From NCBI GenBank assembly GCA_029706075.1, contig JAINUG010000014.1:6621338-6685337 (forward strand): 64,000 nt of DNA. The letters run 5' to 3'. This DNA is from Aldrovandia affinis (taxonomy: Eukaryota; Chordata; Actinopteri; Notacanthiformes; Halosauridae). A model generated the notes under the pieces. That model was not told the origin of the DNA and did not search any database. It saw nothing but the letters and a program-made list of their open reading frames with translations. This document shows, piece by piece, positions 1 to 64,000 of this stretch (position 1 is its first letter; each line of letters starts with the position of its first letter). Both the position numbers and the translations under genes were made by a program.

Positions 1-253
1 TCATCGAGGCTAAGTAGTTCACAGTAATCCAATCTGGGCTAATAAATATGTTTGACCTGCTGACGCAGCAGAAAATGACAGGCCGGATCAATGGCCGGGC
101 ATGTGCACGTGTAGAGTGTGTAGCAATGTGTGTACACTGTACAGACACGCACGCACGCACGCACGCACGCCTTTGGATTTATGTGCGTTTACCTTGCCCT
201 CTAAGGGGTTGAGTGGACCTAAACCATGCCAGGAAAATGCACCCCACACCGTG
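1..253. other. Low-copy DNA with a short CGCA tract
   Basis: No gene is seen. A short (CGCA)n tract lies near 147-172. The small open frames here overlap on both strands and look like chance. Confidence 0.5.
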
Positions 254-408
254 GTGGTTCTATGTGGCTCAGTTGGTAGAGCACGGCGTGGCAACGCTTA
301 GGTTGTGGGTTCAATCCCCACTGGGGCCACATATACCGAAAAATGTATGCATTCGCTACTGTAAGTCGCTTTGGATAAAAGTGTCTGCTAAATGGCATAT
401 ATTATTAT
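254..408 (+). mobile_element. tRNA-derived SINE, family A1
   Basis: A tRNA-like head has an A box (GGCTCAGTTGGTAGAGC) and a B box (GGGTTCAATCCCC). A short body follows, then a tail containing GTAAGTCGCTTTGGATAAAA and CTGCTAAATGGCATATATTA. This tail is the conserved stem-loop type shared by fish L2 (UnaL2-like) LINEs and their SINEs. Related copies lie at 18825-19010, 25575-25683 and 33098-33250. The copy looks full length and ends in an AT-rich tract. Confidence 0.85.
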
Positions 409-909
409 ATATATATACACACACCATAACAGAGCCACCAGTACTCATTTACGCAAGTGTTTCCTTTATTTTGGCATTTACCTCTATGTTACAATTATAG
501 TGGGCAATCTGTGTGAATAGGTACATTTATAAAAGTCATTACGGAGTCCTGCCGTGCACCGTGTTTCGGCGAAACAGCGCTGACAGATCGCCCTGCTCGT
601 CACCCTCTCCTGATTAAAAACACGAAGGAGGGGGAAAACATCGCATTTTTAGGCAATTGTAAAAACTTAGGCATAGGTCTGGGAGGGGAAAAATCGATAG
701 CCGTCCGTCCCTCCTGACTAACAGACAGATCGTGTGACCCTGGGAACCCTATAAACCTCCTCCAATGACTGCCGTGAATCACGACACTTACCGATAGGGC
801 GATTAATCCCTTTTAGCCTTGGGAGTTCTCAGAGAACATAATAAATCAATGTATTAATGAGCAGGTGGATACAGAGCAGCAGGCTAGTCCCAAATCCTCT
901 TTATTACAA
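409..909. other. No feature recognised
   Basis: About 500 bases with no exon, repeat family or RNA gene that I recognise. Confidence 0.4.
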
Positions 910-1948
910 CCAGGCTGGCTCATTATAGCCCTTTCCCACTGTAGAGCTGAACCAGGCTGGCTCATTATAGCCCTTTCCCACTGTAGAGCTGAACCAGGCT
1001 GGCTCATTATAGCCCTTTCCCACTGTAGAGCTGAACCAGGCTGGCTCATTGTAGCCCTTTCCCACTGTAGAGCTGAACCAGGCTGCCTCATTATAGCCCT
1101 TTCCCACTGTAGAGCTGAACCAGGCTGGCTCATTGTAGCCCTTTCCCACTGTAGAGCTGAACCAGGCTGGCTCATTGTAGCCCTTTCCACTGTAGAGCTG
1201 AACCAGGCTAGCTCATTATAGCCCTTTCCCACTGTAGAGCTGGAACCAGGCTGGCTCATTGTAGCCCTTTCCCACTGTAGAGCTGAACCAGGCTGCCTCA
1301 TTATAGCCCTTTCCCACTGTAGAGCTGAACCAGGCTGGCTCATTGTAGCCCTTTCCCACTGTAGAGCTGAACCAGGCTGGCTCATTGTAGCCCTTTCCAC
1401 TGTAGAGCTGAACCAGGCTAGCTCATTATAGCCCTTTCCCACTGTAGAGCTGGAACCAGGCTGGCTCATTGTAGCCCTTTCCACTGTAGAGCTGAACCAG
1501 GCTAGCTCATTATAGCCCTTTCCCACTGTAGAGCTGGAACCAGGCTGGCTCATTGTAGCCCTTTCCACTGTAGAGCTGAACCAGGCTAGCTCATTATAGC
1601 CCTTTCCCACTGTAGAGCTGGAACCAGGCTGGCTCATTGTAGCCCTTTCCACTGTAGAGCTGAACCAGGCTAGCTCATTATAGCCCTTTCCCACTGTAGA
1701 GCTAGAACCAGGCTGTCTCATTATAGCCCTTTCCCACTGTAGAGCTGGAACCAGGCTGGCTCATTATTGCCCTTTCCCTCTGTAGAGCTGGAACCAGGCT
1801 GGCTCATTATAGCCCTTTCCCTCTGTAGAGCTGAACCAGGCTGTCTCATTATTGCCCTTTGCCACTGTAGAGCTGAACCAGGCTGGCTCATTATAACCCT
1901 TTCACACTGTAGAGCTGAACCAGGCTGGCTCATTGTACACCCTTTCCA
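910..1948. repeat. 42-bp tandem satellite, about 25 units
   Basis: The unit starts CCAGGCTGGCTCATTATAGC and ends near TGTAGAGCTGAA, 42 bp in full. Variants of 41 bp (one C lost in CCCACTG) and 43 bp (GCTGGAACC) occur. From about 1180 to 1710 the 41- and 43-bp variants alternate, giving an 84-bp higher-order unit. The last few units (after about 1720) are more diverged, as is usual at array edges. Because 42 is a multiple of three, long open frames appear on both strands. They are by-products of the repeat and not genes. Confidence 0.95.
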
Positions 1949-2329
1949 CATATACAGGCAGAAACATCCATGAACATTTTGGAATAAGAATGGGTTTACA
2001 TGTGGTAGTAAAATGTAATGCCTTCCTCAGAATCATACTGGTCTCTTGCGTGTTTAAAGACATAGTGGCCAGCAGTCACATAAAGAACAGGAGAGAGGCA
2101 AACATCTTTCTTTCTCCTCTACAGAATGGCTGAGTTTTATTTCTGTATGTATGCCTGTGTCAGGAGTTTATATATCTTTAGTTATGAAAGTATGTTAAAA
2201 AAGACAGTACAGTACATCAAAAGGCTGCCAAAGTGAGATTAAAGCGGTGATCTATGCGTCCAATAACGAAACTGCTGCAGGGCCAGTGGGTGGCTCGCCC
2301 TGTCGAGGCACTGGATCACAGTGTCACAG
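1949..2329. other. No feature recognised
   Basis: Low-copy DNA between the satellite and a CA array. No exon or repeat family seen. Confidence 0.4.
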
Positions 2330-2331
2330 TG

Positions 2332-2379
<48 letters not shown>

Positions 2380-2512
2380 TGACACACACTCTCTCACACA
2401 CACACACTGACAGACACTCTCTCACACACACACACACACTGTGACACTCACACACACACACACATTGTGACACACACACACACACACACATACACACACA
2501 TACACACACACT
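2330..2512. repeat. CA microsatellite, interrupted
   Basis: A (CA)n run is broken by short GTGACA and CTCTCT interruptions that recur several times, so the array is a compound of CA blocks separated by a repeated spacer. Confidence 0.9.
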
Positions 2513-4464
2513 AGTCTGTGCTCTAGTCAGGACTACAAATGTGAGGGTGGAAATAAAGGGTGTGAAACAGGAGCGATCACAAACAGGGCTTCATTTAACC
2601 AGACACAGCACGTGCCAATCACTGCGTCTTTCTGTCAACAAAAATAACGTCATAAAGCTGCTCGCTTGCAGAATGAGAACCACGCTTTCAGAATGAAAAA
2701 ACACAAATAACTGTCTTCCATTCCAAAAGATACATTTCCAGGAACAGAAATTGCGAGGGTAAGAAAGAAAGAAAAAAAAAAAAAAAATTAATAAATAAAC
2801 CCAACATTAACCCATTTGAAGGGAATTATTCAATTTTTTTATTTTTTTATCCAGCTGCTACAATGGCAATATCGCCTTAGATTATGAATTCCGAGTGAGC
2901 GTTTTCCATACTCATATTCCTACACCGTTCTCCCATAAACTCTGACGCCGTGGCACTTCCACACAATGTGCTCCCTGCACGAGCAGGTCTCGATTATGAG
3001 CCGTAATGGAGGACCGTACAGTGAGTATCGCTGCAGGGGGTTTCATAAATCAAACGCTGACATTTCATAAATGCACTCCTGGAACACCTTCACAGTCCGG
3101 GGGAATATTCAGGACGTTCAGGAGATGAAAATAAAATGGATTTAAATCTTTGTTTGTTTGTTGTTTGTTTTTCCTGCTTTTTTCCCCCCCTCGCTTTTAA
3201 ATTTTAAACAGGTGAAACCTAATCCAGTCTCACTTTACGGTACCCTGCAGTACCCGCAAATCTGATTTTGCACAGTTTTAGTTACTCATTTTAATGTATT
3301 TTTTTAGAAAGAACAAACGCAGCAATTCTTCCAGATAGCTTCACTTAAATAAATAAAGTCACTCTGAGGCAAGTCTTCGGCGCTTCTTGAGGCTGATACT
3401 TTCAGAAGCCAGAGACGGCTTTCTTTTTTTTTTTTTTCCCGGCCTCTGCCTCGTCACCCCCACCCCGTCTCATTAATCGATATCCCGTTTGCCTGGAAGT
3501 ACCGCGCTGATTAGAATAATCACATTTCCAATTCCCGGCCTTTAATCTCCGACGGGCAGAAGGCGGCACGGTTCTCCAAACCTCCTGAAGCGGTGGGGGC
3601 TCTGCCGGGTCCGGGGCGGTTTTAACTACGCTCTCGAGCGCCGGCGCTAATAACCGCAATCTCCCCGCCGCTGCAGAACCAGCGGGGCGGACCGCCGTGC
3701 CGCCACATGGTGCGGGAAGCCCATAATTCGGCTTGAGGGGCACCTCGCTTTCCATCGCTATCGGTTACAACACAACTACGGCTACAGCCCCTCACAACTG
3801 AGCAACTCATTAACTACGCGGTTGGATTTATTTTATTCTTGAATGGAGAAATTAAGGAGTTATGATTATGCGTATTCTGCATAGGGCTACTAGGAAGGGA
3901 AAAATCTCCAGGAGCGCTACTGATTACGAGAGAATTATTCACTGGTGGCGATTCATTTCTGAAGTTTCTGGTGGAGGAAATTATGTATGTATAAAAGTAT
4001 GTTGAAGATTGATTTTACCTAAGAGCTGTAACTGTATCACAAGGGGTGATCAGAGAGATTCATACAGCTTTATGATTTATAGTTTGTCTACGGTTGAAGA
4101 ACTGTAATTTTGCCTGCACTTCACCACTGTGCACGGCAGGCCTTTGTGGACTGACTGTGACTCCACGTTACCATCTACGAAGACGCTAACAGCACAGCCC
4201 TAAGTGGACCGGCAGGATAAAAGCCCGGTTTCCACTGAGTGACTTTGTGCTGCTCTAATGTGTCTGATAACAGGGCGAGAGGGAAGACGGGAAGGGGTGG
4301 GACGGAGCAGAGAGAGATGCTCCTCAATTTTGGGCTGTCAGAACTTCCTGCGGTCTGCTCAAGCCCACGAGGCCTTCAGGACCGTGGACCTCCAGGCAGC
4401 ACAGCTGAGGCCCATCAGTATTCAGCCCAGGAGTTACCGGTTTGAGTTACCGGTTTGAGTTACC
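2513..4464. other. No gene recognised; AT-rich, then CpG-rich DNA
   Basis: The stretch holds short poly-A and poly-T runs (2772-2787, 3423-3438) and a CpG-rich patch near 3430-3720 with no exon that I recognise. Three copies of a 15-bp GAGTTACCGGTTT-type unit end it at 4425-4465. Confidence 0.4.
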
Positions 4465-4725
4465 GTGGGGAGGAAAGCCGGCAGGAGCTCGGCGCATGCA
4501 AAACTCACTGTGTGTATTGGAGATGGGGTCGATGGTTTGACGAGTTCTGTCTTGGAGGAGGCGGTTCAACGCCTTTGTCACTGCCGGTCCCAGCGTTGCA
4601 GCAGTGAGCTCGTAGTACAAGTGATAGTTGGGGGTGATAGTTGAATTAGAAATAGGGTACAATTGGCCCCTAAATCGGGAGAAAATGAGGGGGAAATCTG
4701 ACAACCAACCAAGGACATGACATGC
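4465..4725 (+). mobile_element. tRNA-derived SINE, family C, 5'-truncated
   Basis: It matches the body (GGAGGCGGTTCAACGCCTTT, CACTGCCGGTCCCAG) and the tail (GGTACAATTGGCCCCTAAAT, then GGGAGAAAATG) of the family C copies at 32440 and 60318. The tRNA-like head is missing. Confidence 0.7.
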
Positions 4726-5244
4726 TTGACTGGGCCGACCTTTCCAATTTCCTGAGCAAAAGCCTGCAGCTGACCTCAGGTACAGCTGACCTACAGCCGA
4801 GGCGGGTAACTTCACTTTCAAGGCATGGCTTCGTAACCCTGCATAGACGGCAGCTCAGTGTCGATCACAGACGTCCACGATCCACAGAGCATCCGCTGCT
4901 CGTTCAACACTCTCAGTAAGCGCTGCGATGCTTCCAGATCAATCAAAGTGGCAGGTGGGCAGGCAGACAGACAGACAGACGGACAGGTGGGGTGTGCGTT
5001 AGAGGCCCGTCGTCCCAGAGACGTGGGCAGTGGATGCTGTCAGAGCTGTCAGTTACCACGCCCACCTGGCTCGTCACTCACGGCTTCAGACTCCGACTGC
5101 CGCTCCCGGCACGGCCCCTTGTGCTAATCCAGTCTGATATAAATAACCGACTTCACCGTCACCTTACCCAGATCAAAACTTGGCAAACAAACAGGCGAAC
5201 CGGGTCAAACGGTTAGCCTCAAAACGCAGAACGCAAAAACAAGT
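4726..5244. other. No feature recognised
   Basis: Low-copy DNA with a short CAGA tract near 4962-4980. No exon seen. Confidence 0.35.
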
Positions 5245-5438
5245 GCGGCAGTGTTAGCATAACGGTTATGGAACTGGGCTTGTAACGCAAAGGTTGCTGG
5301 TTCAATTCCCAGGTGGGGACACTGCCGTTGTATCCTTGAGTAAGGTACTTAACCTGAATTGCTTCAGTAAAATATTCAGCTGTGTAAATGGATTGTATGT
5401 AAGTCGCTCTGGATAAGAGCGTCTGCTAAATGCCGGCT
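5245..5438 (+). mobile_element. tRNA-derived SINE, family A2
   Basis: The head reads AGTGTTAGCATAACGGTTAT then GGTTCAATTCCC (B box). The body contains CTTGAGTAAGGTACTTAACC and ATTCAGCTGTGTAAATGGAT. The tail carries GTAAGTCGCTCTGGATAAGA and CGTCTGCTAAATGCC, the L2-type 3' end. It has the same tail as A1 but a different head and body. This is the best-preserved A2 copy in the window. Confidence 0.85.
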
Positions 5439-5861
5439 AAGTGCCGGTCCAGAAAGTGCCAGTTTGAGCCATAACGGACAAACCTTCAGAGGTCGTTTGA
5501 GACGTTTCAGAGGAAAAAAATGACTTTTTCTCTCCGCCCACGTTATTTTTCAGCCCTTTATTTGAGGGGGAAAATATATGCATCTCACTGCAGTAGCCTT
5601 AACTTTGTCAGAAGTATATTTGTTAACGACAAAGATTTCCCATTGAAAGAGCGCCCCGGGAGAGAGAATTGGGCTGGTTTAGTTAGTTAGTTTTATTTGG
5701 AAATGTAAAAAATAATAGACATTATATAGACATACCGTTGATACATAACATCACATTAATGCACACGGCAAATTGCTGAGGATAACACAAAAAAGTTGGC
5801 AAAAAGACAACTTATTTCCATTGTGGTCCTCCATGTCTAACTGGGTTGGGGTTTGTGTTTG

Positions 5862-5905
<44 letters not shown>

Positions 5906-6189
5906 AAGTGAGTGGATCAAAGGCACACCAGACATTTTCATTTGAATAAATCTATTGAAAATCAAAACAAACGAAAGAGAGCTTGCTTGGTTTTCAAAGC
6001 ATGTTCCCTAACACTGGACTGAGATCAGTCCCAGGCATCCGTTACCGCTACCCTGCAGGAATGTGACCTCGGAACGGGGGAAACGAGTGCCCAGGAGGGT
6101 TAAAACTTCAAACAGCTTTACCGACACAGTGTTACACAAAGGGACATGTCTGTCCATCTTTGTGAAATAGGGACGAAGGGCAAGGGTGG
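5439..6189. other. No gene; TG and GA microsatellite inside
   Basis: A (TG)n(GA)n tract lies at about 5863-5906. The remainder shows no feature that I recognise. Confidence 0.4.
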
Positions 6190-6219
6190 GAAAGGGAGGG
6201 AGAGAGAGTGAGGGAGAGT

Positions 6220-6261
<42 letters not shown>

Positions 6262-6308
6262 GAGAGAGTGAGAGAGAGAGAAAGAGAGGGGGAGAGAAAG
6301 AAAGAGAA

Positions 6309-6343
<35 letters not shown>

Positions 6344-6390
6344 CAGAGACAGAGAGAGAGAGAGAGAGAGAGACAGTGAGAGTGAGAAAG
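6190..6390. repeat. GA / GAGACA microsatellite
   Basis: A purine-only tract of GA, GGGAGA and GAGACA units. It creates a serine-leucine open frame on the minus strand and an arginine-glutamate frame on the plus strand. Both are artefacts of composition. A second purine block lies at 6520-6590. Confidence 0.95.
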
Positions 6391-6590
6391 ATGGGGAGAT
6401 ATTTAAAATAGTAAATATTATATCGTCTTTAAACAAAAATGTGGGAAAACTGAGTAGCTCCTGTGATGCGGTCACAGATGGAGTGAAGATGAGAGGTGGG
6501 AAGGAGAGGGTAGCGAAGGGAGAAAAAAAAAAAAAGGGAGAGAGAGAGAAAGAGGGAGAGAGGGGGAGGGGAAAGGCAGGAGGAAGAAAA

Positions 6591-7194
6591 TGAGGGACGG
6601 ATTTAAAAGTGAAAAGGCAGGACTCCCCCCCCCCACAATGAGATGCTAAAACAGGCACTGCATAAATGGGCTAAATCTCACTTTGAATGCGGGCGACGAC
6701 CCTGAAACCTGCAGTGAAGGACAAATACGCCCAACCTTTAAGGGTGGAGACAGACTTGGAAGCAGAAACAAATGGCATTTAGCCATAATACCACTCTACA
6801 ATATAAATGTGCATCTTACATGATTACCAGTGTCCATAAAAAAAAGCATTTGGTTCAATTAAAAAAAACATTGACATTGGTTTTGAGGGAAAATGTACTA
6901 TGATAATTAAATCAATAATTACAACTGGCGAGATTAACTAATTAATCAATCAAGTGCATGATGTGGAAGATTTCTACATTAATGAACTGGCTACAACGGT
7001 GTGACACAATCTCCAACCCCTGGCTTCACTCCATGTGGATAGGAAACCATGGAAAATGTGATTCATTTAGATTGAATGCTTTAATGCCTTTTTTTTTGCA
7101 CCAGTGATAATAAAGAGCTTTATGTTCATAATGCATAATTGCATATTCTGCTTCTGGGTTCACACTGTGTTCGGTTGACCGGCCAGTCCGTAAC
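6591..7194. other. No feature recognised
   Basis: AT-rich DNA without a visible exon or repeat family. Confidence 0.4.
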
Positions 7195-7572
7195 TCCGAG
7201 GTTTTTGCTGTTTATTCCCATTTTTAGTATCCAATTATATCCTCTCTTTTCCATGTCAATTATCGCCTCCCTCATATGAGAACTCGCTGCCGTAGTCCTG
7301 AGACCGGTAGTGAGCGCTGTACTGCCTCCTCTGAGCCAGCACCCGCCTAAGCCAAAGGTGGTCACCGTAACACACAGGACCACTCATACGGTGTATGCAG
7401 CGAGCTCATTTGGCTTTTATCCCTCCCCCCTCCCTGGGTCAGACAGCCAATTGCCGCCCCCTAGTGGCACTTCAGGCCAGAGCCCAAACTGTTGCGACTG
7501 GTGGAATCAAACCCCGGTCGTAGTGGGCAGCGTCGGACGTTCTATCGTTACACCACCCGGGAGGCCTCCTGT
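7195..7572 (-). mobile_element. tRNA-derived SINE, family C, near full length
   Basis: Read on the minus strand, the head starts CCTCCCGGGTGGTGTAACGA and has a B box (GGGGTTTGATTCC). The body contains CACTAGGGGGCGGCAATTGG and CCCAGGGAGGGGGGAGGG. The segment GGTCTCAGGACTACGGCAGC follows, then an ATAATTGGATAC tail. The head, central GGGGGCGGCAATTGGCTGTC block and tail recur in about ten other copies. Confidence 0.85.
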
Positions 7573-9061
7573 TCTACTGTACTTTTAAGAAAACATCCAG
7601 ATATCAGAGAAACAAACACAAATTTAATTAAAGATCAAATAAAAGTAGAACATGGTAAATACAACTCGAATTTAGGCCCAAACTTAACTTGCCCAAGAAC
7701 AAACTGAAAGAGAAAGCCAGTGTGGCCTTTTATGTGAAGAAAGAAAGAAATACACTTTCCAATTCTAATTCCAATTAGGCTCGGATCTTGGAATCAATGA
7801 TTCAATCAAACTGCACTTTATGGCAGTCAAGGGCAGGCTCGACTTACAGAACAAGTTACAAAGTGGGAAAACATCTAATGGAACCTCTGCATTCAAAATG
7901 TTATTGGTATTACGGAAATTGCATCACTTGTATAAAAATATATATAATCAAAATTCAACCCTATAATGCATTCAGGGCTGAATCAGGTCAAAATCCACCA
8001 TTAATCAACATTCTAAAATGACAACTTCAAGCAATTACATTTTGGGAAAATCTTTTAAAAAGGAAAAGAAAAAAACAATACCAAGATCTGAAACCAGAGA
8101 AAAGTCACAACTGAGGCCAGCAGCACAAAAACACACCAAATTACATCACAACACTAGCCAAAGTATGCCAGAACCCATGTCTGACAGTACCATATCACAA
8201 AGTATGCACATAAACATACACATGCAGAAGCAAAAAGAAAATTGTATTGCTATCAGGCCTTAAAGGGATGGTTTGGCATGATTACATATATACCCAAAAA
8301 ACAAGGGACAATTCCTCCAAAAATATTGCTCAGGTCCTCCCCATTTCCTGGTCCTCCCCAAGTGGGAGAAGCTACCAATTCAATGACCTTGGAAGCATAA
8401 CGTGTGTATATTATTTAACACGCCTATCAACAGGAGCATTGTCACCGCTTATTTGACAATAAAGAACGCACGGCATAATTCCGTGAGTTTCCTTTAACGC
8501 TGGAAATCTCTTTCTCCTTTATGTTGAACACCCGCGGTTTGCCGTTTTAGCTTTGGCTCGTCCATATGCCATACCAATAAAGCGATTTGAATTGCACTGA
8601 GCAGAGAGGAGAGAGAGAGAGAGAGAGAGAGGGGGAGGAGGAGAGATGTCGTGGTTAGAGAGAAAGAGTAAAGGGGAAAGAGATTGGCTGTGCTTACTCT
8701 GCAGGACTCCAGTCTTTCTGACACGTTCGTTTAATCACCCGGCCCCCAGTCCATTAGTTAGGCCCCTTGCTGGGAAGGACCTCGAGCACGGGGTGCGGGG
8801 CGAATCAAACTCGATTCAGGAGATAAGACTGACAAAAGGGATTCCTTATCGCATTTCACTATAATCTTTTAATGTGTCACTGGCGTTGAGAGCACTTCCA
8901 GGGCTCAATTTCACTGAGAGAAAAGGCTGAGAGCTCTACACTGAAACACGAAAGACGCAAAAAGAAACAATAAAACAATAAAAACGCCCCCCCAACAACA
9001 TTAGCCTCCATTAAGTTCCCTCCATATTAGCTCCCCTGATCACAACATATTAAAACTCAAT
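7573..9061. other. No gene recognised; GA tract near 8604-8645
   Basis: Mostly AT-rich, low-copy DNA. A short (GA)n tract with GGGGAGGAGG follows at 8604-8645. No exon with convincing splice sites or protein similarity is seen on either strand. Confidence 0.4.
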
Positions 9062-9262
9062 TACATTACAGGCATTTAGCAGATGCTCTTATCCAGAGCG
9101 ACTTACACAATTTGCATTTCTTTACATACAATCCATTTACACAACTGGATATTTTACTGAAACGATTGAAGATGAGTACCTTGCTCAAGGGTACAATGGC
9201 AGCGCCCCCACCTGGAAATCAAACCTGCAACCTCTGTTACAAGCCCACTTCCCCTAACCCTA
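9062..9262 (-). mobile_element. tRNA-derived SINE, family A2
   Basis: The minus strand carries the L2-type tail (reverse of CATTTAGCAGATGCTCTTAT), the ATCCAGTTGTGTAAATGGAT body and a degraded tRNA-like head. The layout is the same as the 5245 copy. A 26-bp duplication (AGAGCTGAAGTTGGTAATAC) follows downstream at about 9325-9375. Confidence 0.8.
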
Positions 9263-10309
9263 ACCACTCTAATGATAAAAACTCGAACTGATGAAGGACA
9301 AAATGTCCTAGATGCAAAACCCCCCAGAGCTGAAGTTGGTAATACTGCCCCAGAGCTGAAGTTGGTAATACTACTGTAACTGGTAATACTTGCTATGGCT
9401 ATATCCAGAGATGCCAACACTGGAATCCTGTAATCAGGGATGGTCTGTCAAGGGCAGTGAGTGAAGCGAGCGGTGCACATATTCACTGTTTTCGCAGCTA
9501 TACTAACGAATAGGAAAAATTTGCGCATGCGTGTATATTGGGGTGAAATCTTGCAAAAAAACACTCATTCATCAGCTGAAGTGCTAGCGGGTACATGTGC
9601 TGCATGCAGTAAACTACACTTATTCACCAGCACTAGCGGGTACACAACAATAATACAAGATAAAACACACTTTTATTTCCAAATCCGGGAGGATACGGCA
9701 CATGGCAAGGTTGGGAGTTGGGCTGATTTTCCAGGAGGGTTGACATGTCTGGCTACATCTAAAATGCCTCACGCTGAAATACGTCTCAATGGCGTACCTG
9801 AAATATCAAACATATACGGATTGCTCAGGAAGCCCCTATGGCAGCTTTGCTTTTTCACGGAGCCAAACATCTGTGCAGAACGTTCCAGGTGTTTGAATAT
9901 CGTCCGTCTCGCTGTAGGGGGCTTGGGCGGCTCCTTTGATCCCTGGTAAATGTGACTTTGTTCATTAACTTTCCACTTGCCTCAAACCCGAGACGAGCTC
10001 CGGTGCCAAACGCTGCCTTACTACCTGCGGGTGGGCTCATTTGCAATTCCCCACACCGTTTAAGAGCGAGTGAGCGAGCGAGAGCAAGAGAGAGAGGGAG
10101 GAAGCCGATAATTTCATTTTACTCTCTTTGTTCACAGAACAGCGAAATCACTGAATTTTGATCTGTTCGAATGAGAAGTCATTAAAATAAATGCTCAGGG
10201 TTATAAAAAGGACGTTCGTATCACAGAAATACAGGCATCATGCAGTGTGAGCCACAAAAGTAACACAATAGTTTATCAATCAACTATTGCTTTTATGGCA
10301 AAGGTTTGG
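9263..10309. other. No gene recognised
   Basis: About 1 kb with a 162-codon open frame on the plus strand (9461-9949). That frame has no recognisable domain, no coding-like composition and no match to a family that I know. I treat it as chance. Confidence 0.35.
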
Positions 10310-10620
10310 CGAAAACACACCAGCCACTACTCCGGGACCGGCAGTGACAAAGATGCTGTACTGCCTCCTTCCGAGACATAACTCGCCAAGCTGTCGACTC
10401 TGATTCCAATACACAGAGAGAAGCTTTTCTGTGTATGTGACGAACTCGTGCAGACTTTCCCTCCTCCCTCCCCCTCCCCCCCCTAGGGGTGGACAGTCAA
10501 TCGCGGCCCCTGAACTGAACTCCCGGGCCAGAGCCGGGCTGGCGCAGCCGGGGATCAAATCCAGGCTGAAGTGGGCAACCTGCACTTACAACAATGTCTT
10601 TAGTGGTTGTGCCACCCCCC
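10310..10620 (-). mobile_element. tRNA-derived SINE, family C, diverged
   Basis: The minus strand shows CAGCCCGGCTCTGGCCCGGG, then CGCGATTGACTGTCCACCCC and the G-rich block of family C. A part near CCGGTCCCGGAGTAGTGGC follows. Head and tail are more decayed than in the 7195 copy. Confidence 0.65.
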
Positions 10621-10795
10621 ATGAACCCAACCTCTTTTACAACTGCGCCGCAGTTACCTCGCTACCTTCTCTTGCCAGGAAACTACCGGAATGGAGCCGG
10701 ACACACCTTAATATGACTCCATCCTGGATTTAAGCTACCATCATCGCACAGAGTTTAGAGAGGGTGTAAACACCACTGAAAGACACTTCTGCCGG

Positions 10796-11165
10796 GCCTC
10801 GAATAGCGTAGCGGTCTAATGCACTCGCATTGACTTGTGCTTTGTGAGTGTGAGCTACCTATTGCGGTCGCGGTTTGAAACCTGACTGCGTCAGTTCAAC
10901 TCTGCCCGGAAGCCCCAATCTGGAGCAGCATTTAGCTGTCCGCCCCAGGGGGTTGGGGGAGGGAAAGCTCGTCGAGGAGCATTAGGGCGTTCCTAAAGAG
11001 CAGGTGGGCGGATCATTGCCGGCCTCTGGGATATTAGCTTGACCGGGAGTACGGGCGGCAGGCTTGTGAGGGGAGGGTGAATCTAAATAAATAGAGGGTT
11101 GAATTGGCTAACTAAATTGGGAGAAAAACGGGAAGAAATTCAAAACAATTTTTTTTAAAAATCCC
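10796..11165 (+). mobile_element. tRNA-derived SINE, family B
   Basis: The head contains TAGCGTAGCGGTCTAATGCA and GCGGTTTGAAACCTGACTGC (B-box type). The body has GGAAGCCCCAATCTGGAGCA, GTCCGCCCCAGGGGGTTGGG and GCATTAGGGCGTTCCTAAAG. The tail reads GTTGAATTGGCTAACTAAAT then TGGGAGAAAAACGGG. The tail and the G-rich centre are shared with family C, while the head differs. Confidence 0.85.
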
Positions 11166-12261
11166 CCCCAACAGCAAAATGTTTCCAGAGGAGGAGCACA
11201 AACAGCAGTAGTGTTTCGGGCTAAGTAATGGGGAAAGTGATGATGATTCTGTGAAAAGCTACTGTTGCTGGGCAGAATTTTCTGGACTGAGGGCACAGTG
11301 CGTTCCTGTACAGTATGTGCTAACTCCTCCAGCCTCTTCTGTAACGAGGTCATCGCTCACCAGCTCTGCAGGGGCATTAATACTTAACGGGTCATATTTC
11401 CCATTACAAAAAAGTGCTGAAATGACAGTTCATAATGTCTCCGTCTTTAATAACTATTCTTTTATTAAAACACACTTTTAACGGGCAGGCTATTCACCGC
11501 TCGTGCGGTGGTGGTGCGCAGTCCATTCAAACAAGAGGGACGCATATTTAAAAGTGCGTTTAATATTTCACTGTGATCCTGTAGGCGCTCTGGGAAGAGA
11601 AGGAACATGCAAGGGGCAATCTTACTGCTTTGTGATTCCTCGTGAAGTCAGATCTGACAAAATGGCAGGAAAAATGTAGAATGAAAGGAATCAATTTGGA
11701 CAGACAAAAAGCCATTGTTCTGTCACTGTCATTTTCTTGAACAAGGAGTTACCTTTCTTTTTTTCTTTAAACCTGTGGTGAATGCCTTGAAAGAGGGAGG
11801 CGTTTTGGGAGCCCATATTTCACTTTTATATAACGCATATCCAAGTACAATATGAGAGAATTCCTATTACAATTTATATTATAACATTCTAATGATTTCC
11901 GGCCGGAGAATGTAAGTCATCATAATGCACAAGTCGAAAATGAATTTGAGGCTCAATTTAAATGCGTCAGGGACGCACCGGGGTCTGTTCTATGGGCCCG
12001 CTCTAACAATGACACTGACAAATGGACAAATAGTGCAGAGGGGGCGGAAAAAAATAAATAATAAATTCAAACACAATTTCTCAAATGTGTGCAGGACAGC
12101 ACAATTCATTCACCGCTTGCATATTATCATACATTATCAAATTAGCATACATTATCATATATTATCAAATGATCATACGCTATCATATATTATCAAATTA
12201 TCTAAGGCATTAGGTTTCGTAAGCGCTGAATGACAACAGACTAACGGCAGGTTACCTATTT
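11166..12261. other. No gene recognised; AT-rich
   Basis: AT-rich DNA. Short degenerate repeats of ATTATCATACATTATCAAAT type occur near 12120-12200. No exon seen. Confidence 0.4.
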
Positions 12262-14206
12262 CAGGGTTCCTACAAGTTTCAACAAGTCAAATTTAAGACT
12301 TTTTTAGACCTTTTTTAGACCTCTTTGAATAGAATTTTAGACCTATTCGCGACACCATATGATAGCTTTTTGTCATCCTCGGGGTGATGAAATTAGGGAT
12401 TTCACTGCCATGCAGACAAAAAAGTCTGAAGGATAATTAAAATAAAATAAATACGTCTCAAAAGTACATTTATTTTTATATTTTTATTAACTGTAGAAAG
12501 TCACTTCAAAGTGAAGAGAACAAAGTGCACAAAAGCTTATAACAGCTTAATGTTACAGTATGTATACAAAGAGACACGACACTTGTTACTATGTAACAGA
12601 GCTGGGGAGGAACTACTTGGGGGCATTTCTGGGAAAACTTTGTGAAAACTGAACCAGTCCCCAACAACAAAAAACGTCACTCAATCTTTCTGAGCTCTGC
12701 TCCCTTTGCCTCTATCTCCTTCTCAATTATCTCAAGCTCGCCAACTTCTTCTTGCTGCCCTTTCGCAGGATGTTTGACTTGGAGATGAGCTCGGCCATCT
12801 GCCTGGGACAAGATGAGCAGCTTCTGGCAAAAAGCCCAGAGGTGCAGGGTAGGGCTCGCTGAGGACATCACGCAAGAAGACATCCACTCTCTTTCGCATG
12901 GGTTGGAAAGAGTGGAACTCACTTCACCTCACTTCTCCCCTCAAGGGACAGGAGAGCACCGAACTGCTCCAGTATAACATCACCTATCACAAAATGTACA
13001 TAAATCAGTACATCAACAATTAGACATGTATTGGTCATTCTAGATTCACTGAAACTACACTGGTTGACATAAAAAGGTCACTGTAGCCAATATGGCTGTG
13101 ATAATTGCAATATTGGCAACAACAATCATTTCAAATGTACTCAAACACTCATTCCTATGAAGCTGAAAATTAACATGTACTGTAGCTAGTATGTTCACAG
13201 ATGAGACAAGTAGGCTAAGTTAACGTTAGCCTACAATAGGCCCACTGATGTAAAGTTAGCTGTGACACACTACAGGTAATGGCATTATAGAAAAATAGCT
13301 ACCAAATGGAACAGATCAATAATTGATTTGTGTTACTTACTTTGACATTCGCCAGCAAGTCCTGCGCTGTTGCATGTCCCATGAACTGGGACCCCAGGTA
13401 CCTAGACTGGACTTTCTCCTCATCCCAGAAATGAACATGCATGTCCAGCTGCTTGGTCTTGGTCGCCTTGTTAAAACTTTCATCAAACGTAACAACGAAT
13501 GGTCCGTTGTTGACTTTCGCGACGAGATCCCTCTTTATGTATTCCGCCAAACCGAACTTTGTGATATAAGCCGTCTTATCACCACCACACGCAAATGTTT
13601 TTGCGATGTCAGAATCGGGGAACATGCGGGCAAAAAGCTTGCCAATGCCTTCGTTGCTGTTATAGGACTGGTGTTTAACTACGGTTTCCAGCGTCCACAT
13701 CACTTCTGCCACCAGTGTTGGCGTGGATCCCAGCGCAAGGTCGTTTCGGGCACGGGCTTCGTGCGGATTCCCATCCACTGCTTTTAACCAGGACCTAAAC
13801 GCGCTTTTCTCTACCCATAGCTCATTAAACCTACACTTGCCCATGGCTTATGAAATTACATAGCGAGGAAACTCAAAACAAAACACGAGTAGTTAGCTAG
13901 CTAGCTCTTGTCTACGTTCAACCAACTCGAACGATACGTAGCTTCGTTCGCCAACAATTTCTCCCGGGGCAGCGAATTTGCATTTTTTTGGTTCCAGCTT
14001 GATTAATTTCCGTGTAAATAGATAGGACTGATTTCTTTGCAGGACACAAAACATTTTTAACACAATCGAGAGCTAATCTCACTTTTAAGACCTAGCACCT
14101 CATTTTTTAGACCTAATAAGTAAAATTTAAGACCTTTTTAGGCCTTAAAAATCGGATTGTTGGATTTTAGACTTTAAGGCTTTTTAAGACCAGCGCGGGA
14201 ACCCTG
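12262..14206 (-). mobile_element. hAT-type DNA transposon, decayed
   Basis: The ends are CAGGGTTCC on the left and GGGAACCCTG on the right, followed inward on both sides by T-rich AAGACCTTTTTAGACC-like subterminal repeats. CTATTT flanks both ends and may be the remnant of an 8-bp target duplication. Inside, on the minus strand, are a transposase N-terminal exon and a C-terminal remnant. At 1.9 kb it is shorter than an intact hAT element, so much of the middle of the transposase is gone. Confidence 0.8.
13299..13844 (-). pseudogene. hAT transposase, N-terminal exon
   Basis: A 181-codon frame starts MGKCRFNELWVEKSAFRSWL and contains GPFVVTFDESFNKATKTKQL and QFMGHATAQDLL, typical of the pre-catalytic and first catalytic region of hAT transposases. 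The BED-type zinc finger expected after GNPHEA seems deleted. After ...DLLANVK the DNA reads AAA/GTAAGT, a good splice donor, so the last residues of the open frame (VSNTNQ...) are probably intron. A C-terminal remnant (FCQKLLILSQADG, then a lysine/glutamate-rich end) lies at about 12677-12922. The gene cannot make a whole transposase. Confidence 0.75.
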
Positions 14207-14336
14207 CTATTTGTGTGGGCTCTGGTGCTGTTCAGAGGCCTTGGGCTGTTTGTGTTCTTTGCGCAAGTTGTGGGTCGCTTTCATTTCAGACTTAAAACAA
14301 CAGAAGAAGAAGAAGCGCATAAACGCTATGTCAGGG

Positions 14337-14745
14337 GGGGTGGATAGCGTAGCGGTCTAACTCACAGTATTTTGGCTGGTCCGATACGGTGTGCGCTGCC
14401 TATCAGGGACGCGGTTCGAAACCCATCTCTACCCGACCCGACCGTCAGCCCCGATCGGGGGCGGTGTTTGGCTGTCCGCCCCAGAGGAAGGAGGGAGGGT
14501 CGGCTCGAATTCGCCATGAACATAAGGGAGTCTCCAGAACGTGGGTGGGCGAATTCCGTCTCGAACGAAGCGGAGTTCGCTGCCCTCTGAGAATGAGCTT
14601 GACTCGTAGAGACGAGCAGTGGACTCCTGTGGGGAGGGCAAATCTAAATAAATAGTGGGTGTAATTGGCCACTAAATTGGGAGACAAAACGGGGAAAAAT
14701 CTGAAACAAATGTAAAATTAAAAAATGTAAAAAAATAACAAACAC
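14337..14745 (+). mobile_element. tRNA-derived SINE, family B
   Basis: The head has TAGCGTAGCGGTCTAACTCA and CGCGGTTCGAAACCC. The body has GCTGTCCGCCCCAGAGGAAG and the segment CATGAACATAAGGGAGTCTC. The tail is GTAATTGGCCACTAAATTGG then GAGACAAAACGGGG. An A-rich end follows. Confidence 0.85.
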
Positions 14746-15107
14746 GATGTCTGTTCTTCCCCTCGCCCTCAATCTACCTGTCAGCATCCCTGCACAGCCG
14801 ACGTCACCTGTCGGAATCGCTGGAGTCCATTAACCAAACGCGTCATTGTTCCCCAGATCACAGATGATGAGTCACGTTCCTCGCTGAGTCTCTTTAGAAA
14901 AAATCACCATCGTGCAGCGGATGGAATTTTTTTCTGTCAGGTCTTTTTGCAAAGTAGCAACTGACAAACCAACCTCTGCCGGAATGTGAATTGAGTGTAC
15001 GGGAACAGCATTTTTATTTATTTATTTTTTGCTTGTGCAATGTCATCTTATTTTTATTATTTTTAAATAATAATAGTGGCGTATATGAGCCACTCCTATA
15101 GGCAGAG
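14746..15107. other. No feature recognised
   Basis: Low-copy, AT-rich DNA with no exon seen. Confidence 0.4.
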
Positions 15108-15272
15108 AAGTTATATCGGCTTCCCTCCTCCCTCCCTGGGGCGGCCAGCCAATTGCTGCCTCCTAGTGGCATTCCAGGCCAGACCCGATACTGGGGCGGC
15201 CGGTGGAATTGAACCCCGGTCGTAGCGGCCAGCGTCGGACGTTGTAACCGCTAGATCACCCAGGAGCCCCAG
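15108..15272 (-). mobile_element. tRNA-derived SINE, family C, head and centre only
   Basis: The minus strand shows the head (CGTCCGACGCTGGCCGCTAC, GGGGTTCAATTCC) and the central CACTAGGAGGCAGCAATTGG and CCCAGGGAGGGAGGAGGG blocks. The 3' half, including the tail, is missing. Confidence 0.8.
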
Positions 15273-17313
15273 TGCAATGTCATCTTCGAGAGCCGGCATA
15301 ACGTAATTTACGTCAAAGGCATTTATTAGCACCGATATTTTATTAGCACTAATATTATTAGCATTTATTAGCAGTAATGTTTGCTTGGCAATGGTTCACA
15401 ATCCAAAGACGCGTGAGCAGTGCCAGAAACCATTTGCGGATTTTATCTCAATATAAAAATATTTTATCTATTACATGATACGCAATTAAACAATAATTTA
15501 CACCCGAAAAAACTCCATAAAAACAAGAAACTGACATTTTGTAAAAGATGTGACGTTATCGTTTCAATTATTACTTATATATAATAATATTATTACGTCA
15601 TGAGTTGGACATTTTTATCACATTATTAGTTAACTTTATTGCTTTATTCAGGTTTATTACATTATTGCAGAAAAGCTATGACTTCATGTTGAGTTTTTAC
15701 GTTGCAGTATCAGTTGCCAAAAGGCCTTCAGCGGTGAAAAGAGGCCTTGTAGACACTGGAAGCAGCTAGCATAGCCGCACATCACAGGTGAAAACACAAA
15801 CGTGTGAAGCGCGGCCGGTCACTTTGAACGTAGTGCGTCGCTAACAAAACTGAGCTCATTTACATCTCAGTGACTGCTTCATGATCCTCACAGTCACCTG
15901 TGCCCATAATTGATCACTCTCAATAAACGATTCAACCCGAGTGCTCCCATCTCCACTGCTGTCTTCTGACCTTCCTCCTGATCCCTCCCTCCATTCACCC
16001 ATCCCGCTCCCTCCTCTCTTCTCTCTCCATCCCTCCTCCCCCCCCCCTCCCTCCCTCCCGAGGGTGTGTCGCACAAACACTTAATTACTCTAAGTGTACT
16101 CAGCTAATTGGGTGAAATGACCTATGACATGGAGTCGTCTCTGGGGACGGCTCGAAGACCATGGGCAGAAGCGCAAGTGTTTTTAACGTGGGGCCAGAGG
16201 CAGCAATGATAAACAGCACAAGTTAACCGCCCCCCCTCTCCCCCATAATGTATAATAATATTAATATCTAAATTCATGAATTACACCAATTTTTACACCT
16301 ATATTTGCCCAGAAGTTTAAGCAAACCAAGAAATATTTTTTCTTCTTTTTTCTTCACCACACAATTTTTGTCATGTGCGTTATTTGCGACACAACAATGA
16401 AATATTCTGATGTGACCAATTACCCGGGTGGGAGGCCCTTCATCCACCCTTGTCTCAACGCCACATATACCTTTGTAGTCTCCACATATACCTGTGTTTA
16501 AGTTATTCTGTTACTCTGTCTTGAAAAAGGCCATTGGAGGCCGAAATATCAACACCTCTGTCCAAACCTTGGGTTGGTTATGGAATAAACGTATATACCA
16601 GAATATACGTTTTGCTTTCCATCCTTCTTTATTTTGCAGCACACCAAAGATTTACGGACATGGGATGTGTGGACAAACATTCTCACTGTGATCGTAAGCT
16701 CTCCATCATGAGGAGAAAATGGAAGACAATGTGAGACAATTGGATGCTGATTAAGTGGTTCCATCCACTGCCTCAGAATAAACAGAAATCAAACAGGCTC
16801 TGGAATGCATCTGCGGGGGAGATCCGTCCGCTGAAAAGTACTACCCCTCGTTTATTTTCAATTCCTTTCAGGACCCGGAGAGTTAATCTGTTTCCATGTG
16901 AACCGCGCACGGTACATTAAAAATGTGAAAGAACCGAGACCCCCGAAAACCCACCCCTAGATCGTTTTTTTTTTTTTTTCCCCAACTTCTCACAGTAGGC
17001 CGATGGAACAGAATAGGACTTCTTATCAATTCCAGTGACACATTGCAAACGACAACAGACAGTTCCTCCAAATAGCAGAGGGAAAACTGAGAGAGGGGAA
17101 CTGACCGGAGTCAGGATCCACCGTGTTTCAGTGGTGGGATGTTAGATTAGATCCGCAATATTTCATCCAAACTCGTCCAATATTAAAAGAAACGAGAGTC
17201 AGCTCATGGCAGCTAATTCCATGAGTTTTTGGCAGTATTTTGGATGGAGTAGAATCAATTTTTCTAAAATTCATGTCAGAGTGGATACTCATGCATGTCA
17301 AGATGACAAAAGT
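15273..17313. other. No gene recognised; pyrimidine-rich patch
   Basis: AT-rich, low-copy DNA. A C/T-rich patch lies at about 15950-16062 and a poly-T run at about 16967-16979. No exon seen. Confidence 0.4.
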
Positions 17314-17322
17314 CATCAGCAG

Positions 17323-17672
17323 TTGTTGTTTTTTTTTTTTCCAGATGTTTTTTCCCAATTTAGTGGCCAAATATACCCTCGATTTACCCATCCCACATGA
17401 ACTTGCCGCCCATCTCTACGAGGCAAGCTAATTCTCCAAGGGCAGCGAACTCCGCTTCCTTCGAGACGGAATTCACCCACCCATGTTCTGGAGACACCCT
17501 TAACTCTCAGTGAGTTCGTGCCAGCTCACCCTCCCCCGCCCCCATTTTGGCGGACAGCCAAAATGCCACCCCACCAGGGCTGGTCTGGTACAGTCAGGTT
17601 TCGAACAGCAACCGTGATAGGTAGCTCACACTGGTAAACGGGTGCATTAGACCGTTACACTATCGGAGGCCC
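17323..17672 (-). mobile_element. tRNA-derived SINE, family B, with target duplication
   Basis: A complete family B copy on the minus strand: head with TAGTGTAACGGTCTAATGCA and GCTGTTCGAAACCTGACTG, G-rich centre, and the CACTAAATTGGGAAAAAACA tail. CATCAGCAG occurs on both sides (17314-17322 and 17673-17681), which I read as the target-site duplication. The insertion is therefore by target-primed reverse transcription. Confidence 0.85.
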
Positions 17673-17681
17673 CATCAGCAG

Positions 17682-18824
17682 AGTTTTAAATGACAATAGC
17701 GAACACTCATTTTTTATTAATTCCCCCCCAGACAGAAAAACATAAAGCAGACCAAGACATCTGAAAAGGAGGGGGTCTTGGGGGTGGATTTCTTTCTTCA
17801 GTAACTTCACATTCATATCCAAGTGTAATCTATTGTCTGTCAATCTTATGCAGTGGAGTTTTAACACCAGGTCAACATAAAGGTTTCCAGGCATACAAGA
17901 CGACACCAACCAATGCCCTTTGGGGGTTGACATTATTGCAAGTAGTAATAACTCCATTTAGTGCATGTCATCTCAAAAATAAGGATTTGGTTTTGTTCAG
18001 GTAGGTCTTAAGAAACATTAGATGCCTACATTTCTTATTTCCACGAGCAGAAAAATATATTCATTATATTACAGCACGCCTCCATGAGACACCGATCAGC
18101 GAGAGAGCCCATTCTTGGGGGGAAAAGAAAGTCGAATTTAAAATACGGTATAATAAAATGTAGCCTACATAAACACACGTTGTGAATGTGTCACAATGGC
18201 AGAAACATCAAGTGTATGTATTGTAGCAGTTAGCAGCGATTGATGGAAACACAACATTCTCCTCTCGGTCTCAGCATATAAATGCATGAATAAAAAGTGA
18301 GAACAAATGTAAACCAATTAAAAAATATAAGTATTATGTATATGCCAATATAAGTGTAGATATAAAATAGTGCAAGTCATTGGTTTCACTGCATCAACCT
18401 CCTCTGTGAAATGCAGAACACGTTGGGTGCGGCTTGGTTTATTTCTTCATTTAGAAATCACTGCTCAACTCCCTTCCCTACTTGCAGTCAGCACAAACAC
18501 AAATCTTTCTCAAGCTCTTGGTACCATTTACAAACTTACATCTTTTTAGAAATTGTAACTAGAATACCCCCTCACAATATTGGCCCACTCAGTTTTATGC
18601 ACATTGATAAAATGTGTAATTACGTAATCATACTCGCCCCTCTGCTTCAAGGAGTTTATAACTGTGAAATAAATATCCTTATTTTCTTTCTCTTTTTTTG
18701 GGGGGACCAGGACCATAAATAAAGAAATAAAGAATAAAAAATTTCAGCAATGGGAAATTCAGATGCTAAGAAAATAAAGAAAGAAAGAAAGAAAAGAAGT
18801 TCACAATACAGGGTTTGGTTTATA
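17682..18824. other. No gene recognised
   Basis: AT-rich DNA over about 1.1 kb. A GAAA tract ends it near 18765-18795. No exon seen. Confidence 0.4.
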
Positions 18825-19010
18825 TATATGCCATTTAGCAGGCGCTTTTATCCAAAGTGACTTACAGTACTGAATGCATACATTTTTCAGTATGTGTGGG
18901 TCCCAATAGGAATTTAATCCACCACCTAAGCGTTGTCAGCACCATGCCCTACTTATTGAGCCACACAGAACCATGCTCTACCTACTGAGCCACACAGAAC
19001 CAGTTTGTCT
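18825..19010 (-). mobile_element. tRNA-derived SINE, family A1, head duplicated
   Basis: The tail and body match the 254 copy. On the minus strand the first about 30 bp of the head (GGTTCTGTGTGGCTCAGTAG) are present twice in a row at about 18950-19010, so this copy has two A-box-like segments but one B-box region. Confidence 0.8.
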
Positions 19011-19054
19011 ACTGGTTTTACATCTACATTTTTTTTAATGACGATTAATGTCAG

Positions 19055-19291
19055 TTATTCGGCCATAAGGCCTCTACATGCTTCTGCGTAAGCAACGCGA
19101 CTGCGACGCAACACGTTGCAGAGCACCCGGCAATTTATACTTCTGCGCAACCTATGTGACATGGTGTCCTTACACTTCTGTAGACTAGTAGGCGTAAATG
19201 TATTGAACAAGGTTGGTAAAGTTTTCATGAAAGCAGGGAAACTCCTGTACCTTCGAACTTCTTCAGCCAATCTTTCCTGAAGCTGGTTCAT
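19055..19291 (-). pseudogene. MADF/Myb-like fragment of the Harbinger-like element
   Basis: A 78-codon frame begins MNQLQERLAEEVRRYRSFPA, then loses similarity and runs into the terminal repeat. An intact MADF domain would continue with conserved tryptophans that are absent here. It is a remnant, and the family assignment is tentative. Confidence 0.35.
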
Positions 19292-19429
19292 TTTATACCG
19301 TGTTGAACAAATTATGCTAGCTATCTATATTGTTAGCTACTGTTAGCGAGGTTTATTTGGCCGTGATACCAGATTGCTAGCTAGCTAGATATTGATAGTT
19401 TTGCTTAGCTAACGTTGGCATAGATATAT

Positions 19430-19582
19430 ACAGGTATGGTATGCAGCTGCCAACAATGATGTCTATCACTGTATTACTTCACTGATCTCTTGTGCAAACT
19501 ATGATTGTTCTTACCATGTATTAATGCACATCTAGTAAATCGCTCTGGAGCATCTGCTATATGCTTAAAAAAATGTATATGC
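19430..19582 (+). mobile_element. L2-type LINE 3' end fragment
   Basis: CAACAATGATGTCTATCACT, ACTATGATTGTTCTTACCAT and TATTAATGCACATCTAGTAA match, in order, the 3' untranslated region of the L2 fragment at 48233-48660. The fragment ends in the CTCTGGAGCATCTGCTATAT version of the tail. It is heavily 5'-truncated. Confidence 0.75.
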
Positions 19583-19951
19583 ACCCTGCTCTTTCTTTGT
19601 TTTGTTAGTTGAATATTCTGCGCATTAAGGTGTTGTAGTGACATGTTACATTTATATGTCTATATATCTAAAGCACAACACAAAACATCTGGACATTTGC
19701 AACCTTAAATATATAAGTGAAGTGAATGACGTGAAGACCACAGTCAATCCTTCGTTGTTTGCAGAATCTCAGAGTTTAATGTACTGTCAGTACAACAGAT
19801 TTTAAAACCTTTGAAAAAAAGGAAGCACGCCTGTCATGAAAGCAGCTTGTGTGTGAGCAACTCAACTTTATAGCATTAAAATAATAGCGTAATTCACACG
19901 GAACAAAGGAACCAGCAGACGACTCTTGAAAATAATGTTAATGTATTAAGG

Positions 19952-20154
19952 CAGGGGTGTCAAACTCATTCCATCGAGGGCTGAGTGTGTGCAGGTTTCT
20001 GTTGTAACCAATGCATTACACCAGGTGATTTCAATTAGGTTCCCTCCTTAGTTGAAGAAGTGGGCTAATTAGTGAAATCACCTGGTGTAGTGCATTGGTT
20101 GCAACAAAAACCTGCCTACACTCGGCCCTCAATGGAATGAGTTTGACACCTGTG
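19952..20154. mobile_element. Palindromic hAT-type MITE
   Basis: A 203-bp element whose halves are near-perfect inverted copies: left CAGGGGTGTCAAACTCATTC, right end reversed CACAGGTGTCAAACTCATTC. TATTAAGG (8 bp) is repeated exactly at 19944-19951 and 20155-20162, the hAT-type duplication. It has no coding capacity, so movement would need a transposase from elsewhere. Confidence 0.92.
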
Positions 20155-20231
20155 TATTAAGGGAAGTGAAGGATGGTCTTTTTCTGTCTTTTCACAGGAT
20201 TAAAAAAATCACTGCTTTTATCTTTCTCCCC

Positions 20232-20290
20232 TAATCTGGATGTTGCTCTGGATAAAAGCATTTGCTAAATGCTTACAATGTAAAATGTGG
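20232..20290 (+). mobile_element. L2-type LINE/SINE tail
   Basis: GTTGCTCTGGATAAAAGCAT then TTGCTAAATGCTTACAATGT: only the 3' terminus of an L2 LINE or of a SINE using its tail. Confidence 0.65.
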
Positions 20291-20511
20291 AAAAATGATG
20301 TACTAGGTCGATGAACTATGACCATGACAGCTCCACCTCCATTCGCTAACCAACCAATCAATGCTGTGCAACATCTACGTGAGTTAGATTTTTGTGCTAG
20401 GTGCGCGACATCCTCTGCAACACCCTCTGCAACATCAACGCAACCTCTGCGACCTGTTGCAGAGGATGTCACGTCGCAGTCACGTTGCGGTCGCGCAAGC
20501 ATGTATAGGCC

Positions 20512-21414
20512 TTTACTCTGCAGATACTGTGACAGTGGCGGTGCAAGCTGAAAGTCTGACGGCAGATTTAACCCCCGAGGGGACAGAACAGACGATCCGA
20601 TCTTTATCAATGTCTGCTCTGAGCCACCGTGCAAAGATGATAAGAGCTCCCCTTTCTCTACGTCTGTCATTTTTTGTCTGTATAAAAAAAAAAAAACGAT
20701 GGAAGGAAATTCATTGCACACACACTGACAGAACGAGAAGGTAACGCGAACCACCTGCTCGCGAGCGATAAGACGGCGCGTTGATGGAATCCCAGAACGC
20801 TTCCGTGTACAAAAAAAAACGAAAAATCAACATTCATCAGAACTTCACAGCGGATGAGAACAGAAGAAGAGTATCACCATTACAGATGTGCCAGTTGTTC
20901 ACGTTTAATTGTTGCATTTTATCACCGTGGTTAATTTTAAGTGTTCCGAATCTCGGGTTATATATAATACAACTTTCTTTTTGTGGAAAACAGAGTGAAA
21001 AGTTTCAGAAGACGTAAGGTAGCGTTAACTTATGCAGCTGCCTGTCTCGTTCGGATATGGCACCATTTACAAATAAGTTTATTACACTACAACCCGAGCT
21101 CCCACACAAATGTACTTATTTGAATAAGAAACAAGTTTGGAGCCTGAAGTAAAATAAAAGTAAAATAAAAACCACCATACATTTCTGCACCAAACAAATA
21201 ATTTCTGTGCTGCTGTGCTGTCCTATTTTAATAAAACAATCCACATCAAAATCTATGTTGAAAAACCTGTTGTTGCATGCGGGTTTAAAATAATAAAGTC
21301 AAATCAAAACTTTCTTTAGTAAATGCAATAGTGCTGATGTCTGGAGCGTATTCAGCAATTATTTTAACCTCACAACCTTCAATAGTTCTTATATATATAT
21401 ATTTTGGCGATTAA
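20512..21414. other. No gene recognised
   Basis: AT-rich DNA. A segment near 21280-21340 (AAAGTCAAATCAAAACTTTC, GTAAATGCAAT) is a diverged duplicate of 21545-21610. No exon seen. Confidence 0.4.
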
Positions 21415-21835
21415 AAAAATTAATCTAATTAATTAGAGGCAATCCATCATTTCAAAAATCAAATGGATTTTGTTGAATCAATGAAAACCATAAGTTTAAG
21501 CAGCAAAATCTTGTTTATTTTGCATACACAGACCAGTGGTTTAAAATAATTTTAGGAACAGTCAAATCAAAACTGGCAGTTCAAAGTCTTTAGCAGTAAA
21601 TGCAATCCAGTGAGCCAGTGAGTTGGTTACTTTGTTAGATGTCTTACTCATCTTGGCTCTGAAGTCATCTGGTCGAGTGTGGGTTCGACTCTGCTTGCAA
21701 TTAACGTTTATCAATAGCTGCAACATGTTTAGCATTGAGAACGTTCCGTGGTGTCTGGAGTATGTCATTAAAATGCCATTTTTCAATATTTTTTCTTATA
21801 ATTAATCGAAATTAACGCGTTAAAGTCCCAGCCCT
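21415..21835 (-). mobile_element. hAT-like transposon fragment
   Basis: The right end reads TTAACGCGTTAAAGTCCCAG then CCCTA, a terminus type that I associate with fish hAT elements. On the minus strand 21562-21786 encodes FRAKMSKTSNKVTNSLAHWI, which resembles part of hAT transposases. No left terminus or target duplication could be fixed. The Tc1 element starts immediately downstream. Confidence 0.45.
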
Positions 21836-21847
21836 AATATATATATA

Positions 21848-23260
21848 CATCAATCAGTCACAACATTAAAACCACCTGCCTAATATTGTGTAGGTCCCCC
21901 TTGTGCCACCAAAACAGCTCTGACCTGTCGAGGCATGGACTCCACAAGACCTCTGAAGGTGTCCTGTGGTATCTAGCACCAAGACGTTAGGAGCAGATCC
22001 TTTAACCCATTTAGACCTAAAACGCCTGCTAAAAACGCAGCAATTATTCTACACAACCTCTTAAAACCTGAGGGTTTTCTGGATCCTTTCAAGTCCTGCC
22101 TCTAAGCAGATAGAAACATGAAATAAAAAACTTTTGAGAGTTTAGTGATGCCTCCATGCATTGACATTTAAATAAAAAAATCAATAAACAAAAAATATTA
22201 AAAATTAAAATTAAAATCAGACTTCATTTGTCTATTTCAGCTAACAGCATTTCATCCCACAGATGCACAAATCTGCATCCGCCTTAAAGGTATAAACACA
22301 CAAATGCTGCATGAGATCTGTGGGAATTTGGAGCCAAGTCAGACACCTTGAACTCTTTGTCATGTTCCTCAAACCATTCCTGAACAATTTTTGCAGTGTG
22401 GCAGGGCGCATTATCCTGCTGAAAGAGGCCACTGCCATCAGGGAATACCGTTGCCATGAAGGGGTGTACTTGGTCTGCAACAATGTTTAGGTAGGTGGTA
22501 CGTGTCAAAGTAACATCCACATGAATGCCAGGACCCAAGGTTTCCCAGCAGAACATTGCCCAGAGCATCACACTGCCTCCGCTGGCTTGCCTTCTTCCCG
22601 TAGTGCATCCTGGTGCCATCTCTTCCCCAGGGAAACGACACACACGCACCCAGCCACCCACATGGTGTAAAAGAAAACATGATTCATCAGACCAGCCCAC
22701 CTTCTTCCATTGCTCCATGGTCCAGTTCTGACGCTCGCGTGCCCATTGTAGGCGCTTTCGGCAGTGGACAGGGATCAGCATGGGCACTTTGACTGGTCTG
22801 CGGCTATGCAGCCCCATACGCAGCAAGCTGCGATGCACTATGTGTTTTGACACCTTTCTATCATAGCCAGCATTAACCTTTTTCAGCAATCAGTAGCTCT
22901 TCTGTGGGATCGGACCAGACGGGCTAGCCTTCGCTCTCCATGCGCATCAATGAGTCTTGGGCGCCCATGACCCTGTCGCCTTGGACCACATGTGGTAGGT
23001 ACTAACCACTGCATGCCGGGAACACCCCACAAGACCTGCCGTTTTGGAGATGCTCTGACCCAGTCATCTAGCCATCACAATTTGACCCTTGTCAAAGTCG
23101 CTCAGATCCTTACGCTTGCCCATTTTTCAACTTCAAGAACTGGCTGTTCACTTGCTGCCTAATATATCCCACCCCTTGACAGGACAGGTGCCATTGTAAC
23201 GAGATGATCAATGTTATTCACTTCACCTGTCAGTGGTTTTAATGTTGTGGCTGATCGGTG
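21848..23260 (-). mobile_element. Tc1/mariner transposon, internally rearranged
   Basis: The termini CATCAATCAGTCACAACATT (left) and CACCGATCAGCCACAACATT (right, reversed) form the inverted repeat, set beside TA on the left and a TG/TA tract on the right. The transposase lies on the minus strand. Sequence at about 22010-22300 does not fit this Tc1 family as I remember it and looks like one or two later insertions. GATCCTTT occurs on both sides of the first block (22005-22084). Confidence 0.88.
22284..23125 (-). pseudogene. Tc1 transposase, broken
   Basis: The N-terminus MGKRKDLSDFDKG at about 23125 is a helix-turn-helix start. It is followed downstream by stops (for example in ...VMAR and KTH) and then a long open frame at 22284-22889: LLRMGLHSRRPVKVPMLIPV, WSDESCFLLH (first catalytic Asp), GSVMLWAMFCWETLGPGIHV, FQQDNAPCHTA (second Asp). 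The C-terminus with the third acidic residue is replaced by the inserted DNA. An active member would encode about 340 residues cleaving at TA sites, and this one cannot. Confidence 0.85.
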
Positions 23261-24064
<804 letters not shown>

Positions 24065-24257
24065 GTAGAGCGAGAGAAAGATTATTTTCATTGTGTACAT
24101 CAAAAAGAGGAAACTCAGCACAATAGGCATTCCACATTCACCACGCGCCACACCACCGTCACCGACGGCATCACGTGTGAAATGTGGCGCACTCGCACGC
24201 TCCCAATCCATCAAATATAGCACCGCTGTCCAGGGCTCTCATAACTCATCTCCACAT

Positions 24258-24338
24258 AATATCCGGCTGTATAAATGGATTGCATGTAAATAAAAGTGGC
24301 TCTGGATAAGAGCGTCTGCTAAACGCCTGTAATGTAAT
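24258..24338 (+). mobile_element. SINE family A tail
   Basis: ATCCGGCTGTATAAATGGAT, then CTCTGGATAAGAGCGTCTGC and TAAACGCCTGTAATGTAATG: the 3' half of an A2-type SINE with a (TGTAA)n-like end. The head is missing. Confidence 0.75.
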
Positions 24339-25469
24339 GAGAGGACATCAGTTTCAAACACATTCAACGTCCTCAAATCACTTCCAGAAACGTTCCATAC
24401 TGAAAATGCACAGTGTTGGACTGGGAGCTAACACACGTGTAAAAAGAGAATCATCAGGCTCTGAAAATGTCATTCTTTACATGCAACAGAGTCACAGTGC
24501 TGCATGCTGAGACTCAAACTGTGAGCACTTCTCAGGGCAACGTCACACATAGTTTACACAACCTGAAGACTTTGGAGCTGGTGAGAGTGAGCAGGTATGT
24601 CGTGTCTCGGAGGATAAGGTAGAACGCTGTGAACAGGGCAAGCAGGTCAGGTACCGTTAATAAAAAAATAAAAAATAACAAATGAACAAATAAACGATAA
24701 TATCTTAAATTCTGAAACTGTGGAATTGCTAAATAAACGTAGGAATCCTAAATTACTGCCTGCGACAAACAAAGTGCTTAAGAAAGGTAAATGTAGCACC
24801 ACTTCAAAAGCACAACTTACTGTAAAATATACCCTAATAATGATAACACACTGCCCCCTCGTACTCAAATAACGGCCTGGAACGATTGACCTTTACGCCA
24901 ATATTATTCCCCTGGGGTCACAGGAGTGTCACCTGTGAAAGGCACGATCAGCTCACATTAATAAAACAGATCACAATGGGCCAGCAGCGCCCGAGCAGGG
25001 CATAAATTAATCTCTAAGTGGCAGAATGGGCTGATGGGAATAAATTATCCTTAGCGGTGCCTTTTATTAAAAAAAATTAAAAACATCCCGAAAACCGAGA
25101 CAGACCACTTTCCACGAGCCTCTGCCTTAAGAAAGCTTTCACTCAAATATGACATGAAAAATTAATGAATTTAGTGAGCACAAACTCAAAGCGTTTTAAG
25201 ACGTTTGTTTCTTGCTGTGTAGGTTCTTGCTGTCGTCTCTTGCAGGCACTCTAATCCTGAGCTGCTTATTCGGCTTACATAATATCCATTTATTCATCTG
25301 GATATTTTCAGAAGCGACTGCGTACACTGTTCAAAGGTTAAACATCCTACACATGGTCTGAGCTTGCAAACCGACCACTAAATACACACTGCCACCGATT
25401 ACACCATAACAGACAAACAATACACAACATACACCCTTAAATCCACACCGCCACCGATTATACCAGAAC
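24339..25469. other. No gene recognised
   Basis: About 1.1 kb of AT-rich, low-copy DNA. A short repeat (ACACTGCCACCGATTACACC and CACACCGCCACCGATTATAC) occurs at about 25385-25465. No exon seen. Confidence 0.4.
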
Positions 25470-25574
25470 CAGGGTTCCCACTCAAATCACATTTCCATTT
25501 CCATTTTCATGACATTTCAATGACAAATTTCAAAAATTACTTTTTCTTTTGCGACTGACGCAAAAACGGACTTT

Positions 25575-25683
25575 ATAATATATGCCATTTAGCAGACGCT
25601 TTTATCCAAAGCGACTTACAGTAGTGAATGCATACATTTTCAGTATATGTGGTCCCAGTGGGGATTGAACCCACAACCTAAGC
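25575..25683 (-). mobile_element. tRNA-derived SINE, family A1, head lost
   Basis: Tail (reverse of TATGCCATTTAGCAGACGCT) and body as in the 254 copy. The head stops at the B box, where a microsatellite begins. Confidence 0.8.
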
Positions 25684-25688
25684 GTGTG

Positions 25689-25763
<75 letters not shown>
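25684..25763. repeat. TGTC / TG compound microsatellite
   Basis: About eight TCTG units run into (TG)n, replacing the head of the SINE on the left. Confidence 0.95.
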
Positions 25764-25764
<1 letters not shown>

Positions 25765-26019
25765 AGAACAGCCATGGCAGGTGGCAACAACGGTGGCAGG
25801 GGAACATATATTTAGTGGTAACGTTATCTGAAAAAAAATCTTTTAAAAAAAGCGTTACATGGAATCAGACATTTCCATGACATAGAGCTTTTCCAGTAGT
25901 TTCCATGACGATTATTTTCAAGGTTTTTCCATGACACGTGAGAACCTTTCATAACGCTCAAACAATACACAACATGCACTCAAGTTTCTCACTTTATTTG
26001 TGACTCAAACAGTCTAGAA

Positions 26020-26194
26020 GAGGCCTATTCAACTGGTGGCCCCAAGGCCAAACGTGGGCCACGAAGTGTTGTAAAGGAACAAAACAAAATGACCCCCGCC
26101 CAACCCACTGCCGCCCCCCCTAAATGTTTAGCCCCCCTGCACTTTTGGTTTTTAAAATCTGGGCCCCCAAATAAGAAGCAATTGAATGGCCCTG
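26020..26194. mobile_element. Short hAT-type MITE with 8-bp duplication
   Basis: The termini are GAGGCCTATTCAACTG and, reversed, CAGGGCCATTCAATTG. GTCTAGAA is repeated exactly at 26012-26019 and 26195-26202. The 175-bp interior is C/G-homopolymer-rich and codes for nothing. Confidence 0.85.
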
Positions 26195-26202
26195 GTCTAG
26201 AA

Positions 26203-27289
26203 CATTCCTTGCACACAGGCCCCAGTCAGAATGGAATAATAAAAGTTGAACAGATGCCGAAGCCGGGCAGCGTCAGCACCGATCTCCGCCAAAAGGGCCG
26301 GCGGAGACACTGAGCGGCACACCGGCCAGCGGTAAATTTAAAAACCATCCTCAGGATTGACACCTGGGATGGGCTCTATTTATGATGTAGCGAAAACGCC
26401 AGTGGGGTTTCATTTCCAGGGTGAATCAGAGCGTCGTTACGTGCCTCCACCTCAGGGACAGAAGCCGTCCCAAATGCTGTTCCAGGAAGCAGGCTGACGT
26501 GCAGATACTTGGTAAATGATTTTTGAATTATTAGTATTATTTCTTGGGATACTGAAACCCCTCTCAGACAAGGAGGGCGTGCAGGAGGGGATTGACGTTG
26601 GAACACGTCTGCGTGTGCTCTCCTGAGCTGGCGGGCAGCGTTTCGGCAATGCGGGCGGGCTCACAAACACAATCAGGGGCCCGTCCCAAACCAGGAGGGG
26701 GTAAAAAAAGAGAGAAGGGTTTTAGAAATGTGGCAGGTCTGACAGCTGTAATCTCTGGAAGAGAGCGCTCTCAGTGGAGAGCAGAACAGAACAGGGAGTA
26801 CGGGGGAAGGTGTCTCGTACCCTGAACAGAACACGCGGTACCGCCAAGAGAGGGCCTACAGGTCCACACATCACTCTTCCACAGAAAACCCACTCTGACA
26901 AACACCCCCACCCCTCCACAAACTGAGAGAGAGAGGGAGGGGGAGAGAGTGAGAGCGAATAAGAGAGAGGGGGGGGGAGAAAGACAAAGAGATGAGAGAG
27001 AGGGAGACAGAGGGAGGGAGTGAGTAAGGGAGGAGAGAGAGAGAGAGGGAGAGATGGGAAGATAACCTCATGAGTCATGATGCAGACAGAGGAGGAGAGG
27101 CGGGGTCAACGCTAGCTAATTAAAATCACACAAATTGGGAGAGACAGATCTGGAATTTGACCAGGATTCCCCCCCCCGTGCTGTAATTTCTGTGCGATCT
27201 CTAATGTCCCAAATCGAGCCGAGACCTCAAGCTGCGTATGACACCGCCACAGCAACATGACAGACAAGGTGAGCACAACTCTTTATTCA
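26203..27289. other. No gene; purine-rich patch
   Basis: A GA/GGGA-rich patch lies at about 26925-27055. The rest shows nothing that I recognise. Confidence 0.4.
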
Positions 27290-27440
27290 TGTACCGTCAA
27301 CTCCACAATTATTCACACCCTTCAAAAAGGCTGTCTAAAATAAACAATATAGGTAATGAGCTATATTTTATGCAAAAAAAATTGAAATGATATTATAATT
27401 TTTTTAATACTCATACAATTAGTTTGAAGTCATATTTTTT
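27290..27440. mobile_element. Tc1-type terminal fragment
   Basis: ATTATTCACACCCTTCAAAA and GTAATGAGCTATATTTTATG match the left terminal region of the Tc1 element at 37088. No transposase remains. A weaker match (TGAGCTATATTTTATGC) occurs at 55418-55434. Confidence 0.6.
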
Positions 27441-27596
27441 TCCCATTTACATAATGGCCTTGAGCGTGGCCTGACAGCTTGAGTGCTTCGCCACACGATT
27501 CTCTCCCTTTCCACAAGTCACAGTCATTTTCAATCTCTCTCCCTCTCTCTGAGCCAATTCTGTGTTTTTGTGGCCTGTGTTCTGTTTTTGTGGCCT

Positions 27597-28430
27597 GTGC
27601 TGTGTTAGTGGGGGTCAGTGCTGTGTTAGAGGGGGTCAGTGCTGTGTTAGTGGGGGTCAGTGCTGTGTTAGAGGGGGTCAGTGCTGTGTTAGAGGGGGTC
27701 AGTGCTGTGTTAGAGGGGGTCAGTGCTGTGTTAGAGGGGTCAGTGCTGTGTTAGAGGGGGTCAGTGCTGTGTTAGTGGGGGTCAGTGCTGTGTTAGTGGG
27801 GGTCAGTGCTGTGTTAGTGGGGGTCAGTGCTGTGTTAGTGGGGGTCAGTGCTGTGTTAGAGGGGGTCAGTGCTGTGTTAGTGGGGGTCAGTGCTGTGTTA
27901 GTGGGGGTCAGTGCTGTGTTAGAGGGGGTCAGTGCTGTGTTAGTGGGGGTCAGTGCTGTGTTAGAGGGGGTCAGTGCTGTGTTAGTGGGGGTCAGTGCTG
28001 TGTTAGTGGGGGTCAGTGCTGTGTTAGTGGGGTCAGTGCTGTGTTAGTGGGGTCAGTGCTGTGTTAGAGGGGGTCAGTGCTGTGTTAGAGGGGGTCAGTG
28101 CTGTGTTAGAGGGGGTCAGTGCTGTGTTAGAGGGGGTCAGTGCTGTGTTAGTGGGGGTCAGTGCTGTGTTAGAGGGGGTCAGTGCTGTGTTAGTGGGGGT
28201 CAGTGCTGTGTTAGTGGGGGTCAGTGCTGTGTTAGAGGGGGTCAGTGCTGTGTTAGAGGGGGTCAGTGCTGTGTTAGTGGGGGTCAGTGCTGTGTTAGTG
28301 GGGGTCAGTGCTGTGTTAGTGGGGGTCAGTGCTGTGTTAGAGGGGGTCAGTGCTGTGTTAGTGGGGGTCAGTGCTGTGTTAGTGGGGGTCAGTGCTGTGT
28401 TAGTGGGGGTCAGTGCTGTGGCTGTTTGTG
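27597..28430. repeat. 21-bp minisatellite, about 40 units
   Basis: The unit is GTCAGTGCTGTGTTAGTGGG plus one G, with an A/T variant in TTAGT/TTAGA. A few units are 20 bp. Since 21 is a multiple of three, the plus strand reads VLVGVSA/VLEGVSA heptads for long stretches, broken where a 20-bp unit shifts the frame. There is no start context, splice site or known family, so I do not call a gene. Confidence 0.95.
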
Positions 28431-29406
28431 GTTAGTGGGGGTCAACTTGGCTCAACTTTTGCGATTGCAGGGCCTTGTGCTGACAATGAGAGTGTTATAT
28501 TTGAGATGTTTCCAAAACTCTATTGCCAGTTTTTGAAGTTGACTAATAAATGTAAAAAGTTCTGGTTCTTGGTCTCTGCCCTTTCATTGGACGTCATTAA
28601 CGCCCAACCGAAGCCGCCTTTAAAAAAAATTAAAATAAAATGCACTGAATTTGGCTCACTGCTGAAATGCACACTTGGGCACCGGACTCCATTTCACCAT
28701 CCAATCCAGGAGCTAACGCAGCATGAAGCCAATTTACAGACGAGGAAATGTGAAAAACCCATTCCTGAAAATGCAGCAAAATACAGGGAGATGATGATGA
28801 CATTTTTAGCAGTATTTCTTAGTGTAAAGAGAAGAATGTAAGTGCCTCTGTACCTGTACTATGGTTCTACCACACAAGCTCTGAAGTCTGAGCGTTTATC
28901 TTGATGGTTGGATGTTTACCGGGCCGTTTAGTCTAAGTATTTCAATCTGTCGGGCAGTGATCCTTATCGGCCCTGTCTCTGCTGGACTACCCTAGCCAAC
29001 TGCTCCTACCAATCTCCCTCTGCACCCATCTACGGTAACGCATTAGAGTGAAAAATAAACAAAAAAAACCACCCAAAAAATACCAAGAGGGGGAAAAATA
29101 AAATCTGAAGAGGGGGATTAAAGAAAGAAGAAAGTGATAAATCTGTGTCAGGACACACTGTTCACTGACTTATCTATCGATTTGATCTACTCCTCTATCA
29201 CCTGTCTGTGTGGCTTTCATTCTCAATTCATCTCACAAATTCAGCCCCACCCCCCTCACGTGGTTAATTTTAGCCGTGTTCCCTTGTTGTGTTTGATTCC
29301 CTGCTCGTTTTCATCAGTGTGCTCTTCAGACCTAAATTAACCCTAAATAAACCCAACATACCTGATCACCGGTCTTAAGGGAAACTGGTGGCTATGACCT
29401 TCCCAG

Positions 29407-29447
<41 letters not shown>

Positions 29448-30394
29448 CGTGTGTGTGCGTGTGTGCATGTGTGTGTATGTGTGTGTGTGAGTGTGAGTGT
29501 GTATTGGCTGCATGTGTGTGTTACTCCTGCTTACGTATTATACCCACTTCAATATCTTACATCATTCACTTGTGCAATCTAATCAGGTCTGTAGTCTTGT
29601 TATTTACAAAGTTGGCCTTGGAAGTCCCTTTGGACAAAAGCATATGCGCAGGGAGCCAGGAGCTCACAGAAAAGCAGGATATTTTCCCTGACGACACCAT
29701 GTCTTCCTGGTTAGGACTACGCAACAGATGTAACGGCATTTCCAACACTCCCCTATCCCTTACACACTGTGTTCATCCCTTATTTAAAAGCAGCTAGTCC
29801 TTCTGAAACGTCAGGTCTCTATTTCATGCGTGCGTTACTCGTCATGGCTACGTATGGTTATGGCCACTTCAGTATCTTACATCATCCGCTTGTGTAGTCA
29901 GGTCTGAGAGAGAGAGAGTCAACATGAAGAAGAAAAAGCATAAAACAGAACAGAGGGCATAAAAGTAGGTGAACGCAGAAGTTACAGAGATGGAGAAATT
30001 ATAGCAATAAAGATCAGATCGCTCCTGAGTTGCGGGGGAGGGAGGGAGGGAGGGAGGGAGGGGGGCGGGTGCGTGGGGAGCGAGTTGAAAATGTCAAACT
30101 TGTGCCAACAACTAGCGCACGACTTTCTCCATCTCCAGAGGTGGGTGGTCTTTCTCTGCAGAGCCGAAGCAAAGAGACACGAGAAACGGAGAAACAGACC
30201 GGCTCGATATCGCACGAGCTCACGAGCGGCCCTTTGGGATAAGTCAAGAACGTGTTTAGACCAGGGCCGCCCGCCCCCCCCGGAGTGAAATACTTTGGCC
30301 CGAAACGCTGTCTGTTACTCACAGCGATGAGAAAGTGTGCGGGGACGAAGTTGAATATCATGATTTTTTTATCAATTCATTTTTTAAAGAATTG
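28431..30394. other. No gene recognised; TG array inside
   Basis: Low-copy DNA. A (TG)n tract lies at 29409-29512 and a GGGA tract at 30034-30062. I found no ipo11 terminal exon here. Confidence 0.4.
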
Positions 30395-30740
30395 TTTTCA
30401 GATTTTTTTTATCCCATTTTCTCCGAATTTAGTAGCCAATCACACCCTCTCTTTTTCATGTCAATCCCCCCTTGTGTTGTGAGTTCGCTGCAGTAGCCTT
30501 GAGATTGGCAGTGACAAAGGCGAAGTATCGTCTCCTGCGAGGTGGCAGTCACGCCGTCAAGCCGTCGACTGTAACTCCGGTACACAGACCCACTCCTATG
30601 CGCAGCGAGTTCATATCGGCTTCCCTTCCCCCTCCCTGGGGCGGACAGCCAATTGCCGCCCCCTAGTGGCACTCCCAGTGGAATCAAACCCTGGTCGCAG
30701 TGGCCGAACATTGTAACCACTAGACCACCCGGGAGGCCTA
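30395..30740 (-). mobile_element. tRNA-derived SINE, family C
   Basis: Nearly complete on the minus strand: head (CCTCCCGGGTGGTCTAGTGG, GGGTTTGATTCC), CACTAGGGGGCGGCAATTGG, CAGGGAGGGGGAAGGGAAGC, CACTGCCAATCTCAAGGCTA, and the TGATTGGCTACTAAATTCGG tail. Confidence 0.85.
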
Positions 30741-31589
30741 TATCAAGTTGAGAACCGGGCCCGCGGCCGACAGCGGTGCTGGCATAAGGAATGACCGCAC
30801 GACAGAAAGACACTCAAACTGAACAGAAAAAAAACCTCCTCAGCCCCCTTATTAATTCTGAGTCCCCTCCTAAATTATGGATGGCAGAGGGAAGGGCACA
30901 ACTTAACAAAAACAAAAATCAACACTCAATGGCTATGAATAATTCACTTAAAACTAATCTTTGGTCGTCTTAACGTTGTGGAAGAATGGAGGTGAACTGT
31001 CACAGGAAATGGTGTTTGCGAAAGTGTTGAAGTGTTTAATGAATACTTAAACTGCCTCGTAGACTGATGCTTAGAATGCGTAATGTGGACCGTGTATTCT
31101 AAAGGGCTAACCACTCCAGAATAACGTATGGGGGGGGTGCAGAAATGTCACTCCACTATAAATGCAAGCCTGGGGCAGCGGATAGCGTATCGGTCTAAAG
31201 CGTTTTATTGACGGGAACATCAAACTGCCCACTACACCGTAAGCCCCGCCCACACCCCTTGTCATGTGTCACTTCCTCTTCCTGTCTCCTACGGTGACAG
31301 CAGCAATTCAATTCACGGAGGGTCAACGGAGCCGTTGCTACGGATATCTATCCATTGATTTTGGATGCAGAAAAAATCATTCAAACGTGACTTTGATATT
31401 TTTAAAAACTGCAGTGGGAGGCAGCATTATTTGGTGGCATTTACAAACACAAAACCAATTATATGATAACTGGCCATGCAAGATAACTTTTCTGAATTTT
31501 TCCCCCATTACTGGTGTTATGACAGTTTTATTTAGCTAGAAAATTGGTGAATATACAAGCACTGTAATTACTGATTCAAAGGTTATAAT
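30741..31589. other. No gene; a family B head fragment
   Basis: GCGGATAGCGTATCGGTCTA at about 31177-31196 is an isolated piece of a family B SINE head. The rest is unrecognised. Confidence 0.4.
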
Positions 31590-31905
31590 TTCCAGCCCGG
31601 CTCTGGCCGGGAGTCCCGTTCAGGGCCGGGCAATTAGCTGTGGGGGAGTGGGGAAGGAAGCTACCGTGAGCTTGCCACAGGTACAGAAAGCTTCTCTGGA
31701 CGTTTCGGAATCACGATCGGCACTCGGGTGAGTTCCGTCTCGAAGGAGGCGGTTCGCTGTCCTTGCCACCGCCAGTCCCAGAGTAGTGGCTGTTCCCATA
31801 GCTGTAGGCAGTGGGTTTGTGACGAGGGGGGATAGTTGATAGAGGGTACAATTAGCCACCAAATTGGGAGAAAAACTGTAAAAATCTGAAACAATATTGA
31901 AGTAA
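31590..31905 (+). mobile_element. tRNA-derived SINE, family C, 5'-truncated
   Basis: CCGGCTCTGGCCGGGAGTCC, GGGCCGGGCAATTAGCTGTG, a CACCGCCAGTCCCAGAGTAG segment, and the tail ACAATTAGCCACCAAATTGG with GAGAAAAACTG. Confidence 0.8.
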
Positions 31906-32439
31906 TACTTTAAAAACTACTTTACAATGATGGCAGGGATCCAAACGTATTTTATTTTAAAATAAAACAAAAAAAATTAAAAAGCATTATTACTTTTCTT
32001 TACCAACATCCGAAACAGTTAAACGTGCAGGAGCAAAAGGGAGTGATTTTCACGTTAATTGTCTTGCGTGGTGTGAGGCTACAGGAGAGACCTCGCACTC
32101 ACATAAAGAAGTATCTATTCAGCAAACTGTCGGTGGCCTCGCCAACAGGGAGAAAATCTCAATTTCCAGGAACAAATTAACATATTTCTACAGTTGTACA
32201 GGGCACAAACACAACACAAGATGGTTTTATAAGACGGAAAACCCAATTAGACGTAATTGCCACTGCAGAGTGCAGACTCCTGCCGCAACGGGGGTGAAAC
32301 TGTCAGCTCTCACGCCATGCCCACACCAGCACTGCAGAGAGCAGGGTGGACGAGCAGCCGTGCCCTGCGTAATTCCACACTGGCACCGCAAACAACGGCC
32401 ATGACAAATCCCTCCAACCATCTCAAAAAATGATCTGAA
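31906..32439. other. No feature recognised
   Basis: Low-copy DNA between two SINEs, with no exon seen. Confidence 0.35.
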
Positions 32440-32800
32440 ACCAGGGCCTCCCAGGTGTTCGACGCTGGCCACTGTGACTGTGGGGTTAGATTCCACCGGC
32501 CACGCCAGTGTCGGCTCTGGCCGGGAGTGCCACTAGGGGGCGGAAATTGGCTGTCCACCCCAGGGAGGGGGAGGGAAGCCGATATGAGTTTGCTGCGTAC
32601 AGGAAATGTTCCAATGTCCTGGAAAAACTGTCGATAGCTCTGTGAATGCTGACCTGGAGGCGGTGGCACATCGTTTGGTCACTGCCGGTCTCAGGGCTAC
32701 GGCAGTGAACTCCCAATACGAGGGGGGAATGACATGAAAAATAGAGGGTGTAATTGGCTACTGAATTGGAATAAAATGGGATAAAATCAGAAACAAATTC
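32440..32800 (+). mobile_element. tRNA-derived SINE, family C
   Basis: Head ending in GGGTTAGATTCCACCGGCCA, then CACTAGGGGGCGGAAATTGG, CCCCAGGGAGGGGGAGGGAA, CACTGCCGGTCTCAGGGCTA, and the tail GTAATTGGCTACTGAATTGG, AATAAAATGGGATAAAATCA. Confidence 0.85.
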
Positions 32801-33097
32801 TTGGAGAAAAAAAAGGACCTGAAAGCGTACCCCGCTGTGTGGCTGAAAAATGTGGAATATAAAAATAAATAATATAACAGGGGAAAAAACGATAGAGCCA
32901 GAGAGACTCAGCGGACAGTCCAAATGTTCTGTGAAATACTCTAAGTGGACATGCGATGCAGACTGACAATATTCCACACAGATATGAAAAACTCACATGC
33001 GTTTCTATGACTTCATTCTCACAGCGGACGAGAGAGAGGGAGACCCCCCTCAAGCTGACAGAAAGCTCCCAATAATGAGCGGTTTATTAATATAATT

Positions 33098-33250
33098 TGT
33101 AATATATGCCATTTAACAGATGCTTTTATCCAAAGCGACTTAAAGTCCATCCATACATTTTTCAGTATATGTGATCCCAGTGGGAATCGAACCCACAACT
33201 TAAGTGTTGCCAACGCCATAGTCTACCTACTGAGCCACACAGAACCACTA
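33098..33250 (-). mobile_element. tRNA-derived SINE, family A1
   Basis: Full layout on the minus strand: GGTTCTGTGTGGCTCAGTAG head, GGGTTCGATTCCC B box, and AAGTCGCTTTGGATAAAAGC tail with AATGGCATATATTAC end. Confidence 0.85.
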
Positions 33251-33631
33251 TTATTCTAATGGCACAAATTAAAGAACATAAGAGCAACTGATCAGGCAGC
33301 ACAGTGATCATCTTCCAGCAACACGGAGGCCTCCGCTGACTCCGCTCTTCAGTGCCACTGTCAGACATCACCTTAGGTACTGTTTAAGCGTATCCCAGCA
33401 TGCTTCCTGATTCTCCATGGCTGTGGATAGAGGCTTTGGTGTACGTGCACACTCTCAAGAGACCCGCTGGGCTCTCTGGCCGAGTTTAAAGATCGTCGTT
33501 CAGAAAGCATCAGATTGAATATATCTATGCACAATATATTCTTAAAAAATGGATATTATTCAAAAATAATTGCACTGCTTTTTCCCCCCTGTATTGGAAG
33601 AAGCTAATCAATGCACTTAGAGCATGTACGT

Positions 33632-33770
33632 CAGGGCTATTCAACTCCGGGCCTCGAGGGCCGCAGGGTCTGCAGGTATTTGCTCCAGCCACGCGCCACG
33701 CGCCACGCACCACGCCACCAGATTTCACTAATTAGCTCACCTCCTGGACATGCCATGGCCGGCTCAGTCA
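33632..33770. mobile_element. hAT-type terminus, one-sided
   Basis: It begins CAGGGCTATTCAACTCCGGG, a terminus similar to the MITEs above. A short CGCGCCACGCAC repeat lies at 33694-33720. No opposite terminus was found. Confidence 0.45.
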
Positions 33771-34078
33771 CTAGGTCTCAAGTCAATTGCACACTTATTG
33801 GAGATTCTGGAGCGGCTGCCTGAGACAGCAATTTCCACCACCCTCAACAAAACACCAAATTATGGAATTTCTCGAGGAATGCTATTGCATCCCTCCAATA
33901 GAATCTATGCCAAGGGCTCACTGAAGCTGTTCTGGTGGCTCGTGGTGGCCCAATGCCCTAATTTATGTTGGTGTTTCCTTTATTTTGGCAGTTTACATTT
34001 AACAAAATTGAACTGACACTTGCAAGTAACTTGCTAGTTATTTAACTTGCTAGCTAGCGAGCTAATGAAACCATGCCG

Positions 34079-34135
<57 letters not shown>

Positions 34136-34504
34136 ACCATACCCCCCCACACACAGCTAAGCTGCATTATTCATTCAGCGTCAAAGTGATGCACTCTCAC
34201 ATTCTAAAACCTTGCTGGGGGCTATTTTAGCAAATCGCTTTCTGCTTTTGCCTGTTTGAACAGGCCCCATATGGGAGAGATATTTCGTAAGCCCTTCTTA
34301 GAGAGTGTGAGAGGAGGTGTGGGGAGAAAGGCAAAGGCAGCTTTCACACAACCGTAACTGAGGAGTGCAACTGTTTTCATGGATGGAAACCTTGTGTCTG
34401 TTAGATATATTTGAATGTTACCATTTTACTATACTGTCATTTGTAATATTGTCTTGTGTATTCTTCTGCATTTGTATCACCTTAAACCGGGCCTCGCGGA
34501 GCCT
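33771..34504. other. No gene; CA microsatellite
   Basis: A (CA)n tract lies at 34082-34132. The rest is unrecognised. Confidence 0.4.
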
Positions 34505-34632
34505 CCGGTACATGGACAATAATGAGGTATAACAGTTAGGGAAGCTGAGCTTGTAACGTTAAGGTTAAAGGTTCAATATCCAGCTGTATAAATGGATTGT
34601 CCATATAAGAGTATTTGCTAAATGTAATGGAC
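34505..34632 (+). mobile_element. tRNA-derived SINE, family A2, decayed
   Basis: GAGCTTGTAACGTTAAGGTT, GGTTCAATATCCAGCTGTAT and a shortened tail (ATAAGAGTATTTGCTAAATG). It lies about 110 bp from an ipo11 exon. Confidence 0.65.
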
Positions 34633-34743
34633 CAATAGTCTGTTTATGACTGAAAGCCGCTGCTCACGGGTGAGCATGTGACCTGAGCATGTGACCCTGG
34701 GATGACCTCGAGCATGTGACCAGTCTGTGTGACCAGAACTCAC

Positions 34744-34828
34744 CAACTTCTTCCTCTTGTCCTGCTCCGTGGGTGGCTCCTCATCCTCCGTCAACTTCAG
34801 CTCCTCCATGCCGGACATCAGCATGCAG
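34744..34828 (-). CDS. ipo11: ipo11 (importin-11), penultimate-type exon
   Basis: An 85-bp exon that completes the Asp codon split with the previous exon (GA + C). It encodes CMLMSGMEELKLTEDEEPPT then EQDKRKKL and ends in phase 0 at TTG/GTGAGT. The acceptor is CTGTGCAG. The acidic TEDEEPPTEQDKRKK stretch is a hallmark of importin-11 C-termini as I remember them (human ...KVTEDEEPPTEQDKRKK...). In the family one more coding exon should follow, encoding the last about 55 residues (LKDPVHTVSLQQF...). I could not find it between here and base 1. Upstream on the transcript the intron is a long TG repeat (CA on the plus strand). Confidence 0.95.
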
Positions 34829-34852
34829 CTGCACAGAGGAGCGGAGTGTGAG

Positions 34853-34988
34853 AACACACACACGTGCAAACACACACGCAGACACACACACATACACACT
34901 CACACACTTACTAACACACACACACACACATGCACTCAAACACTCACACACACACACTTACTAACACACACATGCACATACGCATGCG

Positions 34989-35050
<62 letters not shown>

Positions 35051-35092
35051 TGCTCACACACATACGCGCACACACATACTCACACACACATT
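34853..35092. repeat. CA-rich compound microsatellite
   Basis: CA blocks with CTCACA, ATGCACAT and CGCACG interruptions, ending in a pure (CA)n run at about 34994-35047. On the ipo11 transcript this is a long GU-rich tract 25-260 nt upstream of the 34828 acceptor. His-Thr frames here are artefacts. Confidence 0.95.
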
Positions 35093-36363
35093 TGGTAATC
35101 CATTCCAGCTTGTGATTTATAACTGGCTAATGTGACCTTGCTTATGAAATATGTTGGAGGGTGTGACAAAGGTAAATCCCTCAGCGAGTACAATCCAGGG
35201 GCCACGCTCGCGCATTTGAAACATGACGGGGCCGGACAAAAACCCTACTCCCGGTGTCAGCGCATTTTGGTTAAAAAATTCCCGGTTGAACCAAAGTACA
35301 TCACTTTTTGAAAGAAATCATGATGTGGTATCAATTTTTTCCCCCATGACGGCCATTAGTCCAGGCTGCGGCCTTAGTTTGGAAGATGCAGAACGGCAGC
35401 TAAGAGCTACGATTTCCTCCAACGTGGGGGCCCGACTTTCATTACCCCCTGACTTCCATCACATGCACGGCCAATTCCACAATCCGCTACGACCTTGAAA
35501 GCCGGGGCAAGAACACATAAATGACATTATGGAATTGGGTAGCAGAAGTAGGGGCAGGGATAAAATTAGTCAATTTCAGGCCTTTAAAAAACAGGACATT
35601 TCACAGCGCTTCTTGTTTTCTGTGGAGTGCGAATCCCGCTTGTAGAATGGCCATGTTGGGATAGCGCGATGCATTTTATGGTCCTGTCCAGGCAAGCAGC
35701 ACATGGCCCGTTCTCACTAACCGAAATCCCCATCTTGTGTCTCTCTCCTCTCAAAGAGACACGCTGATTGCCCCTAATACCCATAAATTAATGTGGGCTG
35801 TTCTGGTGTTCATCGCTGACAGGTTTTATTACAACTCCTTTGAATGAACACAAGAGTGCCTAGCCAGCTTGGTCCGAGGGTCAACACACCGTATGGCCCA
35901 CTAGCATCACGCTGCGATTTTGGATTGTAACAGTACTGCGCTGGAAATGATAGGTCAGACGCACCATAGAAAAGCGGAGATATGCGTGTCGCGATTGGTC
36001 TTGTCAAATGGTAGCGATATCGCTGCATTCAGTTCAATAATTATTCAATTAATTCAAAGAAATATATTTTACATGTAGGATAAGTGAGGGGGTTTTAACC
36101 GTAATTCCACTTGTTTTCAGTATTCAGAGCGCTGATCCTTAAACAAGGGGCACTTCGCTGTTAAGGCTACTGGATTCAGGAAATAGACATTTCCACTAAA
36201 CTCTCACTTGCCCGACAGGTCACATCGAAAAGCCTGTTAGGTGAAAGGTTTTTGAGTGAGTTTGCAGCCCATTAGCTGAGGCCAGGTGAATGCGTGATCG
36301 GTGATGGGGGCCAGGTGGAGGTGTAACTGGTGGAGGTGTGTTGTTAACGGTCGGCGCGCTCAC
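35093..36363. other. ipo11 intron, low-copy
   Basis: About 1.3 kb with no transposon family that I recognise. Among the cleaner intronic stretches in the window. Confidence 0.45.
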
Positions 36364-36459
36364 TCTTTGAAGGTCCCGGAGTCCAGGTCCTCTGACATCA
36401 CGTCGTGAAGAGCTTCCACGCAGATGTTGATGATGCCACAGAATTTGTCCTGGATCACG
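36364..36459 (-). CDS. ipo11: ipo11 (importin-11), exon with duplicated acceptor
   Basis: A 96-bp exon: the Ser codon is completed (AG + C), then VIQDKFCGIINICVEALHDV and MSEDLDSGTFK, ending GA/GTGAGC. It matches human importin-11 (SVIQDKFCGIINI...VEGLHDVMTEDPETGTYKD, from memory), part of the C-terminal HEAT array that wraps cargo and RanGTP. The boundary given is the one that reproduces the conserved protein. Three more equally good acceptors lie upstream on the transcript at 36492, 36525 and 36558 because the junction is tandemly duplicated. All keep the frame and would add 11, 22 or 33 residues. Confidence 0.93.
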
Positions 36460-36575
36460 CTGCAGAACACACAGAATTCATCCTGCATCACGCTGCAGAA
36501 CACACAGAATTCATCCTGCATCACGCTGCAGAACACACAGAATTTACCCTGCATCACGCTGCAGAACACACAGAA
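36444..36575 (-). repeat. 33-bp tandem repeat of the ipo11 exon junction, 4 units
   Basis: The unit on the minus strand holds TTCTGTGTGTTCTGCAG plus the first bases of the exon, CGTGATGCAGGATGAA. The unit next to the exon body has the ancestral CGTGATCCAGGACAAA. The four AG/C junctions are spaced exactly 33 bp apart. There is no stop codon in the coding frame across the array, which reads SVMQDEFCVFC. Confidence 0.95.
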
Positions 36576-37087
36576 TTAATCCTTAACAAGCTATATACCT
36601 TCACTCACTTCCACAAAGAAAAACGGATTTGAGGCCGACACCAAAGAATGTGACAATTCTCTCGAACAACCGCTCCCGCGCTGAGGCCACTTTTCTTTAC
36701 GAGAGCTACCCGTGTCACCTCGGCAGGCTTGTCAGGGCAAACTAACATGGCTGCTCCTGAAAAGCCTTTCATATTCAGAAACGCCTGGCAGCACATGCCA
36801 AAGCCACATGGAATATGTTCAATTCTTCTTCTTATGCCCAAAAAAGAAGAAATGAGACTTCACCCCGAGTCTCCACGGCTGGGTTTCCTCGAAACCGGTC
36901 CTCGAACCAGTCCCGAATAATGCGCAGATAAAAAAAAAAAATGAACCTCCATTTATTTACAGCGTTTGATTATCCGTGCTCTCTCTTCCATGTACGTCAG
37001 CATGCTGGAATTCATACTTCGCTCCAACACACTTCACTTCATTGCAAAAAAAAAATATATATATATATATATATATTTATACATATA
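36576..37087. other. ipo11 intron; TA tract
   Basis: Low-copy DNA ending in an A-rich plus (TA)n tract at 37045-37085, directly beside the Tc1 element. Confidence 0.45.
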
Positions 37088-37540
37088 CAGTAGACTGTTT
37101 TTATTCATACCCTTGAAAAAGATGAACAAAAGAGATCATATAAAATAAACTATATAAGTAATGAGTATATTTTATGCTTAAAAAAAAAAAGAAATAATGC
37201 GTTGGCACAAAGCACAATCGAAAGGTTGTTACACAAATTGTAATTTTTCCCCCCAGAAAAATCAAGAATCACAAATATTCACACCACTGTTATCAGTACT
37301 TTGTGGTTCCTCCCTTAGCCATTATAACAGCAAGTAGTCGCCTTCTGTAGTGTCGGGCGAGGTTATGGAACTTCTTGGGAAGGATCCTCACCCATTCCTC
37401 CTAGAGGAATTGTTCTAGTTCCTTCAGATTCTTGGGTTGACTTTTGTGGACTGCTTTTTTGAGTTCAAATTACAAATGTTCAAATGGATTCAGGTCAGGA
37501 GACTGAGATGGCCACGCCAGGACATTGATTTTGTGCTCTG

Positions 37541-38613
37541 TCAACCATTTCTTAGTTTCTTTGGATGATGTTTGGGATCGTTGTCTTGTTGGAAGGTCCA
37601 TCTGCAGCTAAGGTGTCGCTTCCTGGCAGAGGGAACAAGGTTTTTGGACAAAATGTCTTGGTACATGCTGGAGTTCATTGTTCCATCTATTTTAATAAGG
37701 GCCCCAGGGCCTATGGATGCAAAACAACCCCAAAGCATTAAAGATCCACCACCATGTTTCACCGTAGGCATGAGGTGCTTTTCAACATTACTTGCATTCT
37801 TTAGACGCCAAACATAACGCTGATGTGAATGTCCAAAAAGCTTGATTTGGTCACAAGACACGGTTCCAATTGTAGTTCAAATGTAGTTTGACAAATTCAA
37901 GATGCCTTTTTTGGTGAATTATCTTCAAAAGAGGCTTCCTTCTTGCAAGTCTGCCATAAGGCCATTGTGATGTAGGCATCGTTGAATGGTAGCTTTGAAC
38001 ACCATGTAACCCCAAGATGCCAGGTTGTTTTGAACTGTGCCCCTTGGACTTCTTTTCGCCTCTCAAACCATCCCTCTCACTACATGTGGGGGCAAGATAG
38101 ACCTGCGTCCTCTAAGTGGCCTTAAACTTCCTAATAATTGACAAGTGGAAAGCAGTATCTTGTATCTTTTTAGTGTTTTGATCTCCTGTTCTGTAGAGCA
38201 GCGGTCCCCAACCTTTTTGCACCACGGACCAGTTTCATGCAAGACAATTTTTCCACGGACCGGGAAAAACACAATAAAGTGCATATTATATCATTTAATT
38301 ATTAATTGAATTATTACATTTATAATGTAAATGTGACTCAACTCAACTCAACTTCTTTTAAATGCAGATTTCTTTTTTTTTGGCAGTCTTGGAGTCTTCT
38401 GCTGTCTCATCATTGGGTCTTTCCCCCTTTTCAAAGAAGCTCTCCAGCAATGTTTGTTTTTTACTCATTTTTGCTAGGGTTAGCTTGTGGGCTTAATTTA
38501 TTGGTGCATGGAAAAAAACTGCGACTGAGACAAGTGCGGAAAAGAGGCACAGATGGAAGTGGTCATTTTTCAAAATAAAACACCCTTTCAGGGAGTTATT
38601 TGCCTTTCACCAT
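37541..38613 (-). pseudogene. Tc1 transposase, broken
   Basis: The start MVKGK with a stop directly after it lies at about 38613. After the inserted fragment the frame resumes with many stops (...GRRSILPPHVVRGMV...). The longest open part, 37541-37861, reads SCDQIKLFGHSHQRYVWRLK (W/SD...D region), GGGSLMLWGCFASIGPGALI and [17 protein letters not shown] (second Asp). The C-terminal SPDLNPIEHLW-type block with the third acidic residue is not recognisable. The host range of this family is broad in fish. Confidence 0.85.
38199..38585. mobile_element. hAT-like fragment nested in the Tc1 element
   Basis: It starts CAGCGGTCCCCAACCTTTTT, followed by ACCACGGACC and ACAATTTTTCCACGGACCGG, a terminus widespread in vertebrate hAT elements. 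The minus strand encodes LESFFEKGKD, a common hAT transposase N-terminal motif. The far terminus is missing, so the right boundary is approximate. Confidence 0.6.
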
Positions 38614-38856
38614 GATGATGGCTGACCACAGCATAACAAACGTGTGTTCCCTCCTTTTTATACCCTAGGGAAACAGGATACCATTATAGGTATACAGAAT
38701 ACCATAAACTTCAAATAAGTTGCATATTTATGACGATTTGTTTTTGTTGGATTACATTTAAAAGAATAATTGTGATATAACTCATTTTATATGATCTCTT
38801 TTGTTCATCTTTATCAAGGGTATGAATAAAAACGGAGCCTACTGTGTGCGTGTGTG

Positions 38857-39374
<518 letters not shown>

Positions 39375-39500
39375 AAGAAGCAGTGGCTTACACAACGTGT
39401 TTCGGAGGAGAGCGCGTGCTTGTCTACGCTCTCCTGAATTGACAGCGGAGGTTGCAGAGAGCACGACTTCCAAAATTGGAGAGAAAAGGGGAAAAAGCAT
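39375..39500 (+). mobile_element. SINE-like 3' part, related to families B/C
   Basis: AAGCAGTGGCTTACACAACG, GTTTCGGAGGAGAGCG and a tail CAAAATTGGAGAGAAAAGGG with the same AATTGG...AGAAAAGGGG pattern as families B and C. The head is absent. Confidence 0.5.
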
Positions 39501-39522
39501 AAAAGAAAAGGCAGTGTGTAGC

Positions 39523-40124
39523 AGAGTGACTCAGTTAGTAAATGAGCAGAGTGACTCAGTTAGTAAATGAGCAGAGTGACTCAGTCAGTAAATGAGCAGA
39601 GTGACTCAGTCAGTATAAAGAAGAGTGACTCAGTTAGTAATGGAGAAGAGTGACTCAGTCAGTAAATGAGCAGAGTGACTCAGTCAGTAAATGAGCAGAG
39701 TGACTCAGTCAGTAAAAATAGTGACTCAGTTAGTAATGGAGAAGAGTGACTCAGTCAGTAAATGAGCAGAGTGACTCAGTCAGTAAATGAGCAGAGTGAC
39801 TCAGTCAGTAAAGGAGCAGTGTGAAGCAGTCGGTATAAAGAAGAGTGACTCAGTCAGTATAAAGAGTGACTCAGTCAGTAAAAAGAGTGACTCAGTCAGT
39901 AAATGAGAAGAGTGACTCAGTCAGTAAAGGGAGCAGAGTGACTCAATCAGTAAAGGGGCAGAGTGACTCAGTCAGTAAAGGGGCAGAGTGACTCAGTCAG
40001 TAAAGGGGCAGAGTGACTCAGTCAGTAAAGGGGCAGAGTGACTCAGTCAGTAAAGAAGAGTGACTCAGTCAGTAATGGAGCAGAGTGACTCAGTCAGTAA
40101 TGGAGCAGAGTGACTCAGTCAGTA
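39523..40124. repeat. About 25-bp minisatellite with AP-1 motifs
   Basis: Unit GAGTGACTCAGTCAGTAAAT plus GAGCA with length variants from about 17 to 26 bp (AAATGAGCA, AAAGGGGCA, ATAAAGAA, AATGGAGAA spacers). The core TGACTCA occurs 24 times by my count, plus one degenerate copy (TGAAGCAG). Spacers vary while the core is conserved. Confidence 0.95.
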
Positions 40125-40858
40125 GAGTGCCAACTCAAGTGTTTTGGAAAATCCTTGTGGAAAAGGAAAAGAGGAAAAAATTATCAAAGTAAAACTAAAT
40201 AAATAAAACATTAAAAAAATCTTTTGATGTTCTTGCATTATCATGTGGATGGTGAAACTCGCTGGGTTTTTAATTCGTTCCAATAAGCGTTACTTATTTT
40301 AAAAGCTCCCAAACTACCACGAGGCTGAGTGGATATGGGGAAGTAATGTAATAAGACTCGACTGTTTGCCGAGACCCTCCCATCGTATTCTTCTTCCTTA
40401 AGTGGATATCGCACATGTGAGCTCTCTTTGAGGATCATCCTTACCCTGCAAAGAGACGATAAAACAAATCTAACCCAATCCCCCCGGTCAAAAGCAGGGG
40501 CTCAACACACTTCCTTTACGTCAAATGACATTCTCAGTTTTGAAAGGTGGGGGACACAAAAAATAAATGCATTGAATCCCTGATTTACATGTTATCGCTG
40601 CTGACAGTTTGCCCAGAGAAGAAAAGTGGAGGAAAACGCAACGCTTCAATCACAGCAGATAACATTTCAGGTTTTTCAGAAAAAAATAGAATAAATAAAT
40701 AAAAAAACAGTTTCAGAACAACTCCAACAATTTGTCACACAAATGCAATTTTTATTTATATGACAAAAGGGAGAGCATCAGCCGTGGAGCAGAAAAGATT
40801 GATGGTCGCTTCGTTTAATCGATACTGATATAGAGAAGTGTTCTTTGTGTGTCTGTCG
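40125..40858. other. ipo11 intron, unrecognised
   Basis: AT-rich, low-copy DNA, no exon seen. Confidence 0.4.
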
Positions 40859-41265
40859 GGTAGAGTCGGCTTTAAAAATGCCTGTTTTTCTATGGTCGGC
40901 ATCTAGCAATGTCAGGCACGTTCAGTTAAAGAGAACGTTGGCTGTTCTATATAAAATCCTACATACTCATGTGAACTCTTACATTTTTGCAACAATGCAT
41001 GTCATTCACTGAGGTCCTAATCTACTGGCGGACAGCCTCTTCTGAATATTCCCTATGTGAATATTCTTCTCTAATGTGAAGAAGTCTTTGTGGATAAGAG
41101 TGCTACAGTGCCAGGTCCTCACTGCTGAAACTCACTCTTCTGAATATTCCTATGTGAATATTCTTCTCTAATGTGAAGAAGTCTTTGTGGATAAGAGTGC
41201 TACAGTGCCAGGTCCTCACTGCTGAAACTCAACCTCTGTGGGTCGGCTTTTAAAATGCCTGTTTT
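40859..41265. repeat. Local tandem duplications
   Basis: A 95-bp segment (TCTTCTGAATATTCCCTATG ... GCTGAAACTCA) is present twice in a row at about 41038-41134 and 41136-41231. In addition GTCGGCTTTAAAAATGCCTG at 40866 recurs at 41242, where it is interrupted by a SINE and continues (TGTGGTCGGCAT) at about 41666. Confidence 0.9.
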
Positions 41266-41648
41266 GGGGCCCCGGGTAGCGTAGCGGTGTAACGCACTCT
41301 GCCGGGAGCGCAAGCTGCCTACTGTATACGCGGTTTGAAACCCGACTGCGTCAGTCCGACTCTGGCTGGGAGCCCGAATGGGGACGGCTTTTGGTTGTCT
41401 GCTCCCAGGGGGGGGGGAGGGAAAGTTGGCACGAGCTCGCTGAGGAGCAATAGGGTGTTCCTAAAGACCAGGTAGGCGAAGTTCCGTCTCGGAGGAGGCG
41501 CCGGCCTTGGGATATTAGCTTGACCCGGAGGACGAGCGGCGGGCTCGTGAGGGGAGGGCGAATCCAAATAGATAGAGGGTTGAATTGGCTACTAAATTGA
41601 AAGGAAACCAGGGAAACTTGAAACAAAATAAAAAATATTTTTTAAATA
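41266..41648 (+). mobile_element. tRNA-derived SINE, family B, complete with target duplication
   Basis: Head GGTAGCGTAGCGGTGTAACG, B-box region GCGGTTTGAAACCCGACTGC, G-rich centre, ATATTAGCTTGACCCGGAGG segment, tail GTTGAATTGGCTACTAAATT then an A-rich end. AAAATGCCTGTTTT is repeated exactly at 41252-41265 and 41649-41662. The best-defined family B insertion in the window. Confidence 0.93.
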
Positions 41649-41775
41649 AAAATGCCTGTTTTTTTTGTGGTCGGCATGTAGAGCTAAGTCAGAGGTGAAC
41701 AGCGAGATGGGGGGAGCAGGGCTCAGTAGTAGTTACCTGTACACCAGGTGAGCAGGCGTGGGTGCGGTTACTCAC

Positions 41776-41897
41776 CTGTTGTCCGAGGGGAGCAGAGAGA
41801 GCAGAGCCAGGGACGACAGCTTCCTCCTCTCGGGCTGCGTGATGTTGTCCATGCGATCCACCCACATCTCGATCAGGCTTCCCAGCGTCTGGTCAGC
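41776..41897 (-). CDS. ipo11: ipo11 (importin-11), internal exon
   Basis: A 122-bp exon starting in phase 0 after ACAG: ADQTLGSLIEMWVDRMDNIT then QPERRKLSSLALLSLLPSDN, ending in AG/GTGAGT, so the next codon is split. WVDRMDNITQPERRKL.ALALLSLLPSDN is the most conserved block of the importin-11 C-terminus and identifies the gene. It forms one HEAT repeat of the arch that binds cargo (for example the ubiquitin-conjugating enzyme UBE2E3 and RPL12, from the literature on the human protein). A 21-bp repeat begins right at the upstream acceptor. Confidence 0.97.
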
Positions 41898-42015
41898 CTG
41901 TCACGGTCAAACCGCAACAACCCACGGTCAAATCACAACAATCCACGGTCAAACCATAAACCCACGGTCAAATCACAACAATCCACGGTCAAACCATAAC
42001 AATCAATGGTCAGAG
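41898..42015. repeat. 21-bp minisatellite at an ipo11 acceptor, about 6 units
   Basis: Unit CACGGTCAAATCACAACAAT plus C, with AAACCGCAA and AAACCATAA variants and one shortened unit. On the transcript it is GATTGTTGTGATTTGACCGT-like and directly adjoins the 41897 acceptor, so it makes up the expected branch-point and pyrimidine-tract region. Confidence 0.9.
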
Positions 42016-42424
42016 CAACAGCACGAGCTACACCTCTCTCTCTAGACGCTAGAGCAGGGCTGGCTAACTCTAGTGCCATTTTTCTATTTTCACATTAAAA
42101 CCAGGAAGTGTTTCAGAGCGCAGAAGCCTGGTGAGGGTGTAATCAGCCAATTGAATTGAAAGTGCAGCGTAACGACAGCAAGCGGGCGACCGTGTGGCCA
42201 TCGCTGCTCTGTGCTGCGGAGGCCCAGCGACGCTCTCCCTGGGGAACAGACCATGTTGATATTTTACACATTACCTTTTTACCAGACCTGCAGATCAAGC
42301 AGAAAAACATTCAGGATATCGAACCGAAAACCTAGCGGTAAATAGCTCGAAGGCCTCTGGGATTTTCTGAGAACACGAGACCTTTGAGTGAGATTGAGCG
42401 ATTCTACTGATCTGCAGAGATTTA
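42016..42424. other. ipo11 intron, unrecognised
   Basis: CAGGGCTGGCTAACTCTAGT at 42055 resembles a hAT terminus but has no partner. Otherwise nothing seen. Confidence 0.35.
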
Positions 42425-42454
42425 CGGATTTAAAAAACACGCATTATATCGCTC

Positions 42455-43261
<807 letters not shown>

Positions 43262-43393
43262 TGTGGCGCAGTTGGTGGCAGTGCGGTGCAGCTTTGTGTA
43301 GCGGTTACAGAGCTGGGCTTGCAGGTTCAAACCCCAAACCTGACCTGCTTCAGTAAAATATCCAGCTGTATAAATGGACAGAATGTAAAATTG
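43262..43393 (+). mobile_element. tRNA-derived SINE, family A2, decayed
   Basis: GTGTAGCGGTTACAGAGCTG, GCAGGTTCAAACCCC (B box), TGCTTCAGTAAAATATCCAG and TGTATAAATGGACAGAATGT. The terminal stem-loop is lost. Confidence 0.7.
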
Positions 43394-43629
43394 GAAGCCA
43401 AAACATGAGCAAATAATTCACAATAAAATAAATAATAAATCAAAGTAATTGCTACATTAGGAAAGTAGGGTCCACTCACACGGGGAATAAGTGAAGGTTC
43501 AAGGTGAAGACAAAGCAAACGACGGGGAGAAGTAAAACCTGCACACTGCTGCCGTTTCTCCCGAATGTGCCGTTTTATTGCGCGGTCACAAGGATGCTCC
43601 GGCTGCAAAACGTCTTACGTCACGTTCAG

Positions 43630-43702
43630 GGGCCAGACAGGCAGACAGGGGTCAAAGGGCCCCAGACAGGGCCCAGACAGGCAGACAGGGGTCAAGGCCC
43701 CC
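43630..43702. repeat. Short tandem duplication beside an exon
   Basis: GCCAGACAGGCAGACAGGGG and TCAAAGGG-type segments are repeated about twice, ending 20 bp from the 43721 exon donor. Confidence 0.75.
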
Positions 43703-43720
43703 CCGCCCCCGCCCTCTTAC

Positions 43721-43834
43721 CTCTTGGTGTAAGTCTGCGGCCATTTGGCTGAGCAGGGAGAAGAAGAAGCTGGAGTTCTGCAGAAGCACTCTTCCCATCA
43801 CGCCCAGGTATGTGGACATCACCACCGGATACCT
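43721..43834 (-). CDS. ipo11: ipo11 (importin-11), internal exon
   Basis: A 114-bp exon in phase 0 at both ends: RYPVVMSTYLGVMGRVLLQN then SSFFFSLLSQMAADLHQE, donor GAG/GTAAGA, acceptor TTGTAG. It matches human ERYPVVMSTYLxVMGRVLLQNTSFFSSLLNEMA (from memory). The second half, MAADLHQE, is more diverged, as expected for a loop between HEAT helices. Confidence 0.97.
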
Positions 43835-43907
43835 CTACAAGGACATGTTACACACAGAGGGGGTTAACAAATAATAACAATAATAATAATAATAATAGAA
43901 TAGAATG

Positions 43908-44062
43908 TTTTCTTTTTCTGCTGTTTTCTCCCGTTTTTTTGTATCCAATTATACGCTCCTTTTTCACGTCGATTATCCCATTCCCTTATACAGTATATCT
44001 TACGAGTTCGCTGCCGTAGTCCTGAACCTGGCAGTGACATGCGGCTGGCAGTGACATGCCTG
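43908..44062 (-). mobile_element. tRNA-derived SINE, family C, 3' part
   Basis: Minus strand: CACTGCCAGGTTCAGGACTA, CGGCAGCGAACTCGTAAGAT, TATAATTGGATACAAAAAAA tail. Head and centre missing. An AAT tract (43868-43898) borders it. Confidence 0.7.
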
Positions 44063-44245
44063 TATGTTTTTTGAAATGATTGCTCTGAAAGCCCTTGACC
44101 AGGTTTAAAGTGATGATCTGTGAACACGTCTGATTTTGTGGAGTGCAGACTGACGCACAATCCAGTGAAGCTCTTGTGAGGACGTTATAAAAGGAACACA
44201 AGGAAACAGAGAGCTGTCAAAGCAAAGATGACAAAAGGAACAGGT

Positions 44246-44466
44246 AATAGACTGACGCAGAGCAGATCTTTTAAGACGCAGAGCAGATCTTATAAGACGC
44301 AGAGCAGATCTTATAAGGCGCAGAGCAGATCTTATAAGGCGCAGAGCAGATCTTATAAGACGCAGAGCAGATCTTATAAGGCGCAGAGCAGATCTTATAA
44401 GACGCAGAGCATATCTTATAAGGTGCAGAGCAGATCTTATAAGACGCAGAGCAGATCTTATGATGC
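44246..44466. repeat. 21-bp minisatellite, about 10 units
   Basis: Unit ACGCAGAGCAGATCTTATAA plus G, with GCG and GTG variants. It reads SRSYKTQ on the plus strand. No gene context. Confidence 0.92.
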
Positions 44467-44610
44467 AGAACAGCACAAGAGGAGACACAGCAGAAATGAA
44501 CAAATGCAAATAAGACAAATGGCAACCGCGAGATAAGCCGTTGCAGTTCCAAGCCTGGCTCTGTCTAAACAGTAAACACCCGGTTATGCAGCTGGCCTCC
44601 ACAAACGTAC

Positions 44611-44706
44611 CTCTCCATCAACGATCCCCCGCAACACTGCAGGTAAGAGGGGCTGAAACATGTGGGAACCCTGAACCGGGCTCAACTTTATCACAATCTC
44701 AACAAC
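44611..44706 (-). CDS. ipo11: ipo11 (importin-11), internal exon
   Basis: A 96-bp exon, phase 0 at both ends: VVEIVIKLSPVQGSHMFQPL then LPAVLRGIVDGE, acceptor CTCCAG, donor GAG/GTACGT. Human counterpart (memory): VVENALKVNPILGPQMFQPILPYVFKGIIEGE. The exon corresponds to one HEAT repeat. On the transcript its acceptor is preceded by about 145 nt of almost pure pyrimidine. Confidence 0.96.
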
Positions 44707-44707
44707 C

Positions 44708-44855
44708 TGGAGAGAGGAGGGGAGACAGGAGGGGAGAGAGGAGGGGAGGGGAGAAGAGGGGAGGAGACAGGTGTGGACGGGAGGGGAGGAGAGGAGGGGA
44801 AAAGGGGAAGGGAGGAGAGAAGAGAAGAGACAGAAGAGGAGAGAAGCAACTAATT
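44708..44855. repeat. GGGGAGA-type purine tract
   Basis: GAGGGGAGACAGGAGGGGAG-type units. On the ipo11 transcript this is a CT/CCCCT tract running into the 44706 acceptor. Confidence 0.92.
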
Positions 44856-45197
44856 CAGTAACTGTGGCTGGAAGGAAACCCAGCATACACTGCAGCATTC
44901 AGAAATATTCAGACTCTGGAGTAAGACTGTAAGATATCTATAACACAAAGTTAAAATGTTGTCCAATAGTGCCCTGAAGACATGGCAAAAGGTAAAACCC
45001 CACAATTCCACATTAGGCACAGATTACACATAGCAACACATTCACCAACGCACGCACGCACGCTAACAGAGGCAGATAACACATAAATATGCATAAACAC
45101 ATACACAAATACACACACGTGCACACAGACATCCAATATATGAATAAAATCTATGTAAATACAACCACTTGTTGCAATGCATGTTATTAGTTACACA

Positions 45198-45645
45198 GGC
45201 GTTCCCAGTGTGTTTGTATTAAACAGCGTTCCCAGTGTGAGTGTGTATTAAACAGCGTTCCCAGTGTGAGTGTGTATTAAACAGCGTTCCCAGTGCGAGT
45301 GTGTATTAAACAGCATTCCCAGTGCGAGTGTGTATTAAACAGCATTTCTGGTGTGTTTGTATTAAACAGCGTTCCCAGTGTGAGTGTGTATTAAACAGCG
45401 TTCCCAGTGTGAGTGTGTATTAAACAGCGTTCCCAGTGTGAGTGTGTATTAAACAGCGTTCCCAGTGCGAGTGTGTATTAAACAGCATTTTTGGTGTGTT
45501 TGTATTAAACAGCGTTCCCAGTGTGTTTGTATTAAACAGCGTTCCCAGTGTGAGTGCGTATTAAACAGCATTCCCAGTGCGAGTGTGTATTAAACAGCGT
45601 TCCCAGTGCGTTTGTATTAAACAGCGTTCCCAGTGTGTTTGTTTT
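45198..45645. repeat. 29-bp minisatellite, about 16 units
   Basis: Unit GCGTTCCCAGTGTGAGTGTG plus TATTAAACA. A 25-bp variant (GTGTTTGTATTAAACA) and GCATTTCTGGTG or GCATTTTTGGTG variants recur in a patterned way, suggesting a higher-order unit. Confidence 0.93.
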
Positions 45646-46085
45646 GAATAGAGGTGGACTGCACAGGGGTGGTAGCTCTTCCTGCGCAGGGTCTGGGCCC
45701 ACAGAGACACAAACAGCCCCTGCATCCATACGCAGTGCCCAATGCAACTTTAAACATTTATAAGTCATCCCCACAAGCATGAGCTGAATATTAAAATGGC
45801 TATTGAATCACTGGGGGGGTATAGTACATCTCCTACGTACTGCCTGACAAGAGGAGCTCATATGCAAGGAGAAGAAGAAAACTTTACCAGTACGTGTGCG
45901 GAGAAGAAAGTGGAGTTTAAAATCAAAGCTTTCATTCTGAAATGGCGTGAGCTGCAGGACAATGAGTGGAGTGAGGTGGGGGGGTCCCTGGGGTTTAAGC
46001 TACCAGACTGTGGGCGTCTGGGCACAAGCGGCTAATTAATCCTCTTGGTGATCAGCAAGTGGGGACTGTGAAATGAAGAAGAGAG

Positions 46086-46128
<43 letters not shown>

Positions 46129-46584
46129 GAGAGAAAGAGAGAAAGAGGTAGAGCGAGAAAGGTAGAGAGAGAGAAAGGTAGAGAAAGAGAGAGAGAGAGA
46201 CTTAAAAAGACTTGGTTCATTACAGTGTTCCAGACGATCAGAGATGAGGGGTCGCGACCTTCATCATATATTTCTTACCTTGTGAAGCCCCCCCCCACCC
46301 CTCTTAAAGATTGCCTTAAGGATCAGTGAGGAATAAAAAAAATGAGAATGAAATGAGAAGAAAAAAAAAAGGAAAAAAAGTAATCTGCTACATTAAGAGT
46401 TGGAGTTGCGGGTGGCGAAATGTCGATCGCGATTGTGAAAACGCTGTGCAGCACGGTCACATCTGGATGCTTATTTTTTTGGCTGCTACCAGCCATCAAA
46501 CATTAAAGCACCATGCACTTAATTGCAGAGACAGAATGACTCGAAGTCGCTGCCAACAGGTACGGCACCTCCGCACGGAAAAGA
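45646..46584. other. ipo11 intron; GA microsatellite
   Basis: A (GA)n tract with GGTAGAGAGAAAG interruptions lies at 46087-46200. Nothing else recognised. Confidence 0.5.
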
Positions 46585-46589
46585 AACGG

Positions 46590-46735
46590 CAGCGTGGCAC
46601 GGTGGACAGACCACTGGGACGGACGGTTGCAGCTTCCAATCCGCTGGAGGGGGGTATTGGCGTTGCACAATTGAGCAAGGTACTTAACCAGAATGGTTTA
46701 TGCAAAATACCCAGCTATTATAATTAGTGTTCATG
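46590..46735 (+). mobile_element. tRNA-derived SINE, family A2, decayed
   Basis: GTGGCACGGTGGACAGACCA, GCAGCTTCCAATCCGC (weak B box), TTGAGCAAGGTACTTAACCA and ATACCCAGCTATTATAATTA. Tail lost. Confidence 0.6.
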
Positions 46736-46754
46736 ATAATGTTTGCAAGGACTT

Positions 46755-47028
46755 AGTCTGTGGTCATTGTAGTTATTTCTGCGGCCATAGCCCTGTGACC
46801 GGTAGTGACAGAGGCGAAGTATCGTCTCCCCCGAGAGCCAAGCTGTCGACCGTAACTCCGGTACACCAGAGCCACTCCTACATGCAGCGACCCATGTCGG
46901 CTTCCCTCCCCCCTCCCTGGGGCGGACAGCCAATTCCCACCCCCTAGTGGCACTCCCAGCCAAAGCCGACTCTGGCGTGGCTGGTGGAACCGAACCCCGG
47001 TCGCAGTGGCCAGCGTCGAACGTTGTAA
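46755..47028 (-). mobile_element. tRNA-derived SINE, family C, head truncated
   Basis: Minus strand: CGTTCGACGCTGGCCACTGC, GGGGTTCGGTTCC, CACTAGGGGGTGGGAATTGG, CCCAGGGAGGGGGGAGGGAA, CACTACCGGTCACAGGGCTA. The extreme 5' end is replaced by the next repeat. Confidence 0.8.
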
Positions 47029-47395
47029 CAGCTTTACTTAACCAGGTAAAAGTGATTGAGAACAATTTCTCATTTACAAAACTGACCTGGCCAAGAAGGC
47101 AAAGTAGTGCAACAATACACACATTACACAAAACATAAAGAAGGTGCTTAAAAACAGGGTGCAGACAGTGCAATGTCATAGGTTAAAATAACAAAAACAC
47201 AAAAAGGCTATATACATAGAACACAGGAATCATAAGGGGATAGGGAGCTAACAGGTGCATTTATCAGTGAATGTGTTCTGTAGAAGTTTTCGAAAGGCGT
47301 ATATGGACGTGTTGAGGTTGGGAAGTTTGAGAGTGGATTGTACGGAATTTGTCATAGGCGGCAGAGAAAATAAAGGATTTATGACCAAAATATGT
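47029..47395. mobile_element. Interspersed repeat of uncertain class
   Basis: It starts AGCTTTACTTAACCAGGTAA, then TTGAGAACAATTTCTCATTT and GACCTGGCCAAGAAGGCAAA. I remember similar sequence as a common fish interspersed repeat but cannot assign a class or true ends. Confidence 0.45.
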
Positions 47396-48204
47396 TGAGA
47401 TTCCCACTCATGAGGATTTATTGTTATATTAATTGCTATATTAATGGATTTTATAATGTTTTATATTTACATTTATACATACGTAGAGAGTCAAGTCAGA
47501 AATTATTGAGACCCTTGATAGAAGATGAGCAAGAAAAGGATGTGAGAGCTATACTGTATACTCAAAAGCATACTGATTATATTCAGATGATATTCTTTTA
47601 CACTAATACAACACTAGCCCTGGAAAGGATAGAGAGCACCGCGCTGCAAGCAGGTCCTCTCCAAGCCCGCTTAACCTCACCGGAAATTCCAGCGGCCGCT
47701 GGCCTCTTTAAGACCATACAGCCGTTTGATCCGATTGCTCGAAACTGCATTAAAAAAACCTCACTCACACAGATCAGGGCCATTATAAGATGCCCCCCCA
47801 CCTCACCTCCCCCCACGTCATTTTGGAGGAATGAGAGACAGCAGTCCAGCTATTAAACGCATTATCTAGTTATCTACCCCCTGGCCCTGACTGACGAGGC
47901 TTAATGAAAGTGAAGCAATGACAAAACGCACAGACCGAACGCCCTGGATGAGTCATGAGGTTAATGCTCTTAAAGAATTTCAATGCCCATCTCCCCCCCC
48001 ATCCCGCTGCCACTCTTGCCAACAGTGAGTTAGTGCTCACAAACCCAACAATGCTGTTTAATCACATGAGCGACCGGATCAGCATTTGAAGTCCCGAGCA
48101 TGCTCCATCTTTACAACCTGCCGTCCATCTGTATCGGGTTCCTACTTAGCCACACCTCCCTGCTGACATCATTATGCCTTAGCCACACCTCCATTCTGCC
48201 CCAG
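47396..48204. other. ipo11 intron, unrecognised
   Basis: Low-copy DNA. GCCTTAGCCACACCTCC at 48176 is repeated (GGCCTTAGCCACACATC) at about 48778. No exon seen. Confidence 0.4.
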
Positions 48205-48755
48205 ATCAGGACTCCCCACCAGGGCCGGTCTGCATTTTACATTTTACATTTTAAGCATTTAGCAGACGCTCTTATCCAGAGCAACTTACAAGATGTGCAT
48301 TAATACAAGGTAAGAACAATCATAGTTAGCGCACAAGATCAGTGCAGTAATACAGCAATAGACATCATTGCAGGCGTCTGCGTATCATACCTGTAACACT
48401 GGGAAAGAAAAGGTTAGTGTGTGTGGTTTTTTTTTTATAGTGTAGAACAAGTAAACAGTGGTGACAACAGATTGACTAGATGGACAGTGTTCAGTGGTAG
48501 TGGAGCCTGAAGAGGTGGGTTTTGAGTCTCTCGCGGAAGATGCAAGTGATTCCGCGGTCCTGACCGATTGCGGGAGGTCATTCCACCAGCGAGGGATCAG
48601 GACAGAGAAGAGGCGAGACCACGAGGAGCGGCTGCCAGGCGCCCGGAGGGATGGGGCAGTAGTCAGGTTTCGAACCACAACCGTGATAGGTAGCTCACAC
48701 TCGTAAAGGACCAGCCAATACGGGTGCATTAGACCGCTAGGCTATCAGAAGCCCA
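48205..48755 (-). mobile_element. SINE family B head split by an L2 LINE
   Basis: CCCCACCAGGGCCGGTCTG (48215-48232) and AGTCAGGTTTCGAACCACAA (48661 on) are contiguous in the 17323 copy of family B. Here they are separated by 430 bp of L2 LINE. The 3' half of this SINE is missing. Confidence 0.8.
48233..48660 (-). mobile_element. L2-type LINE, 3' end
   Basis: On the minus strand the 5' part encodes SLRAPGSRSSWSRLFSVLIP then RWWNDLPQSVRTAESLAS, the C-terminal block found at the end of L2-type reverse transcriptase proteins. The frame then shifts before the expected FRERLKTHLF. A 3' untranslated region follows (CTATGATTGTTCTTACCTTG, TATTAATGCACATCTTGTAA), then the tail GTTGCTCTGGATAAGAGCGT, CTGCTAAATGCTTAAAATGT and (AAAATGT)n. 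It is strongly 5'-truncated. Confidence 0.85.
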
Positions 48756-50099
48756 TACCTCCTTTCTGGCATCATTAGGCCTTAGCCACACATCACGTTA
48801 GTTTACTGTGTAAGTGAGTGTCTGAGCCTCTGATGGGTGCAAACGCTAATGGATGGAGTCGGACATCCATCATGTCAAGCCCTCCGCGCGGGGGAGGAAA
48901 ACATTCAGGACAGGCTGATGGTACAATATTAAATATCACCTCCACCTTGTGGGGGAATTAGTGGGTGTCATTGAAAAAAAAGCTTCCTGCCTTCAAACAT
49001 CTGTGACACTGACGAATCCCCCGCCCAGGATCGGGGGCCTTGACGCGTCAGCGTTGGGGGAAATTGTTGGCTGTCATGGAACAGAAATTACAGCGTGACG
49101 GTTCATCTTCCCCTCACCACAGCTCAAAAACAAACGCCACTCACACACAAATTCCAAACATGCGTCATATTCAATGTGCCGCAGGGGGAGGGGGGGGAAA
49201 TAAATCAGAAGAATTATGTTTTCTAATTTTGTAGCATTCAAGGACACGGCCCTACTCTCCACGGTATTTAGAGCAAAGATGTAAAAATCTGACTGATCTC
49301 AACACACTCACTCGTGGGGCACAACTTTTAAAAGAGGCAAAAGCAAGTTCAACTACACTACGAGTTCAGCTACACTTCAGAGCTTGCATGTTTCAAAGCA
49401 CAGTGACCCTGGACACATAGAGCCATGGTACTGACCCCCATCACATGACGAGGGACACTGAGGTCAGAATAATCATCTAAAACAATTATATCGCTATAGG
49501 ATATGGCACATTTATACATTTTTTATACATTAATTATGAATAACTACAGTCACTCAATTTGTAAACCCTAGCCTCATCCTTAGTATCATATTTACGACTA
49601 TCTAATAATGCTGGACTTTCCCCCTGATAAATTACAATGCAGTCATTACTGTTTTATGAAGTAGACCTGTATTCTAAAGTATTTCCAATTAAACTCAGCA
49701 GCAGTGAGCCAGACTTATTCCTCTCTGCTGTAAGCCGGGCGAAAGCTGTGCAGATCAGAGTGATAAACCAGCGCCCACTGGGACAAAACTAATATTTTCT
49801 AACCAATCACTTCAACTCAATGAAGGATCTCGAGAGAACTAACCTTCTGGGTTTCCAAGACTATCCCCCAAAAATACCCCTATGTAAGCTTGCCGAGACA
49901 GGTACACACCATACGATGATCTTTGATCATTCTACTCCTTCATGGAGGAGAATGTGGCAGCTGGGATCACAGGTGAACCCCCAAATCAATGACTTAAATT
50001 AATCAATTAGGAGAACAAGACCACCAGTATCCCACCAGTAGTTGAAATTTGAGGAAGATTGTGACCTACAGAACCACAAGGCTGCGATCCATTGTGAAA
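48756..50099. other. ipo11 intron, unrecognised
   Basis: About 1.3 kb without a recognised repeat or exon. Confidence 0.4.
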
Positions 50100-50103
50100 G
50101 TCC

Positions 50104-50345
50104 ATGGTGGTGACTACGTGTGGGGCTCTCTACTGAATGTGAAGGTGGTGAATACGTGTGGGGCTCTCTACTGAATGTGAAGGTGGTGAATACATGTGGG
50201 GTCTCTACTGAACGTGTTTCTCAAAGGTACAAGTGTCAGAATGTGCTTAAAACTAGAGGCATCCGTTGAATGGTAAACAAATTAATTCAAAAATTAATTT
50301 AGACCACCTGAATGTGAAGGTGGTGACGTGTGGTGCTGAATGTGA
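50104..50345. repeat. About 38-bp minisatellite, 3 units plus remnants
   Basis: ATGTGAAGGTGGTGAATACG then TGTGGGGCTCTCTACTGA occurs three times at 50100-50215. Two short remnants (GAATGTGAAGGTGGTGACGT, GAATGTGAAGGTGGGAATAC) lie at 50310-50350. Confidence 0.85.
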
Positions 50346-50992
50346 AGGTGGGAATACTTGCCTGTTTCGTTTTTGCTGAAGTAATTTCCCAGGATGGTAC
50401 CACTTCATTAGACTATTAATTTGGCTATGTCCCTTAAATCAGGATACAAATGCCCACAGGGACGGAGCAACGCGAACAAGGAGAGAAACAGTCCCACAAT
50501 GCATTGTGTCAGTCGAATCCCATGACTGCGCCACTGCCGCATCGGCGGGTTGCCATGGCAATGTGTGCCATCCCGAGCTGATTCACTACGGATACGTGGG
50601 GCTGATGGCCTCTCGCCACAGACTGCCGCGGACCGAAACTAATCTAAGCGAGCGCTTGGGTCCTGACGGTTTCATTGTTCAAAGTTAGTTCCCTCTCCTC
50701 GTTAGCATAGCACAAAACAGGCGTGACCAGAGGGTTCGGTTTTTGTTTTTCCCTAAAGTTCATAAGAAAATAAATAAATATGAATACAAATGCTAATCAA
50801 AAGCACTTTACATAATGAATTCCAAAAAAAACGGTCCCCATGGCGATCAGGTGACAGGACCACACAGCTTAGGAGCGTGTTTAGCCTCTAACGCTAAAGT
50901 GGGCTAGCAATTAAAAACGGAAAAAACCTTCTGCTCAAAGCTCCTTCACACTTACCTGGCAGAACGTTTAAAGATAAGCAACTGTCTGAGGA
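50346..50992. other. ipo11 intron, unrecognised
   Basis: Low-copy DNA with no exon seen. Confidence 0.4.
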
Positions 50993-51405
50993 CAAACTTA
51001 ACTGATGGGAAAAACAATGCTGAAGGGGAGGTGGCAGAACTTTGGGCCGTGTTTTTGACACCTGGAACACGTTGGGGCTAACACGATCGACAGGCCGGAA
51101 CGGGCACGGCATCCTAAATTCAACACCAGAGCGCTTTTCCTTTACGAAATGACTCAGCAAGATTCAAAGTAAATATATTTCAAAACAATTTAATGAAAAA
51201 ATATTTCCACCCCACCCCCAACCCAGCAGCCCCACGTTGGAGGCCTTAAATATGACAAACAAACTTAAACCAAAAAAACAAACAAAAAAACATGAAGTCA
51301 ACCCTGTCGATTGCGTTAGCCCCAACGTGTTCCAGGTGTCAAAAACACAGCCCAAAGTTCTGCCACCTCCCCTAGAGCCTTGTTTTTCCCCATCAGTTAA
51401 CTTTG
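50993..51405. repeat. Large inverted repeat: 100-bp arms, 208-bp loop
   Basis: Arm 1 (50993-51094) and arm 2 (51303-51405) are reverse complements with about eight differences and one 1-base gap. A shared core, read on the plus strand in arm 2, is GTTAGCCCCAACGTGTTCCA then GGTGTCAAAAACAC and CCCAAAGTTCTGCCACCTCC. There is no transposon terminus or target duplication that I recognise. The RNA of either strand could fold into a long hairpin. Confidence 0.93.
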
Positions 51406-51972
51406 AACAGCGAGATGACAATATATTTTTTTCCTACCTATTTTATATATTTTAATATTTTTTCTCATTCTCTCAGAGAGACTGTTACACCGTTTTATCC
51501 CCTCTTGCTCCAAACTGGGCTGAGAGGCTCGTACTTTAAAAGAAAAAAAAGATTTGTGTACAAGCAATTGCAGCATCTGTCAGTCTCAACAGAACAGGGG
51601 GCTGGGGGGGAAGGGGGAAGGGGACAGATGTGGATTCACACAGCCCTGTGAGGATCTGAGCACCCTGTGGAGAACGGAATCAACGCGCTCCCAGAACAGG
51701 AAACGGCGCCCCAGCACCCAATGGAATCAACATGGAGCCCAGAGAAGTACAGCTTGTGACACCAGTGGGGGAGGCGTGGAGGGGGCGGGTGCTCGGCAAC
51801 ATTTCAAGTTAGTTTTTAGTCAACAGACTGACTTTGTTCTTGTCAGAGAAGAGTTACTAGCACAGAAACACTGTTCATTGTGTCCTTTTGCTACACAAAC
51901 GGATATGGTACACACTTGCTTGCTACAAGCATGTTAAGACACATGCAATGGACCTGTGACCCATGTTTAGAA

Positions 51973-52003
<31 letters not shown>

Positions 52004-52071
52004 GATTAAACAAATATTGAGAAAGTTCTGAGAAACCAATTAGCACAGAAATGTGAGCACTGCCACGGCGG
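51406..52071. other. ipo11 intron; CA tract
   Basis: A (CA)n tract lies at 51974-52001. Nothing else recognised. Confidence 0.4.
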
Positions 52072-52140
52072 CCGTATCTTCTCTGCTCTCTGATTGGTGG
52101 GAGAAGGGAGCTGGCCTGACGCCATCGAGCTGCTGATCAG

Positions 52141-52145
<5 letters not shown>
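52072..52145 (-). repeat. Inverted repeat copy 1, downstream of ipo11 exons
   Basis: On the minus strand: CACAGCTGATCAGCAGCTCG, GGCCAGCTCCCTTCTCCCAC, CAATCAGAGAGCAGAGAAGA. It matches 54773-54846 in the opposite orientation with about four mismatches. A TG tract follows at 52143-52178. Confidence 0.93.
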
Positions 52146-52181
<36 letters not shown>

Positions 52182-52200
52182 CATGTATGTATGAGCTTAC

Positions 52201-52281
52201 CTTCAGGACCTGAACCTGACCCTCAGTTGTAATGTCCTTCAGCAAGTCACAGAACGAGCGACACAGTGACTCTGCATAGTT
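52201..52281 (-). CDS. ipo11: ipo11 (importin-11), internal exon
   Basis: An 81-bp exon, phase 0: [20 protein letters not shown] then GQVQVLK, donor AAG/GTAAGC, acceptor CTTCAG. Human (memory): [27 protein letters not shown]. On the transcript the acceptor follows directly on about 300 nt of CU/UGUCUC microsatellite, so the pyrimidine tract is the microsatellite itself. The donor is followed within 25 nt by a CA-repeat tract. Confidence 0.97.
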
Positions 52282-52343
52282 CTGAAGAGAGAGAGAGACA
52301 TGTGAGAGATGGGGAGGGAGAGAGAGAGAGAGAGAGATGAGGA

Positions 52344-52424
<81 letters not shown>

Positions 52425-52429
52425 GGAGA

Positions 52430-52465
<36 letters not shown>

Positions 52466-52471
52466 CAGAGA

Positions 52472-52507
<36 letters not shown>

Positions 52508-52532
52508 CAGAGACAGAGACAGAGACAGAGAC

Positions 52533-52589
<57 letters not shown>

Positions 52590-52590
52590 T
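52282..52590. repeat. GA / GAGACA microsatellite filling an intron
   Basis: Purine-only tract with ATGAGGAGAG and GACAGA interruptions. It makes up most of the 431-bp intron between two ipo11 exons. Confidence 0.97.
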
Positions 52591-52712
52591 GAGGAGAGGG
52601 AGAGACAAGAGGAAAACAGCAGGTGGTGGGGGTGGAGGGAAGCTGTCAGTTTACTGTCACCTCTGTCCTGCATCGAGATTCATTCAAACTCCTGCCTTTT
52701 CACCCTCCTCAC

Positions 52713-52792
52713 CTGTAAGAACTGGGCGGCAGACAGGTAAGTGTAGGCGTTGATGATCTGGAAACACGTGCGGAGGTTTTCAGAGCTGAGTT
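52713..52792 (-). CDS. ipo11: ipo11 (importin-11), first exon visible in the window
   Basis: An 80-bp exon whose first two bases (AA) complete a split Glu codon: LSSENLRTCFQIINAYTYLS then AAQFLQ, donor CAG/GTGAGG, acceptor CTTCCAG. Human (memory): ELSSENLRTCFKIINGYIFLSSTEFLQ. The preceding exon (...LLRIFQNMSPLLE) and all others toward the N-terminal Ran-binding part lie beyond base 64000 or were not recognised. Importin-11 docks RanGTP through its N-terminal HEAT repeats, so this window covers cargo-arch and C-terminal repeats only. Confidence 0.97.
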
Positions 52793-53822
52793 CTGGAAGA
52801 GAAGAGAGGGAACAGGAGTCAGACGAGTGAGAACCCCACCAGCGCTGAGGGAAGACTCAAACCCACAGAACAACATCCTGGACTGTGACTCACTCAGAAG
52901 CCATCTATCCCATGATGTTGTGCGTCAGTAAGCAGTGATGTCATTAATAATGCACTGCGCCTCAGTAAGCAGCGCTCGAACGGACTAAGTGCCGTCACTT
53001 AATTAGCAGTAAAGCGGTCAGCGCGTGCCTCCAAAACTCACTCAGTTTTTTCAGCGATTTCTTAGATTTTCCGTGTCCGGCACAGTTCTAGCTTACTTAT
53101 AAACACTTACATGTAAGTCGCTCTGGGTAAGATTGTAAATGCAAGTGCAAATCTCTTGAGTTAAGAACCGTGACTTAAGAACAGTGAGCAGTAATCTTAT
53201 GAGCAGGGACCCAACAACAAGTGCAGGTCTAAGTGCTCTCTGGTCCTGTGCACTGTGACTGAAGCAGCACACAACCAATCAGCTTCAGACATGCCAAAGC
53301 AAGCCAATCCTAACTCTTTATTTCATAGCGTATAACATTTATGGAGCATGCCATTTTTTTAGGTCAATGTTTAATAGCATGTATTTAAGTCCATTAAGTG
53401 TGCATATTTCAAGACCTGGAAACTTTTTCAAGGTACTCTTAAAATATGTAAGAGTAAATAAAAGATGACAAACAATGAAAGAAGGTGGCAGCTGTGGAGT
53501 GAGGCGTTCACTGCAGGAGCAGAGACAGGATGTGATAGCGCCATACGGCGCCTTCAAGGTGAAGCCCAGGCGGGGTGGTGATGGACTCAGGACTCTCGCC
53601 TCAGTCTGCAGGGGGTGGGTATGACCCGTCACGACACTGCAGCTACAGCTGAGAGGATGGAGCTTCACTGGGGGCTCTCTCTCAGGCGGTTGCCAGGCTG
53701 AATGTCAGAACTTAACAGTGATGCAGAGTGGCAACTCTCCCAACAAGAGCAGGAACCAGAGACACACACGCAGACATGTATGCACACACACAGACTTGGA
53801 CACGGACACGGACACAGACACG
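52793..53822. other. ipo11 intron; CA/GGACAC tracts
   Basis: A lone SINE-tail-like ACATGTAAGTCGCTCTGGGT lies at 53108. A CACACA/GGACAC tract occupies 53758-53822. Nothing else recognised. Confidence 0.45.
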
Positions 53823-54747
53823 GACATAAGAACATAAGAATACATAATGATGAGAATGGGCCGTTCGGCCCATCTAGTCTCATCATGTCCTAATCTAAAG
53901 AGTATCTAGTACTACATCTAGCCTGGACTTGAATAGCCCAAGCGTTTCTGCCTCTACTACCTGACCTGGCAAGCTGTTCCAGGCATTGATAACTCTCTGT
54001 GTAAAGAAAAACTTCCTAATATCTGTGCGGAATTTGCCTTTAACTAATTTCCACCTGGGGCCTCTTGTTCTGCTGACCCCACTTATCTTAAAAAATCTTT
54101 GGTATTTTACTTTGTTAATCCCTTTTAGGAATTTAAAAACCTAAATCAAATCCCCCCTAAGTCTCCATTTGCTAAGTTTAAATAGATTGAGTGCCTTAAG
54201 TCTCTCATCATAACTTTTACCTTTCATACCAGGTATCAGTTTAGTTGCCCTTCTTTGGACTTTTTCAAGAGCTTCTATATCTTTCTTGTAGTGCGGTGCC
54301 CAGAACTGCACACAGTATTCTAAGTGAGGTCTGACAAAGGCATTATATAACATTAATATAACCTCCTTTGATTTATACTCAATACTTTTTGCTATGTATC
54401 CCAGCATCCTGTTGGCTTTTTTCACTGCTATAGCACACTGCTTTGATCAACTACAATTCCTAAGTCCTTTTCAAATTGAACACCTACTAACTTTTCTCCT
54501 CCCATAAAATACTCCTGTCTAATGTTTTTATTTCCCACATGCATAACTTTACATTTAGCAATATTGAAAGTCATCTGCCATGTATCTCCCCATTTTTGGA
54601 TTTTGTTTAAATCATCTTGGATTACTTTAGTCGATTCCAAACTGTTTGCCAAACCCCCAAGTTTAGCATCATCTGCAAATTCAACAATTTTGCTACTAAT
54701 GTCCATATCAAGATCATTTATGTAAATAAGGAAGAGCAGAGGTCCCA
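53823..54747 (-). mobile_element. 5'-truncated LINE (CR1/L2-like group)
   Basis: The minus strand encodes the middle and C-terminal reverse transcriptase. The 3' untranslated region ends in a TTCTTATGTTCTTATGTCCG-like tail at 53823. It sits in a GGACAC/CACG tract: CACGGACACGGACAT on one side, CAGGACACGGAGG on the other. Confidence 0.85.
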
Positions 54748-54790
54748 GGACACGGAGGTATGCACGCACGCACGCACAGCTGATCAGCAG
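54141..54790 (-). pseudogene. LINE reverse transcriptase, broken
   Basis: The first frame has GPLLFLIYINDLDMDISSKI and EFADDAKLGG (catalytic FADD box), then FEKDLGIVVDQ. The second frame, shifted near 54428, has MKKANRMLGYIAKSIEYKSK, YNAFVRPHLEYCVQFWAPHY and LEKVQRRATKLIPGMK, typical of the thumb and connection region of CR1/L2-like LINEs. The endonuclease and the N-terminal half are missing. Confidence 0.85.
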
Positions 54791-54846
54791 CTCGATGACA
54801 TCAGGCCAGCTCCCTCCTCCCACCAATCAGAGAGCATAGAAGAGAC
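54773..54846 (+). repeat. Inverted repeat copy 2, upstream of ipo11 exons
   Basis: CACAGCTGATCAGCAGCTCG, GGCCAGCTCCCTCCTCCCAC, CAATCAGAGAGCATAGAAGA on the plus strand. It is the partner of 52072-52145, bordered by CGCA and CA tracts on both sides. Confidence 0.93.
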
Positions 54847-56579
54847 ATGGACACACACACAGACCCGGACACACGCACGCACGCCACACACAAACACATG
54901 TACAGTTCCACACAGATCTTCATATCTACCCACATATCTGCACAAAGGCTTATCTGTAGGTGTGAACACCGCTGCATGAGCCCTCCCTCGAGCCCGGACA
55001 CCTGTGGGGAACCTCAAAACTGCGCTTCCTTAACTTCACATTATCCTTTCTCTTTTTTTATTTATTTGCAACGAAATTGAATTTCCCCCTGTAAAGCAAT
55101 CTAACTTAATATTAATATTCATGGAATCGCTGGAGGATGATATTGCTGTCATTTGTGTGATCGTGTGTGTTTAAGATGGTGGTGTTCAGGGACTTCACCT
55201 CCAAAATGGTCTTCAGCTCAGATTGCGCCATAAAAAAAACATCATTTGTTATTAATTCATATATATACTGTATATATGTGCGCACACGCACACACGCACA
55301 CACGCAAACACGCACGCACGCACGCACGCACGCACACTACCCTCCAAATGTTTCACACACTGATGAAGAGCAAACACCCTGGATGAACAAACTATCCAGG
55401 TATTGTTATATTGTATATTGAGCTATATTTTATGCTCAAAATGGGAAAATTACATCCTTTTATACAAATACAAATTGTACAAACTATTTTGGTTAACAAG
55501 TACAACATGCCTATTCCCCCCCACACCCCCCAAACACTTTGTGCACCCTCCCCTAGCAGGGATGGGACAATGCCTTCTGCAGTGTTACAGCCTCTCAAAC
55601 CACTGTGCATGGGAGCAAGAAGCACGTGCGGCCTCCACCGTGCAACCAACCAGGGTTTACCCACAAAGCCAGGCGCCGTTTTGAGGAGCCTCCATGCCCC
55701 CCTCGGCAAGCCAGGCGTCCTGAGGTGGGACCTGTGCCGATGGCCTCCCGTCACCCCGCGCCCCCTGCCCCGCTCTGTAAAAACAAGCCGCCGTTTTCAT
55801 GCTCGCTTTAACGCCGTTTTTCACCGCGGCACAACACTCACGCCGGGGGGACAGCCGAGACAGATTTGTGATGCAGTTTGTTTGTCAAACCGAGGTCCTG
55901 ACTCACTGTGGCCAATAAAACACCCCCTGGCACTTTTTCAAAAGAGTTGGGGCGTGTGTGTGACACTGTTAGAGGTGGAGGGAGGAGTAGAGAGGGCTGC
56001 GCCTCCCTTTTGGCTGCTGTCAGGTATTCCTGTTCCCTCCCACAGCCTGGAGAGGACTACAGGACCTTGAACAGCAGCGGCCTCACTTACAGGCAGGCTC
56101 ACCTGAGGCTAATGAGCTATGAACTTGGGTGTTAGCCATTGCCTTCGTTAGGCCTTAGAGGTCGTGGAGGAATTGGTGCTAGCTTTCCTTACCCTACAGC
56201 TTTTTGCAGACTTTTCATTGTTTTGACTGCCCTAAAAGAGGTAAATAAATTAGCCGCTGGCCTGCTGGAACACTGCCTCGGTTTGTTTCTTTCTGTCCAC
56301 TTGCCACACCTGCGGCAGGGTGTTCATCCCGATGCCCTGCTCAAATCCCTACAGAAACCGTCTCTCTACATCTAGCCACTGAATAATCCCCCCTACACCT
56401 GAGGCTCCTTAAATTAATGACTGAAAGGAAATTAAACCAAAACGTTAATCCTGGTCTGGGCGTAGACGTTGATTTTGCGTCTCTTTGAACGCCCACTCGG
56501 GAGCAGTCGGTGAAGGAGCGGATAGACCAAGGAACGGCAGAGATGGAAGACGGTGTTAACGAGATCGGCGGTAGTGTTA
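54847..56579. other. Intron or flank; CA/CGCA tracts
   Basis: CA and CGCA tracts lie at 54850-54900 and 55278-55336. TGAGCTATATTTTATGC at 55418 is a weak Tc1-terminus match. A G/C-rich patch at 55560-55870 gives a 219-codon open frame with no recognisable domain. Confidence 0.4.
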
Positions 56580-56945
56580 TTAGATTGGTGGTGGATCCTT
56601 CTCTCCCTCCTTCTCATTCTCCCTTTCTCTTCCTCTCGCTGTGCCCCTCTCACTTCACATTCTCCCTCCCTCTTTTCTCTCCTCTGCTCTCTCTCCTTCT
56701 CACTTATTCTCTTTCGCTCACCCTTACTCACCCCCTTTTTCCCCTCTTCCTCCCCATCTGTCTCTCTCTCCCTCCCTCTTATGCCATTTCTTTCCCTGCC
56801 TCGTTTGTTCACCCTCATTGCCCCCCTCTCTTTTTCGCTTTCTCCTCCCCTTCTTCTCCCTTTCCTTCCCTTTTACACACCCTTGCCATTCCCCTCTTGC
56901 TATTCCTCTCTTTGCCCCCCCCATCCTCCCTCCACATTCATCTCT
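56580..56945. repeat. Pyrimidine-rich tract, irregular
   Basis: About 365 bases of CTCCCTTCTC-like sequence without a fixed period. Overlapping Leu/Pro/Ser frames are artefacts. Confidence 0.85.
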
Positions 56946-60317
<3,372 letters not shown>

Positions 60318-60700
60318 GGCCTCCCGCGTGATCTAGTGGTTTCAACGTCCGACGCTGGCCACGGCGACCGGGGTTCGATTCCCCATCGCGCCAGAGTCGG
60401 CTCTGGTCGGGAGTGCCATCGGGGCGGCAATTGGCTGTCCGCCCAGCGAGTGGGGAGGGAAGCCGACACACACAGTTCGCTGTGCAAAGGAGTGGTTCTG
60501 GGGTACCGGAATTACAGTCGACGGCACAACGAGTGTTGTCTCGGAGGAGGCAGCGCTTTGCCCTTGTCACTGCCAGTCACAGGACTACGGCAGTGAACTA
60601 TGAGGGAAGGGGGATTGAACTAAGCACACAGGTAATTGGCTACCAAATTGGGAGAAAAACGGGGTAAAATCGGAAAAAAATAAAATATATTTTTTTTTTA
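60318..60700 (+). mobile_element. tRNA-derived SINE, family C, complete
   Basis: Head GCCTCCCGCGTGATCTAGTG, B box GGGGTTCGATTCCCC, GGGGCGGCAATTGGCTGTCC, CACTGCCAGTCACAGGACTA, tail GTAATTGGCTACCAAATTGG, GAGAAAAACGGGGTAAAATC and an A/T-rich end. GGTACAAAAGT flanks both ends (60305-60315, 60704-60714), a likely 11-bp target duplication, reading AAAAAGGTACAAAAGT on both sides. Confidence 0.92.
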
Positions 60701-60714
60701 AAAAGGTACAAAAG

Positions 60715-61944
60715 TTATTTTGGCAAGTAGAGCAAGTTCCCTGGGCTGGCGGAGTGCTGATAGCGGTGTCGTTTTCCCTGGCCTTTGAGCGCCGTCTGGT
60801 TGAAATGTTACTGCTGTCGTCCTGGCGACTGAGTAACATCAATCAAACTGTGCATTCAGATGGAGCGAGCGAGCGCGCACTTTCCCCGCGCCCGAAGCAT
60901 CTTTCACTGTAGCCCAAAACTCTGTCAAGCCCCCGCAAACACACCGGTGATTAATCACCCCGGATGAGCGTTCCCGCTGTGATCGACTGAAACAGCACTT
61001 CCTGTCTGCACACTTTGCTCTTACTTCGAGCCGCTGTAATATTTACCATTTTATTTTTCAAAACAAATAGCGGGGGGTTTGCAATTATTCACGATTGTAA
61101 TTGAACAGATCTCACGTCGTTATGAAAATGTTTGTGTGATGTTCTCTTTCCCGTTCTGGTCCCCTTGAAACCCAGAGGTGAATTTGTTCGGGGCTCGCAA
61201 TGACCTGAGATCATGGTGTACAAGGGCATTCAAATAGGAAAAATAATAATAATACGCGTACTGAAATCTGGACTCTGTGTGTTCTGCACTTACCTGTTGG
61301 GTTTTCAGAACAGAACAAACCTCCTTTTTGTCTGTTTTTAGCGGGACATAAAGCATGTCAATGAAATTAACGAGTCCTGTCTGTTTTTTTTCTTTCTTTA
61401 TCTCTCCGACCAACCTGTTTGTGCAAACGGTTTAAATTAAATCAGAATTAAAATGCAATCGCCGTTTCCACCAGCAGAAATCATCTACCACCCTCCCCAT
61501 TTTCCCCCTGGTCATCTTATCAGTCAAGTGGAAATGTGATTATGTCCCACGTCGATTTCCCTGACTGCGCAGGCATGTTTACATATGTGAGTGTACCAAT
61601 ATCATGTGACACCAAGACAGGGGGGAAAAGACGTACAACATAGTGAAATATAGCGCAGGTAAAAAGAGCGCGAGTGTGTGTTTGGCTTTTTGGTTTTTAA
61701 TGCCGTTTGTCCTGCGCTCTATTTTTATAAACGACTCGATCGTTACCGCGCCTGGTTTTCCCCCAGTTGGGCCACATCGACAGACAGATCCACACGGAAA
61801 TAAAATTAGGATTAGTAGCGAGCCAACGAAGTTATTAAAGGAAGGGATGACATCGATTAAGATGCTAAATGAGATTGATGTCCTTTCGCTTCATTTGAAC
61901 TCATAAAAAGGAAATTAAACCCTGTTCTGAGTGATTAACGCAAA

Positions 61945-61983
<39 letters not shown>

Positions 61984-64000
61984 ATTGTTGCCCCCCCGCC
62001 CAACCCCTCAGACTCTCTCCAGTCTCCATCCCTGTGGAAAAACATGAATCCATAAATATGAGATTTTACAGCTCTGTAAAGTATGCCCATTAAATCAGTG
62101 TGGAATGGGCCCTGGTAATGACATTAACGACCTCGTTCCCTGTTTATTAACTCTGATTGTGTCTGTCCCCCCGAAAAGGGGGGGACGTCTCAGAGCTCTG
62201 CCTCCGAAAATCAGCAGGAAGTCCATTACTGGAAATCATTAACTTCATTTGTTAGATTTTTTTTATTTTTCCCCACATTTGAATTTGCATAGCAGGGGCC
62301 CCTCACTCACAGACACACAACACGGCCTCAAACCACCTTTATTTCCCCTTCCTGTTGTATAATGCAGGTGGATATTTAGAGGAGATCGGGTTGAACTAAT
62401 GTTCTCCTGGGTGCTACAGCCATGGCTCACCTGGGGCTCAGAGCCAAAGCTCAATAATAATTTAAAATAATAAGACATTAAATAAGTAGAAATAGACACT
62501 ACTACATTAATTACACTAGTAATTCTCGCACATTATTATAAAAGAAACATCTATTTTCACCAACAGCTATTTCCGTTTTAGTTTGTAACATGAACATTTT
62601 CAGGGATCTGTTTTAAAATGTAGAATTTGTATCTTTATCTAACATCTTTTTCCAATGTTACCAACTTCTTCTAATACTCTGTGCTCCTTATGCCACACTT
62701 CTTCTAGTCAATCAATTTTTTATTTCTTTTATTAATCAAGGAGAAAAACCCCATTGAGACTTTTTTTCTTTTTTTCTGACCAAGATAAATCAAACAAAGT
62801 ATTTAAGTCGAGACTCAAATGTATGGTAATTACCGAGCCTTGATTTAAAGCTGAAATAGTTTATGGTTCGTGCACGATCTGGGGAAGGTCATTCCAAGGC
62901 CTTGGAGCCCTGAAGCTAAATCACTGCCACGGGTTTTAAGCTTTGACACTTTGGCCATTAAAAAAAGAAGGTGTGACAGTTGGTTTCTTGAAGGCTGCCA
63001 AAGACAATATAAATGTGATGCGAGTCATGTGAATTATGGATGCGGGTTCCTCAACCCCCCCTGCCCCCATGGATGAGTTCCCCGGGGAGGAACTCTCTCT
63101 GACACCCGTACAACAGCGTGATCTAGAGTGCAGCATTTTGGAACATTCACCACTTTTACCTGGTGAAAGCATGAAGGCACGAAGGCGAAAGAAGAAAGAA
63201 CTGCGCTGGACAGAAGAATTTACATTGGAAAGCACTTAAATGCACACACACACACATGTGCCCATGCACACACAAACACAGACGCGGGCGCACACGCACA
63301 CACGGAATTGTGTACAGTGAGTATAAAAACTAATCACCTCTTTTGCCATTTTTCTCATTTTATTTTGAGTGAGAATACGTTTTTATAGCTGCTGTACATA
63401 CGTGTACATACGTATATACAAGCACATACACACACATACAAGCACACACACGCACCCACGCACGCACCCACGCACGCACGCACGCACACACTCGGCACAA
63501 GAACAAGCACTCTACCTTTTGGTTACATAAAGCCGAGTTCTCAAGACGTTGTGGCCTGTGCCACTGATGAGATAAATATTCATGAGGAATGGCGGAATGG
63601 AGAGATTAAATTGTCTCTCAGTGGGGATTATCATCATTAACTGCCTGTGAGGAGGGGAAAAGGTCAGAGACGGAGCCCTCTCTTTGACGCCGGGCTGATT
63701 TCGCTCTCCACTCCACGTTTGTGGGGCCCGTTTCATTTTCCAAGTGCTACTCAGTGGGGTGTCACATGACCCGTTGCGTTCAAGGATGCTGAGCAGTTGG
63801 GGGATCCTGTATTCAGCTTCTTTAGTGTGAACATTAAAGACAGATGCTGGGCAGTGGAGGATCGTTGTAGAAACAAAGGCACAAACCTTCCTACCTCGGC
63901 CTGCTGTGAGCTCGGAGATAACCAGAGATAACCGCCCAGCGGTGACAACGTGGGCGCCGTGAGAAGCTCTTATGAGCGAGAAGCGGCATAAACCTTGCTC
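60715..64000. other. Intron or flank; few repeats
   Basis: The most repeat-poor part of the window. It contains (TG)n at 61950-61981 and CA/CGCA tracts at 63243-63302 and 63420-63490. No exon that I recognise. Low repeat density could hint at conserved non-coding DNA, but I cannot test this. Confidence 0.4.

Follow-up and report, generated by a model that had tools for sequence, protein, structure and literature searches.

A 33-bp minisatellite multiplies a 3′ splice site of ipo11 in Aldrovandia affinis

The ipo11 gene of Aldrovandia affinis has a real and unusual anatomy, in which a minisatellite with a 33-bp unit multiplies a 3′ splice site and thereby presents four in-frame acceptors at the start of one exon. 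The array lies in a stretch of 64,000 nucleotides (contig JAINUG010000014.1, positions 6,621,338 to 6,685,337), which was analyzed as a whole and is called the window here. We give about an even chance to the explanation that, judging from sequence, the array is a by-product of recent minisatellite growth, spliced leakily but in frame, and without evolved function.

The gene present in the window is a teleost ipo11, represented by its 3′ portion on the minus strand. Searches by tblastn with human IPO11 (a query equal to the human record at 974/975 residues) located seven consecutive exons, colinear with human residues ~702–923 and all bordered by an acceptor AG and a donor GT. Human residues 820–860 match 41900–41778 and residues 861–893 match 36461–36363; the ends of the two corresponding exons read AACAG/gtgagt (41897–41776) and AAAGA/gtgagc (36459–36364), the slash marking the exon border.

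52792–52713, 52281–52201, 44706–44611, 43834–43721, 41897–41776, 36459–36364, 34828–34744, minus strand: ipo11 exons, approximate (tblastn)
41776–41897, minus strand: upstream ipo11 exon, ADQTLGSLIEMW...LLPSDN, donor gtgagt (tblastn and sequence)
36364–36459, minus strand: conserved ipo11 exon, SVIQDKFCGIINICVEALHDVMSEDLDSGTFK plus the first two bases of the following codon, donor gtgagc

Apart from the array, the gene looks intact. With the array left out, the exons are identical to Megalops atlanticus at 196/220 residues (best among the matches listed), to Conger conger at 192/220 and to Gymnothorax javanicus at 191/219, tarpon and eels giving the best ipo11 protein matches among those listed; by these figures the gene probably comes from an elopomorph other than the three named. 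Neither tblastn nor a motif search found ipo11 sequence after about human residue 923 in positions 1–34737 of the window, and the final ipo11 intron may extend past it.

The array spans the 3′ splice site of the exon 36459–36364. TRF delimits it at 36437–36583, with a period of 33, 4.5 copies, 93% matches and a score of 252, and an array of such length and regularity is beyond chance. Its parts, all on the minus strand and, below the first line, read from the letters, are as follows.

36437–36583, minus strand: 33-bp minisatellite across the intron 3′ end and the exon start (TRF limits)
36577–36446, then 36445–36437, minus strand: four full units, followed by a 9-nt partial unit
36576–36578, minus strand: in-frame TAA that closes the reading frame directly above the outermost unit
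36569–36577, minus strand: copy of the 9-nt direct repeat AATTCTGTG on the intron side, where the outermost unit begins
36437–36445, minus strand: exonic copy of AATTCTGTG, the partial last unit

The exon part common to the units is 23 nt, longer than the 16 or so bases first proposed, and the exon copy has three mismatches to each unit. Over the 23 nt compared, units 2 and 3 are identical and unit 1 differs from unit 2 by two changes, a pattern that suggests stepwise growth in which the duplication giving units 2 and 3 came last. The same differences bear on whether a short repeat was collapsed or inflated during assembly. The identity of units 2 and 3 is what such an artefact might leave, but two sites set unit 1 apart from them and three set all of these units apart from the exon copy; because the units differ among themselves, the array is not one error copied. 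Many reads should also be able to span an array of only 147 bp, which counts against this origin, and we regard an assembly artefact as very unlikely.

Each unit carries a consensus acceptor at the exon edge, as expected of a minisatellite with multiple splice sites.

36559–36560, minus strand: outermost acceptor AG; exon start 36558, 33 residues added
36526–36527, minus strand: second acceptor AG; exon start 36525, 22 residues added
36493–36494, minus strand: third acceptor AG; exon start 36492, 11 residues added
36460–36461, minus strand: innermost acceptor AG; exon start 36459, conserved protein, 0 residues added

All four junctions read AATTCTGTGTGTTCTGCAG/CGTGAT and are identical from −19 to +6, the first upstream difference lying at −20. 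Joined to any of the four acceptors, exon 41897–41776 continues in an open frame, so that each alternative acceptor keeps the frame. The TRF array and the four exon starts bear out the original prediction of a tandemly duplicated 3′ splice site with four in-frame acceptors 33 bp apart; its further statements, that no stop interrupts the array, that up to 33 residues can be added and that the innermost acceptor yields the conserved protein, agree with the four open joins and with the tblastn match. The longest insert is SVMQGKFCVFC-SVMQDEFCVFC-SVMQDEFCVFC, placed before SVIQDKFCG, and the shorter joins keep its last two elements, its last one, or none; the predicted SVMQDEFCVFC thus describes two of the units, the outermost being SVMQGKFCVFC. 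The extra CAG found 10 nt inside each unit was rejected as an alternative acceptor, as it is out of frame and causes a frameshift in all four.

How much the open frame says about function can be gauged from what chance would give. A period divisible by three is expected in ~1 in 3 cases, 60% of 20,000 random local 33-mers set in three tandem copies were open in a given frame, and of the 297 possible single changes in the three units only 12 would introduce a stop. Since few changes are seen and stops are rare among the possible ones, an open array is expected without selection, and the open frame together with the period of three is weak evidence for function.

The four identical acceptor sequences mean that local strength cannot separate one site from another. 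The candidate branch points lie at two kinds of place, one above the array and one inside its units.

36575–36579, minus strand: TTAAT, the only YTNAY branch-point-like motif in 36460–36700; its A at 36576 precedes the G of the outermost AG by 17 nt
36487–36491, minus strand: GTGAT, a weaker repeat-borne branch-point-like motif; its A at 36488 is 28 nt above the innermost AG

The GTGAT motif recurs in further units, with its A at 36554 and 36521, again 28 nt above the next AG. No AG intervenes between TTAAT and the outermost acceptor AG, and two studies describe the first AG below a branch point as strongly preferred (PMC7317903, PMC1431707). Because the best branch motif (A 36576) sits just above the array, this rule points to the outermost acceptor. 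That much of the earlier argument from the first AG survives; the energy support for the motif is weak. On a looser YNYTRAY score of six positions TTAAT reaches 5/6 and ties with 36583 and 36628, and the U2 branch-site pairing energy separates it from GTGAT by a small margin (−0.7 against −0.3 kcal/mol). The energy of TTAAT is the lowest only among the 15 positions with a motif score of at least 4; as many as 8/43 A positions in 36430–36640 (motif scores of 3 or below, the acceptor As included) go lower, so that U2 pairing energy discriminates poorly. Going upstream, the first AG is met after 24 nt both from the outermost acceptor, where it lies above TTAAT, and from the innermost, where it is the out-of-frame CAG within unit 3. 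At the six other ipo11 acceptors this distance is 53, 144, 78, 131 or 71 nt, or no AG occurs within 200, and the outermost and innermost acceptors therefore lack the normal AG-free zone (24 nt, against at least 53 nt elsewhere in ipo11). The branch-point evidence is thin; the signals would give the outermost acceptor a mild advantage, and use of the inner ones is possible.

The protein family was surveyed through 240 proteins (120 of 767 and 120 of 769 matches listed), which are mostly gene predictions leaning to the conserved model, apparently do not include this species and, because many are isoforms of single species, are not independent cases. An uninterrupted PSDNSVIQDKFCG-type junction is found in 240/240 of them among the matches listed, including Conger, Megalops and Gymnothorax. 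The spacing between anchors at the junction is 21 residues in 236/236 proteins with both anchors, and the remaining 4 have a change in an anchor residue. From this uniformity, among the matches listed, it can be argued that insertions at the junction are usually removed by selection, and conservation of the alternative forms between species was not found in the same 240. A further search added 68 matches, giving 308 fetched ipo11-related proteins; 14 of the 68 have the uninterrupted junction, and most of the rest stop at the junction or short of it, or omit it. The array words FCVFC, QDEFC and QGKFC occur in 0/308 of these proteins among the matches listed. An ipo11 fragment of Pangasianodon gigas, the best match of this further search, was considered as a second case and rejected, as what it has twice is a set of whole exons (RYPVV to PSDN) and not the array; its repetition is probably an assembly or gene-model duplication.

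These data tell against the idea of an evolved switch, in which copy number or acceptor choice would regulate importin-11. Its attractions are a period divisible by three and units that are all open, but chance supplies such a period and such openness at the frequencies given above, and the array is in no fetched relative among the matches listed. We hold an evolved switch to be highly improbable, and the length-variable protein switch originally proposed is not borne out by 0/308 proteins with array words and 240/240 uninterrupted junctions.

The AlphaFold2 model of Conger importin-11 has a mean pLDDT of 62.4 and a pTM of 0.48, with 10-residue blocks at 82–92 over residues 781–880. In this model the junction, N859/S860, is the end of a loop (853–859) between helix 841–852 and helices 860–864 and 866–880. 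The insert, rich in Cys and hydrophobic residues, adjoins a conserved helix; on the model it would lengthen an inter-helix loop, which may be tolerated. A model built from a 188-residue fragment had a mean pLDDT of 51.9 and was poor, the full-length Conger model being better in the region. The joined exon piece gave one match among solved structures, a DNA helicase with an E of 0.48, and no usable relative; a search of a plasmid collection gave no match, as expected.

Against this background the extreme splicing outcomes can be weighed. If the innermost acceptor alone were used, the three outer units would be plain intron and the array silent. The junction of PSDN-SVIQDKFCG type in all 240 proteins among the matches listed is consistent with this outcome, as are the start of the next Conger helix at 860, just after the loop, and the GTGAT that unit 3 supplies at 28 nt; three identical upstream acceptors and the best branch motif would nevertheless have to be passed, against the first-AG preference, and the proteins are mostly gene predictions that lean to the conserved model, apparently none of them from this species. 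Exclusive use of the innermost site is in our judgement rather unlikely. The opposite outcome, a constitutive outermost acceptor that would give the species an importin-11 with a fixed 33-residue insert, draws on TTAAT at 17 nt, the first-AG rule in the absence of an intervening AG, and the three open extra units. It is unlikely, as 240/240 proteins among the matches listed have no insertion at the junction and a Cys-rich, hydrophobic insert would be set against a conserved helix. A broader proposal holds that both protein length and splice choice depend on the number of repeats, with mainly the outermost acceptor in use, 0-, 11-, 22- and 33-residue forms differing between individuals and the insert lengthening one HEAT inter-helix loop; we consider it quite unlikely.

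The preferred reading, a minisatellite by-product with leaky in-frame splicing, includes a mechanism of origin. The minisatellite would have been born on the 3′ splice site through the 9-nt direct repeat AATTCTGTG, which occurs once in the last 20 nt of the intron and once in the exon 33 bp on, where it encodes part of a KFCG stretch that is invariant in the 22 proteins compared. Because the unit is bounded by this repeat, replication slippage or microhomology-mediated repair would explain the birth of the array. Along with the AG, the 33 bp copied would have carried the pyrimidine-rich tract and the opening codons of the exon, and further rounds would have produced four acceptors, units 2 and 3 being probably the latest duplication; we infer this order of events from the repeat and the unit differences. 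With a period divisible by three, every acceptor leaves an open ipo11 frame, and the allele could have persisted. Splicing would most likely be mixed: the original branch point above the array favours the outermost AG, and the weaker motif in each unit would let inner AGs work, including the one for ordinary importin-11. The array, its acceptors and frames, the microhomology and the motif positions are seen in the sequence itself; acceptor use and the lack of evolved function are what we infer. That 240/240 proteins among the matches listed have no insertion would make a dominant long form surprising, and this counts against the preferred reading.

The closest precedent is the minisatellite of IFI6, whose unit reportedly contains a splice donor, leading to several equivalent splice sites per transcript. 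Both are cases of a splice signal inside a minisatellite unit, a donor in IFI6 and an acceptor in ipo11. Birth of minisatellites by slippage between short direct repeats is said to have been described by Haber and Louis in 1998 and by Taylor and Breden in 2000. In the ipo11 array, too, a short direct repeat delimits the unit and a partial copy ends the series; what is special is the position on a splice site. Tandem acceptors of the NAGNAG type, the subject of PMC2951375 and PMC3250501, form another related class. They likewise have in-frame AGs competing at one exon start, with small in-frame differences in the protein; those AGs are 3 nt apart, whereas the ipo11 AGs are 33 nt apart, each unit having its own tract and a possible branch motif.

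Intron gain by tandem duplication also begins with a duplicated boundary. In the Rogers model, a tandem duplication over an intron–exon boundary copies the branch site together with the pyrimidine tract and the 3′ splice site; in potato RdRp a cryptic GTAAG was activated, and the same study describes fission yeast genes whose repeated 24-bp exonic units contain AGGT, four or two of these units being spanned by an intron (PMC4974935). Another study treats intron gain by tandem duplication in Drosophila (PMC2891723). In ipo11, however, no productive new intron is predicted: the unit does not supply a 5′ splice site with a protein-preserving intron, GTAA being present only in unit 1. A nascent intron through AGG/GTAAAT at 36547, in that unit only, was rejected, as it would leave an 11-nt exon and give a frameshift and a stop with all three inner acceptors. 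The DDX3Y minisatellite MSY2 was likewise set aside as a precedent, being a promoter and 5′ UTR case with another mechanism (PMC3039753). Among the matches listed (titles and abstract openings, and open-licence full text), no printed precedent for a minisatellite multiplying an acceptor was recognised, which is not proof of absence, and no paper on the ipo11 array was recognised among the matches listed.

Repeats beside splice sites are common in ipo11. A tandem repeat lies within 30 nt upstream of 5/7 acceptors, against an expectation of 21% for places drawn at random from the gene stretch (binomial P 0.006); the same measure gives 3/7 for donors (P 0.17) and 4/6 for acceptors with the array left out (P 0.02). 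At a 15-nt limit the counts are 4/7 acceptors (P 0.03) and 0/7 donors, and at a 50-nt limit 5/7 against 3/7. The 33-bp array differs from these repeats in that its unit includes the AG.

Acceptor 41897 adjoins a minisatellite (41902–42012) rich in the YTNAY motif TTGAC, with As at 10, 31, 52, 71 and 92 nt from the exon and no other AG until 131 nt; here the branch-point-like motif is repeated, not the acceptor. Acceptors 52281, 44706 and 34828 stand beside CT-rich or GT-rich tandem repeats (52286–52605, 44709–44800 and 34854–35090, respectively). In the same intron as the array, 37260–37500 on the minus strand resembles by eye the 3′ end of a Tc1/mariner-type transposase, presumably a remnant.

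Four acceptors of the same sequence, 33 nt apart, of which only the first lies close below a good branch motif, make this locus a natural test of 3′ splice-site choice, one that could separate the first AG, the nearest branch point and exon definition as its determinants. If only one acceptor is used, the array shows how freely repeats grow on splice sites; if copy number varies, it would link minisatellite mutation directly to the length of a nuclear transport receptor.
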